From assembly GCF_002161085.1 (NCBI RefSeq), contig NZ_NFLU01000010.1:1-64000 (forward strand): a DNA stretch of 64,000 nt, given 5' to 3'. The notes beneath the pieces are model-generated. The model was not told the origin of the DNA. It ran no database searches and saw only the letters and a list, made by a program, of their open reading frames with translations. Numbering within the stretch: position 1 is the first letter of the stretch; each line of letters opens with the position of its first letter. This stretch comes from Flavonifractor sp. An112 (GTDB taxonomy: Bacteria > Bacillota > Clostridia > Oscillospirales > Oscillospiraceae). The translations under genes and the position numbers were made by a program. This document shows positions 1 through 64,000 of the stretch, one piece after another.

Positions 1-23
1 GGCCGCTGCCAATGGCAGCGGCC
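1..23 (-). terminator. Hairpin at the window edge, probable terminator of rlmI
   Basis: A perfect 10-bp stem (GGCCGCTGCC, loop AAT, GGCAGCGGCC) lies 11 nt past the rlmI stop. Any U-tract on the minus strand would be outside the window, so the terminator call rests on position and stem strength only. Confidence 0.4.
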
Positions 24-33
24 CCTGTGCTTT

Positions 34-1239
34 TTATTGTTCGTCCATGACCTGGAAGATGTAAAATTTCAGATAGAGGGACTGATCCGCCCCCCACAGC
101 ACCGGGTGGTCGGCAGCCTGGGTACGGTACTCCACCTGCCGCAGGCGGCGGTGAGCGTCCCGGGCGGCCTCCCCGATGGTCTTGGCCAGCAGCTCGGGGG
201 TCATGAAGTGGGAGCAGGAACAGGTGGCCAGATAGCCTCCGTTTTTCACCAGCTTGATGCCCCGCAGGTTAATCTCCCGGTAGCCGGTCACCGCCTTCTT
301 GACGGAGGCCCGGGACTTGGTAAAGGCGGGCGGGTCCAAGATCACCAAGTCAAATTTTTCGCTCTTTCTTTCGAGCTCAGGCAGCAATTCAAACACATCA
401 TGGCACTCAAATCGCACCCGGTCGCTCATGCCGTTGAGCTCCGCGTTGCGGGTGGCCTGATCCACACCCAGCTGGGAGGCGTCCACGCCCAGCACCTCTC
501 TGGCGCCGCCCTTGGCGGCGTTGAGGGCAAAGGCGCCCGTGTGGGTGAAGCAGTCCAGCACTCGTCCTCCCTTGGCCAGGGGCTGGATGGCCAGCCGGTT
601 GTACTTCTGATCCAGGAAGAAGCCGGTCTTCTGGCCCTCGGCCACATCCACCTGGTAGCGGACCCCGTTTTCCACAATTTCCACCACCGGGTCGAAGGGC
701 TCGGACAGGAAGCCCTTCACCAGCTCCATGCCCTCCTTCAGGCGCACCTTGGCATCGCTGCGCTCGTAGATGCCCCGGATGGCAATGCCGTCCTCGGCCA
801 AAATATCCACAAGCAGCTTCAAAATGGTGGATTTCATCCGGTCAATGCCCAGGGCCAGGGATTCCACCACCAGTACGTCGGAGAACTTATCCACCACCAG
901 GCCGGGCAGGAAGTCGGCCTCACCGAAAATGATGCGGCAGGAGGAGGTGTCCACCGTGTCTTTGCGGTACTGCCAGGCAGCGCGCACCCGCATCTCCAGA
1001 AAAGCCTCGTCAATAACGGTGTCCGCCTTCCGGGACAGCGCTCGCACCGTGATGGTGGAGGCCCGGTTGAGGAAGCCCACCCCCAGCGGGTAGCCGTTGT
1101 AGTCCTCAATGCGGATCACATCGCCGTCGGCGGGCTGACCCACGATCTCACCGATCTCATTGTCATAGATCCAGGGGCCGCCGGCCTTGAAGGAGCGGCC
1201 CTCTCCCCGCTTCAGGCGGATAGCAGGCATATCAGCCAT
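34..1239 (-). CDS. rlmI: Class I SAM-dependent rRNA (cytosine-C5) methyltransferase, RlmI-like
   Basis: Predicted 401-residue RNA methyltransferase. An N-terminal PUA-like domain (about residues 5-80) is followed by a Rossmann methyltransferase domain: the SAM-binding stretch VLDCFTHTGAF near residue 230, DPPAF near 308 and TCSCS near 348, whose Cys would be the m5C catalytic nucleophile. This architecture is that of RlmI, which methylates 23S rRNA C1962 (E. coli numbering). The ATG at 1239 is preferred over an in-frame TTG two codons upstream because AGAGG lies 9 nt before it. It is the last gene on the minus strand after nrdD, from which a GC-rich hairpin separates it. The family is clear; the exact target nucleotide is inferred. 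Confidence 0.85.
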   Translation of the reverse strand: MADMPAIRLKRGEGRSFKAGGPWIYDNEIGEIVGQPADGDVIRIEDYNGYPLGVGFLNRASTITVRALSRKADTVIDEAFLEMRVRAAWQYRKDTVDTSSCRIIFGEADFLPGLVVDKFSDVLVVESLALGIDRMKSTILKLLVDILAEDGIAIRGIYERSDAKVRLKEGMELVKGFLSEPFDPVVEIVENGVRYQVDVAEGQKTGFFLDQKYNRLAIQPLAKGGRVLDCFTHTGAFALNAAKGGAREVLGVDASQLGVDQATRNAELNGMSDRVRFECHDVFELLPELERKSEKFDLVILDPPAFTKSRASVKKAVTGYREINLRGIKLVKNGGYLATCSCSHFMTPELLAKTIGEAARDAHRRLRQVEYRTQAADHPVLWGADQSLYLKFYIFQVMDEQ

Positions 1240-1260
1240 ACACAAAATCCTCTCTATATC

Positions 1261-1288
1261 AAAATGGGGCGGGGCAGAGCCCCGCCCC
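1261..1288 (-). terminator. GGGGC-type palindrome downstream of nrdD
   Basis: A perfect 10-bp stem (GGGGCGGGGC / GCCCCGCCCC, 3-nt loop, 1266-1288) lies between the nrdD stop and the rlmI ribosome-binding site. On the minus strand it is followed only by ATTTTGAT, so termination would be weak. It also resembles other GGGGC...GCCCC palindromes in this window. Confidence 0.5.
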
Positions 1289-1317
1289 TATGTTTTTCCT
1301 TCTCAGCCGCGGTCAGG

Positions 1318-3639
1318 TTACACGCCGTGCTTCACCCGGTCGTGCTCCTCGGCCCGCTTGGCGTTGTTGAAGCGGTCCAGGGTACCCACCAGATAACCGG
1401 TGATGCGGCGGATGCGCTCAAAGGGCACGCCGTCGGCCTCGGTGCGGCCGCAGCCGGGGCAGCGGTCCCCGATGATGCCGGAGAAGCCGCACACCGGGTC
1501 CCGGTCCACCGGATGGTTGACGGAACCGTAGCCGATGCCGCTCTCCTTCATGCAGCGGATGACCTTCTCAAAGGCCTCCAGGTTGTCGGTGGGATCGCCG
1601 TCCATCTCAATGTAGCTGATATGTCCGGCGTTGGTGAGGGCGTGGTAGGGGGCCTCGATCTTGATTTTGTCGTAGGCGGAGATGGGGTAATACACCGGCA
1701 CATGGAAAGAGTTGGTGTAGTAATCCCGGTCGGTGATCCCCTCCATAACCCCGAAACGGGCCTTATCCATCCGGACAAAGCGGCCGGACAGGCCCTCGGC
1801 GGGGGTGGCCAGCAGGGAGAAGTTGAGGCCCCGCTTTTCGCTCTCGGCATCCATTCGGGCCCGCATATGGGAGATGATCTCCTGGCCCAGCACCCGGGCC
1901 TTCTCGCTCTCACCGTGGTGGACGCCGATAAGGGCCTTCAGAGTCTCGGCCAGGCCAATGAAGCCTACGGACAGGGTGCCGTGCTTCAGGACCTCCCGTA
2001 CCTCGTCGTTCCAGTCCAGTTTCTCGCTGTCCAGCCACACCCCCTGTCCCATGAGGAAGGGGAAGTTATACACGTGCTTGCGGCACTGGATCTCAAACCG
2101 CTCCAGCAGCTGGTCCACACACAGGTCCATCATCCGGTCCAGAGACTCGAAGAAGGTATTCAGGTCCCCCCGGGCCTTGATGGCCAGCCGGGGCAGGTTG
2201 ATAGTGGTAAAGGACAGGTTGCCCCGGCCGTTGCAGATCTCCCGCTCGGAATCGTATACGTTGCCGATGACCCGGGTGCGGCAGCCCATGTAGGCGATCT
2301 CGGTCTCGGGATGGCCGGGCTTGTAGTACTGCAGGTTGAAAGGGGCGTCGATGAAGGAGAAATTGGGGAACAGCCGCTTGGCGGAGCACCGCATAGCCAG
2401 CTGGAACAGGTCGTAGTTGGGCTCGCCGGGGTTGTAGTTGATCCCTTCCTTCACCCGGAAGATCTGGATGGGGAAAATGGGAGTCTCGCCGCCGCCCAGG
2501 CCGGCCTCGGTGGCCAGCATCACGTTCTTCATCACCATGCGGCCCTCGGGAGAGGTATCCATGCCGTAGTTGATGGAGGAGAAGGGAGTCTGGGCGCCGG
2601 CGCGGGAGTGCATGGTGTTCAGGTTGTGGATCAGGGCCTCCATGGCCTGATAGGTGGCCCGGTCGGTCTCCTTTTCCGCCCGCTGCTGGGCAAACTTCTG
2701 GGCCTTCTCCACGGTGGCCTCGTCCCCAAACTTGGGCACCAGAGCGGCCCGCTCGGCGGCAAAGTATTCCTCGCTGCCCGCCAGAATGGGGCACAGGCCG
2801 GTCTCCTTCTCCAGGTCGGCCATGACGGCCTTCAACTCCTGCTCGGGGTCACTCTCATCCTCCAGCAGCATGAGGGCCCGGGCCAGGTTCTGACGGTACA
2901 GCCGCTTGAAGGTCTTGCGGACGCCGTCAGCCATGCCGTAGTCGAAGTTCACCACACTCTGGCCGCCGTGCTGGTCGTTCTGGTTGGACTGGATGGCGAT
3001 GCAGCACAGGGCGGCGTAGGAGGCAATGTCGTTGGGCTCCCGCAGGGTGCCGTGACCGGTGGAAAAGCCCCCTTCAAAGAGTTTCTTGATGTCGATCTGA
3101 CAACAGGTGGTGGTGAGGGTCAAAAAGTCCAGGTCGTGAATATGGATATCACCCTCCCGGTGGGCCCGGGCGTGGTCGGGGTTGAGGACGAACATATCAT
3201 AGAACTGCTTGGCGCCCTCGGAGCCGAACTTGAGCATGGAGCCCATGGCGGTGTCACCGTCGATGTTGGCGTTCTCCCGCTTGATGTCGGAGTCCTTGGC
3301 GGCGGAGAAGGTGATGTCCTCATAGGTTTTCATCAGCCGGGTATTCATCTCCCGGGCACGGCTGCGCTCCTCCCGGTACAGGATGTAGGCCCGGGCAGTC
3401 TGGATGTAGCCGTTGTCCATCAGCACCCGCTCCACCAGGTCCTGAATGTGCTCCACACCGGGCTGCTTCTCCCCTTCCACCTCCAGGATGGAGAGGACCT
3501 CGTCGGCCAGCCGCCTGGCCTCTGCCTCTTTGCCCGGTTTGTAGGTGGCTCGGAAGGCCTTGTCAATGGCGCCGGCGATTTTCTCTTCGTTGAACTCCGC
3601 CAACCGGCCGTCCCGTTTTCTGATTTTGGTGAGTGTCAT
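1318..3639 (-). CDS. nrdD: Anaerobic (class III) ribonucleoside-triphosphate reductase
   Basis: This 773-residue glycyl-radical enzyme reduces ribonucleoside triphosphates to dNTPs without oxygen, using formate as reductant in the known family. An N-terminal ATP-cone (about residues 1-95, starting KIRKRDGRLAEF) gives allosteric control. The C-terminus has a zinc-ribbon-like stretch (CGFSG...CPGCGR) and the glycyl-radical motif RRITGYLVG, with Gly as the radical residue. The ATG start begins the family-typical MTLTKIRKRDG. No nrdG activase gene is adjacent, so it must lie elsewhere. The promoter overlaps NrdR-like boxes, as does that of the second ribonucleotide reductase (nrdJ) in this window, which suggests common control. 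Length and motifs are complete. Confidence 0.97.
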   Translation of the reverse strand: MTLTKIRKRDGRLAEFNEEKIAGAIDKAFRATYKPGKEAEARRLADEVLSILEVEGEKQPGVEHIQDLVERVLMDNGYIQTARAYILYREERSRAREMNTRLMKTYEDITFSAAKDSDIKRENANIDGDTAMGSMLKFGSEGAKQFYDMFVLNPDHARAHREGDIHIHDLDFLTLTTTCCQIDIKKLFEGGFSTGHGTLREPNDIASYAALCCIAIQSNQNDQHGGQSVVNFDYGMADGVRKTFKRLYRQNLARALMLLEDESDPEQELKAVMADLEKETGLCPILAGSEEYFAAERAALVPKFGDEATVEKAQKFAQQRAEKETDRATYQAMEALIHNLNTMHSRAGAQTPFSSINYGMDTSPEGRMVMKNVMLATEAGLGGGETPIFPIQIFRVKEGINYNPGEPNYDLFQLAMRCSAKRLFPNFSFIDAPFNLQYYKPGHPETEIAYMGCRTRVIGNVYDSEREICNGRGNLSFTTINLPRLAIKARGDLNTFFESLDRMMDLCVDQLLERFEIQCRKHVYNFPFLMGQGVWLDSEKLDWNDEVREVLKHGTLSVGFIGLAETLKALIGVHHGESEKARVLGQEIISHMRARMDAESEKRGLNFSLLATPAEGLSGRFVRMDKARFGVMEGITDRDYYTNSFHVPVYYPISAYDKIKIEAPYHALTNAGHISYIEMDGDPTDNLEAFEKVIRCMKESGIGYGSVNHPVDRDPVCGFSGIIGDRCPGCGRTEADGVPFERIRRITGYLVGTLDRFNNAKRAEEHDRVKHGV

Positions 3640-3697
3640 TGCGATCCGTTCCTTTCCCGCTCCACTGTTGCAGGCGATTACCGCCCGTTATATTCCG

Positions 3698-3765
3698 ACA
3701 CAATATCTTGTGCTTTGCTTCTTTACGCAACACCCATGATACAGTATCTTGATATATGCCGTCAA
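3698..3765 (-). promoter_or_regulatory. nrdD promoter with two NrdR-type boxes
   Basis: Minus-strand promoter TTGACG-N18-TATCAT (3760-3765 and 3736-3741). A 16-bp near-palindrome, acacaatatcttgtgc (3698-3713), fits the NrdR box. A weaker copy, atacagtatcttgata (3739-3754), overlaps the -10. The copies start 41 bp apart, about four helical turns. The nrdJ promoter holds a 15/16 match to the first box. Confidence 0.75.
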
Positions 3766-3775
3766 GGCACAAAAC

Positions 3776-3809
3776 AAAAAGCCCGTCCCAAAAAGGGGAC
3801 GTGCTTTTT
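3776..3809 (-). terminator. Bidirectional-looking intrinsic terminator
   Basis: AAAAAGCCCGTCCC pairs with GGGGACGTGCTTTTT around an A5 loop. On the minus strand it follows the homocysteine methyltransferase-like gene and ends in a T-run; it also sits just upstream of the nrdD promoter. Confidence 0.8.
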
Positions 3810-3861
3810 GTCTGTTTCGCTGATTTTATTTTGGGGCCCGAAGGTCCCTTGACAGGGCTTC

Positions 3862-5082
3862 TTACAGCAGCACCAGGCCGTACCGGCCTGCCATCTCCCG
3901 GAGGAAATCCTCCTCCAGATCCCCGGTACCATCCCAGAAAGCCCGGCCCTGATAGAGCCGCAGAGCTTTCTCCAGCAGCTCGGGTACGTCGGACCACAGG
4001 CACAGAGCATCCTTCACCACATACTGGTTTTCGGCGAAGATATCCAGATCGTCCTCCTCCAGGATGGCGATCTTCAGCGCGCCCTGGGGGGACTCCTCCT
4101 CCGCCTCCAGAATGTCCTCCATCAGGTCAGGGGTACACTCGATGGTCTCACCCACATCCACATCGGGGGTGATGAATCGGGCCTCCTTCTCGCTGGCACA
4201 GGGGATCACATCCGGGTCCCGCTCCACCGGCTGGAAGGCAGAAAAGTCTACCTGAGCCATGGCCCGTACCACTGCCTCCAGATGCTCCGGACCCGCCCCG
4301 CAGCATCCGCCGAAGATGCGGGCTCCGGCGGCGGCATATTGGGGTACAAAGCCCGTCAGCTCCTCCGGGGTACAGCAGGCCCCGGGCAGCCCGGCAGAGG
4401 GTTTTGCGATCAGAGGTACGGAGGCATAAGGCGTCAGCCGCTCCAGCTGCTCCGCCGTGTCTGCGGGGCTGGTACAGTTGAGCCCGAAGGCGGACACCCC
4501 CATGCCCTGCATAACGATGAGTCCGGCCAGCACATCCGTGCCGCCGGGGGTACGGCCCTCGTCGTCACAGGTGAAGCACACCCACACCGGCTTGTCCGAC
4601 ACACTCTTGCAGGCCAGCACCGCCGCCCGGGCCTGAGCCATGTCGGTCATCGTCTCCAGGAAAAACAGGTCAACCCCGGCAGCTTCCAGAGCGGCGGCCT
4701 GCTCCGTGTAGACCGCCACCAATTCCTCAAAGCTGCTCTCACCAAAAGGAATCAGCGTCAGCCCGGCAGGGGCCATGTCGCCCGCCACCAGCACACCCCC
4801 GCCTGCGGCCTGCCGGGTCAGTTCCACCAGCCGCTGGTTGTATTCTCTTACCTGTCCCATGATGCCCCTGCGCTCCAGGCTGGCCCGGTTGGCCCCAAAG
4901 GTGGGGGCCAGCAGAATACGGCTGCCGGCCTGCACATAGCGCCGCTGTACCTCCAGCAGAGCCTGGGGATGCTCCAGCACCCACTGCTCGGTGCAGGCTC
5001 CGTCGGGCATACCCAACCGGCGCAGCTCGGTTCCGGTAGCACCGTCCATCAGAATGGGCATAGATAAGGGAATGGTGTCCAT
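3862..5082 (-). CDS. Homocysteine S-methyltransferase-type TIM-barrel protein with acidic C-terminal extension
   Basis: The 406-residue protein has a zinc-type homocysteine methyltransferase barrel (residues 1 to about 285). It starts with MDGATGTELRR and carries the expected zinc cysteines in GLNCTSP and GGCCG. The enzyme family transfers a methyl group to homocysteine to give methionine. There is no corrinoid-binding module (no DxHxxG), so the methyl donor may be a methylated amino acid or a separate corrinoid protein. The last 120 or so residues are strongly acidic (EEEESPQ, EEDDLDIF) and match no domain I recognise. The start at 5082 has AGGAGG 12 nt upstream; an open frame extends nine codons further without a better site. 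It stands alone between two terminators. Confidence 0.8.
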   Translation of the reverse strand: MDTIPLSMPILMDGATGTELRRLGMPDGACTEQWVLEHPQALLEVQRRYVQAGSRILLAPTFGANRASLERRGIMGQVREYNQRLVELTRQAAGGGVLVAGDMAPAGLTLIPFGESSFEELVAVYTEQAAALEAAGVDLFFLETMTDMAQARAAVLACKSVSDKPVWVCFTCDDEGRTPGGTDVLAGLIVMQGMGVSAFGLNCTSPADTAEQLERLTPYASVPLIAKPSAGLPGACCTPEELTGFVPQYAAAGARIFGGCCGAGPEHLEAVVRAMAQVDFSAFQPVERDPDVIPCASEKEARFITPDVDVGETIECTPDLMEDILEAEEESPQGALKIAILEEDDLDIFAENQYVVKDALCLWSDVPELLEKALRLYQGRAFWDGTGDLEEDFLREMAGRYGLVLL

Positions 5083-5120
5083 AATTGCTCGGTTCCTCCT
5101 GTATTGCACATTTGGATGGT

Positions 5121-5150
5121 ATTATATCACAGTTTCATGATCCAATGCAA
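5121..5150 (-). promoter_or_regulatory. Sigma-A promoter of the homocysteine methyltransferase-like gene
   Basis: TTGCAT (5145-5150), 18-bp spacer, TATAAT (5121-5126) on the minus strand, about 40 nt before the start codon. Confidence 0.65.
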
Positions 5151-5168
5151 GCCCAGCTGCCAAGCAAA

Positions 5169-5200
5169 AGAGACCTGCCGCGAAACGGCAGGTCTCTTTT
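5169..5200 (-). terminator. Intrinsic terminator after the membrane glycosyltransferase
   Basis: The stem AGAGACCTGCCG / CGGCAGGTCTCT (5169-5196) is followed by T-runs on both strands (CTTTTC on plus, TTTTGC on minus). Confidence 0.8.
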
Positions 5201-5213
5201 CATTTGGTTTGGC

Positions 5214-6488
5214 TCAGCCCGCCCCCACCCGCTTGGTGGAGGTGTGGTAGATGGGTTTCCACTCCACCTTTTTCACCAGAGCGGCAATGGAGATGGGAAT
5301 GTACGTAAACATGAAGATGGGGAAGGTAAAGACATAGCCCAGCTTCTGCAGCGGAGAGGCGCTGATGTGCTTCCACTCAGAAAGTACCGTCAGCAGGCCG
5401 TAGAAGAACAGGCCCACATAGAAATTCCACAGAGCGGACAGCATGAAGCCGACGGTCACATCGATAACCTTGGCGGCAATATAGGCGGGCTGGGTCATGC
5501 AGCTGGCCAGGATGATGCCGTTGAACAGGATCATCACCAAGGTGAGCAGCATACCGGGGGCCACGGTCACGAACATATCGTAGCAGGAGGTACCCAGCCG
5601 TCCGGGGCGGAAACAGCCCTTCAGCAGGGGCACGGTATAATCCCGGTCCACCTCATAGAAGCCCTTGGACCACCGCAGCCGCTGGTCCCAGGACTGGCGG
5701 AAGGTGGTGGGCTGCTCATCGTACACCACGGCGGTATCGCAGTAGCCGATCTTGCGGCCCTGGATGGCACAGTCCACAGAGAACTGGATATCTTCGGTGA
5801 GCAGGTGGAAGGGCCAGCCCCCGTTGTCCCGGATGACCTTGGAGGACACCAGGAAACCGGTACCGGACACATGGCAGTTGGTGCCCAGCAGGGTACGGGG
5901 GAAGTTGAGGAAGCGGGCCTCCCGCAGGAACCAGATGGAGTATCCGGCGGAGATCCAGTTGTCCCCGAAGTTCTTGGAGTTGCGGTAGCAGGTGATGGCA
6001 TCGTAGCCCTTGTCAAAGGTACGGTTCATCTCGGCAACAAAGTTGGGGTCCACCAGGTTGTCGGCATCAAAGATGAAGTAGCCGTCGTAGACGTCCTTGC
6101 CCTCCTCCTCCAAGCGGTGGAAGAGGTAGTCCATGGCGTAGCCCTTGCCCTTCTTCTGCTGGTCGAAGCGCTCATACACAAAAGCGCCGGCCTTGCGGGC
6201 CACACCGGCGGTATCGTCGGTGCAGTTGTCGGCCACCACATAGAGATCCAGCAGCTCTTTGGGGTAATTTTGCTTATTTAAGCTATCCAGCAGTTCCCCG
6301 ATGACTCCTTCTTCGTTGCGCGCGGATACCACCACAGCAAAGCGATGGAGCTTTTCAGGCTGATGGGTCTCTTTCCAGCGGCGGCGTACCAGTCCCACTA
6401 CCACATAAAAGCCCTGGTAGATGTAGAGCAGGGTAAAGAGCAGCACCACTGCAAAGTTTAAATTTTTCACTAATTCTAATATCGTCAT
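5214..6488 (-). CDS. Membrane-bound family 2 glycosyltransferase
   Basis: The 424-residue protein has one N-terminal membrane helix (about 10-32), a cytoplasmic GT-A catalytic domain, and three or four C-terminal membrane helices. Catalytic-domain signs are VVVSARNEE near residue 52, the metal/nucleotide motif FIFDADN near 137, TED near 230 and QRLRW near 270, the (Q/R)xxRW signature of processive glycosyltransferases. The substrate is not evident; cell-wall or exopolysaccharide synthesis is likely. The ATG at 6488 has GGAGG 8 nt upstream and begins directly with the first helix, so 37 extra in-frame upstream codons are rejected. It is monocistronic, with its own promoter and terminator. Confidence 0.85.
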   Translation of the reverse strand: MTILELVKNLNFAVVLLFTLLYIYQGFYVVVGLVRRRWKETHQPEKLHRFAVVVSARNEEGVIGELLDSLNKQNYPKELLDLYVVADNCTDDTAGVARKAGAFVYERFDQQKKGKGYAMDYLFHRLEEEGKDVYDGYFIFDADNLVDPNFVAEMNRTFDKGYDAITCYRNSKNFGDNWISAGYSIWFLREARFLNFPRTLLGTNCHVSGTGFLVSSKVIRDNGGWPFHLLTEDIQFSVDCAIQGRKIGYCDTAVVYDEQPTTFRQSWDQRLRWSKGFYEVDRDYTVPLLKGCFRPGRLGTSCYDMFVTVAPGMLLTLVMILFNGIILASCMTQPAYIAAKVIDVTVGFMLSALWNFYVGLFFYGLLTVLSEWKHISASPLQKLGYVFTFPIFMFTYIPISIAALVKKVEWKPIYHTSTKRVGAG

Positions 6489-6555
6489 TCCATGATCCTC
6501 CGTCTGTTGATCGCTGAAGGAACCTGCCCGCGGTGGATAGCCGCGTGCATTGCAT

Positions 6556-6583
6556 ATCATACCACACCCAAAAAAGATTACAA
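6556..6583 (-). promoter_or_regulatory. Promoter of the membrane glycosyltransferase
   Basis: TTGTAA (6578-6583), 16-bp spacer, TATGAT (6556-6561), minus strand. The rest of the 333-bp gap 6489-6821 is AT-rich and holds only the argS terminator. Confidence 0.65.
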
Positions 6584-6777
6584 GAGTGTTACATACCAAT
6601 TAACAGAAGATTAAGGGAAAGTTTTTATTTCTTTTATACAAATGTAAGAAATCCGACCTCTCCGCTGCAAACAGATTCCATATTGCTCTGATTCGTCCCT
6701 TTTTGAAACATTCAGCATAGTTTCAGGTAGACATAATATTCTTGCATCGTCGCGGTTTCTTCTTGGACGAAAATTTA

Positions 6778-6820
6778 CAAAAAAAGATCCCGCTTTTTTC
6801 AAAAAAGCGGGATCTTTTTC
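6778..6820 (-). terminator. Terminator of the murI-DUF1934-argS unit
   Basis: AAAAAGATCCCGCTTTTTT pairs with AAAAAAGCGGGATCTTTTT. A T-run follows on the minus strand, 2 nt past the argS stop. Confidence 0.85.
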
Positions 6821-6821
6821 C

Positions 6822-8570
6822 TTACATCTTTTCAGGAGCGGTAACACCGATGAGGGCCAGGCAGTTGGCAATGACGGAACGGACGGTGTCAGCCAGCTTA
6901 AGGCGGGCAGCCAGCACGTCGGCCTCCTCCCCCTTGATGCGGCAGGCGTTGTAGAAGCGGTGGAAATCGCCGGCCAGGGTAATGAGGTAGCGGTTGACGT
7001 GGGAGGGGTCGTAGTCCCGGGCGGAGATACGGATCACCTCGGGCAGCTGGGACAGGGTCTTGATGAGGGCCTTCTCCTCGGCGGTGGTGAAGAGGGCGGC
7101 ATTCACAGCGGCCGCGTCAGGCATCTGGGCGCCCTCCTCAGTGAGGCGGCTCACCAGAGAGCAGATGCGGGCGTGGGCGTACTGGACGTAGTACACCGGG
7201 TTATCGGAGTCCTGCCGCACCGCCAGGTCCAGATCGAAGTCCAGAGCGGAGGTGGAGGACCGGGAGTTGAAGAAGAACCGGGCGGCATCCACGCTAACCT
7301 CATCCAGCAGGTCCCGCAGGGCGATGGCCTTGCCGGAGCGCTTGGACATCCGGACGGGCTGGCCGTCCTGCAGCAGGTTGACCAGCTGCATCAGCACCAC
7401 CACCAGCCGGTGGGAGCCGTCCAGGCCCAGGCCATCCAGGGCGGCCTGGAGGCGGGCCACATGGCCGTGGTGGTCGGCGCCCCAGATGTTGATAGCCTTG
7501 GAGAAGCCCCGCTTCTCCAGCTTGTTGCGGTGGTAGGCAATGTCGGCGGCAAAATAGGTGTAGAAGCCGTTGGCCCGGCGGAGCACGTCGTCCTTCAGGT
7601 CCAGCTTGTCCACCTGCTCCTGGGTCTTGCCCTCAGCCATGAACTTCCGCTTGAGCAGATCGGTGGTGTTGAGCCACAGGGCGCCGTCCTTCTCATAGGT
7701 CCAGCCCTTGTCGGCCAGCATACCCACCGTCTCGGCCACATAGCCGGAGCTGTGGAGGCCGGACTCCAGGAACCACTCGTCGTACTCGATCTGGTAGCGG
7801 CGCAGATCGGCCTTCATCTTGGGGATGTTGACAGACAGGCCGTACTGGGCCATGGCCTCCTGGCGCTCCTCCTCCGGCTTATCCTTCCAGTCGGGGCCGT
7901 GCTGGTCATAGAAGGCCTGGGCCAGCTCCTTGATGTCGTCGCCGTGATAGCCATCCTCGGGGAAGGGATAGTTCTCCTCACCCAGCACGATCTGGAGATA
8001 CCGGGCGTCGATGGACATGGCGAACTTGTGAATCTGGTTGCCGGCGTCGTTGACGTAGAACTCACGCCACACGTCGTACCCAGCCCGGGTGAGAACGCTG
8101 GCCAGAGCGTCGCCCAGCACGCCGCCCCGGGCGTTGCCGATGTGCATGGGGCCGGTGGGGTTGGCAGAGACGAACTCCACCATCACTTTTTCGCCGTGGC
8201 CCTCGTCCACCGCGCCGTAGGTGCTCCCCTCAGCCTGGATGTCGGTGAGGACCTCGCCGTACCACTTGCTGCCCAGGGTGAAGTTGAGGAAGCCAGGGCC
8301 GGCGATCTCCACCTTATCAAAGAAGGTACCCGCCAGATCCAGATTGTCCACAATGGTCTGGGCGATCTGCCGGGGGGCCTTGTGGAGAGCCTTGGCGCCC
8401 GCCATGGCGAAGGAGGAGGCGTAGTCGCCGTGGGTGGGGTCCTTGGGGATCTCGATGGTGGCCTTGACCTCCGCCCCTGCGGGCAGCAGGCCCTGGGCCG
8501 CGGCCTTCTCGTAGGCCGCCTGGGTCAGCTGGGCGACCTGCTCCCGGGCCGCCTGGATCATATTGGACAT
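6822..8570 (-). CDS. argS: Arginyl-tRNA synthetase
   Basis: Class I aminoacyl-tRNA synthetase of 582 residues charging tRNA-Arg. The N-terminal Add1 domain (about 1-110) precedes the HIGH-type motif PMHIGNARGG near residue 120, the KMSKS-type VRMSKRSG near 390 and the DALR anticodon-binding domain at the end (KTLSQLPEVI...YNACRI). The ATG at 8570 follows AAAGGTGAT with 6 nt spacing; thirteen codons of in-frame upstream sequence run through a hairpin and are rejected. It is third in a murI-DUF1934-argS row. The 195-bp leader between DUF1934 and argS is unusually long and full of hairpins, and it lacks a T-box. Confidence 0.97.
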   Translation of the reverse strand: MSNMIQAAREQVAQLTQAAYEKAAAQGLLPAGAEVKATIEIPKDPTHGDYASSFAMAGAKALHKAPRQIAQTIVDNLDLAGTFFDKVEIAGPGFLNFTLGSKWYGEVLTDIQAEGSTYGAVDEGHGEKVMVEFVSANPTGPMHIGNARGGVLGDALASVLTRAGYDVWREFYVNDAGNQIHKFAMSIDARYLQIVLGEENYPFPEDGYHGDDIKELAQAFYDQHGPDWKDKPEEERQEAMAQYGLSVNIPKMKADLRRYQIEYDEWFLESGLHSSGYVAETVGMLADKGWTYEKDGALWLNTTDLLKRKFMAEGKTQEQVDKLDLKDDVLRRANGFYTYFAADIAYHRNKLEKRGFSKAINIWGADHHGHVARLQAALDGLGLDGSHRLVVVLMQLVNLLQDGQPVRMSKRSGKAIALRDLLDEVSVDAARFFFNSRSSTSALDFDLDLAVRQDSDNPVYYVQYAHARICSLVSRLTEEGAQMPDAAAVNAALFTTAEEKALIKTLSQLPEVIRISARDYDPSHVNRYLITLAGDFHRFYNACRIKGEEADVLAARLKLADTVRSVIANCLALIGVTAPEKM

Positions 8571-8591
8571 ATCTATCACCTTTTCTTTATT

Positions 8592-8722
8592 TCTCAAAAA
8601 TGCAAGCATTTTTGAGAGAGAATGCAGCCCGCCGCGCGCATCCTCTGTCCGCCAAAGCGGCCAGAGCCCACACTTGCGGGCTGAGATGTGTTTTTCCCGA
8701 GGCTCATGTCCCCGGGAAAAAC
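8592..8722 (-). other. Structured leader upstream of argS
   Basis: Three successive inverted repeats lie between DUF1934 and argS: a stem at 8690-8699/8713-8722 (GTTTTTCCCG / CGGGAAAAAC); an outer stem CAGCCCGC / GCGGGCTG (8625-8632/8676-8683) enclosing a 10-bp hairpin at 8643-8666; and TCTCAAAAATGC / GCATTTTTGAGA at 8592-8617, ending 21 nt before the argS start. None carries a U-tract on the minus strand. No T-box consensus (AGGGTGGNACCGCG) is present. Confidence 0.55.
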
Positions 8723-8765
8723 GGATTTTTATTACTCCGTTTGGGGATGGAACTATGCTGCGGTT

Positions 8766-9209
8766 TTACTGGCGGATGCTGTTTCCCTTCTGCCGCACCT
8801 GGATGTGGAAGAGGTTCTCCCCCGCCACGGCATGGTCAATCTCCAGGGCATAATTGATCTCAATGCTGCCGCCGTCGGGGCTGAGCTGGGTCCGCATCTT
8901 CTTGGTGTTGATGCCTACCGCCAGCGCACCATAGGGCGTGTTGTACATGGACAGGTGCCGCCGCCCCTCCTCAAAGACCATCTGGGAGTTGACCTCCCCC
9001 ACCCGCAGCAGGGTGACCCGCTCGGGCTCGATCTGGAAGGTGGTAAGGGTACCCTCCAGCCCGGTGAGCTCGCTCTCCTGATAGCTGAGGGTGTAGCCGT
9101 CCTCGCCGTCGAGGGACAGCCTGCCCTCGGTCACCAGTTCGATGACTTCCGGCTCCTGGTCCTCAAAGGACTGCTTGCCCCGAATGGATATGATAACGTT
9201 GTTCTCCAT
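8766..9209 (-). CDS. DUF1934 family beta-barrel protein (YwiB-like)
   Basis: A 147-residue cytosolic protein with the family pattern: an opening strand ISIRGKQSF, a central LVTEGRLS..GYTLSYQESEL, and a closing SIEINYALEI. DUF1934/YwiB proteins are small calycin-like barrels of unknown function that often sit next to argS in Firmicutes, as here. The ATG at 9209 is chosen because the homology-like region starts there and GAGGGA lies upstream; 63 further in-frame codons run into the murI intergenic region and look non-coding. It is probably co-transcribed with murI (88-nt gap) and argS. Confidence 0.85.
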   Translation of the reverse strand: MENNVIISIRGKQSFEDQEPEVIELVTEGRLSLDGEDGYTLSYQESELTGLEGTLTTFQIEPERVTLLRVGEVNSQMVFEEGRRHLSMYNTPYGALAVGINTKKMRTQLSPDGGSIEINYALEIDHAVAGENLFHIQVRQKGNSIRQ

Positions 9210-9297
9210 GGTTCTATGTTCCCTCTTTATCGGCCCTTCCGGCCGCAAATTGCACCATATTATATCCAATTCCCGCCCTAATGTAAAGGGCTGGTTT

Positions 9298-10113
9298 TCA
9301 ATAGCAGCTGATATCCACCTGGCCCACAGTGCCGGTAACGTCCCAGCCCAGGAAAATGGAGGCCAGCCGGGAGAAATCCTCCTGACGGTCGCTGACAAAG
9401 TACCGGCAGCTGCCTCCCTCCGTCTTTCCGGACAAAGCGTCGTCGGCTGCCAGCCGGGCGGCAGCGGCGCGGGCGCCCTCCGCTCCGGCGTTGACCAGCC
9501 GGACCTGGGGCCCCATCTGGGCGGCGATCACATCCTGGAGCAGCGGATAGTGGGTACAGCCAAGTACCAGGGTGTCCACTCCCGCCTCCTTCAGGGGGGC
9601 CAGATACTCCCCCGCCACCGTCTCGATGACAACATCGCCGGGCCTGAAGCGCCCGTTCTCCACCAGGGGCACAAAGAGGGGGCAGGCCTGGGCAGTCACC
9701 TGGGCCGCCGGGTCGGCCTTGCGGATAAGGGCCTCATAGGCGCCGCTGCGGATGGATGCCTGGGTGCCGATGAGTCCGATCCTGCCGTTTTGCGTGGTTT
9801 CCGCGGCGGCGGCAGCAGCAGGGGCCACTACACCCAACACCGGGATGGGGTTCTCATTGGCCAGGATGTCCAGGGCCGTGGTGGACACAGTGCCGCAGGC
9901 AATGACGATGAGTTTTAAATCAAAGGTACGCAGAAAGGCCACGTCCTGGCGGGCGTACCGGATGATGGTCTCCTTGGAGCGGCTGCCGTAGGGCACCCGT
10001 CCGGTGTCTCCGAAATAGACGATATCCTCCCCTGGCAGCAGGCGGCACAGCTCCCGCACCGTGGTCAGGCCGCCCAGGCCGGAGTCAAATACGCCAATGG
10101 GTCGACTGTCCAA
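9298..10113 (-). CDS. murI: Glutamate racemase
   Basis: The 271-residue enzyme converts L- to D-glutamate for peptidoglycan. Asp9-Ser10 lie in VFDSGLGG. The two catalytic cysteines are Cys73 (IACGTVSTTA) and Cys186 (GCTHYPLL). In most family members the first motif reads ACNT; here the Asn is Gly. TTG at 10113 is the start: AAGGAGGG lies 6 nt upstream, and the protein then begins DSRPIGVFDSG as usual. It is first gene of the unit with DUF1934 and argS and has a recognisable promoter. Confidence 0.95.
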   Translation of the reverse strand: MDSRPIGVFDSGLGGLTTVRELCRLLPGEDIVYFGDTGRVPYGSRSKETIIRYARQDVAFLRTFDLKLIVIACGTVSTTALDILANENPIPVLGVVAPAAAAAAETTQNGRIGLIGTQASIRSGAYEALIRKADPAAQVTAQACPLFVPLVENGRFRPGDVVIETVAGEYLAPLKEAGVDTLVLGCTHYPLLQDVIAAQMGPQVRLVNAGAEGARAAAARLAADDALSGKTEGGSCRYFVSDRQEDFSRLASIFLGWDVTGTVGQVDISCY

Positions 10114-10147
10114 GGCGTTCCCTCCTTGTAATACTATGGTTCTTTTA

Positions 10148-10176
10148 ATGATAGGGGAAACAGGGCAGGAAAACAA
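10148..10176 (-). promoter_or_regulatory. murI promoter
   Basis: TTGTTT (10171-10176), 17-bp spacer, TATCAT (10148-10153) on the minus strand, 35 nt before the TTG start. Confidence 0.65.
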
Positions 10177-10207
10177 GGGGTTATTTTCACATTTTTCCCT
10201 CCCTGGT

Positions 10208-10235
10208 TTGACATTTCTTCGGGGGTGATTATAAT
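10208..10235 (+). promoter_or_regulatory. Consensus sigma-A promoter of the 138-residue hypothetical gene
   Basis: Perfect TTGACA (10208-10213) and TATAAT (10230-10235) with a 16-bp spacer, divergent from the murI promoter. Confidence 0.85.
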
Positions 10236-10296
10236 ATGAGAGTGGGGTATGGTCCCTCCTTCCCCAACGTCATGACAGCGAGGAGGTCGCATTGGT

Positions 10297-10713
10297 ATGA
10301 AGCTGGAACTGACGACCAAGCAGTTTCGCCGTCTGCTGGATATGGCCTATATCGGCAACTGGATCTTGAATTCCACCCGGGGCGACGACCGGTTCAGGGA
10401 CTATGACGAGGTAGAGAGCCTGCTCTTTGCCAAGGCCCGGGCGGAGGGAATGCCCACGCTGGCCGAGGACTGGCAGGGCGAAGTGGTCCCCTCCCGCGCC
10501 TTTGCCGAAGGCGGCATCCACGAAGCCATCATGGAATACGAAAACAATGTGTTCTTCGATATTCTGGCGGAGGACCTGGCCCGCCGGGACATGGACGACG
10601 CCCCGATCGACGAGAGCAATTATGACGAACTGGCCAGCCGCATCGACGCCTATATCGCTGAATTTGAGGAACACGGCACCGATAACATCCTGGTAGACAG
10701 CGATCACCTGTAA
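10297..10713 (+). CDS. Conserved-looking hypothetical protein, acidic, 138 residues
   Basis: A soluble acidic protein (many Asp/Glu, no membrane segment, no Cys) that I cannot assign. It starts MKLELTTKQFRRLLDMAY and looks mainly helical. AGGAGG lies 10 nt before the ATG, a full-consensus promoter lies 60 nt upstream, and a strong terminator follows, so it is a genuine single-gene unit that is probably well expressed. The opposite strand also has open frames, but these lack ribosome-binding sites. No function is proposed. Confidence 0.85.
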   Translation: MKLELTTKQFRRLLDMAYIGNWILNSTRGDDRFRDYDEVESLLFAKARAEGMPTLAEDWQGEVVPSRAFAEGGIHEAIMEYENNVFFDILAEDLARRDMDDAPIDESNYDELASRIDAYIAEFEEHGTDNILVDSDHL

Positions 10714-10723
10714 GACGGCTCAA

Positions 10724-10755
10724 AGCCCCTGCCAATATGGCAGGGGCTCTTTTTA
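10724..10755 (+). terminator. Intrinsic terminator
   Basis: AGCCCCTGCC, loop AATAT, GGCAGGGGCT, then CTTTTTAT. The orientation suits the plus-strand gene. The convergent AAA+ gene stops at 10753, inside the T-run, so the same hairpin may serve both. Confidence 0.85.
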
Positions 10756-12171
10756 TGCCTCCGGCTGGTCCTCCTTCAGATCCTCCACCGTCAGCGCCAT
10801 CAGCTCCTCCTTGCCGGGGGCCTCCAGGGCGGCCACCCGGTCAGACTGACGGGCCACCGCCCGCTCGAACAGATTGCGCACGTCCCGGGCGTTGCCAAAG
10901 TTCTCATCCCGCTCTTCATACAGAGTTTTAAAATACTCTTCGGCATACTTCCGGCTCTCATCACTAAGTGTATATCCATTTTTCCCACACATGGAGCAGA
11001 AGATCTCCATCAGCTGTTCCCCGTTGTAGTCCTCAAAATAGAAGTACTTGTTGAACCGGCTCTCCAAACCGGGGTTGGCGTGGAGGAAGCGGTCCATCAG
11101 CTGGGTGTAGCCCGCCACAATGACCACCAGATCCGCCCGGTGATCCTCCATTCCCTTCAGCAGAGTCTCAATGGCCTCCCTGCCAAAGTCGTTGGGGTTG
11201 TCCTGCCCCGCCAGGGCGTAGGCCTCGTCGATGAAGAGCACACCCCCCAGGGCCTTCTGAATCACCTCGCTGGTCTTGATGGCGGTCTGTCCCACGAAGC
11301 CGGCCACCAGACCGGACCGGTCCACCTCCACCAGCTGTCCCTTGGACAGCACGCCGATGGCCTTGTACAGCTGGGCCAGCAGCCGGGCCACGGTGGTCTT
11401 GCCGGTGCCCGGATTGCCCATAAACACCAAGTGAAGGGACAGAGGCGGCACCGGCAGATCGTGCTCCTGCCGCAGCTTACGCACCTTCACCAGGTTGACC
11501 AGACTCTTCACGTCGGCCTTCACCTTTTCCAGGCCGCACAGCTCATCCAGCTGGGCCATCAGCTCCTCCAGAGTAGGCTCCGGCTCCTCCGGCTTGTCCT
11601 CCTTTTGCTCCGCCGCCGGAGCGGTCTGAGGCGTTTGGGGGGCGGGCCTGCGGGTCACAAAGTCCCCTACGTCCAGGGGGGCCTTCTCCCCCTTCAATCC
11701 CTCCTGATCACACAGGGCAGAGAGGGCATCGGCGCACTGGTTGACAAACCCGGCCTCGGCCTCGCTGACCTGATCGTCCACCGCGGCAAAAAGCAGCAGC
11801 ATCAGGGTGGTCAAATCGATAAACCGGCGGGCCAGGCTGGTGCCCGATACCTTGTCGCAGGCCCGCATCCGGTTGAAAAATTCCGGCGGCCGGAATCCGG
11901 GATAACCCGCCACCTCCGAGGACAGTTCCCAAAACAACACCGATAGGGCCGGATTGCCCTTGGTGTAGATGGCGTTGTAAAATTCCACATATCTGGGTGT
12001 GGGAGAGGCCCCATCCCGCTGCCACAGGCCCAGGGCGCAGGCACGAAAGAAGGGATCGGCCTCCCGGCCAAACCGCTCCCGCAGCACCTGGTCCGGAATC
12101 TGACGCCGGAACGCGGCCACAGCTTCGCTGTACTGTTTGTGGGCTTCTGCAGCACTGATGGAACCTTTCAT
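10753..12171 (-). CDS. CbxX/CfqX-type (SpoVK-like) AAA+ ATPase
   Basis: A 472-residue protein. Residues 1 to about 195 are a helical region of unknown role, followed by a Pro/Glu-rich linker (about 178-200) and a CbxX/CfqX AAA+ domain: Walker A GNPGTGKTT, Walker B LFIDEAYAL, sensor region VIVAGYT, and arginine-finger region NPGLESRFNKYF. Relatives include rubisco activases of the CbxX type and Bacillus SpoVK, both of which remodel partner proteins; the partner here is unknown. The ATG at 12171 has GGAGG 8 nt upstream. It is monocistronic, with a good promoter. Confidence 0.85.
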   Translation of the reverse strand: MKGSISAAEAHKQYSEAVAAFRRQIPDQVLRERFGREADPFFRACALGLWQRDGASPTPRYVEFYNAIYTKGNPALSVLFWELSSEVAGYPGFRPPEFFNRMRACDKVSGTSLARRFIDLTTLMLLLFAAVDDQVSEAEAGFVNQCADALSALCDQEGLKGEKAPLDVGDFVTRRPAPQTPQTAPAAEQKEDKPEEPEPTLEELMAQLDELCGLEKVKADVKSLVNLVKVRKLRQEHDLPVPPLSLHLVFMGNPGTGKTTVARLLAQLYKAIGVLSKGQLVEVDRSGLVAGFVGQTAIKTSEVIQKALGGVLFIDEAYALAGQDNPNDFGREAIETLLKGMEDHRADLVVIVAGYTQLMDRFLHANPGLESRFNKYFYFEDYNGEQLMEIFCSMCGKNGYTLSDESRKYAEEYFKTLYEERDENFGNARDVRNLFERAVARQSDRVAALEAPGKEELMALTVEDLKEDQPEA

Positions 12172-12202
12172 ATGCTCCGCCTCCCCTGCCGTTCTGCCTG
12201 CT

Positions 12203-12231
12203 ATTATATCCAATTTGTTTTGACGGTGCAA
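12203..12231 (-). promoter_or_regulatory. Promoter of the AAA+ ATPase gene
   Basis: TTGCAC (12226-12231), 17-bp spacer, TATAAT (12203-12208), minus strand. Confidence 0.75.
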
Positions 12232-12244
12232 CCCCGCCCATCAG

Positions 12245-12317
12245 TTGACATAATTGTTAAAAAACTTTTATATTTCCTGAAGTACCGTTGACGGGCCGCG
12301 CGTCGGCGTTGTACAAT
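12245..12317 (+). promoter_or_regulatory. Two tandem promoters for the zinc-ribbon/Ig-like gene
   Basis: Distal: TTGACA (12245-12250), 17 bp, TTATAT (12268-12273). Proximal: TTGACG (12288-12293), 18 bp, TACAAT (12312-12317). Both face the ATG at 12350. Confidence 0.6.
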
Positions 12318-12349
12318 AGACACAAGAATGTCGATTGGAGGGATTTCCT

Positions 12350-13300
12350 ATGGCATCCAGACGAAGCAGGGACGACCGTCCCAAAATGATTCATTGCGAA
12401 TACTGCGGCGAAGACTACGCCTCTACTTATAAGCACTGCCCGTTCTGTGACGAGATTCCGCTGGACGACGAGGACTTTGACGGCGATGAGGATTCCCCCC
12501 GCCGTGCCCGGGGCGGCAAGCGGCTGGTGACAAACACCAGAGGCGGCGGCTATGGCCGCGGCCCCTCTCCCCTCCGTCTGGTGGGGATCATCGTCTCTCT
12601 GGCGATCATCATCGCGGCGGTGATCATTGTGATCTCGGTGATCATTCCTCTGGTGACCAAGGGCGGCTCCGTAGACGATCCGTCCGGCGTGGAAAGCGTC
12701 ATGCCCACCGACTCCGCTCAGCCCAGCATAGAACCCACCGAGTCGCCCGATCCGTCGGAGACCATTCCCGCCGACCAGACGGCCACCGACTTCACCCTGA
12801 GTCTGACGGAGTTCTCCCTCAGTAACCGCTATCCCGATCCCATCACCCTGACCGTTACCTTTATCCCTGAGGGTTCCACCGGCACCATTACCTGGACCAG
12901 CAGCGATCCCGAGGTGGTCAGCGTGGATGAGACCGGCAAGGTAAGCGCCGGGACCAAGACGGGCAACGCCACCATTACCGCCACCATGCCCGGCGGCGTG
13001 ACCCACACCTGTCTGGTCCACAACTCGGTAACCACCGGCGGCTCCACCACCACCGGCTCCGGCACCACTACGTCTACCTCTCTGTCCCTGAGCCGGACGG
13101 ATTTCACCCTGAGCAAGACCTACCCCTCCTTCCAGGTGAAAGTGAGCGGCACCTCCTCCACCCCCGTGTGGAGCATCGGCAACAGCGCCGTGGCCACCGT
13201 GTCCTCCAACGGCACCGTGACCTATGTGGGCAAAGGCACCACCACCCTGACCTGCACGGTGGACGGCCAGACTCTGACCTGCACCGTACGCTGTACCTGA
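12350..13300 (+). CDS. Zinc-ribbon membrane protein with two bacterial Ig-like (BIG2) domains
   Basis: A 316-residue protein. An N-terminal zinc ribbon (CEYCG...CPFCDE, about residues 16-36) and an acidic stretch are followed by one membrane helix (about 80-102). An external Ser/Thr/Pro linker then leads to two Ig-like domains containing TWTSSDPEVVSVDETGKVSAG (split over about 180-201) and WSIGNSAVATVSSNGTV (about 273-289), the latter being typical BIG2 strands. The fold suggests a surface or adhesion module with a cytoplasmic zinc finger; there is no catalytic motif. The ATG at 12350 follows GGAGGG by 7 nt and replaces an in-frame TTG five codons upstream. Confidence 0.8.
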   Translation: MASRRSRDDRPKMIHCEYCGEDYASTYKHCPFCDEIPLDDEDFDGDEDSPRRARGGKRLVTNTRGGGYGRGPSPLRLVGIIVSLAIIIAAVIIVISVIIPLVTKGGSVDDPSGVESVMPTDSAQPSIEPTESPDPSETIPADQTATDFTLSLTEFSLSNRYPDPITLTVTFIPEGSTGTITWTSSDPEVVSVDETGKVSAGTKTGNATITATMPGGVTHTCLVHNSVTTGGSTTTGSGTTTSTSLSLSRTDFTLSKTYPSFQVKVSGTSSTPVWSIGNSAVATVSSNGTVTYVGKGTTTLTCTVDGQTLTCTVRCT

Positions 13301-13310
13301 TTCAAATAAC

Positions 13311-13353
13311 AAGGAAGCCCCGGACGGCGATGCCGTCCGGGGCTTCCTTTGTT
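13311..13353 (+). terminator. Strong intrinsic terminator
   Basis: An 18-bp perfect stem (arms 13311-13328 and 13332-13349, loop GAT), then TGTTTGTTTG. Confidence 0.85.
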
Positions 13354-13374
13354 TGTTTGGAGGATTCCATCTGT

Positions 13375-13567
13375 ATCTCATCACTCGGCAGCGCCAGGTG
13401 TTGTTTTTGGTCTGCCCCCACAGCCGGGGGGCAGTCACAAGGGCGGGCCGGTCTGTTGAACGCGCTCTGGATGGCATTTGTCCTCCGCACGCTCCCGGCG
13501 CGGCGCCCTTGCCTTCTTGCTTGGCTGTGCTTATAAGATACCACAGCCGCTCTGTCGAGTGATGGAT
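13375..13567. repeat. 193-bp element bounded by about 20-bp imperfect inverted repeats
   Basis: The left end TATCTCATCACTCGGCAGCG (13375-13394) matches the reverse complement of the right end (13547-13567) apart from three or four differences; CATCACTCG and CGAGTGATG are exact. Further inverted pairs lie inside (CAAGGGCG at 13438 with CGCCCTTG at 13504; TGCCCCC with GGGGGCA near 13412-13432), so the whole segment could fold into one long structure. An 80-codon minus-strand frame within it has no ribosome-binding site. It fills the gap between the terminator and the next gene. Confidence 0.55.
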
Positions 13568-13592
13568 AATTTTTGGACCTTATGTAAACGTT

Positions 13593-14705
13593 TTATGAAG
13601 TACCCTTCTGTCCGAAGTCCATGCCGCCGGACAGGCCGTCCTTCTCCAGCATCCGCTCCAGCACCTCCACGTCGGCGGTGATGTCCATGGTGTCCACCTC
13701 AAAGAGGCGGTCCAACTGCTTCTCGAAGCCGTCCACCACCTTGTCCATCATACCCTCGATGCGGGCCTTGGCGGTACGGATGTTCTCTCCCTCCACGCCC
13801 TGGTCCTCCATACGGGCATAGGCCTTGAGGATCTTCAGGGTGGTGGGCAGATAATAGTTGAGGAAGGAGCGCAGCTGCCCCTCCTTGCTGGGATTCTGTT
13901 TTACATAGCCATAGATCTTGCTGGTAATCTCCCCGATCCGGTCAATCTTGCGGCTCATCTCGGGGTCGTCGATGTCGTCGTTGAGGCGGCGGATCTCCCG
14001 GAGTACCGCGTCGTCGTCCCGGATGTCCAGGGGTTCCTCCTCTTCCGGGCTCTGGTCCTGAGTCTCTTCCGCCGGTTCCGGCTCATCCTTCAGGCCCTCG
14101 TCACTGAGAATCAGCTGATAGGAGGACATATCCAGATATCCCGCGGGCAGGATGCCCCGGTCCAGCATCTCCTGCAAATCGTTGCACGCCTTGCGCACAG
14201 GCACCGGCATGGCGTGGGCCAGCTGTACCACCGACACGCTCTCCCTCCGGCCAATGAGGGCCAGATATTTCCGGAACCGCCGGATCTTACGGGTATTGAA
14301 ACTGCCCGCCAGCATAAGGGCCAGGCCACCGGCACACAGACCGATCACCGGAGACATGGCTGCCAGCGACAGAGGGAAGCCCATGATGCTGCTCACCACC
14401 GGCAGTCCCGCCGCGGTGGCGATGCCGAAGATAACAGCCATGATAGCTCCGCCGATGGTCATGGCCTTGCCTTTCCCAAGGCCCAGCCCTCTGCCCGCCG
14501 CCCCTGCGGGCGGGGTGTGAAATCCCTGTGTACCGGGACTTGGCCCCAGATAAGGAAACTGCGGTCTGCGGCCCAGCGCGTTCAGCTTGCGGAACAGCAG
14601 GATCAGTCCCACAAACCACAGCGGGCTGATCAACAGGATCAGCGTCACGATCCAGGAGCCCAAATCCCCATTCCCGTCCTGACGGCCGTATCGGTTATAT
14701 GACAT
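13593..14705 (-). CDS. XpaC-like (5-bromo-4-chloroindolyl phosphate hydrolysis family) membrane protein
   Basis: A 370-residue protein. It has one N-terminal membrane helix (about 17-38), two closely spaced helices at about 82-132, a short winged-helix-like stretch, then an acidic linker and a long charged helical domain from about 230 on (REIRRLNDDIDDPEMSRKI, then KIYGYVKQNPSKEGQLRSFLNYYLPTTLKIL, split over about 262-295). The last part is the hallmark of the XpaC/PF10112 family, whose true function is unknown. Family members are often paired with TelA; no telA is seen here. The ATG at 14705 has AGGGG upstream. Confidence 0.75.
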   Translation of the reverse strand: MSYNRYGRQDGNGDLGSWIVTLILLISPLWFVGLILLFRKLNALGRRPQFPYLGPSPGTQGFHTPPAGAAGRGLGLGKGKAMTIGGAIMAVIFGIATAAGLPVVSSIMGFPLSLAAMSPVIGLCAGGLALMLAGSFNTRKIRRFRKYLALIGRRESVSVVQLAHAMPVPVRKACNDLQEMLDRGILPAGYLDMSSYQLILSDEGLKDEPEPAEETQDQSPEEEEPLDIRDDDAVLREIRRLNDDIDDPEMSRKIDRIGEITSKIYGYVKQNPSKEGQLRSFLNYYLPTTLKILKAYARMEDQGVEGENIRTAKARIEGMMDKVVDGFEKQLDRLFEVDTMDITADVEVLERMLEKDGLSGGMDFGQKGTS

Positions 14706-14778
14706 GGATACCGCCCCTTTTGCAGTCTAAAGTCAAAAAATGTTGTCATTCCATCACAAAAGTGTCAAAGTTTCGCTG

Positions 14779-14880
14779 GATATGATCCGCTGGACGGGCC
14801 ATGCTGTAATAGCGGACAACCGCCGATATGATCCGCCGTCCAGGTGCATATAATCATACACTGAATCCGCTTTTCTGTAA
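14779..14880 (-). promoter_or_regulatory. Promoter and repeat-bearing leader of the XpaC-like gene
   Basis: Minus-strand promoter TTACAG (14875-14880), 16 bp, TATGAT (14853-14858). Downstream of it the 12-mer GATATGATCCGC (plus-strand reading) occurs twice, at 14779-14790 and 14825-14836. CTGGACGG / CCGTCCAG (14790-14797/14836-14843) could close a hairpin between them. Confidence 0.5.
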
Positions 14881-14918
14881 AGCGATTTCCGCCGCCGGGC
14901 CATGTAACCAATCTGTAA

Positions 14919-14947
14919 TTGCTTTTCTCATAGGAAACACCTATAAT
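14919..14947 (+). promoter_or_regulatory. Promoter of the vanW-like gene
   Basis: TTGCTT (14919-14924), 17-bp spacer, TATAAT (14942-14947). The rest of the 363-bp gap 14706-15068 holds the divergent XpaC promoter and a leader of about 115 nt. Confidence 0.75.
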
Positions 14948-15068
14948 ATGGGTTACTGAATCATTTTTGATGCAGCCCGGCAGTTTCTACTGTCTTTCTG
15001 GTAACGATCTGCCGGATTTTCTGCCCAGGCCCCAGGCCGGGCAATTATACGAGTTGGAGTGATCGAAT

Positions 15069-16931
15069 ATGGCACAAACAGCGGGCAAGCGAACCGCTCA
15101 GGCCGAAAAGCCCAAGGGCGGTAAGATCGCCCTCATTGTGGCACTGGCGGTGGTCGTCATCCTGATTGGCGGCTACCTCATTTTGTGCGCCGCCGCGGGC
15201 AGCGGCACTTTCCTGCCCAATACAACCGTCGCCGGGATCGACCTGGGCGGTCAAACCCAGGAACAGGCCCTGGATACCCTTAAAACCCAGCTGCCTGACC
15301 GGCTTTCTCAGCTCTCCGTTCCCTTTGTGTGCGAGGGGCAGGAATTTACCATTCCGGGCAGCGACGCCACGGTGGATGACCAGGCAGTGGAATCCGCCCT
15401 CCAGGAGGCCCTGGACCAGCAGTCCGGCAGCTTCTTCACCCGGGGTGCCCAGTATCTGGGAGCCATCACCGGAGGGGCCCAATATTCCGTCCCTGTGACC
15501 CTGAAGGACACCCCCGCTGTTGTGACTGAGGCGGTGAAAAAATACGCAGACCCGGAGGCTCAAACCACTTGGGAGGTGTCCGGCGATCAGCTGGTGTTCC
15601 ATAAGGGTGTCACCGGCCGCACCATCGACGTAAACGCCCTCACCGACGCCGCTGCAGAGCGCTTTACTCAGCTGCTCAACGACAGCAGCACGGAAAATAC
15701 TCCTCTGGAGACCCAGGTCACCACCGCCCCTCCCCTGGACCCGGATTTTGATGCCATCCAGAAGGAGGTCACCGTGGAGGCAGCCGACGCCTACTTAGAC
15801 AAGAGCACCAAGCAGATCGTGCCCTCTGTCACCGGCGTCAGCTTGGATACTGCCGCCGCCAAGTCTGCCCTGGACAGCGCGGCGGAGGGCTCCGATGTCT
15901 CCGTACCCCTGACCAAGACTGAGCCCAAAATGACCACCGCCGACCTGGAGGCCAACCTCTTCAAGGACGTGCTGGGCACCGGCACCACCAGCTGCGCCGG
16001 TCCCTCCAATCGCTGGTACAACATCGACCTGGCTGCCAGCCGGGTCAACGGCACCATCCTGCTGCCCGGTGAGGTATTCTCCTACAACGATCTGGCCGGC
16101 CCCTATACCAAATCCAGCGGCTACAAGGACGCCGGCACCTACCAGAACGGCCAGAGCATCGACGCCACCGCCGGCGGCATCTGCCAGCTCTCCTCCACCA
16201 TTTACTGGGTCACCCTGAAGGCCAATCTGGAGACCGTGGAACGATCCAAGCACGCCTTCAATGGCGGCTATATGCCGGTGATCGGCACTGATGCCACCGT
16301 CTGGAGCAACCAGATCGACTTTAAATTCAAAAACAGTACCGACTATCCCATCAAAATCGAAACCTATCAGGATAAAAACCACAAGCTCCACGTCACCATC
16401 TACGGCACCGATACCACCGGCATCCATGGCGAACCCTACTCTGTTACCGTCTCTACAACTCCTTATAAAAACACCTATAAGCCCGATCCCAACCACCCTG
16501 CGGGCGCCGAGCCCCGGCGGGACCCCAATTACTCCCGCTACAACGGCGTCACCGTGGATGTGTACCAGAAGCTGGTGGATAAAAACGGCAATACGGTAGA
16601 TACCATCTTCCTCTACCGCAACAGCTACAAGTCCTCCGACGCGGTGTACTACTACAACCCCGCCGACGCAGCCCGCTGGGGCATTGATCCCTCTACGGGA
16701 CTGAAAACACTGACCCCGGTGGAGCCCACGCCCACACCTACGGCTACACCGTCGGCCACACCCAGCGCAACGCCGTCGGCTACCCCCTCTGCCACACCTT
16801 CCGCAACACCCTCGGCAACGCCCAGTCCGGCGCCCAGTGCCACTCCCACACCGGAGCCCACACCTACCACCGGTCCCGGTATGCTGCCTGAGGACAGCGT
16901 GCCGCCCGCAGCGGAGACTCCCGCAGCCTGA
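15069..16931 (+). CDS. VanW-like protein with peptidoglycan-binding domains and SATP-repeat tail
   Basis: A 620-residue exported protein. It has an N-terminal membrane anchor (about 19-42), two PG_binding_4-like domains (about 50-290) and a VanW domain (about 300-440) with RVNGTILLPGEVFSYND and GGICQLSSTIYW, the usual family signatures. A G5-like region follows (about 470-540), then a Pro/Thr-rich tail. VanW-family proteins occur in vancomycin-resistance loci and widely in Firmicutes with no known activity; a role at the cell wall is likely. The ATG has GGAGTGAT upstream. This is not evidence of vancomycin resistance: no vanA/H/X genes are present. Confidence 0.85.
   Translation: MAQTAGKRTAQAEKPKGGKIALIVALAVVVILIGGYLILCAAAGSGTFLPNTTVAGIDLGGQTQEQALDTLKTQLPDRLSQLSVPFVCEGQEFTIPGSDATVDDQAVESALQEALDQQSGSFFTRGAQYLGAITGGAQYSVPVTLKDTPAVVTEAVKKYADPEAQTTWEVSGDQLVFHKGVTGRTIDVNALTDAAAERFTQLLNDSSTENTPLETQVTTAPPLDPDFDAIQKEVTVEAADAYLDKSTKQIVPSVTGVSLDTAAAKSALDSAAEGSDVSVPLTKTEPKMTTADLEANLFKDVLGTGTTSCAGPSNRWYNIDLAASRVNGTILLPGEVFSYNDLAGPYTKSSGYKDAGTYQNGQSIDATAGGICQLSSTIYWVTLKANLETVERSKHAFNGGYMPVIGTDATVWSNQIDFKFKNSTDYPIKIETYQDKNHKLHVTIYGTDTTGIHGEPYSVTVSTTPYKNTYKPDPNHPAGAEPRRDPNYSRYNGVTVDVYQKLVDKNGNTVDTIFLYRNSYKSSDAVYYYNPADAARWGIDPSTGLKTLTPVEPTPTPTATPSATPSATPSATPSATPSATPSATPSPAPSATPTPEPTPTTGPGMLPEDSVPPAAETPAA
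16743..16840 (+). repeat. 12-bp tandem repeat coding for SATP units
   Basis: About seven in-frame copies of a Pro-Ser-Ala-Thr unit in the C-terminal tail of the VanW-like protein. Synonymous codons vary between copies, so selection appears to act on the peptide rather than on recent DNA slippage. Confidence 0.8.
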
Positions 16932-16941
16932 TACAACCTTC

Positions 16942-16972
16942 TGCAAGGCCCCCCGCCCGGCGGGGGGCCTTG
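16942..16972 (+). terminator. GC-rich hairpin after the vanW-like gene
   Basis: A 15-bp stem (GCAAGGCCCCCCGCC / GGCGGGGGGCCTTGC) with almost no loop. It is followed by TTGCCCAAAT, so the U-tract is poor and read-through into the DUF2461 gene is likely. Confidence 0.55.
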
Positions 16973-17005
16973 CTTGCCCAAATACGAAATGAGAAAGGAA
17001 TTACT

Positions 17006-17683
17006 ATGTTTGAAGGATTTTCCGGGGCCACTGTGGACTTTATGTGGGGCATCCGCTTCAACAATGAAAAGTCCTGGTTTGAGGCCCATAAAGAGGAGTA
17101 CCTCACCCACTTCCAGCGCCCTATGAAGGAGCTGGCCAACGAGGTATACGCCCGTTTTCTGGACAAGCACCCCGACCTGGATCTGGTGTGCAAGGTCTCC
17201 CGCATCTATCGGGACGCCCGGCGGCTCTTTGGCCGTGGCCCCTACAAGGACCACCTGTGGATGAGTTTGGTTCGTCCCCATGTGGAAGCCGGTTCCGAGC
17301 CGGTGTTCTGGTTTGAACTCGAGCCGGAGGGCTGGTCCTGCGGCATGGGGTTCTGGATGGCTCCCGCGGTAACCATGGCCAAATTCCGGGCCCGGATGGA
17401 CCGGGACCCCAAGCCCATGGAGCAGCTGACCCGCCGTCTCAATAAACAGGACCAGTTTATCTTGGAAGGTATGGACTACAAACGGCCCAAGGCTGCACCC
17501 TCCCCCCTGCTGCAGCCCTGGTATGATAAAAAGAGCTTTGCCATCTCCCACAGCGCCCCCCATCAGGATCTGCTGTGGAGCCATGAACTGGCCGATGTGC
17601 TGGTGGACAGTTACGAATTCCTGCTGCCCTATTACCAGTACATTCTTTCCCTCAGCGGCGATCCCGATCCCCGCCAGGCCTGA
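17006..17683 (+). CDS. DUF2461 family protein
   Basis: A 225-residue protein with the DUF2461/TIGR02453 pattern: FLWGIRFNN-like start (FMWGIRFNNEKSWFEAHK, about residues 12-29), RIYRDARRLFGRGPYKDH about 67-84, and GCGFW-like GMGFWMAP about 113. The family is soluble and of unknown biochemical function. The ATG at 17006 is preferred because AAAGGA lies 7 nt upstream; twelve in-frame upstream codons overlap the hairpin. No promoter is obvious in the short gap, so it may depend on read-through from the vanW-like gene. Confidence 0.85.
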   Translation: MFEGFSGATVDFMWGIRFNNEKSWFEAHKEEYLTHFQRPMKELANEVYARFLDKHPDLDLVCKVSRIYRDARRLFGRGPYKDHLWMSLVRPHVEAGSEPVFWFELEPEGWSCGMGFWMAPAVTMAKFRARMDRDPKPMEQLTRRLNKQDQFILEGMDYKRPKAAPSPLLQPWYDKKSFAISHSAPHQDLLWSHELADVLVDSYEFLLPYYQYILSLSGDPDPRQA

Positions 17684-17761
17684 CTGACAGATTTTGTGTG
17701 AAAACTTCCCCGCCGCCCTGCACATACTATGCCACACAACGGCGAAACGGGGGCGAGGGGC

Positions 17762-18487
17762 GTGAGTCAGCTTCAAAAGCGGTGGATGGTGGTCATTCTG
17801 GCAGTTTCTATAGTCTGTCTGACCTTCTCCCTGGGTGTCCGGCAGAGTGTGCTGTCGGTTGACGCCCCCACCCAGCTGCCTCAGCAAAAACTCATCGCCC
17901 TTACCTTTGATGACGGCCCCCGCCGCTCCACCACCACCCGCCTGCTGGATGGTCTGGCGGAACGAGGCGTAAAGGCCACCTTTTTCCTCATCGGCCGCCA
18001 GATTGCTGACAACGCCGACGTGGTAGAACGGATGGACCGGGAGGGCCACCAGATTGGTATCCACACCTTTGACCATGTGCAGCTCACCGACTTGAACCAG
18101 ACGGATTTTGACGCCCAGGTGGAGTCCACCCGCACCCTGCTGAAGGATCTGCTGGGCCACAACGACTTTCTCCTCCGCCCGCCCTACGGCAAGTGGGATG
18201 AGGGCGTAAAAAAGCGGGCGGGCTGTCCCATCATCCTGTGGTCCATTGATCCGGAGGACTGGGACGACAAAAACACCGACCGGGTGGTAAACATGGTGGT
18301 AAACCAGGCCCGGGACGGCGGCATTATCCTGCTCCACGACATCTATCCAGAGTCGGTGGATGCCGCGTTGCAGATTGTGGACAAGCTCCACGCCCAGGGC
18401 TACTATTTCTGCACCATTGACCAGCTCTTTGCCGCCCGGGGGCTCTCTCTGGACCCGGGTGAGGTATATTGGAATGCCTACCCATGA
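17762..18487 (+). CDS. Membrane-anchored polysaccharide deacetylase (NodB domain)
   Basis: A 241-residue protein with an N-terminal signal anchor (about 6-28) and a NodB deacetylase domain: TFDDGP near residue 48 (catalytic base and metal Asp), HTFDH near 100 (metal His pair), RPPYGKWD near 138, and LLHDIY near 190. Such carbohydrate esterase 4 enzymes remove acetyl groups from peptidoglycan or other N-acetylated glycans outside the membrane. The GTG at 17762 is preferred with GGGGG 8 nt upstream; an ATG at 17729 gives 11 extra residues but has no ribosome-binding site. It shares a terminator with the convergent NSS transporter. Confidence 0.85.
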   Translation: MSQLQKRWMVVILAVSIVCLTFSLGVRQSVLSVDAPTQLPQQKLIALTFDDGPRRSTTTRLLDGLAERGVKATFFLIGRQIADNADVVERMDREGHQIGIHTFDHVQLTDLNQTDFDAQVESTRTLLKDLLGHNDFLLRPPYGKWDEGVKKRAGCPIILWSIDPEDWDDKNTDRVVNMVVNQARDGGIILLHDIYPESVDAALQIVDKLHAQGYYFCTIDQLFAARGLSLDPGEVYWNAYP

Positions 18488-18490
18488 ACC

Positions 18491-18522
18491 AAAAAGGACC
18501 TGCCTTACGGCAGGTCCTTTTT
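18491..18522. terminator. Bidirectional terminator
   Basis: AAAAAGGACCTGCC / GGCAGGTCCTTTTT with a 4-nt loop, between the convergent deacetylase and NSS transporter genes. Confidence 0.9.
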
Positions 18523-18528
18523 GCAGGT

Positions 18529-19914
18529 TTATGCAAATTTCTCAATGTAGCCCATGACAAAGATGATCAGTACGATGATGGGCACCACCACGGTGAAATA
18601 CATCCGCAGCTTTGCGGGGAAGCGCACGCCCTTGCCCTGGTCGGCCTCGGCCAGGAAGCCGTCGAAGCCCCAGGCAATCTTCTTGGACAGGCAGCAGAAC
18701 AGCAGATAGATCACGGAACCCAGGGGCAGCAGGTTGTTGCTCACCAGGAAGTCCTCAAAGTCCATGACGCCCATGCCCAGGATCTTGATACCGCTCCAGA
18801 TGTTGTTGCCCAGCAGGCAGGGCAGGCTGAGCAGGAAGATAAGCACCAGGTTGATGGCCACCGCCTTACCACGGGACACCCCCCACTTGTCCATCCAGCA
18901 GGCCAGGATGTTCTCAAACACGGCGGTGATGGTGGACAGGGCGGCAAAGAACAGGAACACGAAGAACAGCGCGCCCCACAGCCGTCCGCCGGGCATGGCG
19001 TTGAACACATTGGGCAGGGTGATGAAGATCAGGTTGGAACCGGCGTCGGGATTGACACCGAAGGCGAAGGCAGAGGGAAAGATAATCAGGCCGGATACAA
19101 AGGCCACGCAGGTATCCAGGATGCCCACGCTGATGGTCTCGCCGAAGAGGCGGCGGTCTTTGCCGATGTAGCTGCCGAAGATGGCCATGGCGCCGATGCC
19201 CAGGCTCAGGGTAAAGAAGGCCTGTCCCATGGCGGCGTAGATGGCCTCGCCCAGCCGGAAGTTGCCGTTGGCATCGTACATCAGGTTGTCGAAATTAGGC
19301 ACCAGATAGAACTCCAGGCCCTTGATGGCCCCGGGCAGGGTGATGGCCCGGATGGCCAGGATCACCAGCAGGCAGAGCAGGCAGAGCATCATAAACTTAT
19401 TGGCCTTCTCCACGCCGTTGCGCAGGCCCCGGCTGCAGATCACCATACCAAGAACCACCACAATGGCCATGAAGAGCAGCTGGATTCCAGGCTGAGACAC
19501 CATGGTACCGAAGCTCTGCTCCACACCAGACTTGTCCAGTCCCTCAAATTGACCGGCAGCGATCTTGAAGAAATACATCAGCAGCCAGCCGGCAATGGTG
19601 GTATAGAACATCATCAGCAGGTAGTTGCCCGCCATACCAAACCAGCCGTACCAGTGCCACTTGGTGCCCTTGGGCTCCAGTTCCTGGAAGGACACAATGA
19701 TGCTTTTCCGGCTGGCCCGGCCCACGGCAAACTCCATTGCCATGATAGGCAGGCCCATGGCCACCAGAAATACCAGATAGATCAGCACAAAGGCGGCGCC
19801 GCCGTACTGCCCCACGATGTAGGGGAAACGCCAGACGTTGCCCAGGCCGATGGCGCACCCGGCAGAGATGAGCACAAAGCCCAGCCGGGACGCAAAGGTC
19901 TCTCTCTCTTTCAC
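18529..19914 (-). CDS. Neurotransmitter:sodium symporter (NSS) family amino-acid transporter
   Basis: A 461-residue membrane protein with eleven or twelve helices. Helix 1 has the family signature (CAIGLGNVWRFPYIVGQYGGAAF), with the unwound GLGNVWRFP segment that binds Na+ and substrate; PIMAMEFAVG follows in helix 2, and SLGIGAM and LSTITAVFE lie in helices 6 and 8. Bacterial members such as LeuT and MhsT import hydrophobic amino acids with sodium. GTG at 19914 is the start, with AAGGAGGA 6 nt upstream. A consensus-like promoter lies 234 nt upstream, leaving a long structured leader, so control at RNA level is possible. Confidence 0.9.
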   Translation of the reverse strand: MKERETFASRLGFVLISAGCAIGLGNVWRFPYIVGQYGGAAFVLIYLVFLVAMGLPIMAMEFAVGRASRKSIIVSFQELEPKGTKWHWYGWFGMAGNYLLMMFYTTIAGWLLMYFFKIAAGQFEGLDKSGVEQSFGTMVSQPGIQLLFMAIVVVLGMVICSRGLRNGVEKANKFMMLCLLCLLVILAIRAITLPGAIKGLEFYLVPNFDNLMYDANGNFRLGEAIYAAMGQAFFTLSLGIGAMAIFGSYIGKDRRLFGETISVGILDTCVAFVSGLIIFPSAFAFGVNPDAGSNLIFITLPNVFNAMPGGRLWGALFFVFLFFAALSTITAVFENILACWMDKWGVSRGKAVAINLVLIFLLSLPCLLGNNIWSGIKILGMGVMDFEDFLVSNNLLPLGSVIYLLFCCLSKKIAWGFDGFLAEADQGKGVRFPAKLRMYFTVVVPIIVLIIFVMGYIEKFA

Positions 19915-19933
19915 GATTTTTCCTCCTTGGCTT

Positions 19934-20144
19934 GGCCGCCTGACGGCGGCCTTCTGAGCCGATTCCGTTCAATATCCGGCCTCAGCCCCGCTGTTTTCCC
20001 GGGAGGAAAGGTCCTCCACAAAGAGAATTCCCGCGGCCCTCACCGCGGGAAACAAACTACTTTGCCGCCTAAACAGCAGTTTTTTGTCTTTTTTCCTCTC
20101 GAACGTCTGCCCAAGCGGAGCGCAAAGCAGTTGATTCAGCAGAC
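19934..20144 (-). other. Long structured leader of the NSS transporter gene
   Basis: In transcript order: GTCTGC / GCAGAC (20139-20144/20105-20110); CCCGCGG / CCGCGGG (within 20028-20051); GGAGG / CCTCC (20002-20017); and GGCCGCC-GTCA-GGCGGCC (19934-19951), which ends 5 nt before the ribosome-binding site. No glycine-riboswitch or T-box core was found. The leader fills most of the 302-bp gap. Confidence 0.5.
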
Positions 20145-20147
20145 AAT

Positions 20148-20176
20148 ATCATAGCCGATTTTACCGGCTCTGTCAA
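20148..20176 (-). promoter_or_regulatory. NSS transporter promoter
   Basis: TTGACA (20171-20176), 17-bp spacer, TATGAT (20148-20153). The spacer holds GCCG-N7-CGGC, which could be an operator. Confidence 0.8.
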
Positions 20177-20216
20177 TGCAAAGCGTTACATTGATCTGCA
20201 TCATTATCCATTTTTC

Positions 20217-20465
20217 TTACAGCCAGTCCTCCACCACATCCCGCAGCGTCACCGGCGACACCTGATTGCGCCGGACCAGCTCGGCCAACTCATCAATACG
20301 CCCGACGCTCACCGTGATATTGGGCACCGCCTGACTGTCCCCATCCGGGCCGGTCACCTTGATGCCGTAGCTCTCGCAGCACAGCCCTCCTACTGCCATC
20401 TCATCCACCAGGATGGCATAGCGGTAACCGCAGCCCTCCGGACTCTCCAGCAGCAGCTCTCGCAT
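20217..20465 (-). CDS. Small DUF6514-like protein
   Basis: An 82-residue protein starting MRELLLESPEGCGYRYAILV, with a central CCESYGIKV and a C-terminal helix ending VVEDWL. It resembles the small Firmicute DUF6514 family (function unknown). It has GGGGGAGA before the ATG and its own promoter. No signal peptide or membrane helix. The family call is from pattern memory and is moderate. Confidence 0.7.
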   Translation of the reverse strand: MRELLLESPEGCGYRYAILVDEMAVGGLCCESYGIKVTGPDGDSQAVPNITVSVGRIDELAELVRRNQVSPVTLRDVVEDWL

Positions 20466-20499
20466 GGCGTTCTCCCCCTTTGTACGATTCTATGACTCA

Positions 20500-20527
20500 A
20501 TTATACATCTTTACCATAAATTGTAAA
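20500..20527 (-). promoter_or_regulatory. Promoter of the DUF6514-like gene
   Basis: TTTACA (20522-20527), 16-bp spacer, TATAAT (20500-20505), minus strand. Confidence 0.75.
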
Positions 20528-20570
20528 GTTTTACCGTTCGTATTCTTTCGTCATAAATCGCCATAGAGGA

Positions 20571-21440
20571 TTAGGTTTCCTTCCGCTCCGCCCAGGTATA
20601 GAGGAGCACCGATCCCAGGATAATTCCTGCGCCCAGCAGCTGCATAGGGGCGGGGATCTCTCCAAACAGGGGGACGGCCAGCGCCCCGGAGAACACCGGC
20701 TCGCACAGCTTAGCAGCCGACACATAGGCAGGGGACAGATATTTCAGGCACCAGCTGAACAGGCTGTGTCCCATCAGGGTACACAGCACTGCCAGACCCA
20801 GACCGATGAGCCACTCTCGTCCCCCATAGCCCACCAGGGGGGTGCCGCTGGCCAGCGCCATGCCCAGCAGGGTCAGAAAGCAGGCCAGATAGGTCAAAAA
20901 GGTATATACTGTGGTAGAAAGGTATCCTCTCTGTATTCTTCCAATCAAAGTATACAGAGCGACAAAGAAAGCTGCCGACAATGCCAGGATATTTCCATAC
21001 CACTCGCTGCCCTGTCCGCCTCCCGCCAGGGCCAGTATTGCGCTGCCGCCGAAGGCCAGCAGGATGGCGGCCACTCCCAGGGGCGGGATCTTACCTTTCA
21101 GAAAGAGTGCAAAGCCCAGGGCGGTGAAGATCACTTCCGTACTCACCAGCACGGTGGATACCGCCACACCGGTCCATTTCAGGGATTCAAACCAGGTGAG
21201 GAAGTGGAGGGCCAGACAAATTCCGCTGAGCGTACACAGCAGTACATCTCTCCCCCGCACCCGCTTGAGTTCCTGCCGGAACTTGGTCAATACCGCCGGC
21301 AGCAACAGCAGTACCGTCCAGCCCAGGCGGTAGACTGCGGTGATCACCGAAGGGGCCTGGGAGTAGCGCACCAGGATGGCAGAAATGGAGATGCCCACCA
21401 CTCCCAGCAGCAAGATTCCTTTGGGATGTCGTTCCCACAT
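20571..21440 (-). CDS. EamA/DMT family transporter
   Basis: A 289-residue membrane protein with ten predicted helices arranged as two EamA repeats (about 1-135 and 145-285). VRYSQAPSVITAVYRLGWT follows helix 1, and LALHFLTWFESLKWTGVAVST is in the first repeat (about 77-97). Drug/metabolite superfamily members mostly export amino acids or other metabolites; the substrate is unknown. The ATG at 21440 has GGGGG 8 nt upstream; a TTG five codons earlier overlaps that site and is rejected. It is monocistronic, with a promoter at 21465-21493. Confidence 0.87.
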   Translation of the reverse strand: MWERHPKGILLLGVVGISISAILVRYSQAPSVITAVYRLGWTVLLLLPAVLTKFRQELKRVRGRDVLLCTLSGICLALHFLTWFESLKWTGVAVSTVLVSTEVIFTALGFALFLKGKIPPLGVAAILLAFGGSAILALAGGGQGSEWYGNILALSAAFFVALYTLIGRIQRGYLSTTVYTFLTYLACFLTLLGMALASGTPLVGYGGREWLIGLGLAVLCTLMGHSLFSWCLKYLSPAYVSAAKLCEPVFSGALAVPLFGEIPAPMQLLGAGIILGSVLLYTWAERKET

Positions 21441-21464
21441 TGTTTTCGCCCCCAATCTTTTCCC

Positions 21465-21493
21465 AGTATACTCCCTCCATCCCGTGGGTGCAA
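21465..21493 (-). promoter_or_regulatory. Promoter of the EamA transporter gene
   Basis: TTGCAC (21488-21493), 17-bp spacer, TATACT (21465-21470), minus strand. Confidence 0.7.
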
Positions 21494-21530
21494 TTCAAAA
21501 CAGCAGAAGTCTACTCAATCGATGGCATAA

Positions 21531-21566
21531 AAAAGGACCTGTTGCAATTGCAACAGGTCCTTTTGA
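21531..21566 (-). terminator. Terminator of the butyrate operon
   Basis: AAAAGGACCTGTTGC / GCAACAGGTCCTTTT with an AATT loop, T-run on the minus strand, 13 nt after etfA. Confidence 0.9.
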
Positions 21567-21577
21567 TGTAAGCCTTC

Positions 21578-22681
21578 TTACTTGGCAGCCTTGGCAGCCC
21601 GGATGGCCTCGATGAGCATGGGAGTGACCTTGTACAGGTCGCCCACGATGCCGTAGGAAGCCACGTCGAAGATGGGGGCAGACTCGTTCTTGTTCACCGC
21701 GATGATGCACTCGGAGTCCTGCATACCAGCCAGGTGCTGGATAGCGCCGGAGATACCCAGAGCAACATAGATGCGGGGATGGACGGTCTTGCCGGTCTGG
21801 CCGACCTGGTGGTCAGCACCGATCCAGCCGGCGTCCACGCAGGCACGGGAGGAGCCCACAACGCCGCCCAGGACGGAAGCCAGCTCCTCAGCCAGCTTGA
21901 TGCCGCCCTCAACGTCCTTGCTGATGCCGCGGCCTACGGAGACCACCACGTCAGCGCCGATCAGGTCGACCAGCTTCTTGGCAGCCTTCTTGACCTCCAG
22001 CACCTCAACATGGATGTCGGACTTGTCCAGCTTGACGTCCACGTTCTCGATGACGGTCTTGGCAGCGCCGGCCTCGTCGTAGGGCTGGGTCTGCATCACG
22101 CCGGGACGGACGGTGGACATCTGGGGACGGAAGCGGGGGCAGATGATGGTAGCCATCAGGTGACCGCCGAAAGCAGGACGGGTCATCTTCAGGTTGGTGT
22201 TCTCCTCGAACACGGTGTTGTCCACGTCAATGGTGGAGGTGGTCTTCAGGAACTCCTTGTACTTGGCCACGTCCACGTCGAGGTGGGTACAGTCGGCGGT
22301 CAGGCCGGTGTGCAGCCGGGCGGCGCAGCGGGGGCCCAGGTCACGGCCGATGTTGGTGGCGCCGATGAGGAAGATCTCGGGCTTCTTGTCCTCCACCAGG
22401 TCGCAGATGACCTTGGTGTAGGCGTCGGTGGTGTAAACGTCCAGCAGCTCGTGGTTGCAGTAGTACACCTTGTCGGCACCGTAGCCGCCCAGAGCCTTCA
22501 GATAATCCTCCTTGATGTCCTTGCCCAGGACCACGCCGCAGAGCTCCACGCCCAGATCGTTGGCCAGCTTGCGGCCCTCAGAGAGGAGCTGGTAGCTGGT
22601 GGACATGATGACGCCCTCGCGCTGCTCACAGAAAACCCATACGCCCTTGAAGGCGGCGGTATCGCTACTATTGAAAGCCAT
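21578..22681 (-). CDS. etfA: Electron transfer flavoprotein, alpha subunit
   Basis: A 367-residue subunit. The C-terminal FAD domain shows SSRACVDAGWIGADHQVGQTG (split over about 273-293) and the classic PRIYVALGISGAIQHLAGM, followed by INKN-type AVNKNESAPIF. The N-terminal part (about 12-200) is the ETF alpha/beta fold. With EtfB and Bcd it forms, in clostridia, the electron-bifurcating complex that couples crotonyl-CoA reduction to ferredoxin reduction by NADH. It is last in crt-hbd-bcd-etfB-etfA, 19 nt after etfB; AAAGGAGAG precedes the ATG. It is slightly longer than average EtfA, through its N-terminus. Confidence 0.96.
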   Translation of the reverse strand: MAFNSSDTAAFKGVWVFCEQREGVIMSTSYQLLSEGRKLANDLGVELCGVVLGKDIKEDYLKALGGYGADKVYYCNHELLDVYTTDAYTKVICDLVEDKKPEIFLIGATNIGRDLGPRCAARLHTGLTADCTHLDVDVAKYKEFLKTTSTIDVDNTVFEENTNLKMTRPAFGGHLMATIICPRFRPQMSTVRPGVMQTQPYDEAGAAKTVIENVDVKLDKSDIHVEVLEVKKAAKKLVDLIGADVVVSVGRGISKDVEGGIKLAEELASVLGGVVGSSRACVDAGWIGADHQVGQTGKTVHPRIYVALGISGAIQHLAGMQDSECIIAVNKNESAPIFDVASYGIVGDLYKVTPMLIEAIRAAKAAK

Positions 22682-22700
22682 TCTATTGCTCTCCTTTCAA

Positions 22701-23501
22701 TCAAATGATGTGCTTGTCGTTGAGGATGGAGACCAGCTTGTCCACGGTCGCCTTGTCGGCGCCCTCCATCATCATACCGGCGCCCTTCACCGGGGGGGAG
22801 AAGGATTTGTACACATTCGTGGGAGAGCCCTTCAGGCCGATGGTAGTAACATCAATCAGGGGATCGTCCTTCAGAGTCTCATAGTTGTAGACTTCCAGAG
22901 GCTTCTGGTAGCACTCCATGATGCCGCCGACGCTCATGTAACGGGCGTCGTTGAGCTCCTTCACGCAGGTCAGCAGGCAGGGGGTCTGGACCTTGATGGT
23001 CATGTAGCCGTCCTCCAGCAGACGCTTCACGGTGACAGCCTTGCCGTCCACGTTGATCTCGGCCACATAGGAGACCTGGGGCATACCCAGCTTCTCAGCG
23101 ATCTGGGGACCGACCTGGGCGGTATCGCCGTCGATGGCCTGACGGCCGCAGAACACGATGTCGTCGTCGTCCACGCCGATCTTCTTGATGGCAGCAGCCA
23201 GGATCTGAGAAGTGGCGTAAGTATCGGAACCACCGAACTCACGGGCGGAGACCAGAACGGCCTCGTCGCAGCCCATGGCCAGCAGCTCGCGGAGCATACC
23301 CTCGGCGGGCGGGGGGCCCATGGAGACTACCACGACCTTGCAGCCGGTGGCGTCCTTGATGCGCAGAGCGGCCTCGACAGCGGCCAGGTCGTCGTGGTTG
23401 GTGATGGTAGCCATGGCGGCACGGTCCATGGTGCCGTCTTCCTTCACCGCCACCACACCGGAGGTATCCGGGACCTGCTTGACACAAACGATTGCTTTCA
23501 T
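22701..23501 (-). CDS. etfB: Electron transfer flavoprotein, beta subunit
   Basis: A 266-residue EtfB with the usual start KAIVCVKQVPDT, the GPPPAEGMLRELLAMGCDEAVL nucleotide-binding region (about 62-83) and FCGRQAIDGDTAQVGPQIAE (about 117-136), the DGDTAQVGP stretch being typical of bifurcating ETFs where NADH binds. It pairs with EtfA downstream (19-nt gap) and with Bcd upstream (24-nt gap). The three genes would make the Bcd-Etf complex of butyrate synthesis. Confidence 0.96.
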   Translation of the reverse strand: MKAIVCVKQVPDTSGVVAVKEDGTMDRAAMATITNHDDLAAVEAALRIKDATGCKVVVVSMGPPPAEGMLRELLAMGCDEAVLVSAREFGGSDTYATSQILAAAIKKIGVDDDDIVFCGRQAIDGDTAQVGPQIAEKLGMPQVSYVAEINVDGKAVTVKRLLEDGYMTIKVQTPCLLTCVKELNDARYMSVGGIMECYQKPLEVYNYETLKDDPLIDVTTIGLKGSPTNVYKSFSPPVKGAGMMMEGADKATVDKLVSILNDKHII

Positions 23502-23525
23502 ATCGTAACTTCCCTCCAGTTCCTA

Positions 23526-24686
<1,161 letters not shown>

Positions 24687-24715
24687 TTGTTGCCTTCCTC
24701 CTAGATATGTATTTC

Positions 24716-24751
24716 AAAACGGCGGGCGGGAGTGTTTTGGGCTCCCGCCCG
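24716..24751 (-). terminator. Internal hairpin between hbd and bcd
   Basis: CGGGCGGGAG / CTCCCGCCCG with a 9-nt loop (24723-24751), followed on the minus strand by CCGTTTTGAAA. It is terminator-like but has a short U-run and lies inside the operon; partial termination or mRNA processing is possible. Confidence 0.5.
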
Positions 24752-24781
24752 TCGCTTCGTGCGTGATAAAACGCAGGGATA

Positions 24782-25633
24782 TTACTTCTTGCTGTAATCG
24801 TAGAAGCCGATGCCGGTCTTGCGGCCCAGCTTGCCGGCCCGGACCATCTTCCGCAGCAGCAGGGAGGCACGATACTTGGGATCGTGGGTCTCGTTGTACA
24901 GGGTGTCCATGATGGCCAGGCACACGTCCAGGCCCACCAGATCGCCCAGAGCCAAGGGGCCCATGGGGTGGTTGGCGCCCAGCTTCATGGCGGTGTCAAC
25001 GCCCTCAACGGAAGCAACACCGGTGTACACCAGATCGATGCCCTCGTTGATCATGGGGATCAGGATCTTGTTGACCACGAAGCCGGGGGCCTCGTTGACC
25101 TCGACGGGCTCCTTACCGATCTCAACGGACAGGTCGCGGATGGTGTTGAAGGTCTCGTCGGAGGTGTGAGCGCCCCGGATGACCTCAACCAGCTTCATGA
25201 CGGTAGCGGGGTTAAAGAAGTGCATACCGATGAACTTGTCGGCGCGCTTGGTAGCAGCGGCGATCGCGGTGATGGAGATAGAAGAGGTGTTGGAGGCCAG
25301 AATGGTCTCGGGCTTGCAGATGCTGTCCAGCTCGGCAAAGATGCTCTTCTTGATGTCCAGGTTCTCGATAGCGGCCTCAACAACCAGGTCAGCATCGGCA
25401 GCAGCCTTCAGATCGGTGGTGAAGGTCATGTGAGCCAGGATGTCGGCCTTCTTGGCCTCATCCATCTTGCCCTTGGCCACCAGCTTGTCCAGGCTCTTGT
25501 TCAGACGGCCCTCGGAAGCCTTGATGATGTCGTCGTTGATGTCGCGGACGGTAACATCAAAATCCTTCTTGGCGAAGACCTGAGCGATGTCCAGGCCCAT
25601 AGTGCCGCCGCCGATGACAACAATCTTTTTCAT
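24782..25633 (-). CDS. hbd: 3-hydroxybutyryl-CoA dehydrogenase
   Basis: A 283-residue NAD(P)-dependent enzyme. The Rossmann motif is [15 protein letters not shown] at residues 5-19. Catalytic elements are SNTSSISIT near 116 and [17 protein letters not shown] near 135 (catalytic His), and the family signature includes DRPGF-like [19 protein letters not shown] near 180. It converts acetoacetyl-CoA to 3-hydroxybutyryl-CoA, the step before Crt. The ATG has AAGAGG-like sequence upstream. It lies 95 nt before bcd and 265 nt after crt; the long gap to crt holds the duplicated crt end. Confidence 0.96.
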
Positions 25634-25707
25634 GACAAAAAACCTCTTTTCAATCTGTTTTTAATTTTAAAGAAAGGATGTATCGAACTGAAACAGAGGA
25701 TGCTTCC

Positions 25708-25740
25708 TTACTTGTTCTGGAAATGCTTCTCCACGGCGCG
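25708..25740 (-). pseudogene. Duplicated 3' end of crt (remnant)
   Basis: On the minus strand this encodes RAVEKHFQNK and a stop, against KRAEKHFQNK and a stop at the true crt end (25899-25930). The core 23 nt match at 20 positions. No start codon or coding context precedes it; 158 bp of palindromic sequence separates it from crt. Confidence 0.8.
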
Positions 25741-25898
25741 GGCGTTTCCTGCGGGAAACGCGGGTATTACGTCCGCGCCGTCCAGGGGGAACCAGTTCCC
25801 CCTAGATACGCGCCGCAAGCGGCGCGATACCCCCTCCGCTCTCCGAGGGGATTGGAGACGTAGGGGCCGATGCCCTCATCGGCCCACACACCGCCAGA
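25741..25898. repeat. Palindrome-rich insert between the two crt ends
   Basis: Four successive inverted repeats: GCGTTTCC / GGAAACGC (25742-25761), AGGGGGAAC / GTTCCCCCT (25784-25803), CGCGCCGC / GCGGCGCG (25809-25826) and GGGCCGATG / CATCGGCCC (25864-25885). No open frame with a ribosome-binding site. Confidence 0.7.
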
Positions 25899-26675
25899 TC
25901 ACTTATTCTGGAAGTGCTTCTCAGCGCGCTTCTCCAGGAAGGCGCCCATGCCCTCGTCCTTGTCGGCGGTGCCGCAGCAGACGCCGAAGGCCTCGGCCTC
26001 AAAGGCGGAGCCGGTGGCGATGTCGGTCTGCATACCCATGCGGATGCAGCGCTTGGACTCCTGCACGGCGATCTGAGCGTTGGCGCAGATGGCGTTGGCC
26101 AGCTCCATGGCCTTGTCCATCAGCTCCTCGGCGGGATAGACCTGGCTGACCAGGCCGATGGCCTTGGCCTCGTCGGCCTTGATGACCTTGGCGGTGAGGA
26201 TCAGCTCCATAGCCTTGGAAACGCCCACGATGCGGGGCAGCCGCTGAGTGCCGGCGAAGCCGGGGGTGATGCCCAGGCCCACCTCGGGCTGACCAAACTT
26301 GGCCTTCTCACTGGCCAGGCGGATATCGCAGGCCATGCTCAGCTCGCAGCCGCCGCCCAGAGCGAACCCGTTGATGGCAGCGATGACCGGCTTGGCCATA
26401 TTCTCCAGCTTCAGGAACACACCGCCGCCGTGCACGCCAAACTTCTTGCCGTCGATGGAAGAGAAGTTCTTCATCTCGCCGATGTCAGCGCCGGCCACGA
26501 AGGAACGGCCCGCGCCGGTGAGGATCATCACATAGATCTCATCGTCGGCAGCCACCTGATCGATGACCGCGTCCAGATCACTCAGAACCTGGCTGTTCAG
26601 CGCGTTCAGCGCCTCCTGCCGGTCAATGGTGACCACGCCCACGTGGCCCTGCTTTTCCAGCTTCACAAAACCCAT
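25899..26675 (-). CDS. crt: 3-hydroxybutyryl-CoA dehydratase (crotonase)
   Basis: A 258-residue enoyl-CoA hydratase family enzyme. The oxyanion-hole segments are SFVAGADIGEM near residue 60 and AINGFALGGGCELSMACD near 97; the catalytic Glu pair corresponds to E in GGGCE and in KFGQPEVGLGITPGFAGTQRL (split over about 126-146). It dehydrates 3-hydroxybutyryl-CoA to crotonyl-CoA. AAGGAGG lies 9 nt before the ATG. It is first gene of the butyrate operon, under a promoter that overlaps a Rex operator. Thiolase, the step before hbd, is not in the window. Its last ten codons are duplicated downstream. Confidence 0.96.
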   Translation of the reverse strand: MGFVKLEKQGHVGVVTIDRQEALNALNSQVLSDLDAVIDQVAADDEIYVMILTGAGRSFVAGADIGEMKNFSSIDGKKFGVHGGGVFLKLENMAKPVIAAINGFALGGGCELSMACDIRLASEKAKFGQPEVGLGITPGFAGTQRLPRIVGVSKAMELILTAKVIKADEAKAIGLVSQVYPAEELMDKAMELANAICANAQIAVQESKRCIRMGMQTDIATGSAFEAEAFGVCCGTADKDEGMGAFLEKRAEKHFQNK

Positions 26676-26711
26676 TATGTTCTGCCTCCTTGTCCTGTAA
26701 CCTATCTAGAA

Positions 26712-26729
26712 TTGTTATATTTTTAACAA
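26712..26729 (-). promoter_or_regulatory. Rex operator in the crt leader
   Basis: TTGTTATATTTTTAACAA (plus reading) matches the Rex consensus TTGTTAANNNNTTAACAA at all but one of the defined positions. It lies just downstream of the predicted transcription start. Rex senses NADH/NAD+ and is known to repress crt-bcd operons in clostridia, so redox control of butyrate synthesis is expected. Confidence 0.85.
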
Positions 26730-26743
26730 GTTCTTACCTAATA

Positions 26744-26772
26744 AGTATAACGCACCGCCGCCCAACAGGCAA
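26744..26772 (-). promoter_or_regulatory. Promoter of the butyrate operon
   Basis: TTGCCT (26767-26772), 17-bp spacer, TATACT (26744-26749), minus strand. Beyond it, 26773-26950 holds no gene or structure I can support. Confidence 0.75.
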
Positions 26773-26950
26773 GTAAAATGCAAGAGAAATTCGTTATTTT
26801 TTTATCAATGATTATAGCCAATATGCACAACTCGGTTTCAGAAAGCCGCCTTAACTCTCGGCCGAATTGGCAAACCACATGGTTTTTGGCCCGGTTTTCC
26901 CTTTTTTCGCCCTGTTGGCAAGGCACCGCATTTATGCAATATGTACAAGT

Positions 26951-26970
26951 GCCGGGGCGAACGCCCCGGC
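26951..26970 (-). repeat. GGGGC-type palindrome after the Ntn-hydrolase gene
   Basis: GCCGGGGCG-AA-CGCCCCGGC, a perfect 9-bp stem 5 nt past the stop codon, without a T-run on the minus strand. Confidence 0.6.
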
Positions 26971-26975
26971 GGGGC

Positions 26976-27947
26976 TCACGGCACAAAGTGGATCTGCTGC
27001 TCCGTGACCAGAGGATGGCAGATCAGCGTTTCTCCCTCCCGCTTTGCCTCATCCATGGCGACAGCGGTAATCTGGCTGTTATCGTAGGTTTTATAATAAT
27101 AGGTGCCCGTCCGGCCGTCGATGCAGCAGGAGTAATCCGTGAGGTCCCATTTCCCCTCCGGCGTCTGCACCGCCCCCCGGGGCATGGCCACCGCGTCCAG
27201 GATGTGAAAGACCTGGCTGACACTGGAGATCTCGTCCCGCTCACAGGCGCTGTTCCACTTAAGGAAGGCGGCCCGGACAAAGCGGGAGGCGGGTGACCAG
27301 TCTCCCGGCAGGCCCAACGTGCCCATTCCCTGACCAAAGGGACACAGCTCCACCCCACCGAAGCGGTTCTCCGGCTGGGCGGCGGACAGGCCCATATACT
27401 GGTTCAGGTTGGTCAGGTGGAAATCAAAGGTGGGGTTGTTGGTCAGCACTCCCACCGGGTCCTCAAACAGTTTCAGACCGTCGGCCATAGGCTCCGCCAC
27501 CAGAGCCCGCTTTCCGTCGGCCAGGTGCCAATGGAGGGGGGCGTTTGGCATATTGGGGGCAAAGGGGGTATCCAAAATACGGACAGAGCGCAGCTTTTCC
27601 TCCGCCTGGTCCACGCTGTCGCAGCTGCCCAGCAGCCAGGGGATCAGCTCATAGGGGGCGGCGGGGGTACCGTCCTTCGAGCCGCAGGGATAACAGGCGT
27701 TACCCGGGAAGTTGAGGCCTGCCATATAGAGGCCCTTCTCGTTGACCCCCTCAGCATAGAGGGGGTAGTCCTCCGCCACTGTGGCCATACCGATGATGGC
27801 GTAGTGCCGCTCCAGGGTAGGCATGGCCTTGAATGTGAGGGGAAAGTTGCGGGGGGTAATGACCACCTGCTGGCCGAAGTGGTACTCCAGATCCAGGTTC
27901 CGGCCGAAGTAGGGGGCCGCGGTGGTAAAGGTCAAGCTGGTACACAC
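26976..27947 (-). CDS. Choloylglycine hydrolase family (bile salt hydrolase / penicillin V acylase type)
   Basis: A 323-residue Ntn-hydrolase. Met1 is followed directly by Cys2, the nucleophile exposed on Met removal. The other active-site positions of the family fit: Arg16 and Asp19 (FGRNLD), Asn79 (AGLNFPG), Asn170/171 (LTNNPTF) and Arg222 (PASRF). The length equals that of bile salt hydrolases. In a gut anaerobe, deconjugation of glycine/taurine bile acids is the likely role, but penicillin V acylase or N-acyl homoserine activity cannot be excluded. GTG is the start, with AGGAGG 9 nt upstream, needed to place Cys at position 2. No signal peptide, so cytosolic. Confidence 0.88.
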   Translation of the reverse strand: MCTSLTFTTAAPYFGRNLDLEYHFGQQVVITPRNFPLTFKAMPTLERHYAIIGMATVAEDYPLYAEGVNEKGLYMAGLNFPGNACYPCGSKDGTPAAPYELIPWLLGSCDSVDQAEEKLRSVRILDTPFAPNMPNAPLHWHLADGKRALVAEPMADGLKLFEDPVGVLTNNPTFDFHLTNLNQYMGLSAAQPENRFGGVELCPFGQGMGTLGLPGDWSPASRFVRAAFLKWNSACERDEISSVSQVFHILDAVAMPRGAVQTPEGKWDLTDYSCCIDGRTGTYYYKTYDNSQITAVAMDEAKREGETLICHPLVTEQQIHFVP

Positions 27948-28036
27948 GGTTGCTTCCTCCTGTCTTGAAATGGAACGCCCTGTCGGCGCTGCCCTTAGTG
28001 TAACAGTCCCACCCCCAGGCTATCCTGATCCTGTTG

Positions 28037-28080
28037 AAAAAGGGCCTGCCGCGGGGAAAACGCGACAGGCCCTTGCTTTT
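28037..28080 (-). terminator. nrdJ terminator
   Basis: On the minus strand: AAGGGCCTGTCGCG / CGCGGCAGGCCCTT, then TTTCAAC, immediately after the nrdJ stop; A-run on the 5' side. Confidence 0.85.
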
Positions 28081-30384
28081 TTAGCCGCACTTGGAGTAGC
28101 CGCAGTCACGGCAGGTGACGCAGCCGCCTTCGTGCTCCAGCTTTGCTCCGCATTCGGGGCAGAACTTGGCCAGCTTGGCCTCGGCGGGAGTCATGCCCGG
28201 CCGGGGAATGGGCGCCGCTTTGGTGGTGGCGCTGATGGGGGCGGGAACAGTCTCGCGATTGCCCTGGGACACCTTGAGCACCTTCTCCAAGGATTTGGCA
28301 ATGGCGTCGGGGCAGGAGGTCACCGGTACGCCGGACTGCCGCAGGCAGGAGGGGCAGCGGATACCCTTGAGCTGCTGGATGATCTCCTTGGGGTCCATGC
28401 CGGAACGGATGCCCACGCTGACCAGCCGGGCCGTAGCCTCGCTCTGGCTGGGGCAGCCGCCCGCTCGTCCGGTGTTGGTAAACACCTCACAGATGCCGTT
28501 CTCGTCGTAGTTGACGGTAATATAAAGGTTGCCGCAGCCGATGCGCACCTTCTCGGTGAAACCGGTGGTCACCGCCGGACGGGGCCGGGGCTGGATGTGA
28601 CCGTAGGCCTCCTGAGGAATCTGGCACTCCTCGCACACCCGGCCAGTGGGGGCGGGGGCGGGCTCCTTGCCGTCGTTGACCTTGCCGATATTGAGCACCT
28701 GCTCGTTGCGGCTGCCGTCCCGGTAGATGGTGGTACCCTTGCAGCCCAAGGTGTAGGCCAGGCGGTAGACCTCGGCCACCTCGGCCTTGGTGGCGGAGTT
28801 GGGGAAGTTCACCGTCTTGCTGACGGCGTTGTCGGTGTACCGCTGGAAGGCGGCCTGCATCTTCACGTGCCAGATGGGGGACACGTCGTGGGCGCACACA
28901 AAGACCCGCTTGATGTCCTCGGGAATGCCGTCCACATGGGCCAGGGAGCCCTGCTCCACGATCTTGCGCATCAGCTTCTCGGAATAGATCCCCGCCTCCT
29001 CCAGCTTGTCCTTCAGGATCTGGTTGGTCTCGATGAGGTGGGTGTTGTCCATCACATTGCGGATATAGGCGTAGGCAAACACCGGCTCCACGCCGGAGGA
29101 CACCCCGGCGATGATGGACAGGGTGCCGGTGGGGGCGATGGTGGTAACAGTGGCATTGCGGATGGGCTTGCCGTCCTTGTAGATACTCTGGTCAAAGAGG
29201 GGGAAGGCACCCCGGCTCTCGGCCAGCTTCTCGCTCTCCTGGTGGCCGATGGTGTTGATGGTGTCCATGATCTCCTGGGCCAGGGCCACACCCTCCTCGC
29301 TGTTGTAGGGCACACCCATATAGAGGAGCATATCGGCAAAGCCCATGACGCCCAAGCCGATCTTCCGGGTGGAACGGGTCATCTTGTCGATCTCGGGCAG
29401 GGGGTACTGGTTGACCTCAATGACGTTGTCCAGGAAGTGGACGGCGGCACGGATGGTCTTTTCCAGCTTGGCCCGGTCCAGCACCCAGCCCGCCACGGTC
29501 TTGGTGATGTGGTTGACCAGGTTGATAGAGCCCAGATTGCAGCTCTCATAGGGCAGCAGAGGCTGCTCACCGCAGGGGTTGGTGGACTCGATCTCGCCCT
29601 GGCTGGGCACCGCGTTGTCCCGGTTGAGCCGGTCCAGGAAGATGATGCCCGGCTCGCCGGTCTGCCAGGCGGAGGTGACGATGGTGTCAAAGACCTCCCG
29701 GGCCTTCAGCTGGCCCGCCACCCGGCCGGTGGCCGGGTCCACCAGATCGTACATCCCGTCCGCACTCACCGCCTCCATAAAGGCCTCGGTGATGCCCACG
29801 GAGATGTTGAAGTTGGTGATCTCGGAGGTATCGTTCTTGCAGGTAATAAAGTCCATAATATCGGGGTGATCCACCCGGAGGATGCCCATGTTAGCGCCCC
29901 GGCGGGTACCGCCCTGCTTCACCGCCTCGGTGGCGGCGTTAAACACCTTCATAAAGGAGATGGGGCCGCTGGCCACACCGCCGGTGGAGTTGACGGTGGA
30001 ACCCTTGGGACGCAGCCGGGAGAAGGAAAATCCGGTGCCGCCGCCGCTCTTGTGGATGAGAGCTGCGTTCTTAATGGCGTCAAAGATGTCCTCCATGGAG
30101 TCGGCCACCGGCAGCACAAAGCAGGCGGACAGCTGCCCCAGAGGGCGGCCGGCGTTCATCAGGGTGGGGGAGTTGGGCAGGAAGTCCAGATTGGTCATCA
30201 TCTCATAGAATTCCGCCGCCGTGGCCACCACATCGGCCTTGGGGTCAAAATGGCGGTCGCCTTCGGCTACCGCGTTGGCCACACGACGGAACAGGCCATC
30301 CACCGTCTCGGTGGGATTCCCCTGCTCATCCCGGGCCAGATAACGCCGCTCCAGTACAGCCTTGGCGTTTTCAGAAATGGGCAT
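28081..30384 (-). CDS. nrdJ: Adenosylcobalamin-dependent (class II) ribonucleotide reductase
   Basis: A 767-residue B12-dependent reductase. N-terminal SPTLMNAG and QLSACFVLPV give the first redox Cys; KSGGGTGFSFSRLRP, GGTRRGANMG and the active-site NPCGEQPLLPYESCNLGSIN (Asn-x-Cys-x-Glu) are present; a zinc-binding tail ends CRDCGYSKCG, containing Cys residues that re-reduce the active site. It makes dNTPs independently of oxygen, using coenzyme B12. The ATG at 30384 has AGGAGAG upstream. The promoter sits under two NrdR-type boxes. Having both classes II and III is common in gut clostridia. Confidence 0.97.
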   Translation of the reverse strand: MPISENAKAVLERRYLARDEQGNPTETVDGLFRRVANAVAEGDRHFDPKADVVATAAEFYEMMTNLDFLPNSPTLMNAGRPLGQLSACFVLPVADSMEDIFDAIKNAALIHKSGGGTGFSFSRLRPKGSTVNSTGGVASGPISFMKVFNAATEAVKQGGTRRGANMGILRVDHPDIMDFITCKNDTSEITNFNISVGITEAFMEAVSADGMYDLVDPATGRVAGQLKAREVFDTIVTSAWQTGEPGIIFLDRLNRDNAVPSQGEIESTNPCGEQPLLPYESCNLGSINLVNHITKTVAGWVLDRAKLEKTIRAAVHFLDNVIEVNQYPLPEIDKMTRSTRKIGLGVMGFADMLLYMGVPYNSEEGVALAQEIMDTINTIGHQESEKLAESRGAFPLFDQSIYKDGKPIRNATVTTIAPTGTLSIIAGVSSGVEPVFAYAYIRNVMDNTHLIETNQILKDKLEEAGIYSEKLMRKIVEQGSLAHVDGIPEDIKRVFVCAHDVSPIWHVKMQAAFQRYTDNAVSKTVNFPNSATKAEVAEVYRLAYTLGCKGTTIYRDGSRNEQVLNIGKVNDGKEPAPAPTGRVCEECQIPQEAYGHIQPRPRPAVTTGFTEKVRIGCGNLYITVNYDENGICEVFTNTGRAGGCPSQSEATARLVSVGIRSGMDPKEIIQQLKGIRCPSCLRQSGVPVTSCPDAIAKSLEKVLKVSQGNRETVPAPISATTKAAPIPRPGMTPAEAKLAKFCPECGAKLEHEGGCVTCRDCGYSKCG

Positions 30385-30419
30385 ATCGTATCTCTCCTCT
30401 GAGTTAGTATCTTATGTGA

Positions 30420-30466
30420 GCACAAGATATTGTATCATAGAAAAGCGCCATGTCAATATGTCCGAT
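30420..30466 (-). promoter_or_regulatory. nrdJ promoter overlapped by tandem NrdR boxes
   Basis: Minus-strand promoter TTGACA (30451-30456), 16 bp, TACAAT (30429-30434). The box gcacaagatattgtat (30420-30435) covers the -10 and is a 15/16 match to the reverse complement of the nrdD box. A weaker box (30451-30466) covers the -35. The two start 31 bp apart, the usual three-turn spacing. Confidence 0.85.
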
Positions 30467-30469
30467 TTC

Positions 30470-30498
30470 TTGCCCTTTTCACCCGTTCTTGCTATAAT
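30470..30498 (+). promoter_or_regulatory. Promoter of the CPBP protease gene
   Basis: TTGCCC (30470-30475), 17-bp spacer, TATAAT (30493-30498), divergent from nrdJ, leaving a leader of about 100 nt. Confidence 0.75.
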
Positions 30499-30601
30499 GG
30501 AGCCCGGAAGCCCTTGTGCCTGAAGCAGGTGCGAATTTCGGGCCGTGCTTTGCCGGTCCGGCTGGGCTCAATTTGGATTTATTTTTGTGCGAGGTGACGG
30601 A

Positions 30602-31519
30602 ATGGATCTCCATCAACCGGACCGGGCCCAACTGCTGCGCCCCCACTGTCAATGGTTCTCCCGGCTGGGATGGGCCCTGTTTGCCCAGATGGCCGCCATG
30701 CTGGCGGTCCAGCTGTTGGTGGCCGGCATCGTCCCCAGCGTTTTGAATCACCCCATCTCCCGCTGGTGCCTCTCCGTGGGCTCAGCCTACGGCGCGGGTG
30801 TGCCCGCCTTCTGCCTGGTGCTGCGCAGCGTGCCCGCCCCGGGCCCCTCCGCACGCCGCCCCATGGGGCCGCTGAACCTGGGCAAAGCCCTGGTGACCAC
30901 CCTTGGTCTGGTCTATTTGTCCAATCTGCTCACCCTGCTTCTCACCCAACTGATTGGGATTCTCCGGGGCCAGGCAGTCACCAATCCGGTGGACAGTCTG
31001 GCCGGCTACCCTACGGTACTGAACCTCCTGCTGGGCTGCGTCATTGCGCCCCTGTCAGAGGAATATCTCTTCCGCTATTTGCTGCTGAACCGACTGCGGC
31101 CTTATGGGGATAAATTTGCCATCCTGGCCTCCGCCCTGTGCTTCGGCCTGTTTCACGGCAATCTGAATCAGCTGTTCTATGCCTTTGCCGTGGGGGCTCT
31201 CTTTGCCTATGTGGTGCTCCGGACCGGCTGCCTGTGGCAGTCCATCCTGCTCCACGCCCTGATTAACTTTACCTCGGTGGGTCTGGTACCCCTGCTGGAG
31301 CTGCTGGGCCAGACCGGAGAACTGCTGACCTCCCTGCTGGTGCTGGGGTCCATCGTGGTCGGCATGACCTTTCTGGTCACCAGTTGGCGGGATATCAAAC
31401 TGGAACCCGGCCTGGTCCCCTTCTCCGAGGGCATGAAATGGCGGCTCTTCTTTGAAAATCCCGGCGTCATCGCCTTCTGTCTGCTGGCGCTCATCCTGAT
31501 GGCCAGCTATGTTCTGTAA
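30602..31519 (+). CDS. CPBP family intramembrane metalloprotease
   Basis: A 305-residue membrane protein with about eight helices. The CPBP/Abi motifs are in order: EEYLFR at 153-158 (Glu-Glu and Arg), FGLFHGN at about 181-187 (metal His) and HALINF near 220. The family cleaves or processes membrane substrates (CAAX-type, bacteriocin immunity) and has no certain substrate here. The ATG at 30602 follows GAGGTGA; nineteen in-frame codons upstream are rejected for lack of a binding site. It ends 2 nt from the convergent flippase gene with no terminator between, so the transcripts must overlap. Confidence 0.87.
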   Translation: MDLHQPDRAQLLRPHCQWFSRLGWALFAQMAAMLAVQLLVAGIVPSVLNHPISRWCLSVGSAYGAGVPAFCLVLRSVPAPGPSARRPMGPLNLGKALVTTLGLVYLSNLLTLLLTQLIGILRGQAVTNPVDSLAGYPTVLNLLLGCVIAPLSEEYLFRYLLLNRLRPYGDKFAILASALCFGLFHGNLNQLFYAFAVGALFAYVVLRTGCLWQSILLHALINFTSVGLVPLLELLGQTGELLTSLLVLGSIVVGMTFLVTSWRDIKLEPGLVPFSEGMKWRLFFENPGVIAFCLLALILMASYVL

Positions 31520-31520
31520 C

Positions 31521-33050
31521 CTACCTCAAGCGGAAAAGGCGATTCAGCCGCACCCCCTGGGCCTGGAGGGCCGCCAGGTAGAGCACCACACCGAAGAGGG
31601 TGCAGGCCCCCACCGCCGTCCACTCCCCTACTCCGCTGTCCAGCAGCACCTGAAAGAGCAGGTTGCCGGTGAGGCCCGTCAGCAGGGCCGCCAGGCCGGG
31701 GGCTATCCCCCAGTCAAAGAGCCGCAGCTTCAGCCCGGTGACTCGCCGCACCTGGAACCAGTTCAGGAACGCCCCCAGGGCGGAGGAGGCCACCACACCC
31801 ACCCAGTAGCCGCCGATCCCCACACCGGGGAGTCCCAATAACAGATAGGTGCAGCCCAGCTGCAGCCCGCCGGACAGAATGGAACTGCGGGCTGCAGCTT
31901 TTTGTCTGCCCAGGCCGTTGAGGGCGCATCCCAGCACTGCCTGCCAACAGGACAGCAGCACCCCTACCGACAGAGGGAGCAGATACCGACCTACCCCCTC
32001 CTCCCGAAAGAGCAGCTGACCCAGGGTAGGGCCCACCACTACCAGCAGAGCCATAGCAGGAAACATAAGCACCGAGGTGGCCAGCATAGACCGGTCGATC
32101 CGCCGCCGGATCAGCGGGGTGTTGCCCAGTGCTGCCCCCTGGGCCAGCTTGGGCATAAGGACCAGCCCCAGGGCGCCGATGAAAGCGGTGGGCAGGCAGA
32201 GCATAGGCATGGTCATGCCGCACAGCACACCGAACTCCTCCATGGCCCGGCTCACCTCCGCCCCGGCGGCCACCAGCCGCTGGGGGATGAGCACCGCGTT
32301 GGCCGAGCCCATCAGGTTGCCCAGCAGACTGGTAAACCCCACCGGCAGGGCGATGGCCAGGATCTGCCGGTTCATCCGCCGGGAGGCCCCCGGCTCTCCC
32401 AGCTTCTCCCCTGCCAGCCTGCGGCGGGCCAGCAGCATCAGCGTGATGGAGGAAAAGAGTTCGCACACGATCATGCCCACCACGATAATAGCCACGGTCC
32501 GCTCCGGATTCTGGGGCAGGAAGAGCACCAGCAGCCCGAGAACCGCCGCCGCCCGGATGACCTGCTCGCACAGCTCCACCGCCGCCGGAGGCCGGATGGC
32601 GCCGGTACCATAGAAGAAGTGTTTATGGAGGTTTTCCACACCGGTAAGCAGAATACAGGGCAGCAGCAGCAAAAGCCCCATCTGGGTGCGGGCATCCCCC
32701 AGCAGGTACACCGAAATGGGGTCATACAGCAGGGCAGTGACCGTGGCCAGCACTCCAAACAGTCCCAGAAAGCACAGCAGGCACCGGCGGAGCACCTGGG
32801 CCGCCGCTCCCCGCTGCCCCCGGGCGTAGTATCCGGCGGACAGGTTGGATACCGCCGCCGTCAGCCCCACCGCCGTCAGAGAGAGCAGCACGGAATAGAC
32901 CGGCATAATGAGCTGGTAGAGGCCCATGATCTCCGCCCCGATGAGGCGGGAGAGTAAGATCCGGTAGACAAAGCCCAAAAACTGCCCGGCAATGCCGGTA
33001 CCGGTGAGCAGCAGGGTGCCGTAGAGCATGGATGTCCGGTCGAGCTTCAA
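31521..33050 (-). CDS. SpoVB-like polysaccharide/lipid II-type flippase (MOP superfamily)
   Basis: A 509-residue membrane protein with about 14 helices, beginning TGTGIAGQFLGFVYRILLSRLIGAE (about 17-41), the usual start of SpoVB/oligosaccharide flippases. FGVLCGMTMPMLCLPTAF (near 270) and GCALNGLGRQK (near 380) are also typical. SpoVB relatives move lipid-linked saccharides across the membrane in cortex or capsule synthesis. The start is TTG at 33050 with GGGGGAGG 5 nt upstream. Whether it is spoVB itself or another paralogue cannot be told from this window. Confidence 0.85.
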   Translation of the reverse strand: MKLDRTSMLYGTLLLTGTGIAGQFLGFVYRILLSRLIGAEIMGLYQLIMPVYSVLLSLTAVGLTAAVSNLSAGYYARGQRGAAAQVLRRCLLCFLGLFGVLATVTALLYDPISVYLLGDARTQMGLLLLLPCILLTGVENLHKHFFYGTGAIRPPAAVELCEQVIRAAAVLGLLVLFLPQNPERTVAIIVVGMIVCELFSSITLMLLARRRLAGEKLGEPGASRRMNRQILAIALPVGFTSLLGNLMGSANAVLIPQRLVAAGAEVSRAMEEFGVLCGMTMPMLCLPTAFIGALGLVLMPKLAQGAALGNTPLIRRRIDRSMLATSVLMFPAMALLVVVGPTLGQLLFREEGVGRYLLPLSVGVLLSCWQAVLGCALNGLGRQKAAARSSILSGGLQLGCTYLLLGLPGVGIGGYWVGVVASSALGAFLNWFQVRRVTGLKLRLFDWGIAPGLAALLTGLTGNLLFQVLLDSGVGEWTAVGACTLFGVVLYLAALQAQGVRLNRLFRLR

Positions 33051-33123
33051 TGGGCCCTCCCCCTTTCAATGGTCCACTTCCACTCTATTCCGCAGGGTCG
33101 TCCGGCATACATCCAGAAACCTT

Positions 33124-33152
33124 TTGACAAATGACGGCAAAGGTTTTATCAT
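33124..33152 (+). promoter_or_regulatory. Promoter of the DUF554 gene
   Basis: TTGACA (33124-33129), 17-bp spacer, TATCAT (33147-33152). Confidence 0.75.
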
Positions 33153-33199
33153 AGAACCGTATATTTTAGTGAATTGCAGTATAAAAGTGAGGAATTCCT

Positions 33200-33910
33200 A
33201 TGATCGCCACCGTCATCAATGTGGTCCTGATCCTGCTGGGCAGCTGTCTGGGCCTTCTGTTCAAAAACCGCATCAGCCCCCGCTTTGCCTCGGGCATCAC
33301 CTTTGCCCTGGGCCTGTGCGTGCTGGGTATCGGCACTACCAGTATGATTGGCACAGCCGACACTTTATGTGTCATCGTATGTATGGTAATCGGTACCCTG
33401 TTGGGAGAGCTCATCAACATTGAGAAACGTATGGACTCGGTGGGAGACGTGCTTCGCCGCAAACTGATCCGCGGAGAGAGCAACAGTCGCTTTGTGGAAG
33501 CCTTTGTAAACTGCTCTGTCCTGTACTGCGTGGGGGCAATGGCCATCAATGGCGCCATGGAGGCCGGGATGAACGGCAATTATGATATCATCATCTCCAA
33601 GGCGGTGATCGACGGGGTCAGTTCCATTACCTTTGCAGCCGCCATGGGCATCGGGGTGGCCTTCGCTGCCCTGCCCACCTTCCTCTACCAGGGTGCGCTC
33701 ACTATTATTTTCAGCATCGTGGGACAAGGGATAGACCCGGCCATTGTCACCGAGATGAGCGCCGTGGGCGGCACCATCATCGTGGGTATCGGCGTGAATA
33801 TGCTGGGTCTGCCCAAAGAAAAACTGCGGGTCGGCAATATGCTGCCCGCCATCTTCCTGCCCCTGGCCTACATTCCCATCCGGGACTGGCTCATGGCAAC
33901 GCTGGGTTAA
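33200..33910 (+). CDS. DUF554 membrane protein (YdfK/YqgA-like)
   Basis: A 236-residue protein with about seven membrane helices. The start IATVINVVLILLGSCLGLLF and the conserved VCMVIGTLLGELINIEKRMD (about 59-78) and GAMAINGAMEAG (about 112-123) are typical for DUF554. The family may be a transporter but has no established substrate. GTGAGGA lies before the ATG; it has its own promoter and terminator. Confidence 0.88.
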   Translation: MIATVINVVLILLGSCLGLLFKNRISPRFASGITFALGLCVLGIGTTSMIGTADTLCVIVCMVIGTLLGELINIEKRMDSVGDVLRRKLIRGESNSRFVEAFVNCSVLYCVGAMAINGAMEAGMNGNYDIIISKAVIDGVSSITFAAAMGIGVAFAALPTFLYQGALTIIFSIVGQGIDPAIVTEMSAVGGTIIVGIGVNMLGLPKEKLRVGNMLPAIFLPLAYIPIRDWLMATLG

Positions 33911-33917
33911 ACGGTAT

Positions 33918-33951
33918 AAAAAAACAGGACGCATAATGCGTCCTGTTTTTT
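33918..33951. terminator. Bidirectional terminator
   Basis: AAAAAACAGGACGCA / TGCGTCCTGTTTTTT with loop TAA, between the convergent DUF554 and glycosyltransferase genes. Confidence 0.9.
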
Positions 33952-33955
33952 ATGC

Positions 33956-34984
33956 TCAGTTGAACTTATAGATCTTGCGGGCCAGCCGGTACAGCTTCAC
34001 CGACAGTTTCCGGCCCTGATAGCCGGGGATATTGCCTACAAAGGAGAGGGAGCGGTACTTGTACTTGTGGTAGAGCCCCACATCCTTATGCCGCAGGTAC
34101 TCCCACAGCTCAGTCTTTTTGCCCAGGGCCTCAGGAGAGCCGTCCAGAATGAGGAAGATGGAGGAGATAGTCATCATCATGGACAGGTAGCTGCTCATAT
34201 ACCGGGCCAGTCGGGGCTGCTGAGCGTGGAGTTTGCGGAGATCGTGGCTGTCGATCATGATCTTGTTGACCCGCAGCTGCTGGTCAACCCTGCCCACCAT
34301 CACCTGCTCGTTGACGCTCTGGTCAGCCCGGCCGATGAAGTAGCGGTACAGATCAATGTCCATATAATAGATCCGCTTCACATAGGGCAGAGGCTGGTAG
34401 ACAAAGATGTTGTCCACATAGAAGGTATGCTTGGGCAGCTCCAGGCCGCAGTCCCGCAACAGCTGGGTGCGGTAGATCACGCTGTGCATCAGCAGGAACT
34501 GGGAGGGGCGGAACCGGCCCACCTTGCTCCAAGAAAAGATCTTGTTCTGGGGGAACACATTGGTGTACCGGACCACCTTCTGGGTGTTGTCCTCCACGTG
34601 CTCGTAGACGTAGTTGGCCACGAACATATCCACCGGCTTCTCCATTTTGGCAAACTTCCGCAGTTTCTCCAGAGCCTTCTGGAGGGCGGCCTCATCCAGC
34701 CAGTCGTCGGAATCCACCACCTTGAAATAAAAACCGGTGGCGTTTCGGATGCCCTGGTTGACGCCCTCACCGTGGCCGCCGTTCTCCTGGTGGATGGCCT
34801 TGACGATGTTGGGATACTGGGCAGCGTAGCGGTCGCAGATGGCGGGGGTATCGTCCTTGGTGGAGCCGTCGTCCACCAGGATAATCTCAACGTCCTCCCC
34901 GCCGGTAAGCAGGGTCTCCACACAGTGCTCCATGTAGGCCGCGGAGTTGTAACAGGGCACCGCGAAAGTAATGAGCTTTGACAT
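33956..34984 (-). CDS. Family 2 glycosyltransferase (GT-A)
   Basis: A 342-residue soluble or membrane-associated transferase. The nucleotide-sugar site includes VPCYNSAAYMEHC near residue 9, ILVDDGSTKDDT near 35 and the DxD-type VVDSDDWLDEAAL near 88. The C-terminal half is basic (RRLARKIYKFN-like end) and may contact the membrane. It lies 12 nt after glf, so the donor may be UDP-galactofuranose, but other glycans are possible. The ATG is at 34984. Confidence 0.88.
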   Translation of the reverse strand: MSKLITFAVPCYNSAAYMEHCVETLLTGGEDVEIILVDDGSTKDDTPAICDRYAAQYPNIVKAIHQENGGHGEGVNQGIRNATGFYFKVVDSDDWLDEAALQKALEKLRKFAKMEKPVDMFVANYVYEHVEDNTQKVVRYTNVFPQNKIFSWSKVGRFRPSQFLLMHSVIYRTQLLRDCGLELPKHTFYVDNIFVYQPLPYVKRIYYMDIDLYRYFIGRADQSVNEQVMVGRVDQQLRVNKIMIDSHDLRKLHAQQPRLARYMSSYLSMMMTISSIFLILDGSPEALGKKTELWEYLRHKDVGLYHKYKYRSLSFVGNIPGYQGRKLSVKLYRLARKIYKFN

Positions 34985-34996
34985 ATGTACCTTTCC

Positions 34997-36166
34997 TCAC
35001 TTCAACAGATCATCACACAGCGCCAGAGCCCGGGCGGCGATGGCATCCATGTTGTAATACTTGTATTCCGCCAGCCGGCCCAGCAGGTGGAACCGGGGGA
35101 AGCGGTCGGCCTCCGCCTTGTACTTGGCGTAGAGGGCGTTGTTGGTCTCATTGATAATGGCGTAGTAGGGAATCTCTCCCTCCGCCCCGGTGTAGGCGCT
35201 GGAGTACTCCTTCATAATGGTGGTCACTCCGGGCAGATCCTGGCCGGTGAGATACTTGAACTCGGTGATACGGGTATAGTCCTGGTCCACGGTGTAGTTC
35301 ACCGTGCCGTGGCTCTGCCAGTAATCCACCGGGTGGGTCTCAAACTGGAAGGTCAGGGTGCGGTAGGGCAGCCGGCCGTACTTGCAACCGAACAGCTCGT
35401 CCGCCGCGCCGGTATAGATCACCGTACCGTCGAAGGGCTCCCCGTCCAACAGCACCGCTCCGTCGGCCAGGGTCAGGCGTTCCCCGGCGTCAACATTCAG
35501 CTCCACGGTGATGTCCGGATGGTCCAGCATCCGCTCGAACATGGGGGTATAGCCCTCCTTGGGCATCCCCTGATGAGTGTCCTGGAAGTAGCGGCAGTCC
35601 TCGGACAGGAACACCGGCACCCGGGCGGTGGTGTTGGGGTCGATGTCCTCCGGGCGCTGTCCCCACTGCTTCATGGTGTAGTGGACAAAGACGTGCTCGT
35701 ACACATAATCGGCCAGAGCGGCGATCTCGGGATCGGGATTCTGCCGCAGCTCCAGAATGGTGACCTTCTTCTCTGCGCCGTAGGCAGCGATGAGCCGCTT
35801 GGCCAGGCTGTCGGCCTTCTCCGCTCCGAAGGCCGCCCGCATGGACACCAGATTGAATGGCACCGGCATTTCCATCCGGCCCTCTTCCGCCGGAATGTTG
35901 GCCACCACCTGATGCTGATAGTTCAGCCAGGGGGTGAAGCGGGACAGATAGTCAAAGACCCGCTTATCGTTGGTGTGAAAGATATGGGGACCGTACCGGT
36001 GGATGAGCACACCGGCCTGGTCAAAGCAGTCGTAGGCGTTGCCGCCCACATGGTCCCGGCGCTCCAGCACCAGCACCTTTTTCCCGCCCCGCTCGGCCAG
36101 CTCCCGGGCGCAGATAGCACCCGCCATACCGGCGCCGATGACCAGGCAGTCAAATGGATGACCCAT
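34997..36166 (-). CDS. glf: UDP-galactopyranose mutase
   Basis: A 389-residue FAD enzyme that interconverts UDP-galactopyranose and UDP-galactofuranose. VIGAGMAGAICARELA (residues 9-24) binds FAD; GGNAYD, HRYGPHIFHTND near 56, YTGAADELFG near 248 and the C-terminal LGRLAEYKYYNMDAI near 363 are hallmark stretches. Substrate-binding arginines fall in these motifs. Co-transcribed with the downstream GT-A gene, it suggests a galactofuranose-containing surface glycan. In its leader an ATATGCC / GGCATAT hairpin is seen at 36215-36235. No clear promoter was identified. Confidence 0.96.
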   Translation of the reverse strand: MGHPFDCLVIGAGMAGAICARELAERGGKKVLVLERRDHVGGNAYDCFDQAGVLIHRYGPHIFHTNDKRVFDYLSRFTPWLNYQHQVVANIPAEEGRMEMPVPFNLVSMRAAFGAEKADSLAKRLIAAYGAEKKVTILELRQNPDPEIAALADYVYEHVFVHYTMKQWGQRPEDIDPNTTARVPVFLSEDCRYFQDTHQGMPKEGYTPMFERMLDHPDITVELNVDAGERLTLADGAVLLDGEPFDGTVIYTGAADELFGCKYGRLPYRTLTFQFETHPVDYWQSHGTVNYTVDQDYTRITEFKYLTGQDLPGVTTIMKEYSSAYTGAEGEIPYYAIINETNNALYAKYKAEADRFPRFHLLGRLAEYKYYNMDAIAARALALCDDLLK

Positions 36167-36304
36167 GGTATCCGTCCTCTCTCATTGGAATGATCGCAGC
36201 GATTGGATGCGGCCATATGCCCAGTCCAGGCATATAACGGATTCATTTTAACACAGAATCAAAGAAATGGGGGAAAAGAATCCATTAAGTTTTCCTTAAC
36301 GGTG

Positions 36305-36877
36305 TTATCGGTCCGAAGCCCGGTGATCCACCCGGGGGGCGGCTCCGCCCAGGAAGCACTCGGCATAGTGATCCATGGCCCGCTGGATGACCTGAATGGC
36401 GGCCTGCCGGTCGTTCACGTCGCCGGCCACGGCCTCCTTGCCCTCCAGAGCCTTGTAGACCGTGAAGAAGTGGGCCATCTCATCAAAGATGTGGCCGGGC
36501 AGATCCATCAGATCCTGATAGGTATTATAGGTAGGATCGGAGAAGGGGATGGCAATGATCTTTTCGTCGTTCTTGCCGCCGTCCAGCATGGAGATATACC
36601 CCACCGGATAGCAGCGCACCAGAGTCAGGGGGTCCATGGCCTCGGAGCAGAGCACCAGCACGTCCAGGGGGTCGCCGTCATCGCCGTAGGTCCGGGGAAT
36701 GAACCCGTAGTTGGCGGGATAGTGGGTAGAGGTGTGGAGCACCCGGTCCAGAATGATGAGACCAGTCTCCTTGTCCAGCTCATACTTCTTCTTGCTGCCC
36801 TTGGGGATCTCGATGACCGCCACAAAGTCCTCAGGCTGGATGCGGCTGGGGCTGATATCATGCCAAATATTAGACAT
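36305..36877 (-). CDS. ppa: Inorganic pyrophosphatase, family I
   Basis: A 190-residue soluble enzyme hydrolysing pyrophosphate to phosphate. The metal-binding signature DDGDPLDVLV is at about residues 66-75; IEIPKGSKKKYELDKETG (about 22-39), HYPANYGFIPRTYG (about 52-65) and GGKNDEKIIAIP are family typical. It is next to the divergent pst operon, consistent with phosphate metabolism but possibly chance. AAAGGAGA precedes the ATG. It has its own promoter. Confidence 0.95.
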   Translation of the reverse strand: MSNIWHDISPSRIQPEDFVAVIEIPKGSKKKYELDKETGLIILDRVLHTSTHYPANYGFIPRTYGDDGDPLDVLVLCSEAMDPLTLVRCYPVGYISMLDGGKNDEKIIAIPFSDPTYNTYQDLMDLPGHIFDEMAHFFTVYKALEGKEAVAGDVNDRQAAIQVIQRAMDHYAECFLGGAAPRVDHRASDR

Positions 36878-36910
36878 CTCTGTATCTCCTTTTATTTTAT
36901 GATCTGCTTA

Positions 36911-36992
36911 TGTCCGTTCTGGATCGTCAGACGGACACAGAATAAGCTGATTCAGTAATCATTATTATATCTTTCCTCCCGAAAGAATACAA
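36911..36992 (-). promoter_or_regulatory. ppa promoter and leader hairpin
   Basis: TTGTAT (36987-36992), 17-bp spacer, TATAAT (36964-36969). In the leader, TGTCCGT / ACGGACA (36911-36937) forms a hairpin with a 13-nt loop. Confidence 0.7.
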
Positions 36993-37118
36993 TACCTTGC
37001 CCCGTTCATTTTTCCACGTTTTGTCTTTTTCTGCCCACTGCTCCAAATTGGCCGGTATTCCTTTTGTAAAATGGGACATCCTACAATGTAAAGTCCGGAA
37101 ACCACTGGGAGAGAGCAG

Positions 37119-37174
37119 CTTTACTCATTCTTTACAATTCGTTGAAGGACAACTTTACAATGGGCCGTTATACT
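37119..37174 (+). promoter_or_regulatory. Putative Pho-box promoter of pstS
   Basis: CTTTAC occurs at 37119, 37130 (11-bp step) and 37153, ahead of a -10-like TATACT (37169-37174) with no good -35. Direct TTTAC(A) half-sites with 11-bp period are the pattern bound by PhoP/PhoB in Firmicutes. The rest of the 360-bp gap contains the divergent ppa promoter. Confidence 0.6.
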
Positions 37175-37237
37175 GTAGCTTGTTCCGAGACACCAAAAGA
37201 CACCAAGAATACATTGCATGATTGGAGATTGAACACC

Positions 37238-38128
37238 ATGAAAAAGAGAACTCTTGCGCTGATGCTTTCCGCCGCTCTGTGCGTGGGTATGCTGGCCGGC
37301 TGCGGCGGCGGCGATGCCGGCAGCGCCAACACCCCCGCCGGCAACACCAACAGCCCCGCTGTGACTGAGTCCGAGACTCCCGACAACACCACCGAGCTGA
37401 CCGGCACCGTGGTTACCAACGGCTCCACCTCCATGGAGAGCGTGATGGGCTCCCTGACCGAGGCCTTCCGTGAGGTCCAGCCCGGCATCCAGGTTCAGTA
37501 CACCGGTTCCGGTTCCGGCGCCGGCATCACCTCCGCTCAGGACGGCACCGCCGACATCGGTCTGGCCAGCCGCGACCTGAAGGATGATGAGACCGGCGTG
37601 AAGGCCATCACCGTGGCTAAGGACGGCATCGCCATCATCATCAACCCCGAGAACCCCGTGGCTGACCTGAGCGTGGAGCAGATCGCTCAGCTGGCTACCG
37701 GCGAGATCACCAACTGGTCTGAGGTTGGCGGCAACGACGCTCAGGTCGTGTTCATCGGCCGTGAGGCCGGCTCCGGCACCCGCGACGGCTTCGAGTCCAT
37801 CACCGGCACCGAGGACGCCTGCAAGTACCAGAATGAGCTGACCTCCACCGGCGAAGTGATCGCCAACGTGGCTTCCAACCCCAACGCCATCGGCTACGCC
37901 TCCCTGTCCGCTGTGGATGACACCGTGAAGGCCATCACCGTGGGCGGTGTGGCTGCCACCGAGGAGACCGTTCTGGACGGCACCTACGCCATTCAGCGTA
38001 ACTTCAACTTCATCGTCAGCGACAGCACCGAGCTCTCCGACGCGGCTCAGGCCTTCATCGAGTGGGCTACCTCCGCTGATGCCGCCGATCTGATCGCCGG
38101 CGCCGGCGCGGTGCCCGTGGCCGAGTAA
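37238..38128 (+). CDS. pstS: Phosphate ABC transporter, phosphate-binding lipoprotein
   Basis: A 296-residue secreted lipoprotein. The signal peptide ends in the lipobox MLAGC (Cys22). Phosphate-binding loops match PstS: GSTSMESVMGSLTEAF (about 57-72), GSGSGAGITSAQDGTADIGLASR (split over about 87-109) and GREAGSGTRDGFES (about 168-181). It captures phosphate for PstCAB. The ATG at 37238 has GGAG upstream. The hairpin after it probably raises pstS mRNA relative to the rest of the operon. Confidence 0.95.
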   Translation: MKKRTLALMLSAALCVGMLAGCGGGDAGSANTPAGNTNSPAVTESETPDNTTELTGTVVTNGSTSMESVMGSLTEAFREVQPGIQVQYTGSGSGAGITSAQDGTADIGLASRDLKDDETGVKAITVAKDGIAIIINPENPVADLSVEQIAQLATGEITNWSEVGGNDAQVVFIGREAGSGTRDGFESITGTEDACKYQNELTSTGEVIANVASNPNAIGYASLSAVDDTVKAITVGGVAATEETVLDGTYAIQRNFNFIVSDSTELSDAAQAFIEWATSADAADLIAGAGAVPVAE

Positions 38129-38144
38129 ATCCATCCGCCGTTCC

Positions 38145-38174
38145 GATTGCCCCCTCGGTCACGAGGGGGCAATC
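38145..38174 (+). terminator. Hairpin between pstS and pstC
   Basis: GATTGCCCCCTCG / CGAGGGGGCAATC with loop GTCA, followed by TCCATG rather than a T-run. It probably protects or partly terminates the pstS transcript. Confidence 0.6.
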
Positions 38175-38214
38175 TCCATGATTTCAACTTTTTACGAAAG
38201 GCCGGTCATCAACC

Positions 38215-39081
38215 ATGAAACAAAAGCTCCGACCGTTGGAAGTGACCATGAACCTGCTGTTCTTCCTGTGCGGTTTCATCGCGGTCGTCTTCGTCCTGTT
38301 CATCAGCATCTACCTGATCATCTCCGGCCTGCCCGCCATCAAGGAGATCGGGCTGGTGGAATTTCTGTTCGGGACCAAGTGGGCCTCCACCGCAGCAGAG
38401 CCTTCCTTCGGTATCCTTCCCTTTATTCTGACCTCCATCTACGGCACCGCCGGCGCCATTGTGCTGGGCGTTCCGGTGGGCTTTATGACGGCGGTATTTC
38501 TGGCCAAGATCGCCCCGCCCAGAGTCGCCTCCGCCGTGCGCACCGCCGTGGACCTGCTGGCAGGCATCCCCTCGGTGGTCTACGGCCTCATCGGCATGAT
38601 GGTGCTGGTCCCCGCCGTCCGGGAGCTGTTCAACCTGCCTGACGGCGCCAGCCTGTTCTGCGCCATCATCGTGCTGGCCGTCATGATCCTGCCCTCCATC
38701 ATCTCCGTGTCCGAGACCGCCCTGAAGGCGGTCCCCAAGGAGTATGAGGAGGCCTCCCTGGCCCTGGGGGCCACCCACATCGAGACGGTCTTCCGGGTGA
38801 GCGTTCCCGCCGCCTCCAGCGGTATCGCCGCCTCCATTGTGCTGGGCATCGGCCGTGCCATCGGCGAGGCCATGGCCGTCATCATGGTGGCGGGCAACGT
38901 GGCCAATATGCCCTCCCTCTTCTCCTCCGTCCGCTTCCTGACCACCGCTGTAGCCAGCGAAATGTCCTACGCCTCCGGCCTCCAGCGTCAGGCCCTGTTT
39001 TCCATCGCGCTGGTGCTCTTCCTCTTTATCATGCTTATCAATGTGATCCTCAATACGCTTCTCAAACGGAAGAAGGGGTGA
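38215..39081 (+). CDS. pstC: Phosphate ABC transporter permease
   Basis: A 288-residue inner-membrane permease with six helices. The ABC-permease EAA loop is in EVYEEASLALGATHIETVFRV-like sequence (KEYEEASLALGATHIETVFR, about 176-195), and GIPSVVYGLIGM near 120 is the usual Pst stretch. It pairs with PstA to form the channel. GAAAGG precedes the ATG; pstA starts 6 nt after its stop. Confidence 0.95.
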   Translation: MKQKLRPLEVTMNLLFFLCGFIAVVFVLFISIYLIISGLPAIKEIGLVEFLFGTKWASTAAEPSFGILPFILTSIYGTAGAIVLGVPVGFMTAVFLAKIAPPRVASAVRTAVDLLAGIPSVVYGLIGMMVLVPAVRELFNLPDGASLFCAIIVLAVMILPSIISVSETALKAVPKEYEEASLALGATHIETVFRVSVPAASSGIAASIVLGIGRAIGEAMAVIMVAGNVANMPSLFSSVRFLTTAVASEMSYASGLQRQALFSIALVLFLFIMLINVILNTLLKRKKG

Positions 39082-39087
39082 TATACT

Positions 39088-39957
39088 GTGATCGAAATGA
39101 AACCTCTTTCCGGAAAGCGGAAGGCCTATGACCGTACCCTCCGTTTCCTGCTCTACTTTTGCGCGATCCTGACCTGCGCGCTGCTGGTGTTCGTCATCGG
39201 CTATATCTTCATCAATGGTCTGCCCCACATCTCCTGGGAGTTCCTGACCACCGAAACCAGCTATATCAAGGACACCATCGGTATCCTGCCCAACATTCTT
39301 AACACGGTCTATATCGTGGTTGTCACCCTGATCTTTATCCTGCCTCTGGGCGTGGGGGCCGCCATCTACCTCACCGAGTACGCCCGCAACCGCCGGCTGG
39401 TGGGTATTCTGGAGTTTGCCACCGAGACCCTCACCGGCATCCCCTCCATCATCTTCGGCCTGGTGGGTATGCTCTTCTTCTGTCAGTTCCTTGGGCTGAA
39501 GGCCTCCCTGCTGGCCGGCTCCCTCACCCTGGTCATTATGACCCTGCCCACCATCGTCCGTACCACTCAGGAGGCCCTCAAGACCGTGCCCCAGTCCTAC
39601 CGTGAGGCCGCTCTGGGCCTGGGCGCCGGCAAGTGGCGCATGATCCGCACGGTGGTGCTGCCCTCCTCGGTGGACGGCATCGTCACCGGCTGCATTCTGT
39701 CCGTGGGCCGCATTGTGGGCGAGTCCGCCGCCCTGCTCTTTACCGCCGGCATGGGTATGGCCCTCAATGACTTTTTTGCCTCCTTCGATCACTTTATCCA
39801 CTCCTCCGGCGCTTCCCTCACCGTGGCCCTGTATGTGTACGCCAAGGAGCGGGCTGAGTTTGACGTGGCCTTTGCCATTGCCGCCATCCTGATGCTGCTC
39901 ACCCTGGTCATCAACCTGACCGCCAAGCTGGTGGGCAAGAAATTAAAGAAGAAATAA
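39088..39957 (+). CDS. pstA: Phosphate ABC transporter permease
   Basis: A 289-residue permease with six helices. GIPSIIFGLVGMLFF (about 117-131) and the EAA loop SYREAALGLGAGKWRMIRTV (about 171-190) are typical. It starts with a GTG (protein read as MIEMKPLSGK) close behind pstC, suggesting translational coupling. It forms the membrane pore with PstC, energised by PstB 12 nt downstream. Confidence 0.94.
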   Translation: MIEMKPLSGKRKAYDRTLRFLLYFCAILTCALLVFVIGYIFINGLPHISWEFLTTETSYIKDTIGILPNILNTVYIVVVTLIFILPLGVGAAIYLTEYARNRRLVGILEFATETLTGIPSIIFGLVGMLFFCQFLGLKASLLAGSLTLVIMTLPTIVRTTQEALKTVPQSYREAALGLGAGKWRMIRTVVLPSSVDGIVTGCILSVGRIVGESAALLFTAGMGMALNDFFASFDHFIHSSGASLTVALYVYAKERAEFDVAFAIAAILMLLTLVINLTAKLVGKKLKKK

Positions 39958-39969
39958 GGAGTTCCAACC

Positions 39970-40731
39970 ATGGATGAAAATACGATTCTGTCTGTGAAGG
40001 GGCTGGACCTCTGGTACGGCCAGACCCAGGCCCTGAAGGATGTCAGCGTGGACATTCCCGAAAAGCAGGTCACCGCCCTCATCGGCCCCTCCGGCTGCGG
40101 CAAGTCCACCTTCCTGAAAACCCTGGACCGGATGAACGATCTGGTCCCCGGCATCAAGATCACCGGCTCCATCCAGTACCGTGGCCAGGAGATCTACGAC
40201 TCCAAAGTGGACGTGACCTGGCTGCGCAAGCAGATCGGCATGGTATTCCAGAAGCCCAACCCCTTCCCCATGTCCATCTACGACAACATCGCCTACGGTC
40301 CCCGTACCCACGGCATCAAGAACAAGAGCCGTCTGGACGACATTGTGGAGAAGTCCCTCCAGGGCGCCGCTATCTGGGACGAGGTGAAGGATCGCCTCAA
40401 AAAGTCGGCTCTGGGCCTGTCCGGCGGCCAGCAGCAGCGTATCTGCATCGCCCGCGCTCTGGCGGTGGAGCCCGACATCCTGCTGATGGACGAGGCCACC
40501 TCCGCTCTGGACCCCATCTCCACCTCCAAGATCGAGGACCTGATTGCCGATCTGAAGAAGGACTACACCATCGTCATCGTCACCCACAATATGCAGCAGG
40601 CCACCCGTGTGTCCGACAAATGCGCCTTCTTCCTGCTGGGCCAGCTCATCGAGTTCGGGGATACCACCCAGCTCTTCTCCGTGCCCAAGGATAAGCGCAC
40701 CGAGGACTACATCACCGGCCGCTTCGGTTAA
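39970..40731 (+). CDS. pstB: Phosphate ABC transporter ATPase
   Basis: A 253-residue ATPase. Walker A is [12 protein letters not shown] (about 38-49), signature [16 protein letters not shown] (about 150-165) and Walker [14 protein letters not shown] (about 171-183), with LYEPEVDV-like [31 protein letters not shown] (parts about 75-105) specific to PstB. It drives phosphate import and also signals phosphate state with PhoU to PhoR. AAGGAG precedes the ATG. Confidence 0.96.
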
Positions 40732-40743
40732 CAGGAGGCTCTC

Positions 40744-41394
40744 ATGAGAAAAACCTTTGACGCCGAGCTCCAGGAGCTCAATTATGAAATGATCGACATG
40801 GCCGCCGCCGCTGAGGACGCTATCGACGTGGTGGTGGAGTCTCTGGCCTCCAGCGACGATGCCGCCGCCAAATCCGCGGTGGAAATGACCAAGCACATGG
40901 ACGAAATGGAGCGGGACATCGAAAACCGCTGCCTGCGTCTCCTCCTCCAGCAGCAGCCCGTGGCCCGGGACCTGCGCACCATCTCCGCCGCCCTGAAGAT
41001 GGTCACCGACCTGCAGCGCATCGGCGACCAGTGCTCCAACATCGCTGAGATTTCCCTGCTGCTGAAGGAGCAGCAGCAGACCCAGACTCTGGCAGACATC
41101 CGCACCATGAGCCAGAAGGCCGGTGTCATGGTGAAGCGGGCCATTTTCGCCTACGTCAACCGGGATACCGATGCGGCCAACGCCGTGGTCAGCCTGGACG
41201 ACGAGATTGATCAGCTCTTCCGCACCATCAAGAGCGAGCTGGTGGAACTCATCGTGGAGAACCGGGAGACGGCTGACCAGGCCATCGACCTGATTATCAT
41301 CGCCAAGTATCTGGAGCGCATCGCGGACCACGCGGTGAATATCGCCCAGTGGGCTATTTTCTGTGTCACCGGAGAGATCCAGCTCCAGGCCTGA
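40744..41394 (+). CDS. phoU: Phosphate transport regulator
   Basis: A 216-residue all-helical protein built of two PhoU repeats (about 1-110 and 115-216), each with ELxxLxxxMxxMA-like helices and metal-contact (E/D)xxxD patterns: ELQELNYEMIDMAAAAEDAI (about 7-26) and DRDTDAANAV-type VNRDTDAANAVVSLDDEID. In known systems PhoU links Pst activity to PhoR and dampens the Pho response. It lies 12 nt after pstB. Confidence 0.94.
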   Translation: MRKTFDAELQELNYEMIDMAAAAEDAIDVVVESLASSDDAAAKSAVEMTKHMDEMERDIENRCLRLLLQQQPVARDLRTISAALKMVTDLQRIGDQCSNIAEISLLLKEQQQTQTLADIRTMSQKAGVMVKRAIFAYVNRDTDAANAVVSLDDEIDQLFRTIKSELVELIVENRETADQAIDLIIIAKYLERIADHAVNIAQWAIFCVTGEIQLQA

Positions 41395-41423
41395 GCCCCC
41401 AATACGAAATGGAAGGTGATCCC

Positions 41424-42092
41424 ATGTCCAGAGCCATCGTGGTGGTGGAGGACGACGAGAGCATCCGCGAGATGCTCCGGTACTATTTTCAATCCGTAGG
41501 TTATACCGTTCGCCCCTATGAATCCGGCGAGGCCATGTTCGAGGGCGAGACGGCCCATAGCCTTCCCGTGCTGTTTATTCTGGACATCATGCTCCCCGGC
41601 ATGGATGGTCTGGAAATCCTCCGCCGCCTGCGGGAGGGCCGGGACACCGCCGAGGTGCCGGTCATCATGCTCACCGCCCGCAGCGCTGAGATGGACCGGG
41701 TATCCGGCCTGGAAAACGGGGCGGACGACTATGTGGTCAAGCCCTTCGGCATCATGGAGCTCCAGGCCCGGGTGAAGGCGGTGCTTCGCCGCACCGAGCG
41801 CCGGGGCGACCAGGTGCTGACCTGCGGGGATCTGGAGATCGACCCCGCTGCCCGGGAGGTCCGCAAGGGCGGTAAGCTGGTGGACCTTACCTTCAAGGAG
41901 TTTGAACTGCTCAAGCTGCTGTGTGCCCGCCGGGGCGTGGCCCTCACCCGGGACGAGATACTCCAGACCGTATGGGATTACGATTACACCGGCGAGACCC
42001 GCACGGTAGATATGCACGTTAAGGCTCTGCGCCAGAAGCTGGGCGACGACGTGGTCACCACGGTCCGGGGCGTGGGCTATAAAATGTCCTGA
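41424..42092 (+). CDS. phoB: Phosphate regulon response regulator, OmpR family
   Basis: A 222-residue two-component regulator. The receiver domain has VVEDDES at its start, phospho-Asp in FILDIMLPGMDG (near 53), TAR at about 83 and Lys in VVKPFG near 105. The winged-helix domain ends RTVDMHVKALRQKLG...VRGVGYKM. The ATG at 41424 has GGAAGGTGAT upstream; 25 earlier codons are out of context within the phoU end. It is encoded between phoU and phoR, and probably binds the Pho-box repeats upstream of pstS. Confidence 0.92.
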   Translation: MSRAIVVVEDDESIREMLRYYFQSVGYTVRPYESGEAMFEGETAHSLPVLFILDIMLPGMDGLEILRRLREGRDTAEVPVIMLTARSAEMDRVSGLENGADDYVVKPFGIMELQARVKAVLRRTERRGDQVLTCGDLEIDPAAREVRKGGKLVDLTFKEFELLKLLCARRGVALTRDEILQTVWDYDYTGETRTVDMHVKALRQKLGDDVVTTVRGVGYKMS

Positions 42093-42181
42093 CGGCCTGC
42101 CGCCCTGCCGGGGCGGCTGCCGTCACACCACGGGCGGCCTCCATCCGCCCGTTTTCCCATTATCTGCGAGAGGAGCCTATT

Positions 42182-43912
<1,731 letters not shown>

Positions 43913-43915
43913 GAC

Positions 43916-43949
43916 AAATCCCCTGCCGGTTCTCCGGCAGGGGATTTTT
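43916..43949 (+). terminator. Terminator of the pst-pho unit
   Basis: AAATCCCCTGCCGG / CCGGCAGGGGATTT with a 4-nt loop, then TTATG. Confidence 0.9.
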
Positions 43950-43960
43950 ATGCCATAAAC

Positions 43961-43992
43961 GTGCCCGCCCCGGAGCCTTCCGGAGCGGGCAC
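43961..43992 (-). terminator. Terminator of the dpaL-ygeY-ygeW-arcC unit
   Basis: GTGCCCGC...GCGGGCAC encloses an inner CCGGAG/CTCCGG-like pairing; GTTTATG follows on the minus strand. It is the convergent partner of the phoR terminator. Confidence 0.7.
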
Positions 43993-44024
43993 GTTTTGCT
44001 TTGTTCGTTTGGAGTTTGCTTGGA

Positions 44025-44966
44025 TTACTGATGGATAGCGGTACCGGTGCGGCCGGCCACGCCGTCCTTGGCCTTCTCCAGCAGGGTGATGAGGGCGGAG
44101 CGGCCGGGAGCGCTCTCAGCGAACTCCACAGCGGCCTGCACCTTGGGCAGCATGGAGCCGGGAGCGAAGTGACCCTCAGCGATGTACTTGCGAGCCTCGT
44201 CGGGAGTGAGGGAGTCCAGCCACTGCTCGTTGGGCTTGCCGAAGTTGATGGCCACCTTCTCCACGGCGGTGAGGATGATGAGGGTATCGGCCTCCACCTG
44301 CTGAGCCAGCACGCAGGAGGCGAAGTCCTTGTCGATAACGGCAGCAGCGCCCTTCAGGTGATGACCCTCGGTCTTGTAAACGGGGATACCGCCGCCGCCG
44401 CAGGCCACTACCACCAGGCCGGCAGCCACCATGTCACGGATGGACTGGATCTCAATGATGGACTGGGGCTTGGGAGAAGCCACCACACGGCGATAGCCGC
44501 GGCCGGCGTCCTCGATGACGTTGTAGCCGCGCTCGGCCACCATCTTGTCGGCCTCTTCCTTGGTCATGAAGGCGCCGATGGGCTTGGTGGGATTCTGGAA
44601 AGCCTTGTCCTCGGGGTCCACCTCAACCTGGGTCAGCACGGTGGCCACGCCCTTGTTGATGCCCCGATCCAGCAGCTCCTCCCGGAGGGCGTTCTGCAGG
44701 TCGTAGCCGATGTAGCCCTGGCTCATGGCCACGCACACGGACAGGGGGCAGGGGATGTACTTCTCCGGCTCGGAGCGGGTCAGCTCGGCCATGGCTTTCT
44801 GGATCATGCCCACCTGGGGACCGTTGCCGTGGGCGATGATGACCTCGTGGCCCTCTTCAATCAGATCCACGATGGCCTTGGCGGTCTGCTTCACGGCGAT
44901 CATCTGCTCAGGAAGATTGTTGCCCAGAGCATTGCCGCCCAGGGCGATCACGATACGCTTGCCCAT
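44025..44966 (-). CDS. arcC: Carbamate kinase (ArcC/YqeA type)
   Basis: A 313-residue amino-acid kinase fold enzyme: carbamoyl phosphate + ADP gives ATP, CO2 and ammonia. Motifs are IVIALGGNALG at the start, AHGNGPQVGMI near 50, GYRRVVASPKP near 150, VACGGGGIPV near 180 and VIDKDFASCVLA near 210. In this operon it would draw energy from carbamoyl phosphate made by YgeW-type chemistry, the place of E. coli YqeA. The ATG at 44966 has GAGGTG 6 nt upstream. It is last gene of the unit. Confidence 0.95.
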   Translation of the reverse strand: MGKRIVIALGGNALGNNLPEQMIAVKQTAKAIVDLIEEGHEVIIAHGNGPQVGMIQKAMAELTRSEPEKYIPCPLSVCVAMSQGYIGYDLQNALREELLDRGINKGVATVLTQVEVDPEDKAFQNPTKPIGAFMTKEEADKMVAERGYNVIEDAGRGYRRVVASPKPQSIIEIQSIRDMVAAGLVVVACGGGGIPVYKTEGHHLKGAAAVIDKDFASCVLAQQVEADTLIILTAVEKVAINFGKPNEQWLDSLTPDEARKYIAEGHFAPGSMLPKVQAAVEFAESAPGRSALITLLEKAKDGVAGRTGTAIHQ

Positions 44967-44997
44967 GTTAAACACCTCAATATTCGTAAAATAGTGG

Positions 44998-45043
44998 GGC
45001 CCGTCCGCACAGATACAGGCAGGTTGACCTATGCGGACGGGCC
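44998..45043 (-). other. Long-loop hairpin between ygeW and arcC
   Basis: A perfect 12-bp stem, GGCCCGTCCGCA / TGCGGACGGGCC, with a 22-nt loop. No T-run on the minus strand, so a processing or stability element is more likely than a terminator. Confidence 0.5.
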
Positions 45044-45092
45044 TTTAAAAGGAAGGGGAAGGAAAAATGGAAGTCAGATATGGATCAGAATC

Positions 45093-46292
45093 TTACTTCT
45101 GGAACCAACGGGCGATGCCGCGCTCCTCCAGGGCCTTCAGAGTGGCCTGGGGATCCTTAACCTTAGCCAGGAAGATCATAGCGGCGATGATGTAGGGCTT
45201 GTAGGAAGCCTCCTTGTACAGAGGATCACGATAGCGATCGAACACGGAAGCCTCGACCTCGCCATCCTTGCAGGACACGTCGTTGATGTCGGCGGGCAGG
45301 CAGTGCATATACAGAGCCTTGCCGTCCTTGGTGGTCTTCATCAGCTCCTCGGTGCAGCACCAATCCTTGTGGTTGGCGTTCTGAGCCAGCAGCTCCTTCT
45401 CCAGAGCCTTGATGCCGTCGGTGTCGCCCTCGGCGTACAGGTTGGTGCGCTTCTCCATGGCGGCGAAGGGAGCCCAGCTCTTGGGATACACGATGTCGGC
45501 ATCCTTGAAGGCCTCAGCCATGCTGTTGGTCTTGGTAAAGGTGCCGCCGGACTTCTCGGCGTTCTTCTTGGCGACCTCCTCGACCTCGGGCATAACCTCG
45601 TATCCCTCGGGGTGAGCCAGGACGACGTCCATGCCGAAGCGGCTCATCAGGCCGATGATGCCCTGGGGCACGGAGAGGGGCTTGCCGTAAGAGGGGCTGT
45701 AAGCCCAGGTCATGGCGATCTTCTTGCCCTTCAGGTTCTCAACGCCGCCGAAGTGATGGATGATGTGCAGCATATCGGCCATAGCCTGGGTGGGGTGGTC
45801 GATGTCGCACTGCAGGTTGACCAGGGTGGGCTTCTGCTCCAGAACGCCGTCCTTGTGGCCCTGGGTCACGGCCTCAACCACTTCCTTCTGATAGGTGTGG
45901 CCCTTGCCGATGTACATATCGTCGCGGATGCCGATGACGTCGGCCATGAAGGAGATCATGTTAGCGGTCTCGCGGACGGTCTCGCCGTGAGCGATCTGGC
46001 TCTTGCCCTCGTCCAGGTCCTGAACCTCCAGGCCCAGCAGGTTACAAGCGGAAGCGAAGGAGAAACGGGTACGGGTGGAGTTGTCGCGGAACAGGGAGAT
46101 GCCCAGGCCGGACTCAAAGATCTTGGTGGAGATGTTGTTCTCACGCATATAGCGCAGAGCGTCGGCCACGGTGAAGACGGCCTCGATCTCGTCGTCGGTC
46201 TTGTCCCAGGTCAGGAAGAAATCGCCCTCGTACATCTCCTTGAAGTTCAGGGCATTCAGCTTGTCGATATACATCTGCAGAGTCTTGTCCAT
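45093..46292 (-). CDS. ygeW: Knotted carbamoyltransferase YgeW
   Basis: A 399-residue member of the aspartate/ornithine carbamoyltransferase family. The carbamoyl-phosphate loop is FRDNSTRTR (68-76); LQCDIDHPTQAMADM (about 168-182) and MHCLPADIND (about 330-339) are also present, the latter identifying the YgeW branch. The natural substrate is unsettled; in the purine cluster it probably works on a ureido product to give carbamoyl phosphate, which ArcC then uses. The ATG at 46292 has AAGGAGA 9 nt upstream; seven upstream codons are rejected. Confidence 0.95.
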   Translation of the reverse strand: MDKTLQMYIDKLNALNFKEMYEGDFFLTWDKTDDEIEAVFTVADALRYMRENNISTKIFESGLGISLFRDNSTRTRFSFASACNLLGLEVQDLDEGKSQIAHGETVRETANMISFMADVIGIRDDMYIGKGHTYQKEVVEAVTQGHKDGVLEQKPTLVNLQCDIDHPTQAMADMLHIIHHFGGVENLKGKKIAMTWAYSPSYGKPLSVPQGIIGLMSRFGMDVVLAHPEGYEVMPEVEEVAKKNAEKSGGTFTKTNSMAEAFKDADIVYPKSWAPFAAMEKRTNLYAEGDTDGIKALEKELLAQNANHKDWCCTEELMKTTKDGKALYMHCLPADINDVSCKDGEVEASVFDRYRDPLYKEASYKPYIIAAMIFLAKVKDPQATLKALEERGIARWFQK

Positions 46293-46355
46293 TGCAATCG
46301 ATCTCCTTTTCAATATTTAGTCGGTTGGTGGATGGATACGGGTCTCATATCCGCA

Positions 46356-46375
46356 GGGGCGGCTTGCGCCGCCCC
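46356..46375. repeat. GGGGC-type palindrome between ygeY and ygeW
   Basis: GGGGCGGC-TTGC-GCCGCCCC, perfect 8-bp stem, with outer CATAT/ATATG bases that could extend it. Confidence 0.6.
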
Positions 46376-46397
46376 ATATGGCCTATGTCAGCGCTTC

Positions 46398-47789
46398 TTA
46401 CTTAATGTCGTTGTTGGTCTTGCCGGCGCGGAACTGGGTCACGTCAGCGGTCTTGTTCTCCTCCTTGTACAGGCCGGGCACGGCAGCGTACAGGGCGGCG
46501 CAGGAAACCAGGTCCTGCTTCCAGGTGATCTCGTTGGGGGCGTGAGCCTGAGACTCAGCACCGGGGCCGAAGCCCACGCAGGGGATGCCGTAGCGGCCCT
46601 GGATGGCAACGCCGTTGGTGGAGAAGGTCCACTTGTCGATCAGAGGACGGTGACGCAGGTGCATGGCGCCGTCGGGCCCGATGCGCTCCTCGCCGAACAG
46701 GGCGTGGTGGGCGTCGGCCAGAGCCTGAACGTGAGCGGCGTTCTCCTTGTTGATCCAGGTGGGGAAGTAAGCCTCGGTCTCGTACACCTCGCCGGTCCAG
46801 GAGGGACGGTCGTACATATACATGGAGACCTTCACGTCGTCGCCGTACTTCTTCACGTTGGGCAGGTTGCGGATCTCATCCAGGCAGGAATCCCAGGTCT
46901 CGCCGGCGGTCATACGGCGGTCGATGGAGATGGAGCAGGAGTCAGCCACAGCGCAGCGGCTGGGAGAGGTGTAGAAGATCTGGGAGGTGGTGCAGGTGCC
47001 GCGGCCCAGGAAGCGGGCGTCCTCGTAGTGGTCGGGGTTGTACTTGGGGTTGAGCATCTTCACGAGGCCCTTGATCTCGGTGGAGTCGGCGTCGTCGTTC
47101 TCGTTGAGGGCGCGCACATCCTGGAGAATGTCAGCCATCTTGTAGATAGCGTTGTCGCCGCGCTCGGGAGCGGAGCCGTGGCAGGAAACACCCTTCACGT
47201 CCACGCGGATCTCCATACGGCCGCGGTGACCACGGTAGATGCCGCCGTCGGTGGGCTCGGTGGAAACCACGAACTCAACCTGCTCCTTCTTAATGCCCTT
47301 GGCGGGGAAGAACTTGTTGACGATGTACTGCCAGCACATACCGTCGCAGTCCTCTTCCTGCACGGAGCCCACAACCATGATCTTGTAGCCGTCGGGGATC
47401 AGGCCCAGATCCTTCATGATCTTGGCGCCGTAGGTAGCGGAAGCCATGCCGCCCTCCTGGTCGGAACCGCCGCGGCCGTAGATGACCTCGTCATCCTCGT
47501 AGCCCTCGTAGGGATCGTGGGTCCAGTTGTTGATGTTGCCGATGCCCACGGTGTCGATGTGGGAGTCGAAGGCGATGATCTTGTCGCCCTTGCCCATCCA
47601 GCCAATGATGTTGCCCAGGCCGTCCACCTCGACCTCATCGTAGCCCAGCTTCTCCATCTCGGCCTTGATGCAGGCGACAACTTCCTTCTCCTCGCAGCTC
47701 TCGCTGGGGTGGGAGATCATGGCCCGCAGGAAACGGGTCATATCAGCCTTATAACCTTCGGCAGCAGCTTTGATCTTCTCAAAATCCAT
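46398..47789 (-). CDS. ygeY: YgeY family M20 metallohydrolase (selenium-metabolism-associated)
   Basis: A 463-residue zinc hydrolase. Metal ligands fall in DSHIDTVG near residue 73, [13 protein letters not shown] near 105 and [10 protein letters not shown] near 143; a dimerisation domain follows, and the second His is near the C-terminus (QAHAPNE). The family co-occurs with YgeW and diaminopropionate ammonia-lyase and is thought to hydrolyse an amide intermediate. The ATG at 47789 has GGAGG upstream; the seven preceding codons are rejected. The exact substrate is unknown. Confidence 0.93.
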
Positions 47790-47854
47790 GGTAATGACCT
47801 CCATTTTCAATTTATTTCACGGTTTCATCGGGACATTTCCCGGTCAGCACAAAC

Positions 47855-49090
47855 TTAGTAAGGCTTCTGGGGGGTGTCGATGGTGGGATACTCGCCGTCC
47901 CAGATCACCCGACGGAACTTCAGGGGATCGGTGTTGCCCTCGGTGGAGAACATGAGCACCTGGCTGAAGCGGTTGAGCTCCAGAGCGTCGCGCAGCTCCT
48001 TGTAGGTGTCGTCGCACATGATGGCGTCCAGCACGCCCATACCCACGGCACCGGACTCGCCGGAGATCACAGTGGGATCGCCCTTGACAGGCACGCCCAG
48101 CATACGCATACCCTTGGCGCTCACCCAGTCGGGGCAGGAAATGAAGGCGGAAACATGGTTGCGGAGGATGTCCCAGGAGATGGTGTTGGGCTCGCCGCAG
48201 GCCAGACCGGCCATGATGGTCTGGAGGTCGCCGGTGACGATGCGGGGCTTGCCGTCGTTGGCCAGAGCACCCTGATAGAGGCAGTCAGCAGCGCGGGCTT
48301 CCATTACCACGAACTTGGGAGGATCGTTGGGGAACAGGTTGGTGAAGTAACCCACCACAGCGCCGGCCAGAGAGCCCACGCCGGCCTGCACGAACACGTG
48401 AGTGGGGCGGTTCACGCCGCACTGACGGAGCTGATCGGCAGCCTCGTTGGCCATGGTGCCGTAGCCCTGCATGATCCAGGAGGGGATCTCCTCGTAGCCG
48501 TCCCAAGCGGTGTCCTGCACGATGACGCCGTGCTCGGTCTGCTCAGCCTCGGCGGCGGCCATACGCACGCAGTCGTCGTAGTTGACTTCCTCGATGGTGA
48601 CCTTGGCACCCTCCTTGGCGATGTTGTCAAAGCGGGACTTGGCGCTGCCCTTGGGCATATGTACCACAGCCTTCTGGCCCAGCTTGTTAGCAGCCCAGGC
48701 CACGCCGCGGCCGTGGTTGCCGTCGGTGGCGGTGAAGAAGGTGGCCTGGCCGAACTCCTTGCGGAAGGCCTCGCTGGTCAGGTAGTCGTAGGTCATCTCG
48801 GAAACGTCCCGGCCCATCTCCTTGGCAATGTACTTAGCCATGGCGAAGGAACCGCCCAGCACCTTAAAGGCGTTGAGGCCGAAGCGGTAGGACTCATCCT
48901 TCACATACACGCCGCCCAGGCCCAGGTACTTGGCCATGCCCTCCAGCTGAGCCAGGGGGGTGATGGAGTACTGGGGGAAGGAGCTGTGGAAGAAGCGGGC
49001 CTTGGCCACGTTGGACAGGGACATGACGTCCAGCTGCTTGTCGTCGCTCTTCGGCATTTTATTGAGGACCCATTTGAGCTGGTCTTTCAT
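47855..49090 (-). CDS. dpaL: Diaminopropionate ammonia-lyase (YgeX/DpaL)
   Basis: A 411-residue PLP enzyme that splits 2,3-diaminopropionate into pyruvate and two ammonia. Lys76 in YRFGLNAFKVLGG binds PLP; TATDGNHGRGVAWAA near 120 and the glycine-rich AGVGSLAGAVVGY near 237 hold the cofactor; SGESGAVGMG near 340 is family typical. The ATG at 49090 has TTGGAGG upstream; 22 earlier in-frame codons lie in the leader. It is first gene of the dpaL-ygeY-ygeW-arcC unit, under a strong promoter. Confidence 0.96.
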   Translation of the reverse strand: MKDQLKWVLNKMPKSDDKQLDVMSLSNVAKARFFHSSFPQYSITPLAQLEGMAKYLGLGGVYVKDESYRFGLNAFKVLGGSFAMAKYIAKEMGRDVSEMTYDYLTSEAFRKEFGQATFFTATDGNHGRGVAWAANKLGQKAVVHMPKGSAKSRFDNIAKEGAKVTIEEVNYDDCVRMAAAEAEQTEHGVIVQDTAWDGYEEIPSWIMQGYGTMANEAADQLRQCGVNRPTHVFVQAGVGSLAGAVVGYFTNLFPNDPPKFVVMEARAADCLYQGALANDGKPRIVTGDLQTIMAGLACGEPNTISWDILRNHVSAFISCPDWVSAKGMRMLGVPVKGDPTVISGESGAVGMGVLDAIMCDDTYKELRDALELNRFSQVLMFSTEGNTDPLKFRRVIWDGEYPTIDTPQKPY

Positions 49091-49113
49091 CGAACACTCG
49101 CCTCCAAATTTTC

Positions 49114-49179
49114 TTTGCGCACTCGCAAACTTTCTTTTGTTTTCTGAGACCATCATACCACTTGTTTTCCAGTTGTCAA
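49114..49179 (-). promoter_or_regulatory. dpaL promoter with palindromic element
   Basis: TTGACA (49174-49179), 16-bp spacer, TATGAT (49152-49157). About 20 nt into the transcript lies the perfect inverted repeat TTTGCG-N4-CGCAAA (49114-49129). An AAGAAA(G/A)TTTG...GCGAGTG sequence also occurs twice in the short leader. The remaining gap up to 49288 is AT-rich with no gene. Confidence 0.7.
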
Positions 49180-49287
49180 GAGGAAATCAGAAAAAAATAT
49201 TGATATACTAAAAATTTTTTTGGCGACGTCTCAAACCCTCTGGTTTTAGTGGGTTTTCCCCCCTCCCCTCTTCCCGGTCAGAGCAAA

Positions 49288-49333
49288 AAAGGAGGCCTCA
49301 GAGCGGTGGTTTTTCCACCGCTGATCTGAGGCC
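49288..49333 (-). terminator. Terminator of the ssnA-ygfK-xdhD unit
   Basis: GGCCTCAG...CTGAGGCC enclosing AGCGGTGG / CCACCGCT, then TCCTTTTTT on the minus strand. Confidence 0.9.
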
Positions 49334-49388
49334 CCCTGGAAGGTCTTTGGGCGGCCTCCGTGACTGGGTAACTGGGTATGAGCGTTGC

Positions 49389-51959
49389 TTACTTTTTGTA
49401 GTAGGTCTTTTCCATGGGCAGGCTGGTACGCAGGATGTGATCCTTGGCGTAATAGGCGCCCTGGACAGCCGGTGCAGTGGGGATGGTGGCGATCTCACCG
49501 ATGCCCTTGGCGCCGTAGGCGAAGGGCAGCAGCTCGTCCTTCTCCACATAGATGGCGTGGATATCGGGGATCTGGTTGGACCGCATCAGGCCCAGAGTGC
49601 CGTACTTGGCCTGGGGCACGCAGTCCTTCAGGGGGAAGTCCTCGGTGAGGGCGTAGCCCAGACCCATGAGCACGCCGCCCTCGATCTGACCCTGGATGGA
49701 GGTGGGGTTGACCACCTTGCCGGAGTCGTGGGCCGCGTAGACCTCCTTGACCTGACCCTCGTCGTCCAGAATGACCACATGGGTGGCAAAGCCGTAGGCC
49801 ACATGGCTCTTGGGATTGGGCTTGTCGGAGCCCAGCTTGTCGGTGGGATCGAAGAACTCGGCAAAGTACTCCTTCCCTTCCAGCTTGGACAGGTCGCCGT
49901 TCACCTCGTCCATATCCTTCTTCAGATCCACGGCGGCCATACGCACGGCCTCGCCGGTAATCAGGGTCTGACGGGAGCCGGAGGTAGTACCGGAGTCGGG
50001 AGCCACTTCAGAGTTGGCACCCATGTTCCGCAGCAGCAGCCGGGGCAGCCCGGTGGTCTGGGAGAGGACCTGGAGGAAGACGGTGGCGCAGCCCTGACCG
50101 ATGTCGGAGGCGGCGGCATACAGCTCCACCATGCCGTCACGCACCACCAGCTTGCAGCGGCCCTTGTCGGGCAGGCCCACGCCCACGCCGGCGTTCTTCA
50201 TGGCGCAGGCGATGCCCGCGTGGTCCATGTTGGCCTCGTACACGTCCTTGACCGCCAGCAGGGTCTCCTTCAGAGCGGTGGAGCAGTCGGCGATCTGGCC
50301 ATTGGGCAGCACCTTGCCGGGCTCAATGGCGTTGCGGTAGCGGATCTCCCAGGGGGAGATGCCTACCTTCTCGGCCAGCAGGTTGATGTTGGACTCCAGG
50401 GCAAACTCGCTCTGGCACACGCCGAAGCCACGGAAGGCACCGGCAGGAGGATTGTTGGTGTAGTAGCCGAAGCCGCGGATGTCGGTATTCTGGTAGCAGT
50501 AGGGGCCCACGGAGTGGGTGCAGGCACGCTCCAGTACGGGGCCGCACAGGGAGGCATAGGCGCCGGTGTCGAAGTAGATCTCGCAGTCCAGACCGGTAAA
50601 GATGCCGTTCTCATCGCAGCCCAGGGTGAAGGTACCCTCCATATAGTGGCGCTTGGGGTGGAAGTTGATGGACTCCTGCCGGGTGAACTTCACCTTCACC
50701 GGCTTGTTCACCTTCAGGGCCGCCAGCACCGCCAGGTGCTGCACGGACACGTCCTCCTTGCCGCCGAAGCCGCCGCCCACGAACTTGTTCTCCACCACGA
50801 TGCGGTCTGGCTCCCAGCCCAGCATGATGGAGATCTCCTTCCGGGTGTCGTACACGCCCTGGTCGGAGGTGTACACCTTCACGCCGTCCTTGTAGGGGAA
50901 GGCCACGGCGCACTCGGGCTCCAGGAAGGCGTGCTCGGTGAAGGGAGTCTTGTAGCTCTGGGTCACCACATACTTGGAGTTGGCCAGGGCGGTCTTGGCG
51001 TCGCCCCGGGTCACATGGCGCTGCTGGCACAGGTTGCCGTTGGGGTGGAGCTTGGGGGCATTCTCGGCCATGGCCTCCTGGATGGAGCGCACCGGCTCCA
51101 GCTGCTCGTAGCTGATCTTCACCAGCTTCTTGGCCTGGGCCAGCACCTTCTCGTTCTCAGCAACCACCAGGCAGATGGCGTCGCCCACACAGCGGGTGAT
51201 ATCGCCCTTGGCGATGAACACATCCCAGTCCTGCTGGATGTGGCCCACCTTGTTGTTGGGCACGTCCTCAGCGGTGAGGACAGCCAGCACGCCGGGCAGC
51301 TCCAGGGCCTTGGAGGCGTCAATGTCCAGCACCTTTGCTCTGGGATACTGGGAGCGGACGGCGGAGGCGTGAACCATGCCCTCCATCTCGATGTCGTCAC
51401 AGTAGGCGCCGCTGCCCAGCACCTTGCCCCGCACGTCAGTGCGGAAGGCCCGGTCGCCCACGCCGTATACGTCGCCCTTCTCCAGCTCGGGGTCGATCTT
51501 CTCCTCTCCCCGGAGGATGGCGGCGGTGAGGGAAATACCCTCAATGATCTTCTTGTAGCCGGTGCACCGGCAGATGTTGCCCCGGATGGCCTTCTTGATG
51601 TCGGCCTCGGAGGGATTGGGGTTCTGGTCAATGAGGGCCTTGCCCGCCATCACCATACCGGGGATACAGAAGCCGCACTGGACGGCGCCCACCTTGCCGA
51701 AGGCGTACACAAAGGCCTCCTGCTCGTCGTGGGACAGGCCCTCTACGGTAAGGATGGTCTTACCCACCGCCTTCTTGGTGGTGAGGACACAGGACTTGAC
51801 GGCCTTGCCGTCCACCACGATGGTACAGGTGCCGCAGGCGCCTTCGCTGCACCCGTCCTTGACGGAATAGAGGTGCAGATCGTCGCGCAGATAGCGCAGC
51901 AGGGGCTTATCCTCCTCGGTGGTACGGAGGAGGCCGTTTACGGTAAAAGAATAGCTCAT
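49389..51959 (-). CDS. xdhD: Molybdenum hydroxylase (XdhD-type, selenium-dependent xanthine dehydrogenase family), Fe-S and Mo domains fused
   Basis: An 856-residue enzyme. An N-terminal 2x[2Fe-2S] domain has Cys37, 42, 45, 57 and Cys95, 98, 130, 132. The molybdopterin domain follows from about residue 165: GGGFGGKED near 375, FRGFGVCQSEFA near 480, and GAKGIGEIATIP near 825 with the catalytic Glu. It matches XdhD of E. coli and the Se-dependent xanthine dehydrogenase family, which hydroxylate or, in the urate pathway, may reduce purines. There is no FAD subunit gene; electrons probably pass to YgfK and the 4Fe-4S protein encoded upstream. No in-frame UGA. The ATG at 51959 has AAAGAGGG upstream. 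Confidence 0.93.
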   Translation of the reverse strand: MSYSFTVNGLLRTTEEDKPLLRYLRDDLHLYSVKDGCSEGACGTCTIVVDGKAVKSCVLTTKKAVGKTILTVEGLSHDEQEAFVYAFGKVGAVQCGFCIPGMVMAGKALIDQNPNPSEADIKKAIRGNICRCTGYKKIIEGISLTAAILRGEEKIDPELEKGDVYGVGDRAFRTDVRGKVLGSGAYCDDIEMEGMVHASAVRSQYPRAKVLDIDASKALELPGVLAVLTAEDVPNNKVGHIQQDWDVFIAKGDITRCVGDAICLVVAENEKVLAQAKKLVKISYEQLEPVRSIQEAMAENAPKLHPNGNLCQQRHVTRGDAKTALANSKYVVTQSYKTPFTEHAFLEPECAVAFPYKDGVKVYTSDQGVYDTRKEISIMLGWEPDRIVVENKFVGGGFGGKEDVSVQHLAVLAALKVNKPVKVKFTRQESINFHPKRHYMEGTFTLGCDENGIFTGLDCEIYFDTGAYASLCGPVLERACTHSVGPYCYQNTDIRGFGYYTNNPPAGAFRGFGVCQSEFALESNINLLAEKVGISPWEIRYRNAIEPGKVLPNGQIADCSTALKETLLAVKDVYEANMDHAGIACAMKNAGVGVGLPDKGRCKLVVRDGMVELYAAASDIGQGCATVFLQVLSQTTGLPRLLLRNMGANSEVAPDSGTTSGSRQTLITGEAVRMAAVDLKKDMDEVNGDLSKLEGKEYFAEFFDPTDKLGSDKPNPKSHVAYGFATHVVILDDEGQVKEVYAAHDSGKVVNPTSIQGQIEGGVLMGLGYALTEDFPLKDCVPQAKYGTLGLMRSNQIPDIHAIYVEKDELLPFAYGAKGIGEIATIPTAPAVQGAYYAKDHILRTSLPMEKTYYKK

Positions 51960-51975
51960 CTGTGGTCCCTCTTTC

Positions 51976-52527
51976 CTATGCAAAGTCAGCCACGGTAAAG
52001 ACGCCGTCAGCGTCCACGATCACGCCCCGGGGGCACTTTACCGCGCACATTCCGCAGGAGATGCAGCGCTCCGGATCGATGACCGCGTGGTTGTCCACCA
52101 TGGTAATGGCGGCCGCCGGACAGTTGCGCTCGCACATACGGCAGGTGATGCAGCTGACGTCGCAGGCATTCCGGGCCACGGGGCCGGCATCCTGATTGGA
52201 GCAGCGGGGCACGATGGTGGTGTCCGCGTCCACCAGACGGATCAGGCCCTGGGGGCAGGCCTCCACGCACAGGCCGCAGCCCACGCAGGCCTCCCGGTCC
52301 ACCACGGCAGCGCCGTGGACACCGATGTGGATGGCGTCCAGACGGCAGGCCTCCACGCAGCTGCCCAGGCCCAGGCACCCCTGAGCGCACTCCAGCACTC
52401 CGTCGGCAAAGGCCTGCTTTGCCATGCTGCAATCCAGGTAGGACAGATCCGCCTCTCCCCGGCGCTTGGCCCGGCTGCCGCCGGCGCAGTACACCATGGC
52501 GATACGGTTGTTTTGGGTCGGTGCCAT
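51976..52527 (-). CDS. 4Fe-4S ferredoxin-type electron-transfer protein
   Basis: A 183-residue protein with three ferredoxin-like cluster motifs: CVGCGLCVEACP (about 81-92), CITCRMCERNCP (about 123-134) and CISCGMCAVKCP (about 154-165), and an N-terminal Cys-rich CAQGCLGLGSCVEAC (about 47-61). It resembles RnfB-like or YgfS/HydN-type electron carriers. Sitting 16 nt before xdhD and behind ygfK, it probably moves electrons between them. The ATG at 52527 has AAGGAGG 9 nt upstream. Confidence 0.88.
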   Translation of the reverse strand: MAPTQNNRIAMVYCAGGSRAKRRGEADLSYLDCSMAKQAFADGVLECAQGCLGLGSCVEACRLDAIHIGVHGAAVVDREACVGCGLCVEACPQGLIRLVDADTTIVPRCSNQDAGPVARNACDVSCITCRMCERNCPAAAITMVDNHAVIDPERCISCGMCAVKCPRGVIVDADGVFTVADFA

Positions 52528-52602
52528 GTTGGGTTCCTCCTTACACAGGGCGGGCTCCAGGGATTCCCGCCCGGTCAGTATTCCATCGTCCAATCCACCT
52601 AT

Positions 52603-52660
52603 CCCCCACGCGCACGCAAAGCCTCAGTCAACACTGAGGCGATGCGCGCTGCCGTGGGGG
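52603..52660 (-). other. Branched palindrome downstream of ygfK
   Basis: The outer stem CCCCCACG / CGTGGGGG, middle GCGCA / TGCGC and inner GCCTCAGT / ACTGAGGC give a three-part hairpin in the 158-nt gap between ygfK and the 4Fe-4S gene. No T-run; possibly a processing or stability element. Confidence 0.55.
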
Positions 52661-52685
52661 GTGGCAGTGGAACCGATTTACACTT

Positions 52686-55682
<2,997 letters not shown>

Positions 55683-55746
55683 AATCAAAACCTCCAGTTA
55701 TCGTTATAACTCGGAATTACATTTTGTTTTCAGTTTTTGGGCTTTT

Positions 55747-55818
55747 CTCAGTAAGTGCAGTGGTTCAGCTCGCCCCACAGCTTCTTGGACTGCTCCATGC
55801 ACCAGGCGTTGATCTTGG
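55747..55818 (-). pseudogene. Duplicated 3' end of ssnA (remnant)
   Basis: This 72-bp copy of 55946-56017 has only three differences. On the minus strand it encodes KINAWCMEQSKKLWGELNHC plus TY and a stop, against AKK in place of SKK in ssnA. No start codon or upstream coding sequence. Confidence 0.9.
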
Positions 55819-55945
55819 CCCCACCCGGACCGGCCGGGCGGGGCCCCCGATCCCTTTTATCTGCTCGGGGCGAATGAATCGCCCCGGCATCAAGGTTTTG
55901 CCGGAGGCAAAACCCTTGGTGAGGACAAGATCAACCTGTGCCGTG
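55819..55945. repeat. Palindrome-rich insert between the two ssnA ends
   Basis: Inverted repeats at 55818-55843 (GCCCCACCCG / CGGGCGGGGC, one mismatch), 55866-55886 (CGGGGCGA / TCGCCCCG) and 55895-55911 (TTTTGCC-GGA-GGCAAAA). GAGGACAAGATCAAC at 55921-55935 is an exact inverted copy of the ssnA stretch 56006-56020. Confidence 0.75.
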
Positions 55946-55946
55946 C

Positions 55947-57287
55947 TCAGTAAGTGCAGTGGTTCAGCTCGCCCCACAGCTTCTTGGCCTGTTCCATGCA
56001 CCAGGCGTTGATCTTGTCCTCGTCAATGCCCACGAACTCGCGGTCCTTGTACAGCACCTTGCCGTTGATGATGGTGGTGCGGCAGTTCTTGCCCATCATG
56101 CCAAAGAGCATATGGCCATCGATGTTGGCGTCGGAGAAGGGAGTGAAGGGCTTGTAGTCCATCACGATCACGTCGGCAGCGGCGCCGGGCTTGAGCACGC
56201 CCAGAGGCTTCTTGAAGTAGCGGGAGCAGATCTTGGCGTTGTTCTGGAAGAGCATCCCGGTGGCCTCGCACCAACCCACGTTGGGCTGACAGACGTTGTG
56301 GCGCTGCATGGGCAGCAGGACCTTCAGGCTCTCCAGCATATCGTGGGTGTAGGCGTCGGTGCCCAGACCGATGAGGATGCCCCGGTTGTACAGCTGCAGC
56401 ACGGGAGAGCAGCCCACGGCGTTGCCCATGTTGGACTCGGGGTTGTGGCAGACCATGGTGTTGGTCTCCTTGATGATGTCCATCTCGGCGGGAGAGACGT
56501 GGATGCAATGGCCCAGCATGGTCTTCTCGCCCAGGATGCCGTTGTACAGCAGGCGGTTGATGGGGCGGCAGCCGTAGTTCTGCAGGGAGTCGTACACGTC
56601 GTTCATGCCCTCGGCCACGTGGATGTGGAAGCCGGTCATGCCGTCGTTGGCCTTGACCATCTTCTCAAAGGTCTTGTCGGAGATGGTGAACAGGGCGTGG
56701 CCGCCGAACATGGCCTTGATCATGTCGTCGTCCTGCTCCTTGGCCCACTTAGCGAAGTCGGCGTTCTCCTGAATGGACTGATCGCACTTCTCCTGGCCGT
56801 CACGCTCGGACACCTCGTAGCAGAGGTTGGCGCGCATACCCAGCTCCTTGCACACGTCCTTAATGGCAAAGAGGGAACCGGGGATCTCACAGAAGGAGGC
56901 GTGGTGATCAAAAATGGTGGTCACGCCGTCCCGGATGCAGTCCAGGATGGTGGCGTAGGCGCAGGCGCGGGTGCCATCCAGGGTCAGGTGGCGGTCGATG
57001 TACCACCACTGGCCGTCCAGCACCTCAAAGAAGTTGGTGGGATTGAAGCCGTTGATGGACAGGCCCCGGGCCAGACCGGAATAGATGTGAGTATGGACGT
57101 TGATAAGGCCGGGCATGATGACGCCGCCCTTGGCATCCACGAACTCGGCATCGGGATACTTGGCCTTCATGTCGGCCAGGGAGCCGACCTCCTTGACCAC
57201 CTCGCCGTCCAGAACAACGGCGCCGTCTTCCAGATAAGGGAGCTCCTCGCTCCGGGTGATGAGTCTGCCATTACCGACCAGCAGCAT
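55947..57287 (-). CDS. ssnA: SsnA family aminohydrolase
   Basis: A 446-residue metal-dependent amidohydrolase. Metal ligands are His65 and His67 in INVHTHIYSG, a His in HIHVAEG near 233, one in CIHVS near 270 and Asp in GLGTDAYTHDM near 312. The relatives are chlorohydrolases and guanine/cytosine deaminases, and SsnA belongs to the E. coli purine cluster, so deamination or ring opening of a purine product is likely. The ATG at 57287 has AAAGGAGG upstream. It is first gene of the unit; expression is gated by a terminator in its leader. Its last 23 codons are duplicated downstream. Confidence 0.95.
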   Translation of the reverse strand: MLLVGNGRLITRSEELPYLEDGAVVLDGEVVKEVGSLADMKAKYPDAEFVDAKGGVIMPGLINVHTHIYSGLARGLSINGFNPTNFFEVLDGQWWYIDRHLTLDGTRACAYATILDCIRDGVTTIFDHHASFCEIPGSLFAIKDVCKELGMRANLCYEVSERDGQEKCDQSIQENADFAKWAKEQDDDMIKAMFGGHALFTISDKTFEKMVKANDGMTGFHIHVAEGMNDVYDSLQNYGCRPINRLLYNGILGEKTMLGHCIHVSPAEMDIIKETNTMVCHNPESNMGNAVGCSPVLQLYNRGILIGLGTDAYTHDMLESLKVLLPMQRHNVCQPNVGWCEATGMLFQNNAKICSRYFKKPLGVLKPGAAADVIVMDYKPFTPFSDANIDGHMLFGMMGKNCRTTIINGKVLYKDREFVGIDEDKINAWCMEQAKKLWGELNHCTY

Positions 57288-57325
57288 AGTAAGTTCCTCC
57301 TTTAAATTTCGTTCTTTTTCTCCGT

Positions 57326-57416
57326 AAAAAAATTGCCCATTCCTGGTGGAATGGACAGTACAAATTCGTTCTTCTCTAGGTTGCATCCGCAACCCAGCCG
57401 AATTCCATGTCCATCC
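57326..57416 (-). promoter_or_regulatory. Conditional terminator (riboswitch- or attenuator-like) in the ssnA leader
   Basis: Terminator: TGTCCATTCC-ACCA-GGAATGGGCA (57357 to 57334), 10 bp with one G-U pair, then A and seven U (57332-57326), ending 39 nt before the start codon. Competing pairing: GGATGGACA plus AATTCG (57416-57399) with CGAATT plus TGTCCATTCC (57368-57348), about 15 bp with one bulge and a small internal loop. The two folds share the TGTCCATTCC arm. A GGTTGC-GGAT-GCAACC hairpin lies in the loop of the alternative fold. Confidence 0.75.
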
Positions 57417-57452
57417 AGCCCGTGCGCGAAAGCACTCCGTTGCAGCTACAAC
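57380..57452. repeat. Two copies of a 14-bp palindrome in the ssnA leader
   Basis: GTTGCATCCGCAAC (57380-57393) and GTTGCAGCTACAAC (57439-57452) agree at 11 of 14 positions. They may be operators for the divergent PAS/HTH regulator, or RNA hairpins; both fall after the predicted transcription start. Confidence 0.45.
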
Positions 57453-57505
57453 TTTTTATATGGAAATTTGTGCATCTTGCATAGTTTCATTCTCTCGTTG
57501 TTTTT

Positions 57506-57534
57506 ATGTTACCACACTTCGCACGGATATGCAA
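57506..57534 (-). promoter_or_regulatory. Promoter of the ssnA-ygfK-xdhD unit
   Basis: TTGCAT (57529-57534), 17-bp spacer, TAACAT (57506-57511), giving a leader of about 210 nt before ssnA. This explains most of the 427-bp gap. Confidence 0.65.
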
Positions 57535-57580
57535 TACTTTTGTTAGAAAAACAAAAAATTTTTTAGGTCCGCAAAATGAG

Positions 57581-57627
57581 TTGAATCTGAGCTGAAATGT
57601 GGTAAAATGATAGAGATATATTTTACC
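57581..57627 (+). promoter_or_regulatory. Promoter and palindromic operator of the PAS/HTH regulator gene
   Basis: TTGAAT (57581-57586), 16-bp spacer, TAAAAT (57603-57608). GGTAAAAT (57601-57608) and ATTTTACC (57620-57627) form a perfect inverted repeat over the -10 and start region, a good place for autoregulation. Confidence 0.65.
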
Positions 57628-57714
57628 GTCTGCCGCTGAATCGGTGACCTTTGGTGCCCATTCCTCCGGGGGTGCCTGCCGCTCTGGCGCAGACTCTGAA
57701 AGGAGGGAATCTAC

Positions 57715-58353
57715 GTGCCAGAAGCATCTACCCTGCAATTCCTCTTCAAACTGGCCAAAGGGATCGCCAGCCAGTTTGGTCCCAACTGCGAGGTGGTGGT
57801 TCATGACCTGGCCACCAACGATCCGGAAAGTTCCATCGTCGCCATTGAAAACGGGCAGGTTACGGGACGTAAGGTGGGCGATGGACCGTCTCATGTGGTC
57901 CTGGAGGCCCTGCGGGGCAATCAGGACCAGCTGCAGGATCACCTGTGCTACCTAACCCGCACCAAGGACGGCAAGATCCTCAAGTCCACCACCATCTACA
58001 TCCGGGATGACGACGGCACCCCCATCGGGATCTTCGGCATCAACTACGATATCACCCTGATGCTGGCCATGGAGACTGCGCTCAAGCAGTTCACCGCCAC
58101 TGAACGGGAGGAGAAGGAGCCCGAGCCCATCTCCCGCAATGTCTCCGATCTGCTGGATGAGCTGATGGAGCAGAGCGTGAAGATCGTGGGCAAGCCTGTG
58201 GCGCTGATGAATAAGGAAGACAAGGTGAAGGCCATTCAGTTCCTGAACGACACCGGCGCCTTCCTTATCACCAAAAGCGGCGACAAAGTATGCAAGTTCT
58301 TCGGAATCTCCAAGTATACGCTGTACAGCTACATTGATGAAGCTAAGGAATGA
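57715..58353 (+). CDS. YheO-like PAS domain transcriptional regulator (DauR type)
   Basis: A 212-residue DNA-binding protein. An N-terminal YheO-like PAS domain (about 5-115: FGPNCEVVVHDLATNDPESS, about 21-40, and GIFGINYDITLML near 105) would sense a small molecule; the C-terminal HTH domain (about 150-212) ends KVCKFFGISKYTLYSYIDEAKE (split over about 190-211). GTG start, with AAAGGAGGG 8 nt upstream. It is divergent from ssnA and convergent with the purine permease, so it is the likely controller of the cluster. The ligand is unknown; a purine or a pathway intermediate is a guess. Confidence 0.88.
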   Translation: MPEASTLQFLFKLAKGIASQFGPNCEVVVHDLATNDPESSIVAIENGQVTGRKVGDGPSHVVLEALRGNQDQLQDHLCYLTRTKDGKILKSTTIYIRDDDGTPIGIFGINYDITLMLAMETALKQFTATEREEKEPEPISRNVSDLLDELMEQSVKIVGKPVALMNKEDKVKAIQFLNDTGAFLITKSGDKVCKFFGISKYTLYSYIDEAKE

Positions 58354-58360
58354 TCCTAGG

Positions 58361-58394
58361 AAAGGGCCCGGCTCCCCAGGGAGCCGGGCCTTTT
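58361..58394. terminator. Bidirectional terminator
   Basis: AAAGGGCCCGGCTCCC / GGGAGCCGGGCC with a short loop, then TTTTATT, between the convergent regulator and permease genes. Confidence 0.85.
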
Positions 58395-58406
58395 ATTGTC
58401 TTTGGT

Positions 58407-59735
58407 TTATTTACTCTCCTTGTCCTTGGGCAGGACCAGATTGAGGATGATGGCCATGATGGTGGCAACTACCACGGAGGAGGAACCGAACACGGTGTTG
58501 ACCCAAGTGGGGAAGCCCTCGCCGGCCAGGCAGCCGGACACCTGGGTGATACCAACGCCCAGAGCCACAGACAGGCCTACCACGGAGCTCTTGCGGGGGG
58601 TAAAGCCGCCCTCGGTGATCATGCGGATGCCAGTCATGGTAATGGTGGCAAACACCGAGATGGTGGCGCCGCCGATGACGCTCTGGGGAATGGTGGTGAG
58701 CAGGGAGGCAAACTTGGGCATCAGACCGGCCACCAACAGGATACCGGCAGCCAGAGCAAAGACCGCCCGGTTGATGACCTTGTTGACGGTAACGATACCC
58801 ACGTTCTGGCTGTAAGTAGCAGCAGGGAGGCCGCCGAAGAAGGCGCCCAGGATGCTCATAACGCCCTGGCCAATGATACCGCCGGACAGTTCGCGATCGG
58901 AGGGCATCCGGTCCATGCCGCCCATGGTGGTGGAGGACAGGTCGCCGATGGTCTGCACCGCGTTAACCACATACACGATACCCAAAGACACGGCAGCAGC
59001 GGGGACAAACTTGATCTCAAAGGGCATAAACTGGGGCAGCGCGGCCCACTGAGCGGTCTCCACGCCGGAGAAATTCACCATACCCAGGGCCATGGCCACA
59101 AAGTAACCCACAATCATACCGATGAGAATGGCACCCAGCTTGAAGATACCCTTGGTGAAGTTGGTGAGAATAAACACCACCGCCAAGGTAATGAGGGCTA
59201 CCAGCCAGCTCTTCGGAGTTCCGAACTCAGGGGTGCCGGCACCACCAGCCATATAGCGCACCGCAGTGGGATAGAGAGACAGGCCAATGGTGAAGATAAC
59301 GGTACCGGTGACCAGAGGCGGGAAGAGGGGGCGGATCCACTTGACAAAGATGCCAAAAACAATGGCCACACAACCGCCAATAATCTCGGCGCCAAGAATT
59401 GTGGCAATATCGAATTCCGTTCCAATCGCCTGCAGGGTGGGGATGTATGCGAAGCTGATGCCCATGATAACGGGCAGGCCGGCACCGATGCGCCGGAAGA
59501 TGGGGAAAAGCTGGAGCAGAGTGGCAAGGGCGGTCAGGATCAGGGAGACCTGAATCATCAGGGTCTTCTCTGCTTCGCTCAGACCACAGGTGTTGGCAAC
59601 CAGAATAGCAGGCGTAATGATACCCACTACCGCGGCCACCACGTGCTGGAGGCCCAGGGGGATCAGCTGACCCGGCTGGGGGATACCGTTCCATTGAAAT
59701 ACGGTATCAGAGTTCTTTGTTTTTGGTGTACCCAT
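58407..59735 (-). CDS. NCS2 family nucleobase:cation symporter (xanthine/uric acid permease type)
   Basis: A 442-residue membrane protein with 14 helices of the UraA/UapA fold. The NCS2 signature lies in NAVQTIGDLSSTTMGGMDR (about 262-280) and GGLPAATYSQNVGIVTVNKV (about 301-320), and GLQHVVAAVVGIITPAIL is in helix 1. The sequence suits purine (xanthine/urate) carriers better than uracil carriers, and so does its place beside the purine cluster. The ATG at 59735 follows GAGGTGA by 5 nt; three upstream codons are rejected. Its promoter lies about 55 nt upstream. Confidence 0.9.
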   Translation of the reverse strand: MGTPKTKNSDTVFQWNGIPQPGQLIPLGLQHVVAAVVGIITPAILVANTCGLSEAEKTLMIQVSLILTALATLLQLFPIFRRIGAGLPVIMGISFAYIPTLQAIGTEFDIATILGAEIIGGCVAIVFGIFVKWIRPLFPPLVTGTVIFTIGLSLYPTAVRYMAGGAGTPEFGTPKSWLVALITLAVVFILTNFTKGIFKLGAILIGMIVGYFVAMALGMVNFSGVETAQWAALPQFMPFEIKFVPAAAVSLGIVYVVNAVQTIGDLSSTTMGGMDRMPSDRELSGGIIGQGVMSILGAFFGGLPAATYSQNVGIVTVNKVINRAVFALAAGILLVAGLMPKFASLLTTIPQSVIGGATISVFATITMTGIRMITEGGFTPRKSSVVGLSVALGVGITQVSGCLAGEGFPTWVNTVFGSSSVVVATIMAIILNLVLPKDKESK

Positions 59736-59788
59736 TCCAATCACCTCACAAAAATTTTTTTGCCCAAATAGTTTTTTTGCTCAACCAA

Positions 59789-59817
59789 ACTATAACCCAT
59801 TTAAACTTCAGATGCAA
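59789..59817 (-). promoter_or_regulatory. Purine permease promoter
   Basis: TTGCAT (59812-59817), 17-bp spacer, TATAGT (59789-59794). Its -35 equals that of the ssnA promoter. Confidence 0.7.
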
Positions 59818-59984
59818 GTGAAAAATGGAGCACGCCCCCCAAAATTCTTTCCCTTTTTTTGTGCAAATCATGAAATTATATCCAGAATATTAGGGCAGAT
59901 CTTATAACTTTAGTATCCTTCACAAACTAAATAGTTTTAAAAATGCGAGTTGACTTTCACTTATTGACCGCTGTCGTTCAGGGG

Positions 59985-60013
59985 TGGACTTTCCATAGGA
60001 GATATGCTAGAAT
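59985..60013 (+). promoter_or_regulatory. Possible promoter of the lysO-like gene
   Basis: TGGACT (59985-59990), 17-bp spacer, TAGAAT (60008-60013). Upstream, 59818-59984 is AT-rich with no gene. Confidence 0.5.
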
Positions 60014-60075
60014 GGCCCTGCTGCCTGTTTCCGCGTTTTTTCTCACATTTTATGGTTCAGAAAGGATGTACTTCT

Positions 60076-61050
60076 ATGGGCACTACACTCAGCACCCTGA
60101 GCAATCTGGCGATCTACATTGCGCTGGTAATTCTGGGCGCACTGATCGGCTCCCGGCCCGGGGTACGCAGTCGTCCCCTGGTATGGGTGGGCAAGCTGCA
60201 ATTTGTAGCTCTGATGATTCTGATTGTTACCCTGGGCGTCAATCTGGGCGCCAATGATGAGGTCATTGCCTCTCTGGGCCAGATCGGTCTGGCCGCGCTG
60301 CTCATTACCGTGTTGGCTATGTTTGGCTCCATCCTCTTTCTTACCCTACTGCGCCGGTTCGTCCTCAAGCTGAACCATGTGGGTCTGCCCCGGGGCAGCA
60401 ACCAGACCGGTGAAGATACTGCCCACTCCGCAGGCAAGGCGGACAACTCCCTCACCAAATGGATCGTCATTGCGGTAGTGCTGGGTATGCTGGCCGGCCG
60501 CTTTGTATTTCCCCCCGCCGTCACCGCCCACTGCGGTACCGTCATCAACTTCGGCCTCTACCTGCTTCTATTTATGGTAGGTATGGATATGGGCAAGCAG
60601 GGCACCTTTGTCAGCGACATCAAGACCGCCGGTTTCCAGGTGCTGCTGGTTCCGGTGGCAGTGTGCGCCGGTACTCTGGTCTTTGCCGCTCTGGCTGGTC
60701 TTTTTCTCCCTCTCGGCATCAAGGACTCTATGGCCGCCTCCGCCGGCATGGGCTGGTACTCCCTGGCCCCCACTCTGCTGGCTCCCTATTCCCTGTCGGT
60801 ATCGGCAGTGGCCTTCCTGTCCAATGTGATGCGGGAGATCTTCTCCATCCTGGCCATTCCCTTTGTGGCCCGGTATGTGGGCTATGTGGAGTGTGCCGCC
60901 CTCCCCGGCGCCGCCGCCATGGACACAGTGCTGCCGGTGGTGGTGGGAGCCACCCATGAGCGTATCACCATCTATTCCTTTACTTCCGGCGTGGTACTCT
61001 CCCTGGCGGTGCCCGTTCTGGTACCTGCCATCGTTGCTCTGCCCATCTGA
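60076..61050 (+). CDS. lysO: LysO family (DUF340) lysine exporter
   Basis: A 324-residue membrane protein with about eight helices. It joins two LysO halves: LVILGALIGSRPG and GVNLGANDEVIASLGQIGL (about 57-75) in the first, and YLLLFMVGMDMGKQG with a Gly-Trp-Tyr-Ser segment (GMGWYSLAP) in the second, which are the family signatures. LysO (YbjE) exports lysine and its toxic analogue. The ATG at 60076 follows AAAGGATGT; 24 earlier codons lack a binding site. It is co-transcribed with the CYTH gene. Confidence 0.88.
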   Translation: MGTTLSTLSNLAIYIALVILGALIGSRPGVRSRPLVWVGKLQFVALMILIVTLGVNLGANDEVIASLGQIGLAALLITVLAMFGSILFLTLLRRFVLKLNHVGLPRGSNQTGEDTAHSAGKADNSLTKWIVIAVVLGMLAGRFVFPPAVTAHCGTVINFGLYLLLFMVGMDMGKQGTFVSDIKTAGFQVLLVPVAVCAGTLVFAALAGLFLPLGIKDSMAASAGMGWYSLAPTLLAPYSLSVSAVAFLSNVMREIFSILAIPFVARYVGYVECAALPGAAAMDTVLPVVVGATHERITIYSFTSGVVLSLAVPVLVPAIVALPI

Positions 61051-61062
61051 GGAGGCGCTGCT

Positions 61063-61545
61063 ATGGAAATTGAACGCCGCTGGCTGGTGCAGGACTGGCC
61101 CAACCTGTCCCCCGCCGCTACCTTTTATATGGAACAGGGCTATTTTTCTACCCGTCCCGCGATCCGCATCCGGGAGGAGGCCCTTGAAGGGGGCACTACC
61201 GCCTATGTCCTATGCTTCAAAGGAGGAGCCGGGCTGGTGCGGGAGGAGATCGAGATCTCAGTAGATCGGGATCGCTATCAGCGTCTGAAGGCCATGCTTG
61301 GCAAGCCCATGATCCAGAAGGAGCAGCACCGCTATCCCCTGCCCGGCGGATTTACGCTGGAGGTCAACTCGGTAGACCCCCACCTGGAAACCGGCTTCTT
61401 CTACGCTGAAGTGGAGTTTCCCGACGAGGCCTCTGCTCTGGCCTGGACACCGCCCGAAGACTTGAAAGCCTACCTCTCCCAGGAGGTCACCGGACAGCCC
61501 GGTGAGAGTATGGCAGCCTACTGGGCACGAACCCGAACGGAATAA
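61063..61545 (+). CDS. CYTH domain protein (inorganic triphosphatase/adenylate cyclase-like)
   Basis: A 160-residue single-domain protein. The CYTH signature EIERRWL opens it (ExExK/R), with RPAIRIREE near 33, the strand VREEIEISV, and LEVNSVDPHLETGFFYAEVEF (split over about 104-124) supplying acidic tunnel residues. Bacterial CYTH proteins mostly hydrolyse tripolyphosphate or other triphosphates with divalent metal. It lies 12 nt after lysO with GAGGAGG before the ATG, a probable two-gene unit with no obvious functional link. Confidence 0.85.
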   Translation: MEIERRWLVQDWPNLSPAATFYMEQGYFSTRPAIRIREEALEGGTTAYVLCFKGGAGLVREEIEISVDRDRYQRLKAMLGKPMIQKEQHRYPLPGGFTLEVNSVDPHLETGFFYAEVEFPDEASALAWTPPEDLKAYLSQEVTGQPGESMAAYWARTRTE

Positions 61546-61546
61546 C

Positions 61547-61579
61547 AAAAGCCCTGCGGCAATGTCGCAGGGCTTTTTT
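61547..61579. terminator. Bidirectional terminator
   Basis: AAAAGCCCTGCG / CGCAGGGCTTTT with a 7-nt loop and T-run, between the convergent CYTH and M20 genes. Confidence 0.88.
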
Positions 61580-62685
61580 CAGATCAGTTTTTGGAACAGA
61601 GCGCAAGCCGTTCCCAGCAGCGCATCCGGGAAATCGAAATCCGTTCTGTGGAGCGGCGGATGGTCCTCCCCGTCCCCCAGCAGGAACATGGCCCCCTCCG
61701 CCTGGCGGAGATACCATCCGAAATCCTCCGAGCCCCGCATGGGCTCGGCCATCTCCACCACCGGCAAGCCCAGGGCCTGGGCGGCCTTTTCCACCCGTTC
61801 CACCCCGGCGGGGTGATTAGCAGTCTCAGGGAACACATCCTGCTCCTCTATGGTCAGGGTCAGGCCGTCCTCCTCCGCCGCCTGGCGGGCCAGATCGGTC
61901 ACCTGTTGGGACAGGGCGTCCAGCTCCTCCTGGTACTGGGCCCGCAGGGTGAGCAGAAGCGCCCCCCGGTAAGCTGAGATGCCAAAGGCCGGCTCTCCCA
62001 CAGCTATCTGGACCACAGTGGCCATTACAAGGCCCCGGTGGTCCTCCTGTCGGGTCAGTCCCGGCAGGGCGCCTACGATCCGAGCCACCGCCTGGGCAGG
62101 GTTACGGCCCAGCTCCGGGGTGCTGGCGTGGGTAGACACCCCTTCAAAGCGATAAGTCACGCCTTTGGAGGCGCAGTTCATGGTACCCTTCCGCAGAGCT
62201 AGTGTATGCAGAGGATAGCCGGGCATATTGTGGAAGGCGTATACCTCCCCGATGTGCTCCTCCTTCAGCAGAGCCGCGCAGGCTTCGCCGCCGGCCCCCA
62301 CCTCTTCGGCAGGCTGGAAGATCAGGTACACGTCCCGGTCCGCCCCGGTGCGCTCCAGGGTCAGCCCCAGCAGAGCCAGGGCAGCGCTGTGGCCGTCGTG
62401 CCCGCACTTGTGGGCCACGCCGGGGCACTGGGAGCGGTAGGGCAGCTCACAGGTCTCCTCCATGGGCAGGGCGTCAAAGTCCGCCCGGAAGGCGATCTTC
62501 CCCACTCCCATGCCTCGATACAGGGCGTAAAACCAGTTTCCCCGGTCATGCAGCTCCAACTTGGTATGTTCCTGTAAAAAATCCATCAGCCGTGCCTTGG
62601 TCCATGTCTCCTGTCCGGACAGCTCCGGATGGGCGTGGAGTTCATGGCGCAGGGTAACCGCCAAATTCAAATCTGCCTGATTCAC
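61579..62685 (-). CDS. M20D family amidohydrolase (aminoacylase/hippurate hydrolase type)
   Basis: A 368-residue metal hydrolase. HAHPELSGQE (about 17-26), FRADFDALPMEE, the metal-site HKCGHDGHSA (about 90-99), FQPAEEVGAGGEA with the catalytic Glu near 126, HNMPGYP near 150 and SEDFGWYLR near 322 are typical of M20D amidohydrolases that cleave N-acyl amino acids. The substrate is unknown. Its start codon overlaps the stop of the upstream CNNM gene by four bases (62682-62685), so the pair is translationally coupled. Confidence 0.9.
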   Translation of the reverse strand: MNQADLNLAVTLRHELHAHPELSGQETWTKARLMDFLQEHTKLELHDRGNWFYALYRGMGVGKIAFRADFDALPMEETCELPYRSQCPGVAHKCGHDGHSAALALLGLTLERTGADRDVYLIFQPAEEVGAGGEACAALLKEEHIGEVYAFHNMPGYPLHTLALRKGTMNCASKGVTYRFEGVSTHASTPELGRNPAQAVARIVGALPGLTRQEDHRGLVMATVVQIAVGEPAFGISAYRGALLLTLRAQYQEELDALSQQVTDLARQAAEEDGLTLTIEEQDVFPETANHPAGVERVEKAAQALGLPVVEMAEPMRGSEDFGWYLRQAEGAMFLLGDGEDHPPLHRTDFDFPDALLGTACALFQKLI

Positions 62686-63962
62686 TGGTCCTTCGCCTTC
62701 TCTTTTTTATCCTCTTCCGGCTGGGGGAGCACTTCCACCCGAATCTCCAGCACCCGCCGGTGATCCACCTTGGTAACGGTGACATCCAGCCCGTCGGAGA
62801 CAAAGTGGTCTCCCTCCTCGGGAATACGGCCGATCTGCTCCATCACCCAGCCGGAGATGGTGTTGGCGTCGCACTCGCCCTTGATAGAAAACAGATCAAA
62901 CAGATCGGTCAGATCGGCGGAGCAGGAGATCAGGTAGCTGCCGTCCTCCTGCTTTTTGAACTCCTCGATGACCTCGTCGTGTTCGTCCCAGATTTCGCCC
63001 ACCAGTTCCTCTACGATGTCCTCCAGGGTCACCAGGCCTTCGGTGCCGCCGTACTCATCCACCACGATGACCATGTGGGCCTTCTCCCGCTGGAGAATAC
63101 GCAGCAGCTCGGAGATCTTGGTGTTGCCGGTTGTGTACAGCATGGGGCCGGTGATGGCTTTCACGTCGGTCTGACCACGATAGCGGGCGGCGTGGAAGTC
63201 CTTCTCATGGATCACACCGATGATGTCGTCGATGTCCTCATGGTACACCGGCAGACGGGAGTAGCCGCTCTCAGCAAAGGCCTGAGCAATATCGTCCATG
63301 GAGTCGGTGTCCTCCACCGCCACAATATCCACACGGGGGGTGAGGATCTCATCCACCTCCATGTCATTGAACTCAATGGCAGAGCGGATGAGCTTACTCT
63401 CGTGCTGGTCCAGTCCACCCTCACTCTCGGCCTGGTCCACCATGGTCACCAGCTCCTCCTCGGTGATGCCGCTGTCGCCTTGTTTATGGAACACCTTGGA
63501 CAGCAGCTTTTTCAGCAGGCTGAACAGGAAGTTCACCGGGGTGAGGATCACCATCAGGATGCGCATAATGGGAGCGGAGAACATGGCAAAGCTCTCCGGG
63601 TACTCCTTGGACAGGCTCTTGGGGGAGACCTCGCCGAAGACCAGCACCACAATGGTGATGACGGCGGTGGAGATCACCGCACCATTTTGCAGCCGCAGGC
63701 CCTCCGTGAAGAACACGGTGGCCAGAGAGGAGGCGGACAGGTTGACAATGTTGTTGCCCACCAGGATGGTAGACAGCAGGTTGTCATACTGATCCACCAG
63801 CTTGAGAGCCAACGCGGCCCTGCGATTGCCGGCGTCCGCCTTGCTTTTCAGGCGAATGCGGTTCAGAGAGGTGAATGCGGTCTCCGTTGCGGAAAAATAG
63901 GCGGAAAGAATCACGAGCAGGATCAGAATCACAATCATGGTTAAACTTGAACTGTCAGGCAT
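62682..63962 (-). CDS. CNNM/CorC-type (HlyC/CorC family) membrane protein with CBS domains
   Basis: A 426-residue protein. The N-terminal CNNM domain (about 1-190) has membrane helices and [20 protein letters not shown] (about 20-39); two CBS domains follow (about 205-330: [21 protein letters not shown], split over about 209-229, and [24 protein letters not shown], split over about 315-338), then a CorC/HlyC transporter-associated domain (about 345-420). These proteins are linked to magnesium/cobalt efflux rather than true haemolysis. The ATG at 63962 is favoured, but the nearest GGAG is 14 nt upstream; a TTG at 63989 would add nine residues. The promoter is beyond the window. Confidence 0.9.
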
Positions 63963-64000
63963 AGGAAAATCATCAACTCCAATGTTCAAAATGTGTGGAA

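Follow-up and report, generated by a model that had tools for sequence, protein, structure and literature searches.

The ssnA gene of the window, by which we mean the whole 64,000-nucleotide stretch of Flavonifractor sp. An112 DNA that was analysed, lies on the minus strand behind a leader of about 210 nt (about 57499-57288, with the ssnA ATG at 57287). The locus raises the question of whether this leader decides if the genes behind it are transcribed, and in response to what. We hold it fairly probable that the leader is an ON-type transcription-termination switch, probably a riboswitch, in which the RNA family RF03031 (ssnA RNA) is the sensor and a reductive urate-degradation operon the target, the signal probably being urate or yanthine.

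All genes of the operon are on the minus strand. The aminohydrolase gene ssnA (55947-57287; NF005540, 650 bits, cut-off 444) is followed by ygfK (52686-55682; TIGR03315, 1416 bits, cut-off 835), a gene for a 4Fe-4S protein (51976-52593; Pfam Fer4 and relatives) and, in the place of xdhD, a gene for a xanthine-dehydrogenase-type molybdenum enzyme (49389-51965; TIGR03311, 1259 bits, cut-off 830). The preliminary description of this DNA had given the order ssnA-ygfK-4Fe-4S-xdhD. The order stands, the operon is longer than described, and the naming of the last gene needs correction: it fits TIGR03311, NCBI's selenium-dependent xanthine dehydrogenase model, and scores under the cut-off of every other listed model of the xanthine-dehydrogenase type. 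The enzyme probably acts as a urate reductase. The operon continues through ygeX (diaminopropionate ammonia-lyase; 47855-49105, start codon provisional; TIGR03528, 629 bits, cut-off 532), ygeY (46398-47810; NF009555, 620 bits, cut-off 321), the carbamoyltransferase gene ygeW (45093-46313; TIGR03316, 808 bits, cut-off 500) and the carbamate kinase gene arcC (44025-44975; TIGR00746, 379 bits, cut-off 358), which identifies it as an operon for reductive urate degradation. In E. coli, according to the accessible parts of two reports (PMC12507026, PMC12990295), XdhD turns urate into yanthine (2,8-dioxopurine), the ring is opened by YgfK and SsnA, and HyuA, YgeY, YgeW and YgeX complete the pathway. 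Judged by its gene content, the operon is a nearly complete reductive urate pathway, such enzymes making up the pathway together with hyuA. The enzymes of the gut bacterial uric-acid pathway were worked out in 2025, while PMC12507026 describes how the pathway is regulated across gut bacteria as poorly understood. On the 5' side of ssnA are a divergent gene for a YheO-like PAS_6/HTH_22 regulator (57715-58353, plus strand; domain matches), of DNA-binding type by its HTH, and beyond it a gene for an NCS2 xanthine/uracil-type permease (58407-59744, minus strand; model matches).

Transcription of the leader would start near 57499, from a probable promoter at 57534-57506 (minus strand) with a -35 box TTGCAT (57534-57529) and an extended -10 box TGG-TAACAT (57511-57506). 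A consensus scan did not return this promoter at the threshold used. Near relatives show, by eye, letters resembling TTGCA and TGTGGTAANAT at a similar position. At the other end of the leader a 10-bp intrinsic terminator hairpin (57357-57334) is read directly and borne out by covariation. Its 5' arm TGTCCATTCC (57357-57348), the loop ACCA and the 3' arm GGAATGGGCA (57343-57334) are followed by one A and a seven-U tract (57332-57326, T7 in the DNA), and 38 nt lie between the last U and the ssnA ATG. The 5' arm has a second possible partner, the antiterminator strand GGATGGACA (57416-57408), found by direct reading and covariation and separated from the arm by 50 nt. In the ON fold of the window this pairing is extended by GAATTCG (57405-57399) with CGAATTT (57368-57362) and encloses a hairpin, CTGGGTTGC GGAT GCAACCTAG (57397-57376), whose core is GGTTGC-GGAT-GCAACC (57394-57379). 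The enclosed hairpin lies in the most variable stretch of the leader, with a mean identity of 61% against 93% for the RF03031 element in eight near relatives. As the terminator 5' arm is common to both folds, antiterminator and terminator are mutually exclusive. The terminator with its ACCA loop and seven U, the alternative partner with its AATTCG/CGAATT extension, and the exclusive folds around the enclosed hairpin had all been pointed out in the preliminary description, and direct reading agrees with it on each.

The window by itself would not prove a switch. A terminator scan with lax settings returns one site in the window against 0.6 (sd 0.8) in shuffles, so that the terminator alone is not significant, and of 200 shuffles 10.5% are as complementary to the terminator arm as the upstream segment is (p 0.105), again not significant alone. 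The fold of the 145-nt stretch 57470-57326 beats all of 200 shuffles (z -3.38). The strong evidence is comparative.

The candidate sensor is RF03031, matched over its full length (1-48) at 57455-57407 on the minus strand by cmscan with 52.5 bits (cut-off 37.3). It is the sole RNA family in the whole window at Rfam gathering thresholds, and a scan of 57250-57720 at E<=1 gives no family besides it. The preliminary description, which had noted no purine-riboswitch core, was correct on that point and missed this catalogued element, the likely sensor. The element lies on the same strand as ssnA with 119 nt between it and the ATG. Its stem P1 pairs 57447-57444 with 57420-57417, with a weak additional pair U57448-G57416, and P2 pairs 57435-57432 with 57425-57422; an 8-nt internal loop (57443-57436) faces G57421. 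The 3' strand of P1 reaches to 57417/57416, and 57416 is also the first position of the antiterminator strand GGAUGGACA; the antiterminator therefore begins at the end of the element's conserved stem. The family was reportedly first described by Weinberg et al. in 2017. The Rfam model spans 48 positions only, without terminator or antiterminator, and the window copy is likewise upstream of ssnA. A literature search, with the 2017 source paper and most subscription papers outside its reach, found no report on ssnA RNA, and the accessible text of an orphan-riboswitch review (PMC7266159) does not mention ssnA. The RNA class is thus already catalogued, as a cis-regulatory orphan family of which the window locus is one member; what seems to be added here is that the element is coupled to terminators, and this in several layouts, together with the ON logic and further target genes.

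Conservation of the element is high. When identical stretches are merged, 88 distinct sequences remain of 121, and across these 16 of the 35 positions of the window copy are invariant, among them G13, A15, A16, G18 and A20 of the internal loop and the bulged G34; the element has the conserved aptamer-like core with invariant unpaired nucleotides that is looked for in a riboswitch. P1 and P2 are paired in 97.1% of cells. The covariation score is 0.135 against 0.112 in shuffles that preserve column make-up, not relatedness, and is reached by none of 500; double-changed cells number 11 against 3.4. Three pairs change on both sides, no more than in shuffles, which is put down to the strong conservation of the element. 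RF03031 is the likely sensor of the ssnA leader.

A terminator follows the element in 119 of the 121 distinct element-bearing leaders and is present in 4 of 49 element-free ssnA leaders, the stretch searched being that from element to gene in the former and the final 150 nt in the latter. The 49 come from the best 80 of 339 loci encoding an SsnA relative, sorted by a regular expression into 31 with and 49 without the element; diverged elements among the "element-free" loci could escape this expression, which fits all 111 covariance-model leaders and partly imposes its conserved letters on the ten named leaders added. Rfam scans of 14 of these 49 loci at gathering thresholds gave no other riboswitch. 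Excluded before sorting were L197 and L199 (weak matches, not before ssnA) and the sub-cut-off L031-L035, L202 and L203.

The terminators are coupled to the element in several ways. In the direct type (20 leaders, nine genera) 3 or more nt of the element core go into the terminator stem, and 7 or more in 17 of the 20 (only 3 in L169, L190 and L191), as in L187 (13 bp of GCGCGCACGGGCC) and L170 (ACGGGCUUCC...). In those leaders where many nucleotides are common to element and terminator, the two cannot coexist. Eleven of the 20 direct terminators beat all of 100 shuffles of the downstream part and 17 beat at least 99; L157, L190 and L191 are unconvincing, with 5, 13 and 17 shuffles as strong. 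Group A, the 33 leaders including the window that remain after the direct, abutting and group B leaders are removed, has room for a separate antiterminator upstream of the terminator arm. Antiterminator strength was not a criterion of membership; the complementarity reaches p<=0.05 against shuffles in 20 of the 33, and the antiterminator is flush with P1 in 23 against 4.5 expected. In the 60 leaders of group B, whose membership was set by CUAUC-like letters, a CACUC/GAGUG hairpin overlaps the terminator base only, and an outer stem GAUUGRUAG/CUAUCACUC competes with P1; the alternative pairing takes up at least half of the terminator arm in just 23 and reaches p<=0.05 against shuffles in just 19. 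Six abutting leaders have a terminator that starts at the P1 end and no visible antiterminator. By the criterion used, two leaders have no terminator, L105 and L183; in L183 there is a strong hairpin, but its U tract is weak. At L105 the Shine-Dalgarno site of ssnA follows the element (7942-7975) after about 12 nt, which suggests that in this lineage the element controls translation. The ON logic fits the direct and group A leaders; the layouts of group B and of the abutting leaders fit an ON switch less clearly.

Covariation of the competing stems in related leaders had been proposed in the preliminary description as the check on its idea, and both stems show it, again measured against shuffles that keep column make-up, not relatedness. 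In the 26 group A leaders that were aligned (L166, L173, L175, L179, L182, L188 and L198 were excluded as having antiterminators of other kinds) the antiterminator helix is paired in 83.5% of cells. The ON structure of antiterminator plus element scores 0.195 against 0.139, a value reached by none of 500 shuffles, and has 26 double-changed cells where shuffles have 13.5, every one of the 26 within the antiterminator helix; shuffles are not exceeded in the number of double-changing pairs (4, shuffles 4.1) or of further pair types (15, shuffles 17.4). The terminator scores 0.383 against 0.268 (none of 500 shuffles), with 23 double-changed cells against 5.5. Outer stem and hairpin of group B, aligned in 54 of the 60 leaders (four identical stretches, L004 and L130 excluded), score above all shuffles, with the best-covarying outer pair unpaired in 39 of the 54 and a single double-changed cell in the CACUC/GAGUG hairpin. 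These comparative data support the gated-transcription layout proposed earlier, gating in the cell being putative. A P1-sequestering OFF hairpin, GGCUGGAU/AUUCGGCU, present in the window fold, was also considered as a conserved anti-antiterminator. It is paired in 73.5% of cells against 74.0% in shuffles, with a covariation score of 0.155 against 0.178, and was rejected as a conserved feature.

For the ON folds the element was imposed as a constraint and the RNA was cut short ahead of the terminator 3' arm. In the window, P1 is then followed directly by the antiterminator, and this by the extension and the inner hairpin; in 32 of the 33 group A leaders this fold occupies half or more of the terminator 5' arm. 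Once the 3' arm is present, the computed energies favour the terminated state in every type. The median advantage is 12.5 kcal/mol for group A leaders (range 7.8-23.6), 16.6 for those of group B, 17.2 for abutting and 24.4 for direct ones, so that an ON switch must be kinetic. In the terminated fold, half or more of the pairs within the element survive in 46 of 60 leaders of group B and in 11 of 33 of group A. The median cost of forcing the element on cut group A RNA is 5.5 kcal/mol, and the complete set of P1 and P2 pairs occurs in none of the 33 free folds; in these models both are as would be expected if a ligand were needed, a need that energies cannot show. In the window, exclusion runs through the antiterminator only, because element and terminator have no nucleotides in common there. 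The partner of the antiterminator end adjoining P1 is the part of the terminator arm nearest the loop, where invasion by the 3' arm would begin.

A possible course of events follows this geometry. RNA polymerase would make the element, next the antiterminator strand GGAUGGACA and next the terminator 5' arm, which would pair back to GGAUGGACA. With no signal P1 would be unstable, the terminator 3' arm would invade the antiterminator, and transcription would halt 38 nt before ssnA. With the signal bound, P1 would be held and stacked flush on the end of the antiterminator where invasion must begin, at the loop-proximal C-G pairs of the terminator, and this stable stack may delay invasion while polymerase passes the U tract, allowing read-through. 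The window leader would thus act in the ON direction by kinetic capping, with a metabolite presumably bound by the RNA alone.

A small molecule from the pathway is the most probable signal, with urate or yanthine (2,8-dioxopurine) as the best candidates and xanthine or another intermediate also possible; urate induces urate-degradation genes in gut bacteria, as stated in the accessible part of PMC12990295. A wider proposal is tentative, and we give it somewhat less than even confidence: RF03031 would form a class of ON riboswitches responding to urate or yanthine that switches on the whole reductive urate pathway of gut bacteria, in one genus including a hydantoinase and an NfnAB-like electron supplier. 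The element might instead be the binding site of a purine-responsive RNA-binding antiterminator protein of the LicT/BglG kind, which we regard as rather unlikely. At about 30 conserved nt, with a stem and an asymmetric internal loop, it is short and of a size that proteins also recognise, and the switch layout is equally compatible with such gating. The genes on the 5' side of ssnA argue weakly against a protein: the two identified are those for the PAS_6/HTH_22 protein, a DNA-binding type, and the permease, neither of them of the BglG family, and the PAS_6/HTH_22 gene seems by eye to be upstream of element-free ssnA loci too, which again weighs weakly.

The direction of the response bears on an OFF switch or feedback device, in which the bound element would favour the terminator, for instance by stacking of P1 on the terminator base. 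The six abutting leaders, with a terminator that begins at the P1 end and a geometry that permits coaxial stacking, are compatible with this, yet the 20 leaders that build their terminator from the element (17 with at least 7 core nt) speak against it, since folding of the element should prevent termination there; a degradation operon is moreover expected to be induced by its substrate, in line with the urate induction in the available text of PMC12990295. We judge such an OFF device improbable. Still less probable is a constitutive terminator of fixed polarity, with the element serving RNA stability or translation only. L105, where the element precedes the Shine-Dalgarno site without a terminator, would suit it, but the antiterminator is conserved and covarying and element and terminator occur jointly. 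Ordinary attenuation through a translated leader peptide appears extremely improbable. The window leader does have ATG-started short frames, one of 14 codons ending within the element, but the near relative L030 lacks the ATG of this frame, and a short frame with a Shine-Dalgarno-like site overlaps the leader in only 13 of 111 cases, at differing places and with differing sequences that are not conserved.

In the accessible text of PMC7373994, the xanthine riboswitch (NMT1 motif) is likewise a hairpin with a conserved internal bulge tied to purine breakdown, and binds xanthine and urate; it turns genes off, likely at translation, whereas the ssnA leader is proposed to be ON, and its authors name no oxidised-purine degradation genes under its control. 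The NMT1 family model has no match in 57250-57720 at E<=1. Guanine/adenine (purine) riboswitches, which control purine-related genes, have no Rfam match in window or leader, unlike RF03031. In fluoride and ZTP riboswitches the bound aptamer blocks terminator invasion to give an ON transcription switch; the likeness is one of working only, as the ligands are unrelated and neither has an Rfam match here. If the proposal is true, RF03031 would be a riboswitch class activating the breakdown of oxidised purines, of the kind speculated on, and not found, by the discoverers of the xanthine riboswitch in the available text (PMC7373994), and a function is thereby proposed for an orphan RNA family. A leader with defined sensor, antiterminator and terminator would make regulation of the urate pathway directly testable in vitro, and might be turned into a urate or yanthine biosensor.

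In a sample of 400 genomes of the window's family the element occurs in 110 at E<=0.001, 103 of them over the cut-off; SsnA is found at E<=1e-100 in 131, and both occur together in 105. In the class sample (391 genomes, own included) only the window's own genome is over the cut-off, with five sub-cut-off matches, and in the phylum sample (398, own included) one other genome is (L201), with two sub-cut-off matches. In L201, too, the element precedes ssnA (tblastn identity 57%), and it recurs in one congener (L219). A further RF03031 match in the window's own genome was not found at E<=0.001. SsnA is encoded downstream at 106 of 114 element loci; the other eight are at contig ends (L130, L194), before other genes (L170, L176, L189, L193) or weak matches (L197, L199).

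In the genus of G740 there are 15 element sites in 8 of 11 genomes, one of them sub-cut-off: seven before ssnA, three before hyuA-like and five before NfnA-like genes. The hyuA-like target was called by family as a dihydropyrimidinase/D-hydantoinase (TIGR02033, 552 bits for the L170 protein). The NfnA-like target encodes a sulfide/dihydroorotate dehydrogenase-like FAD/NAD-binding protein; at L189 gltA comes next, giving a gene pair which we take to be NfnAB-like. At sites of both types the terminators use the element's strands (computed for L170, L176, L189 and L193, by eye for L204, L205, L214 and L217), and in NfnA-type leaders the element 5' strand GCUGUAAC pairs with GUUACGGC right before the U tract. 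That one element precedes genes for enzymes of successive steps as well as for a likely electron supplier speaks for a signal of the pathway, not one specific to ssnA.

A PAS_6/HTH_22-like gene start is seemingly present, by eye, upstream of several element-free ssnA loci, and two layers of control are therefore likely. Between promoter and element of the window lies a dyad, CTATGCAAGATGCACA (57484-57469, minus strand), and CTGTnnAnnnTnnACA-like dyads are seen by eye at about the same position in many near relatives; it is possibly a DNA operator, perhaps for the divergent regulator. Ten loci (L054, L055, L056, L057, L059, L060, L061, L063, L065 and L067) encode an SsnA 85-89% identical to that of the window, and their leaders have neither the element nor a terminator-like hairpin. 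As these close relatives are without both alike, the module seems to be gained or lost as a unit. At L201, outside the family, a degenerate second copy of the element (about 1463-1494) lies just upstream of the intact one and is possibly a decayed tandem.
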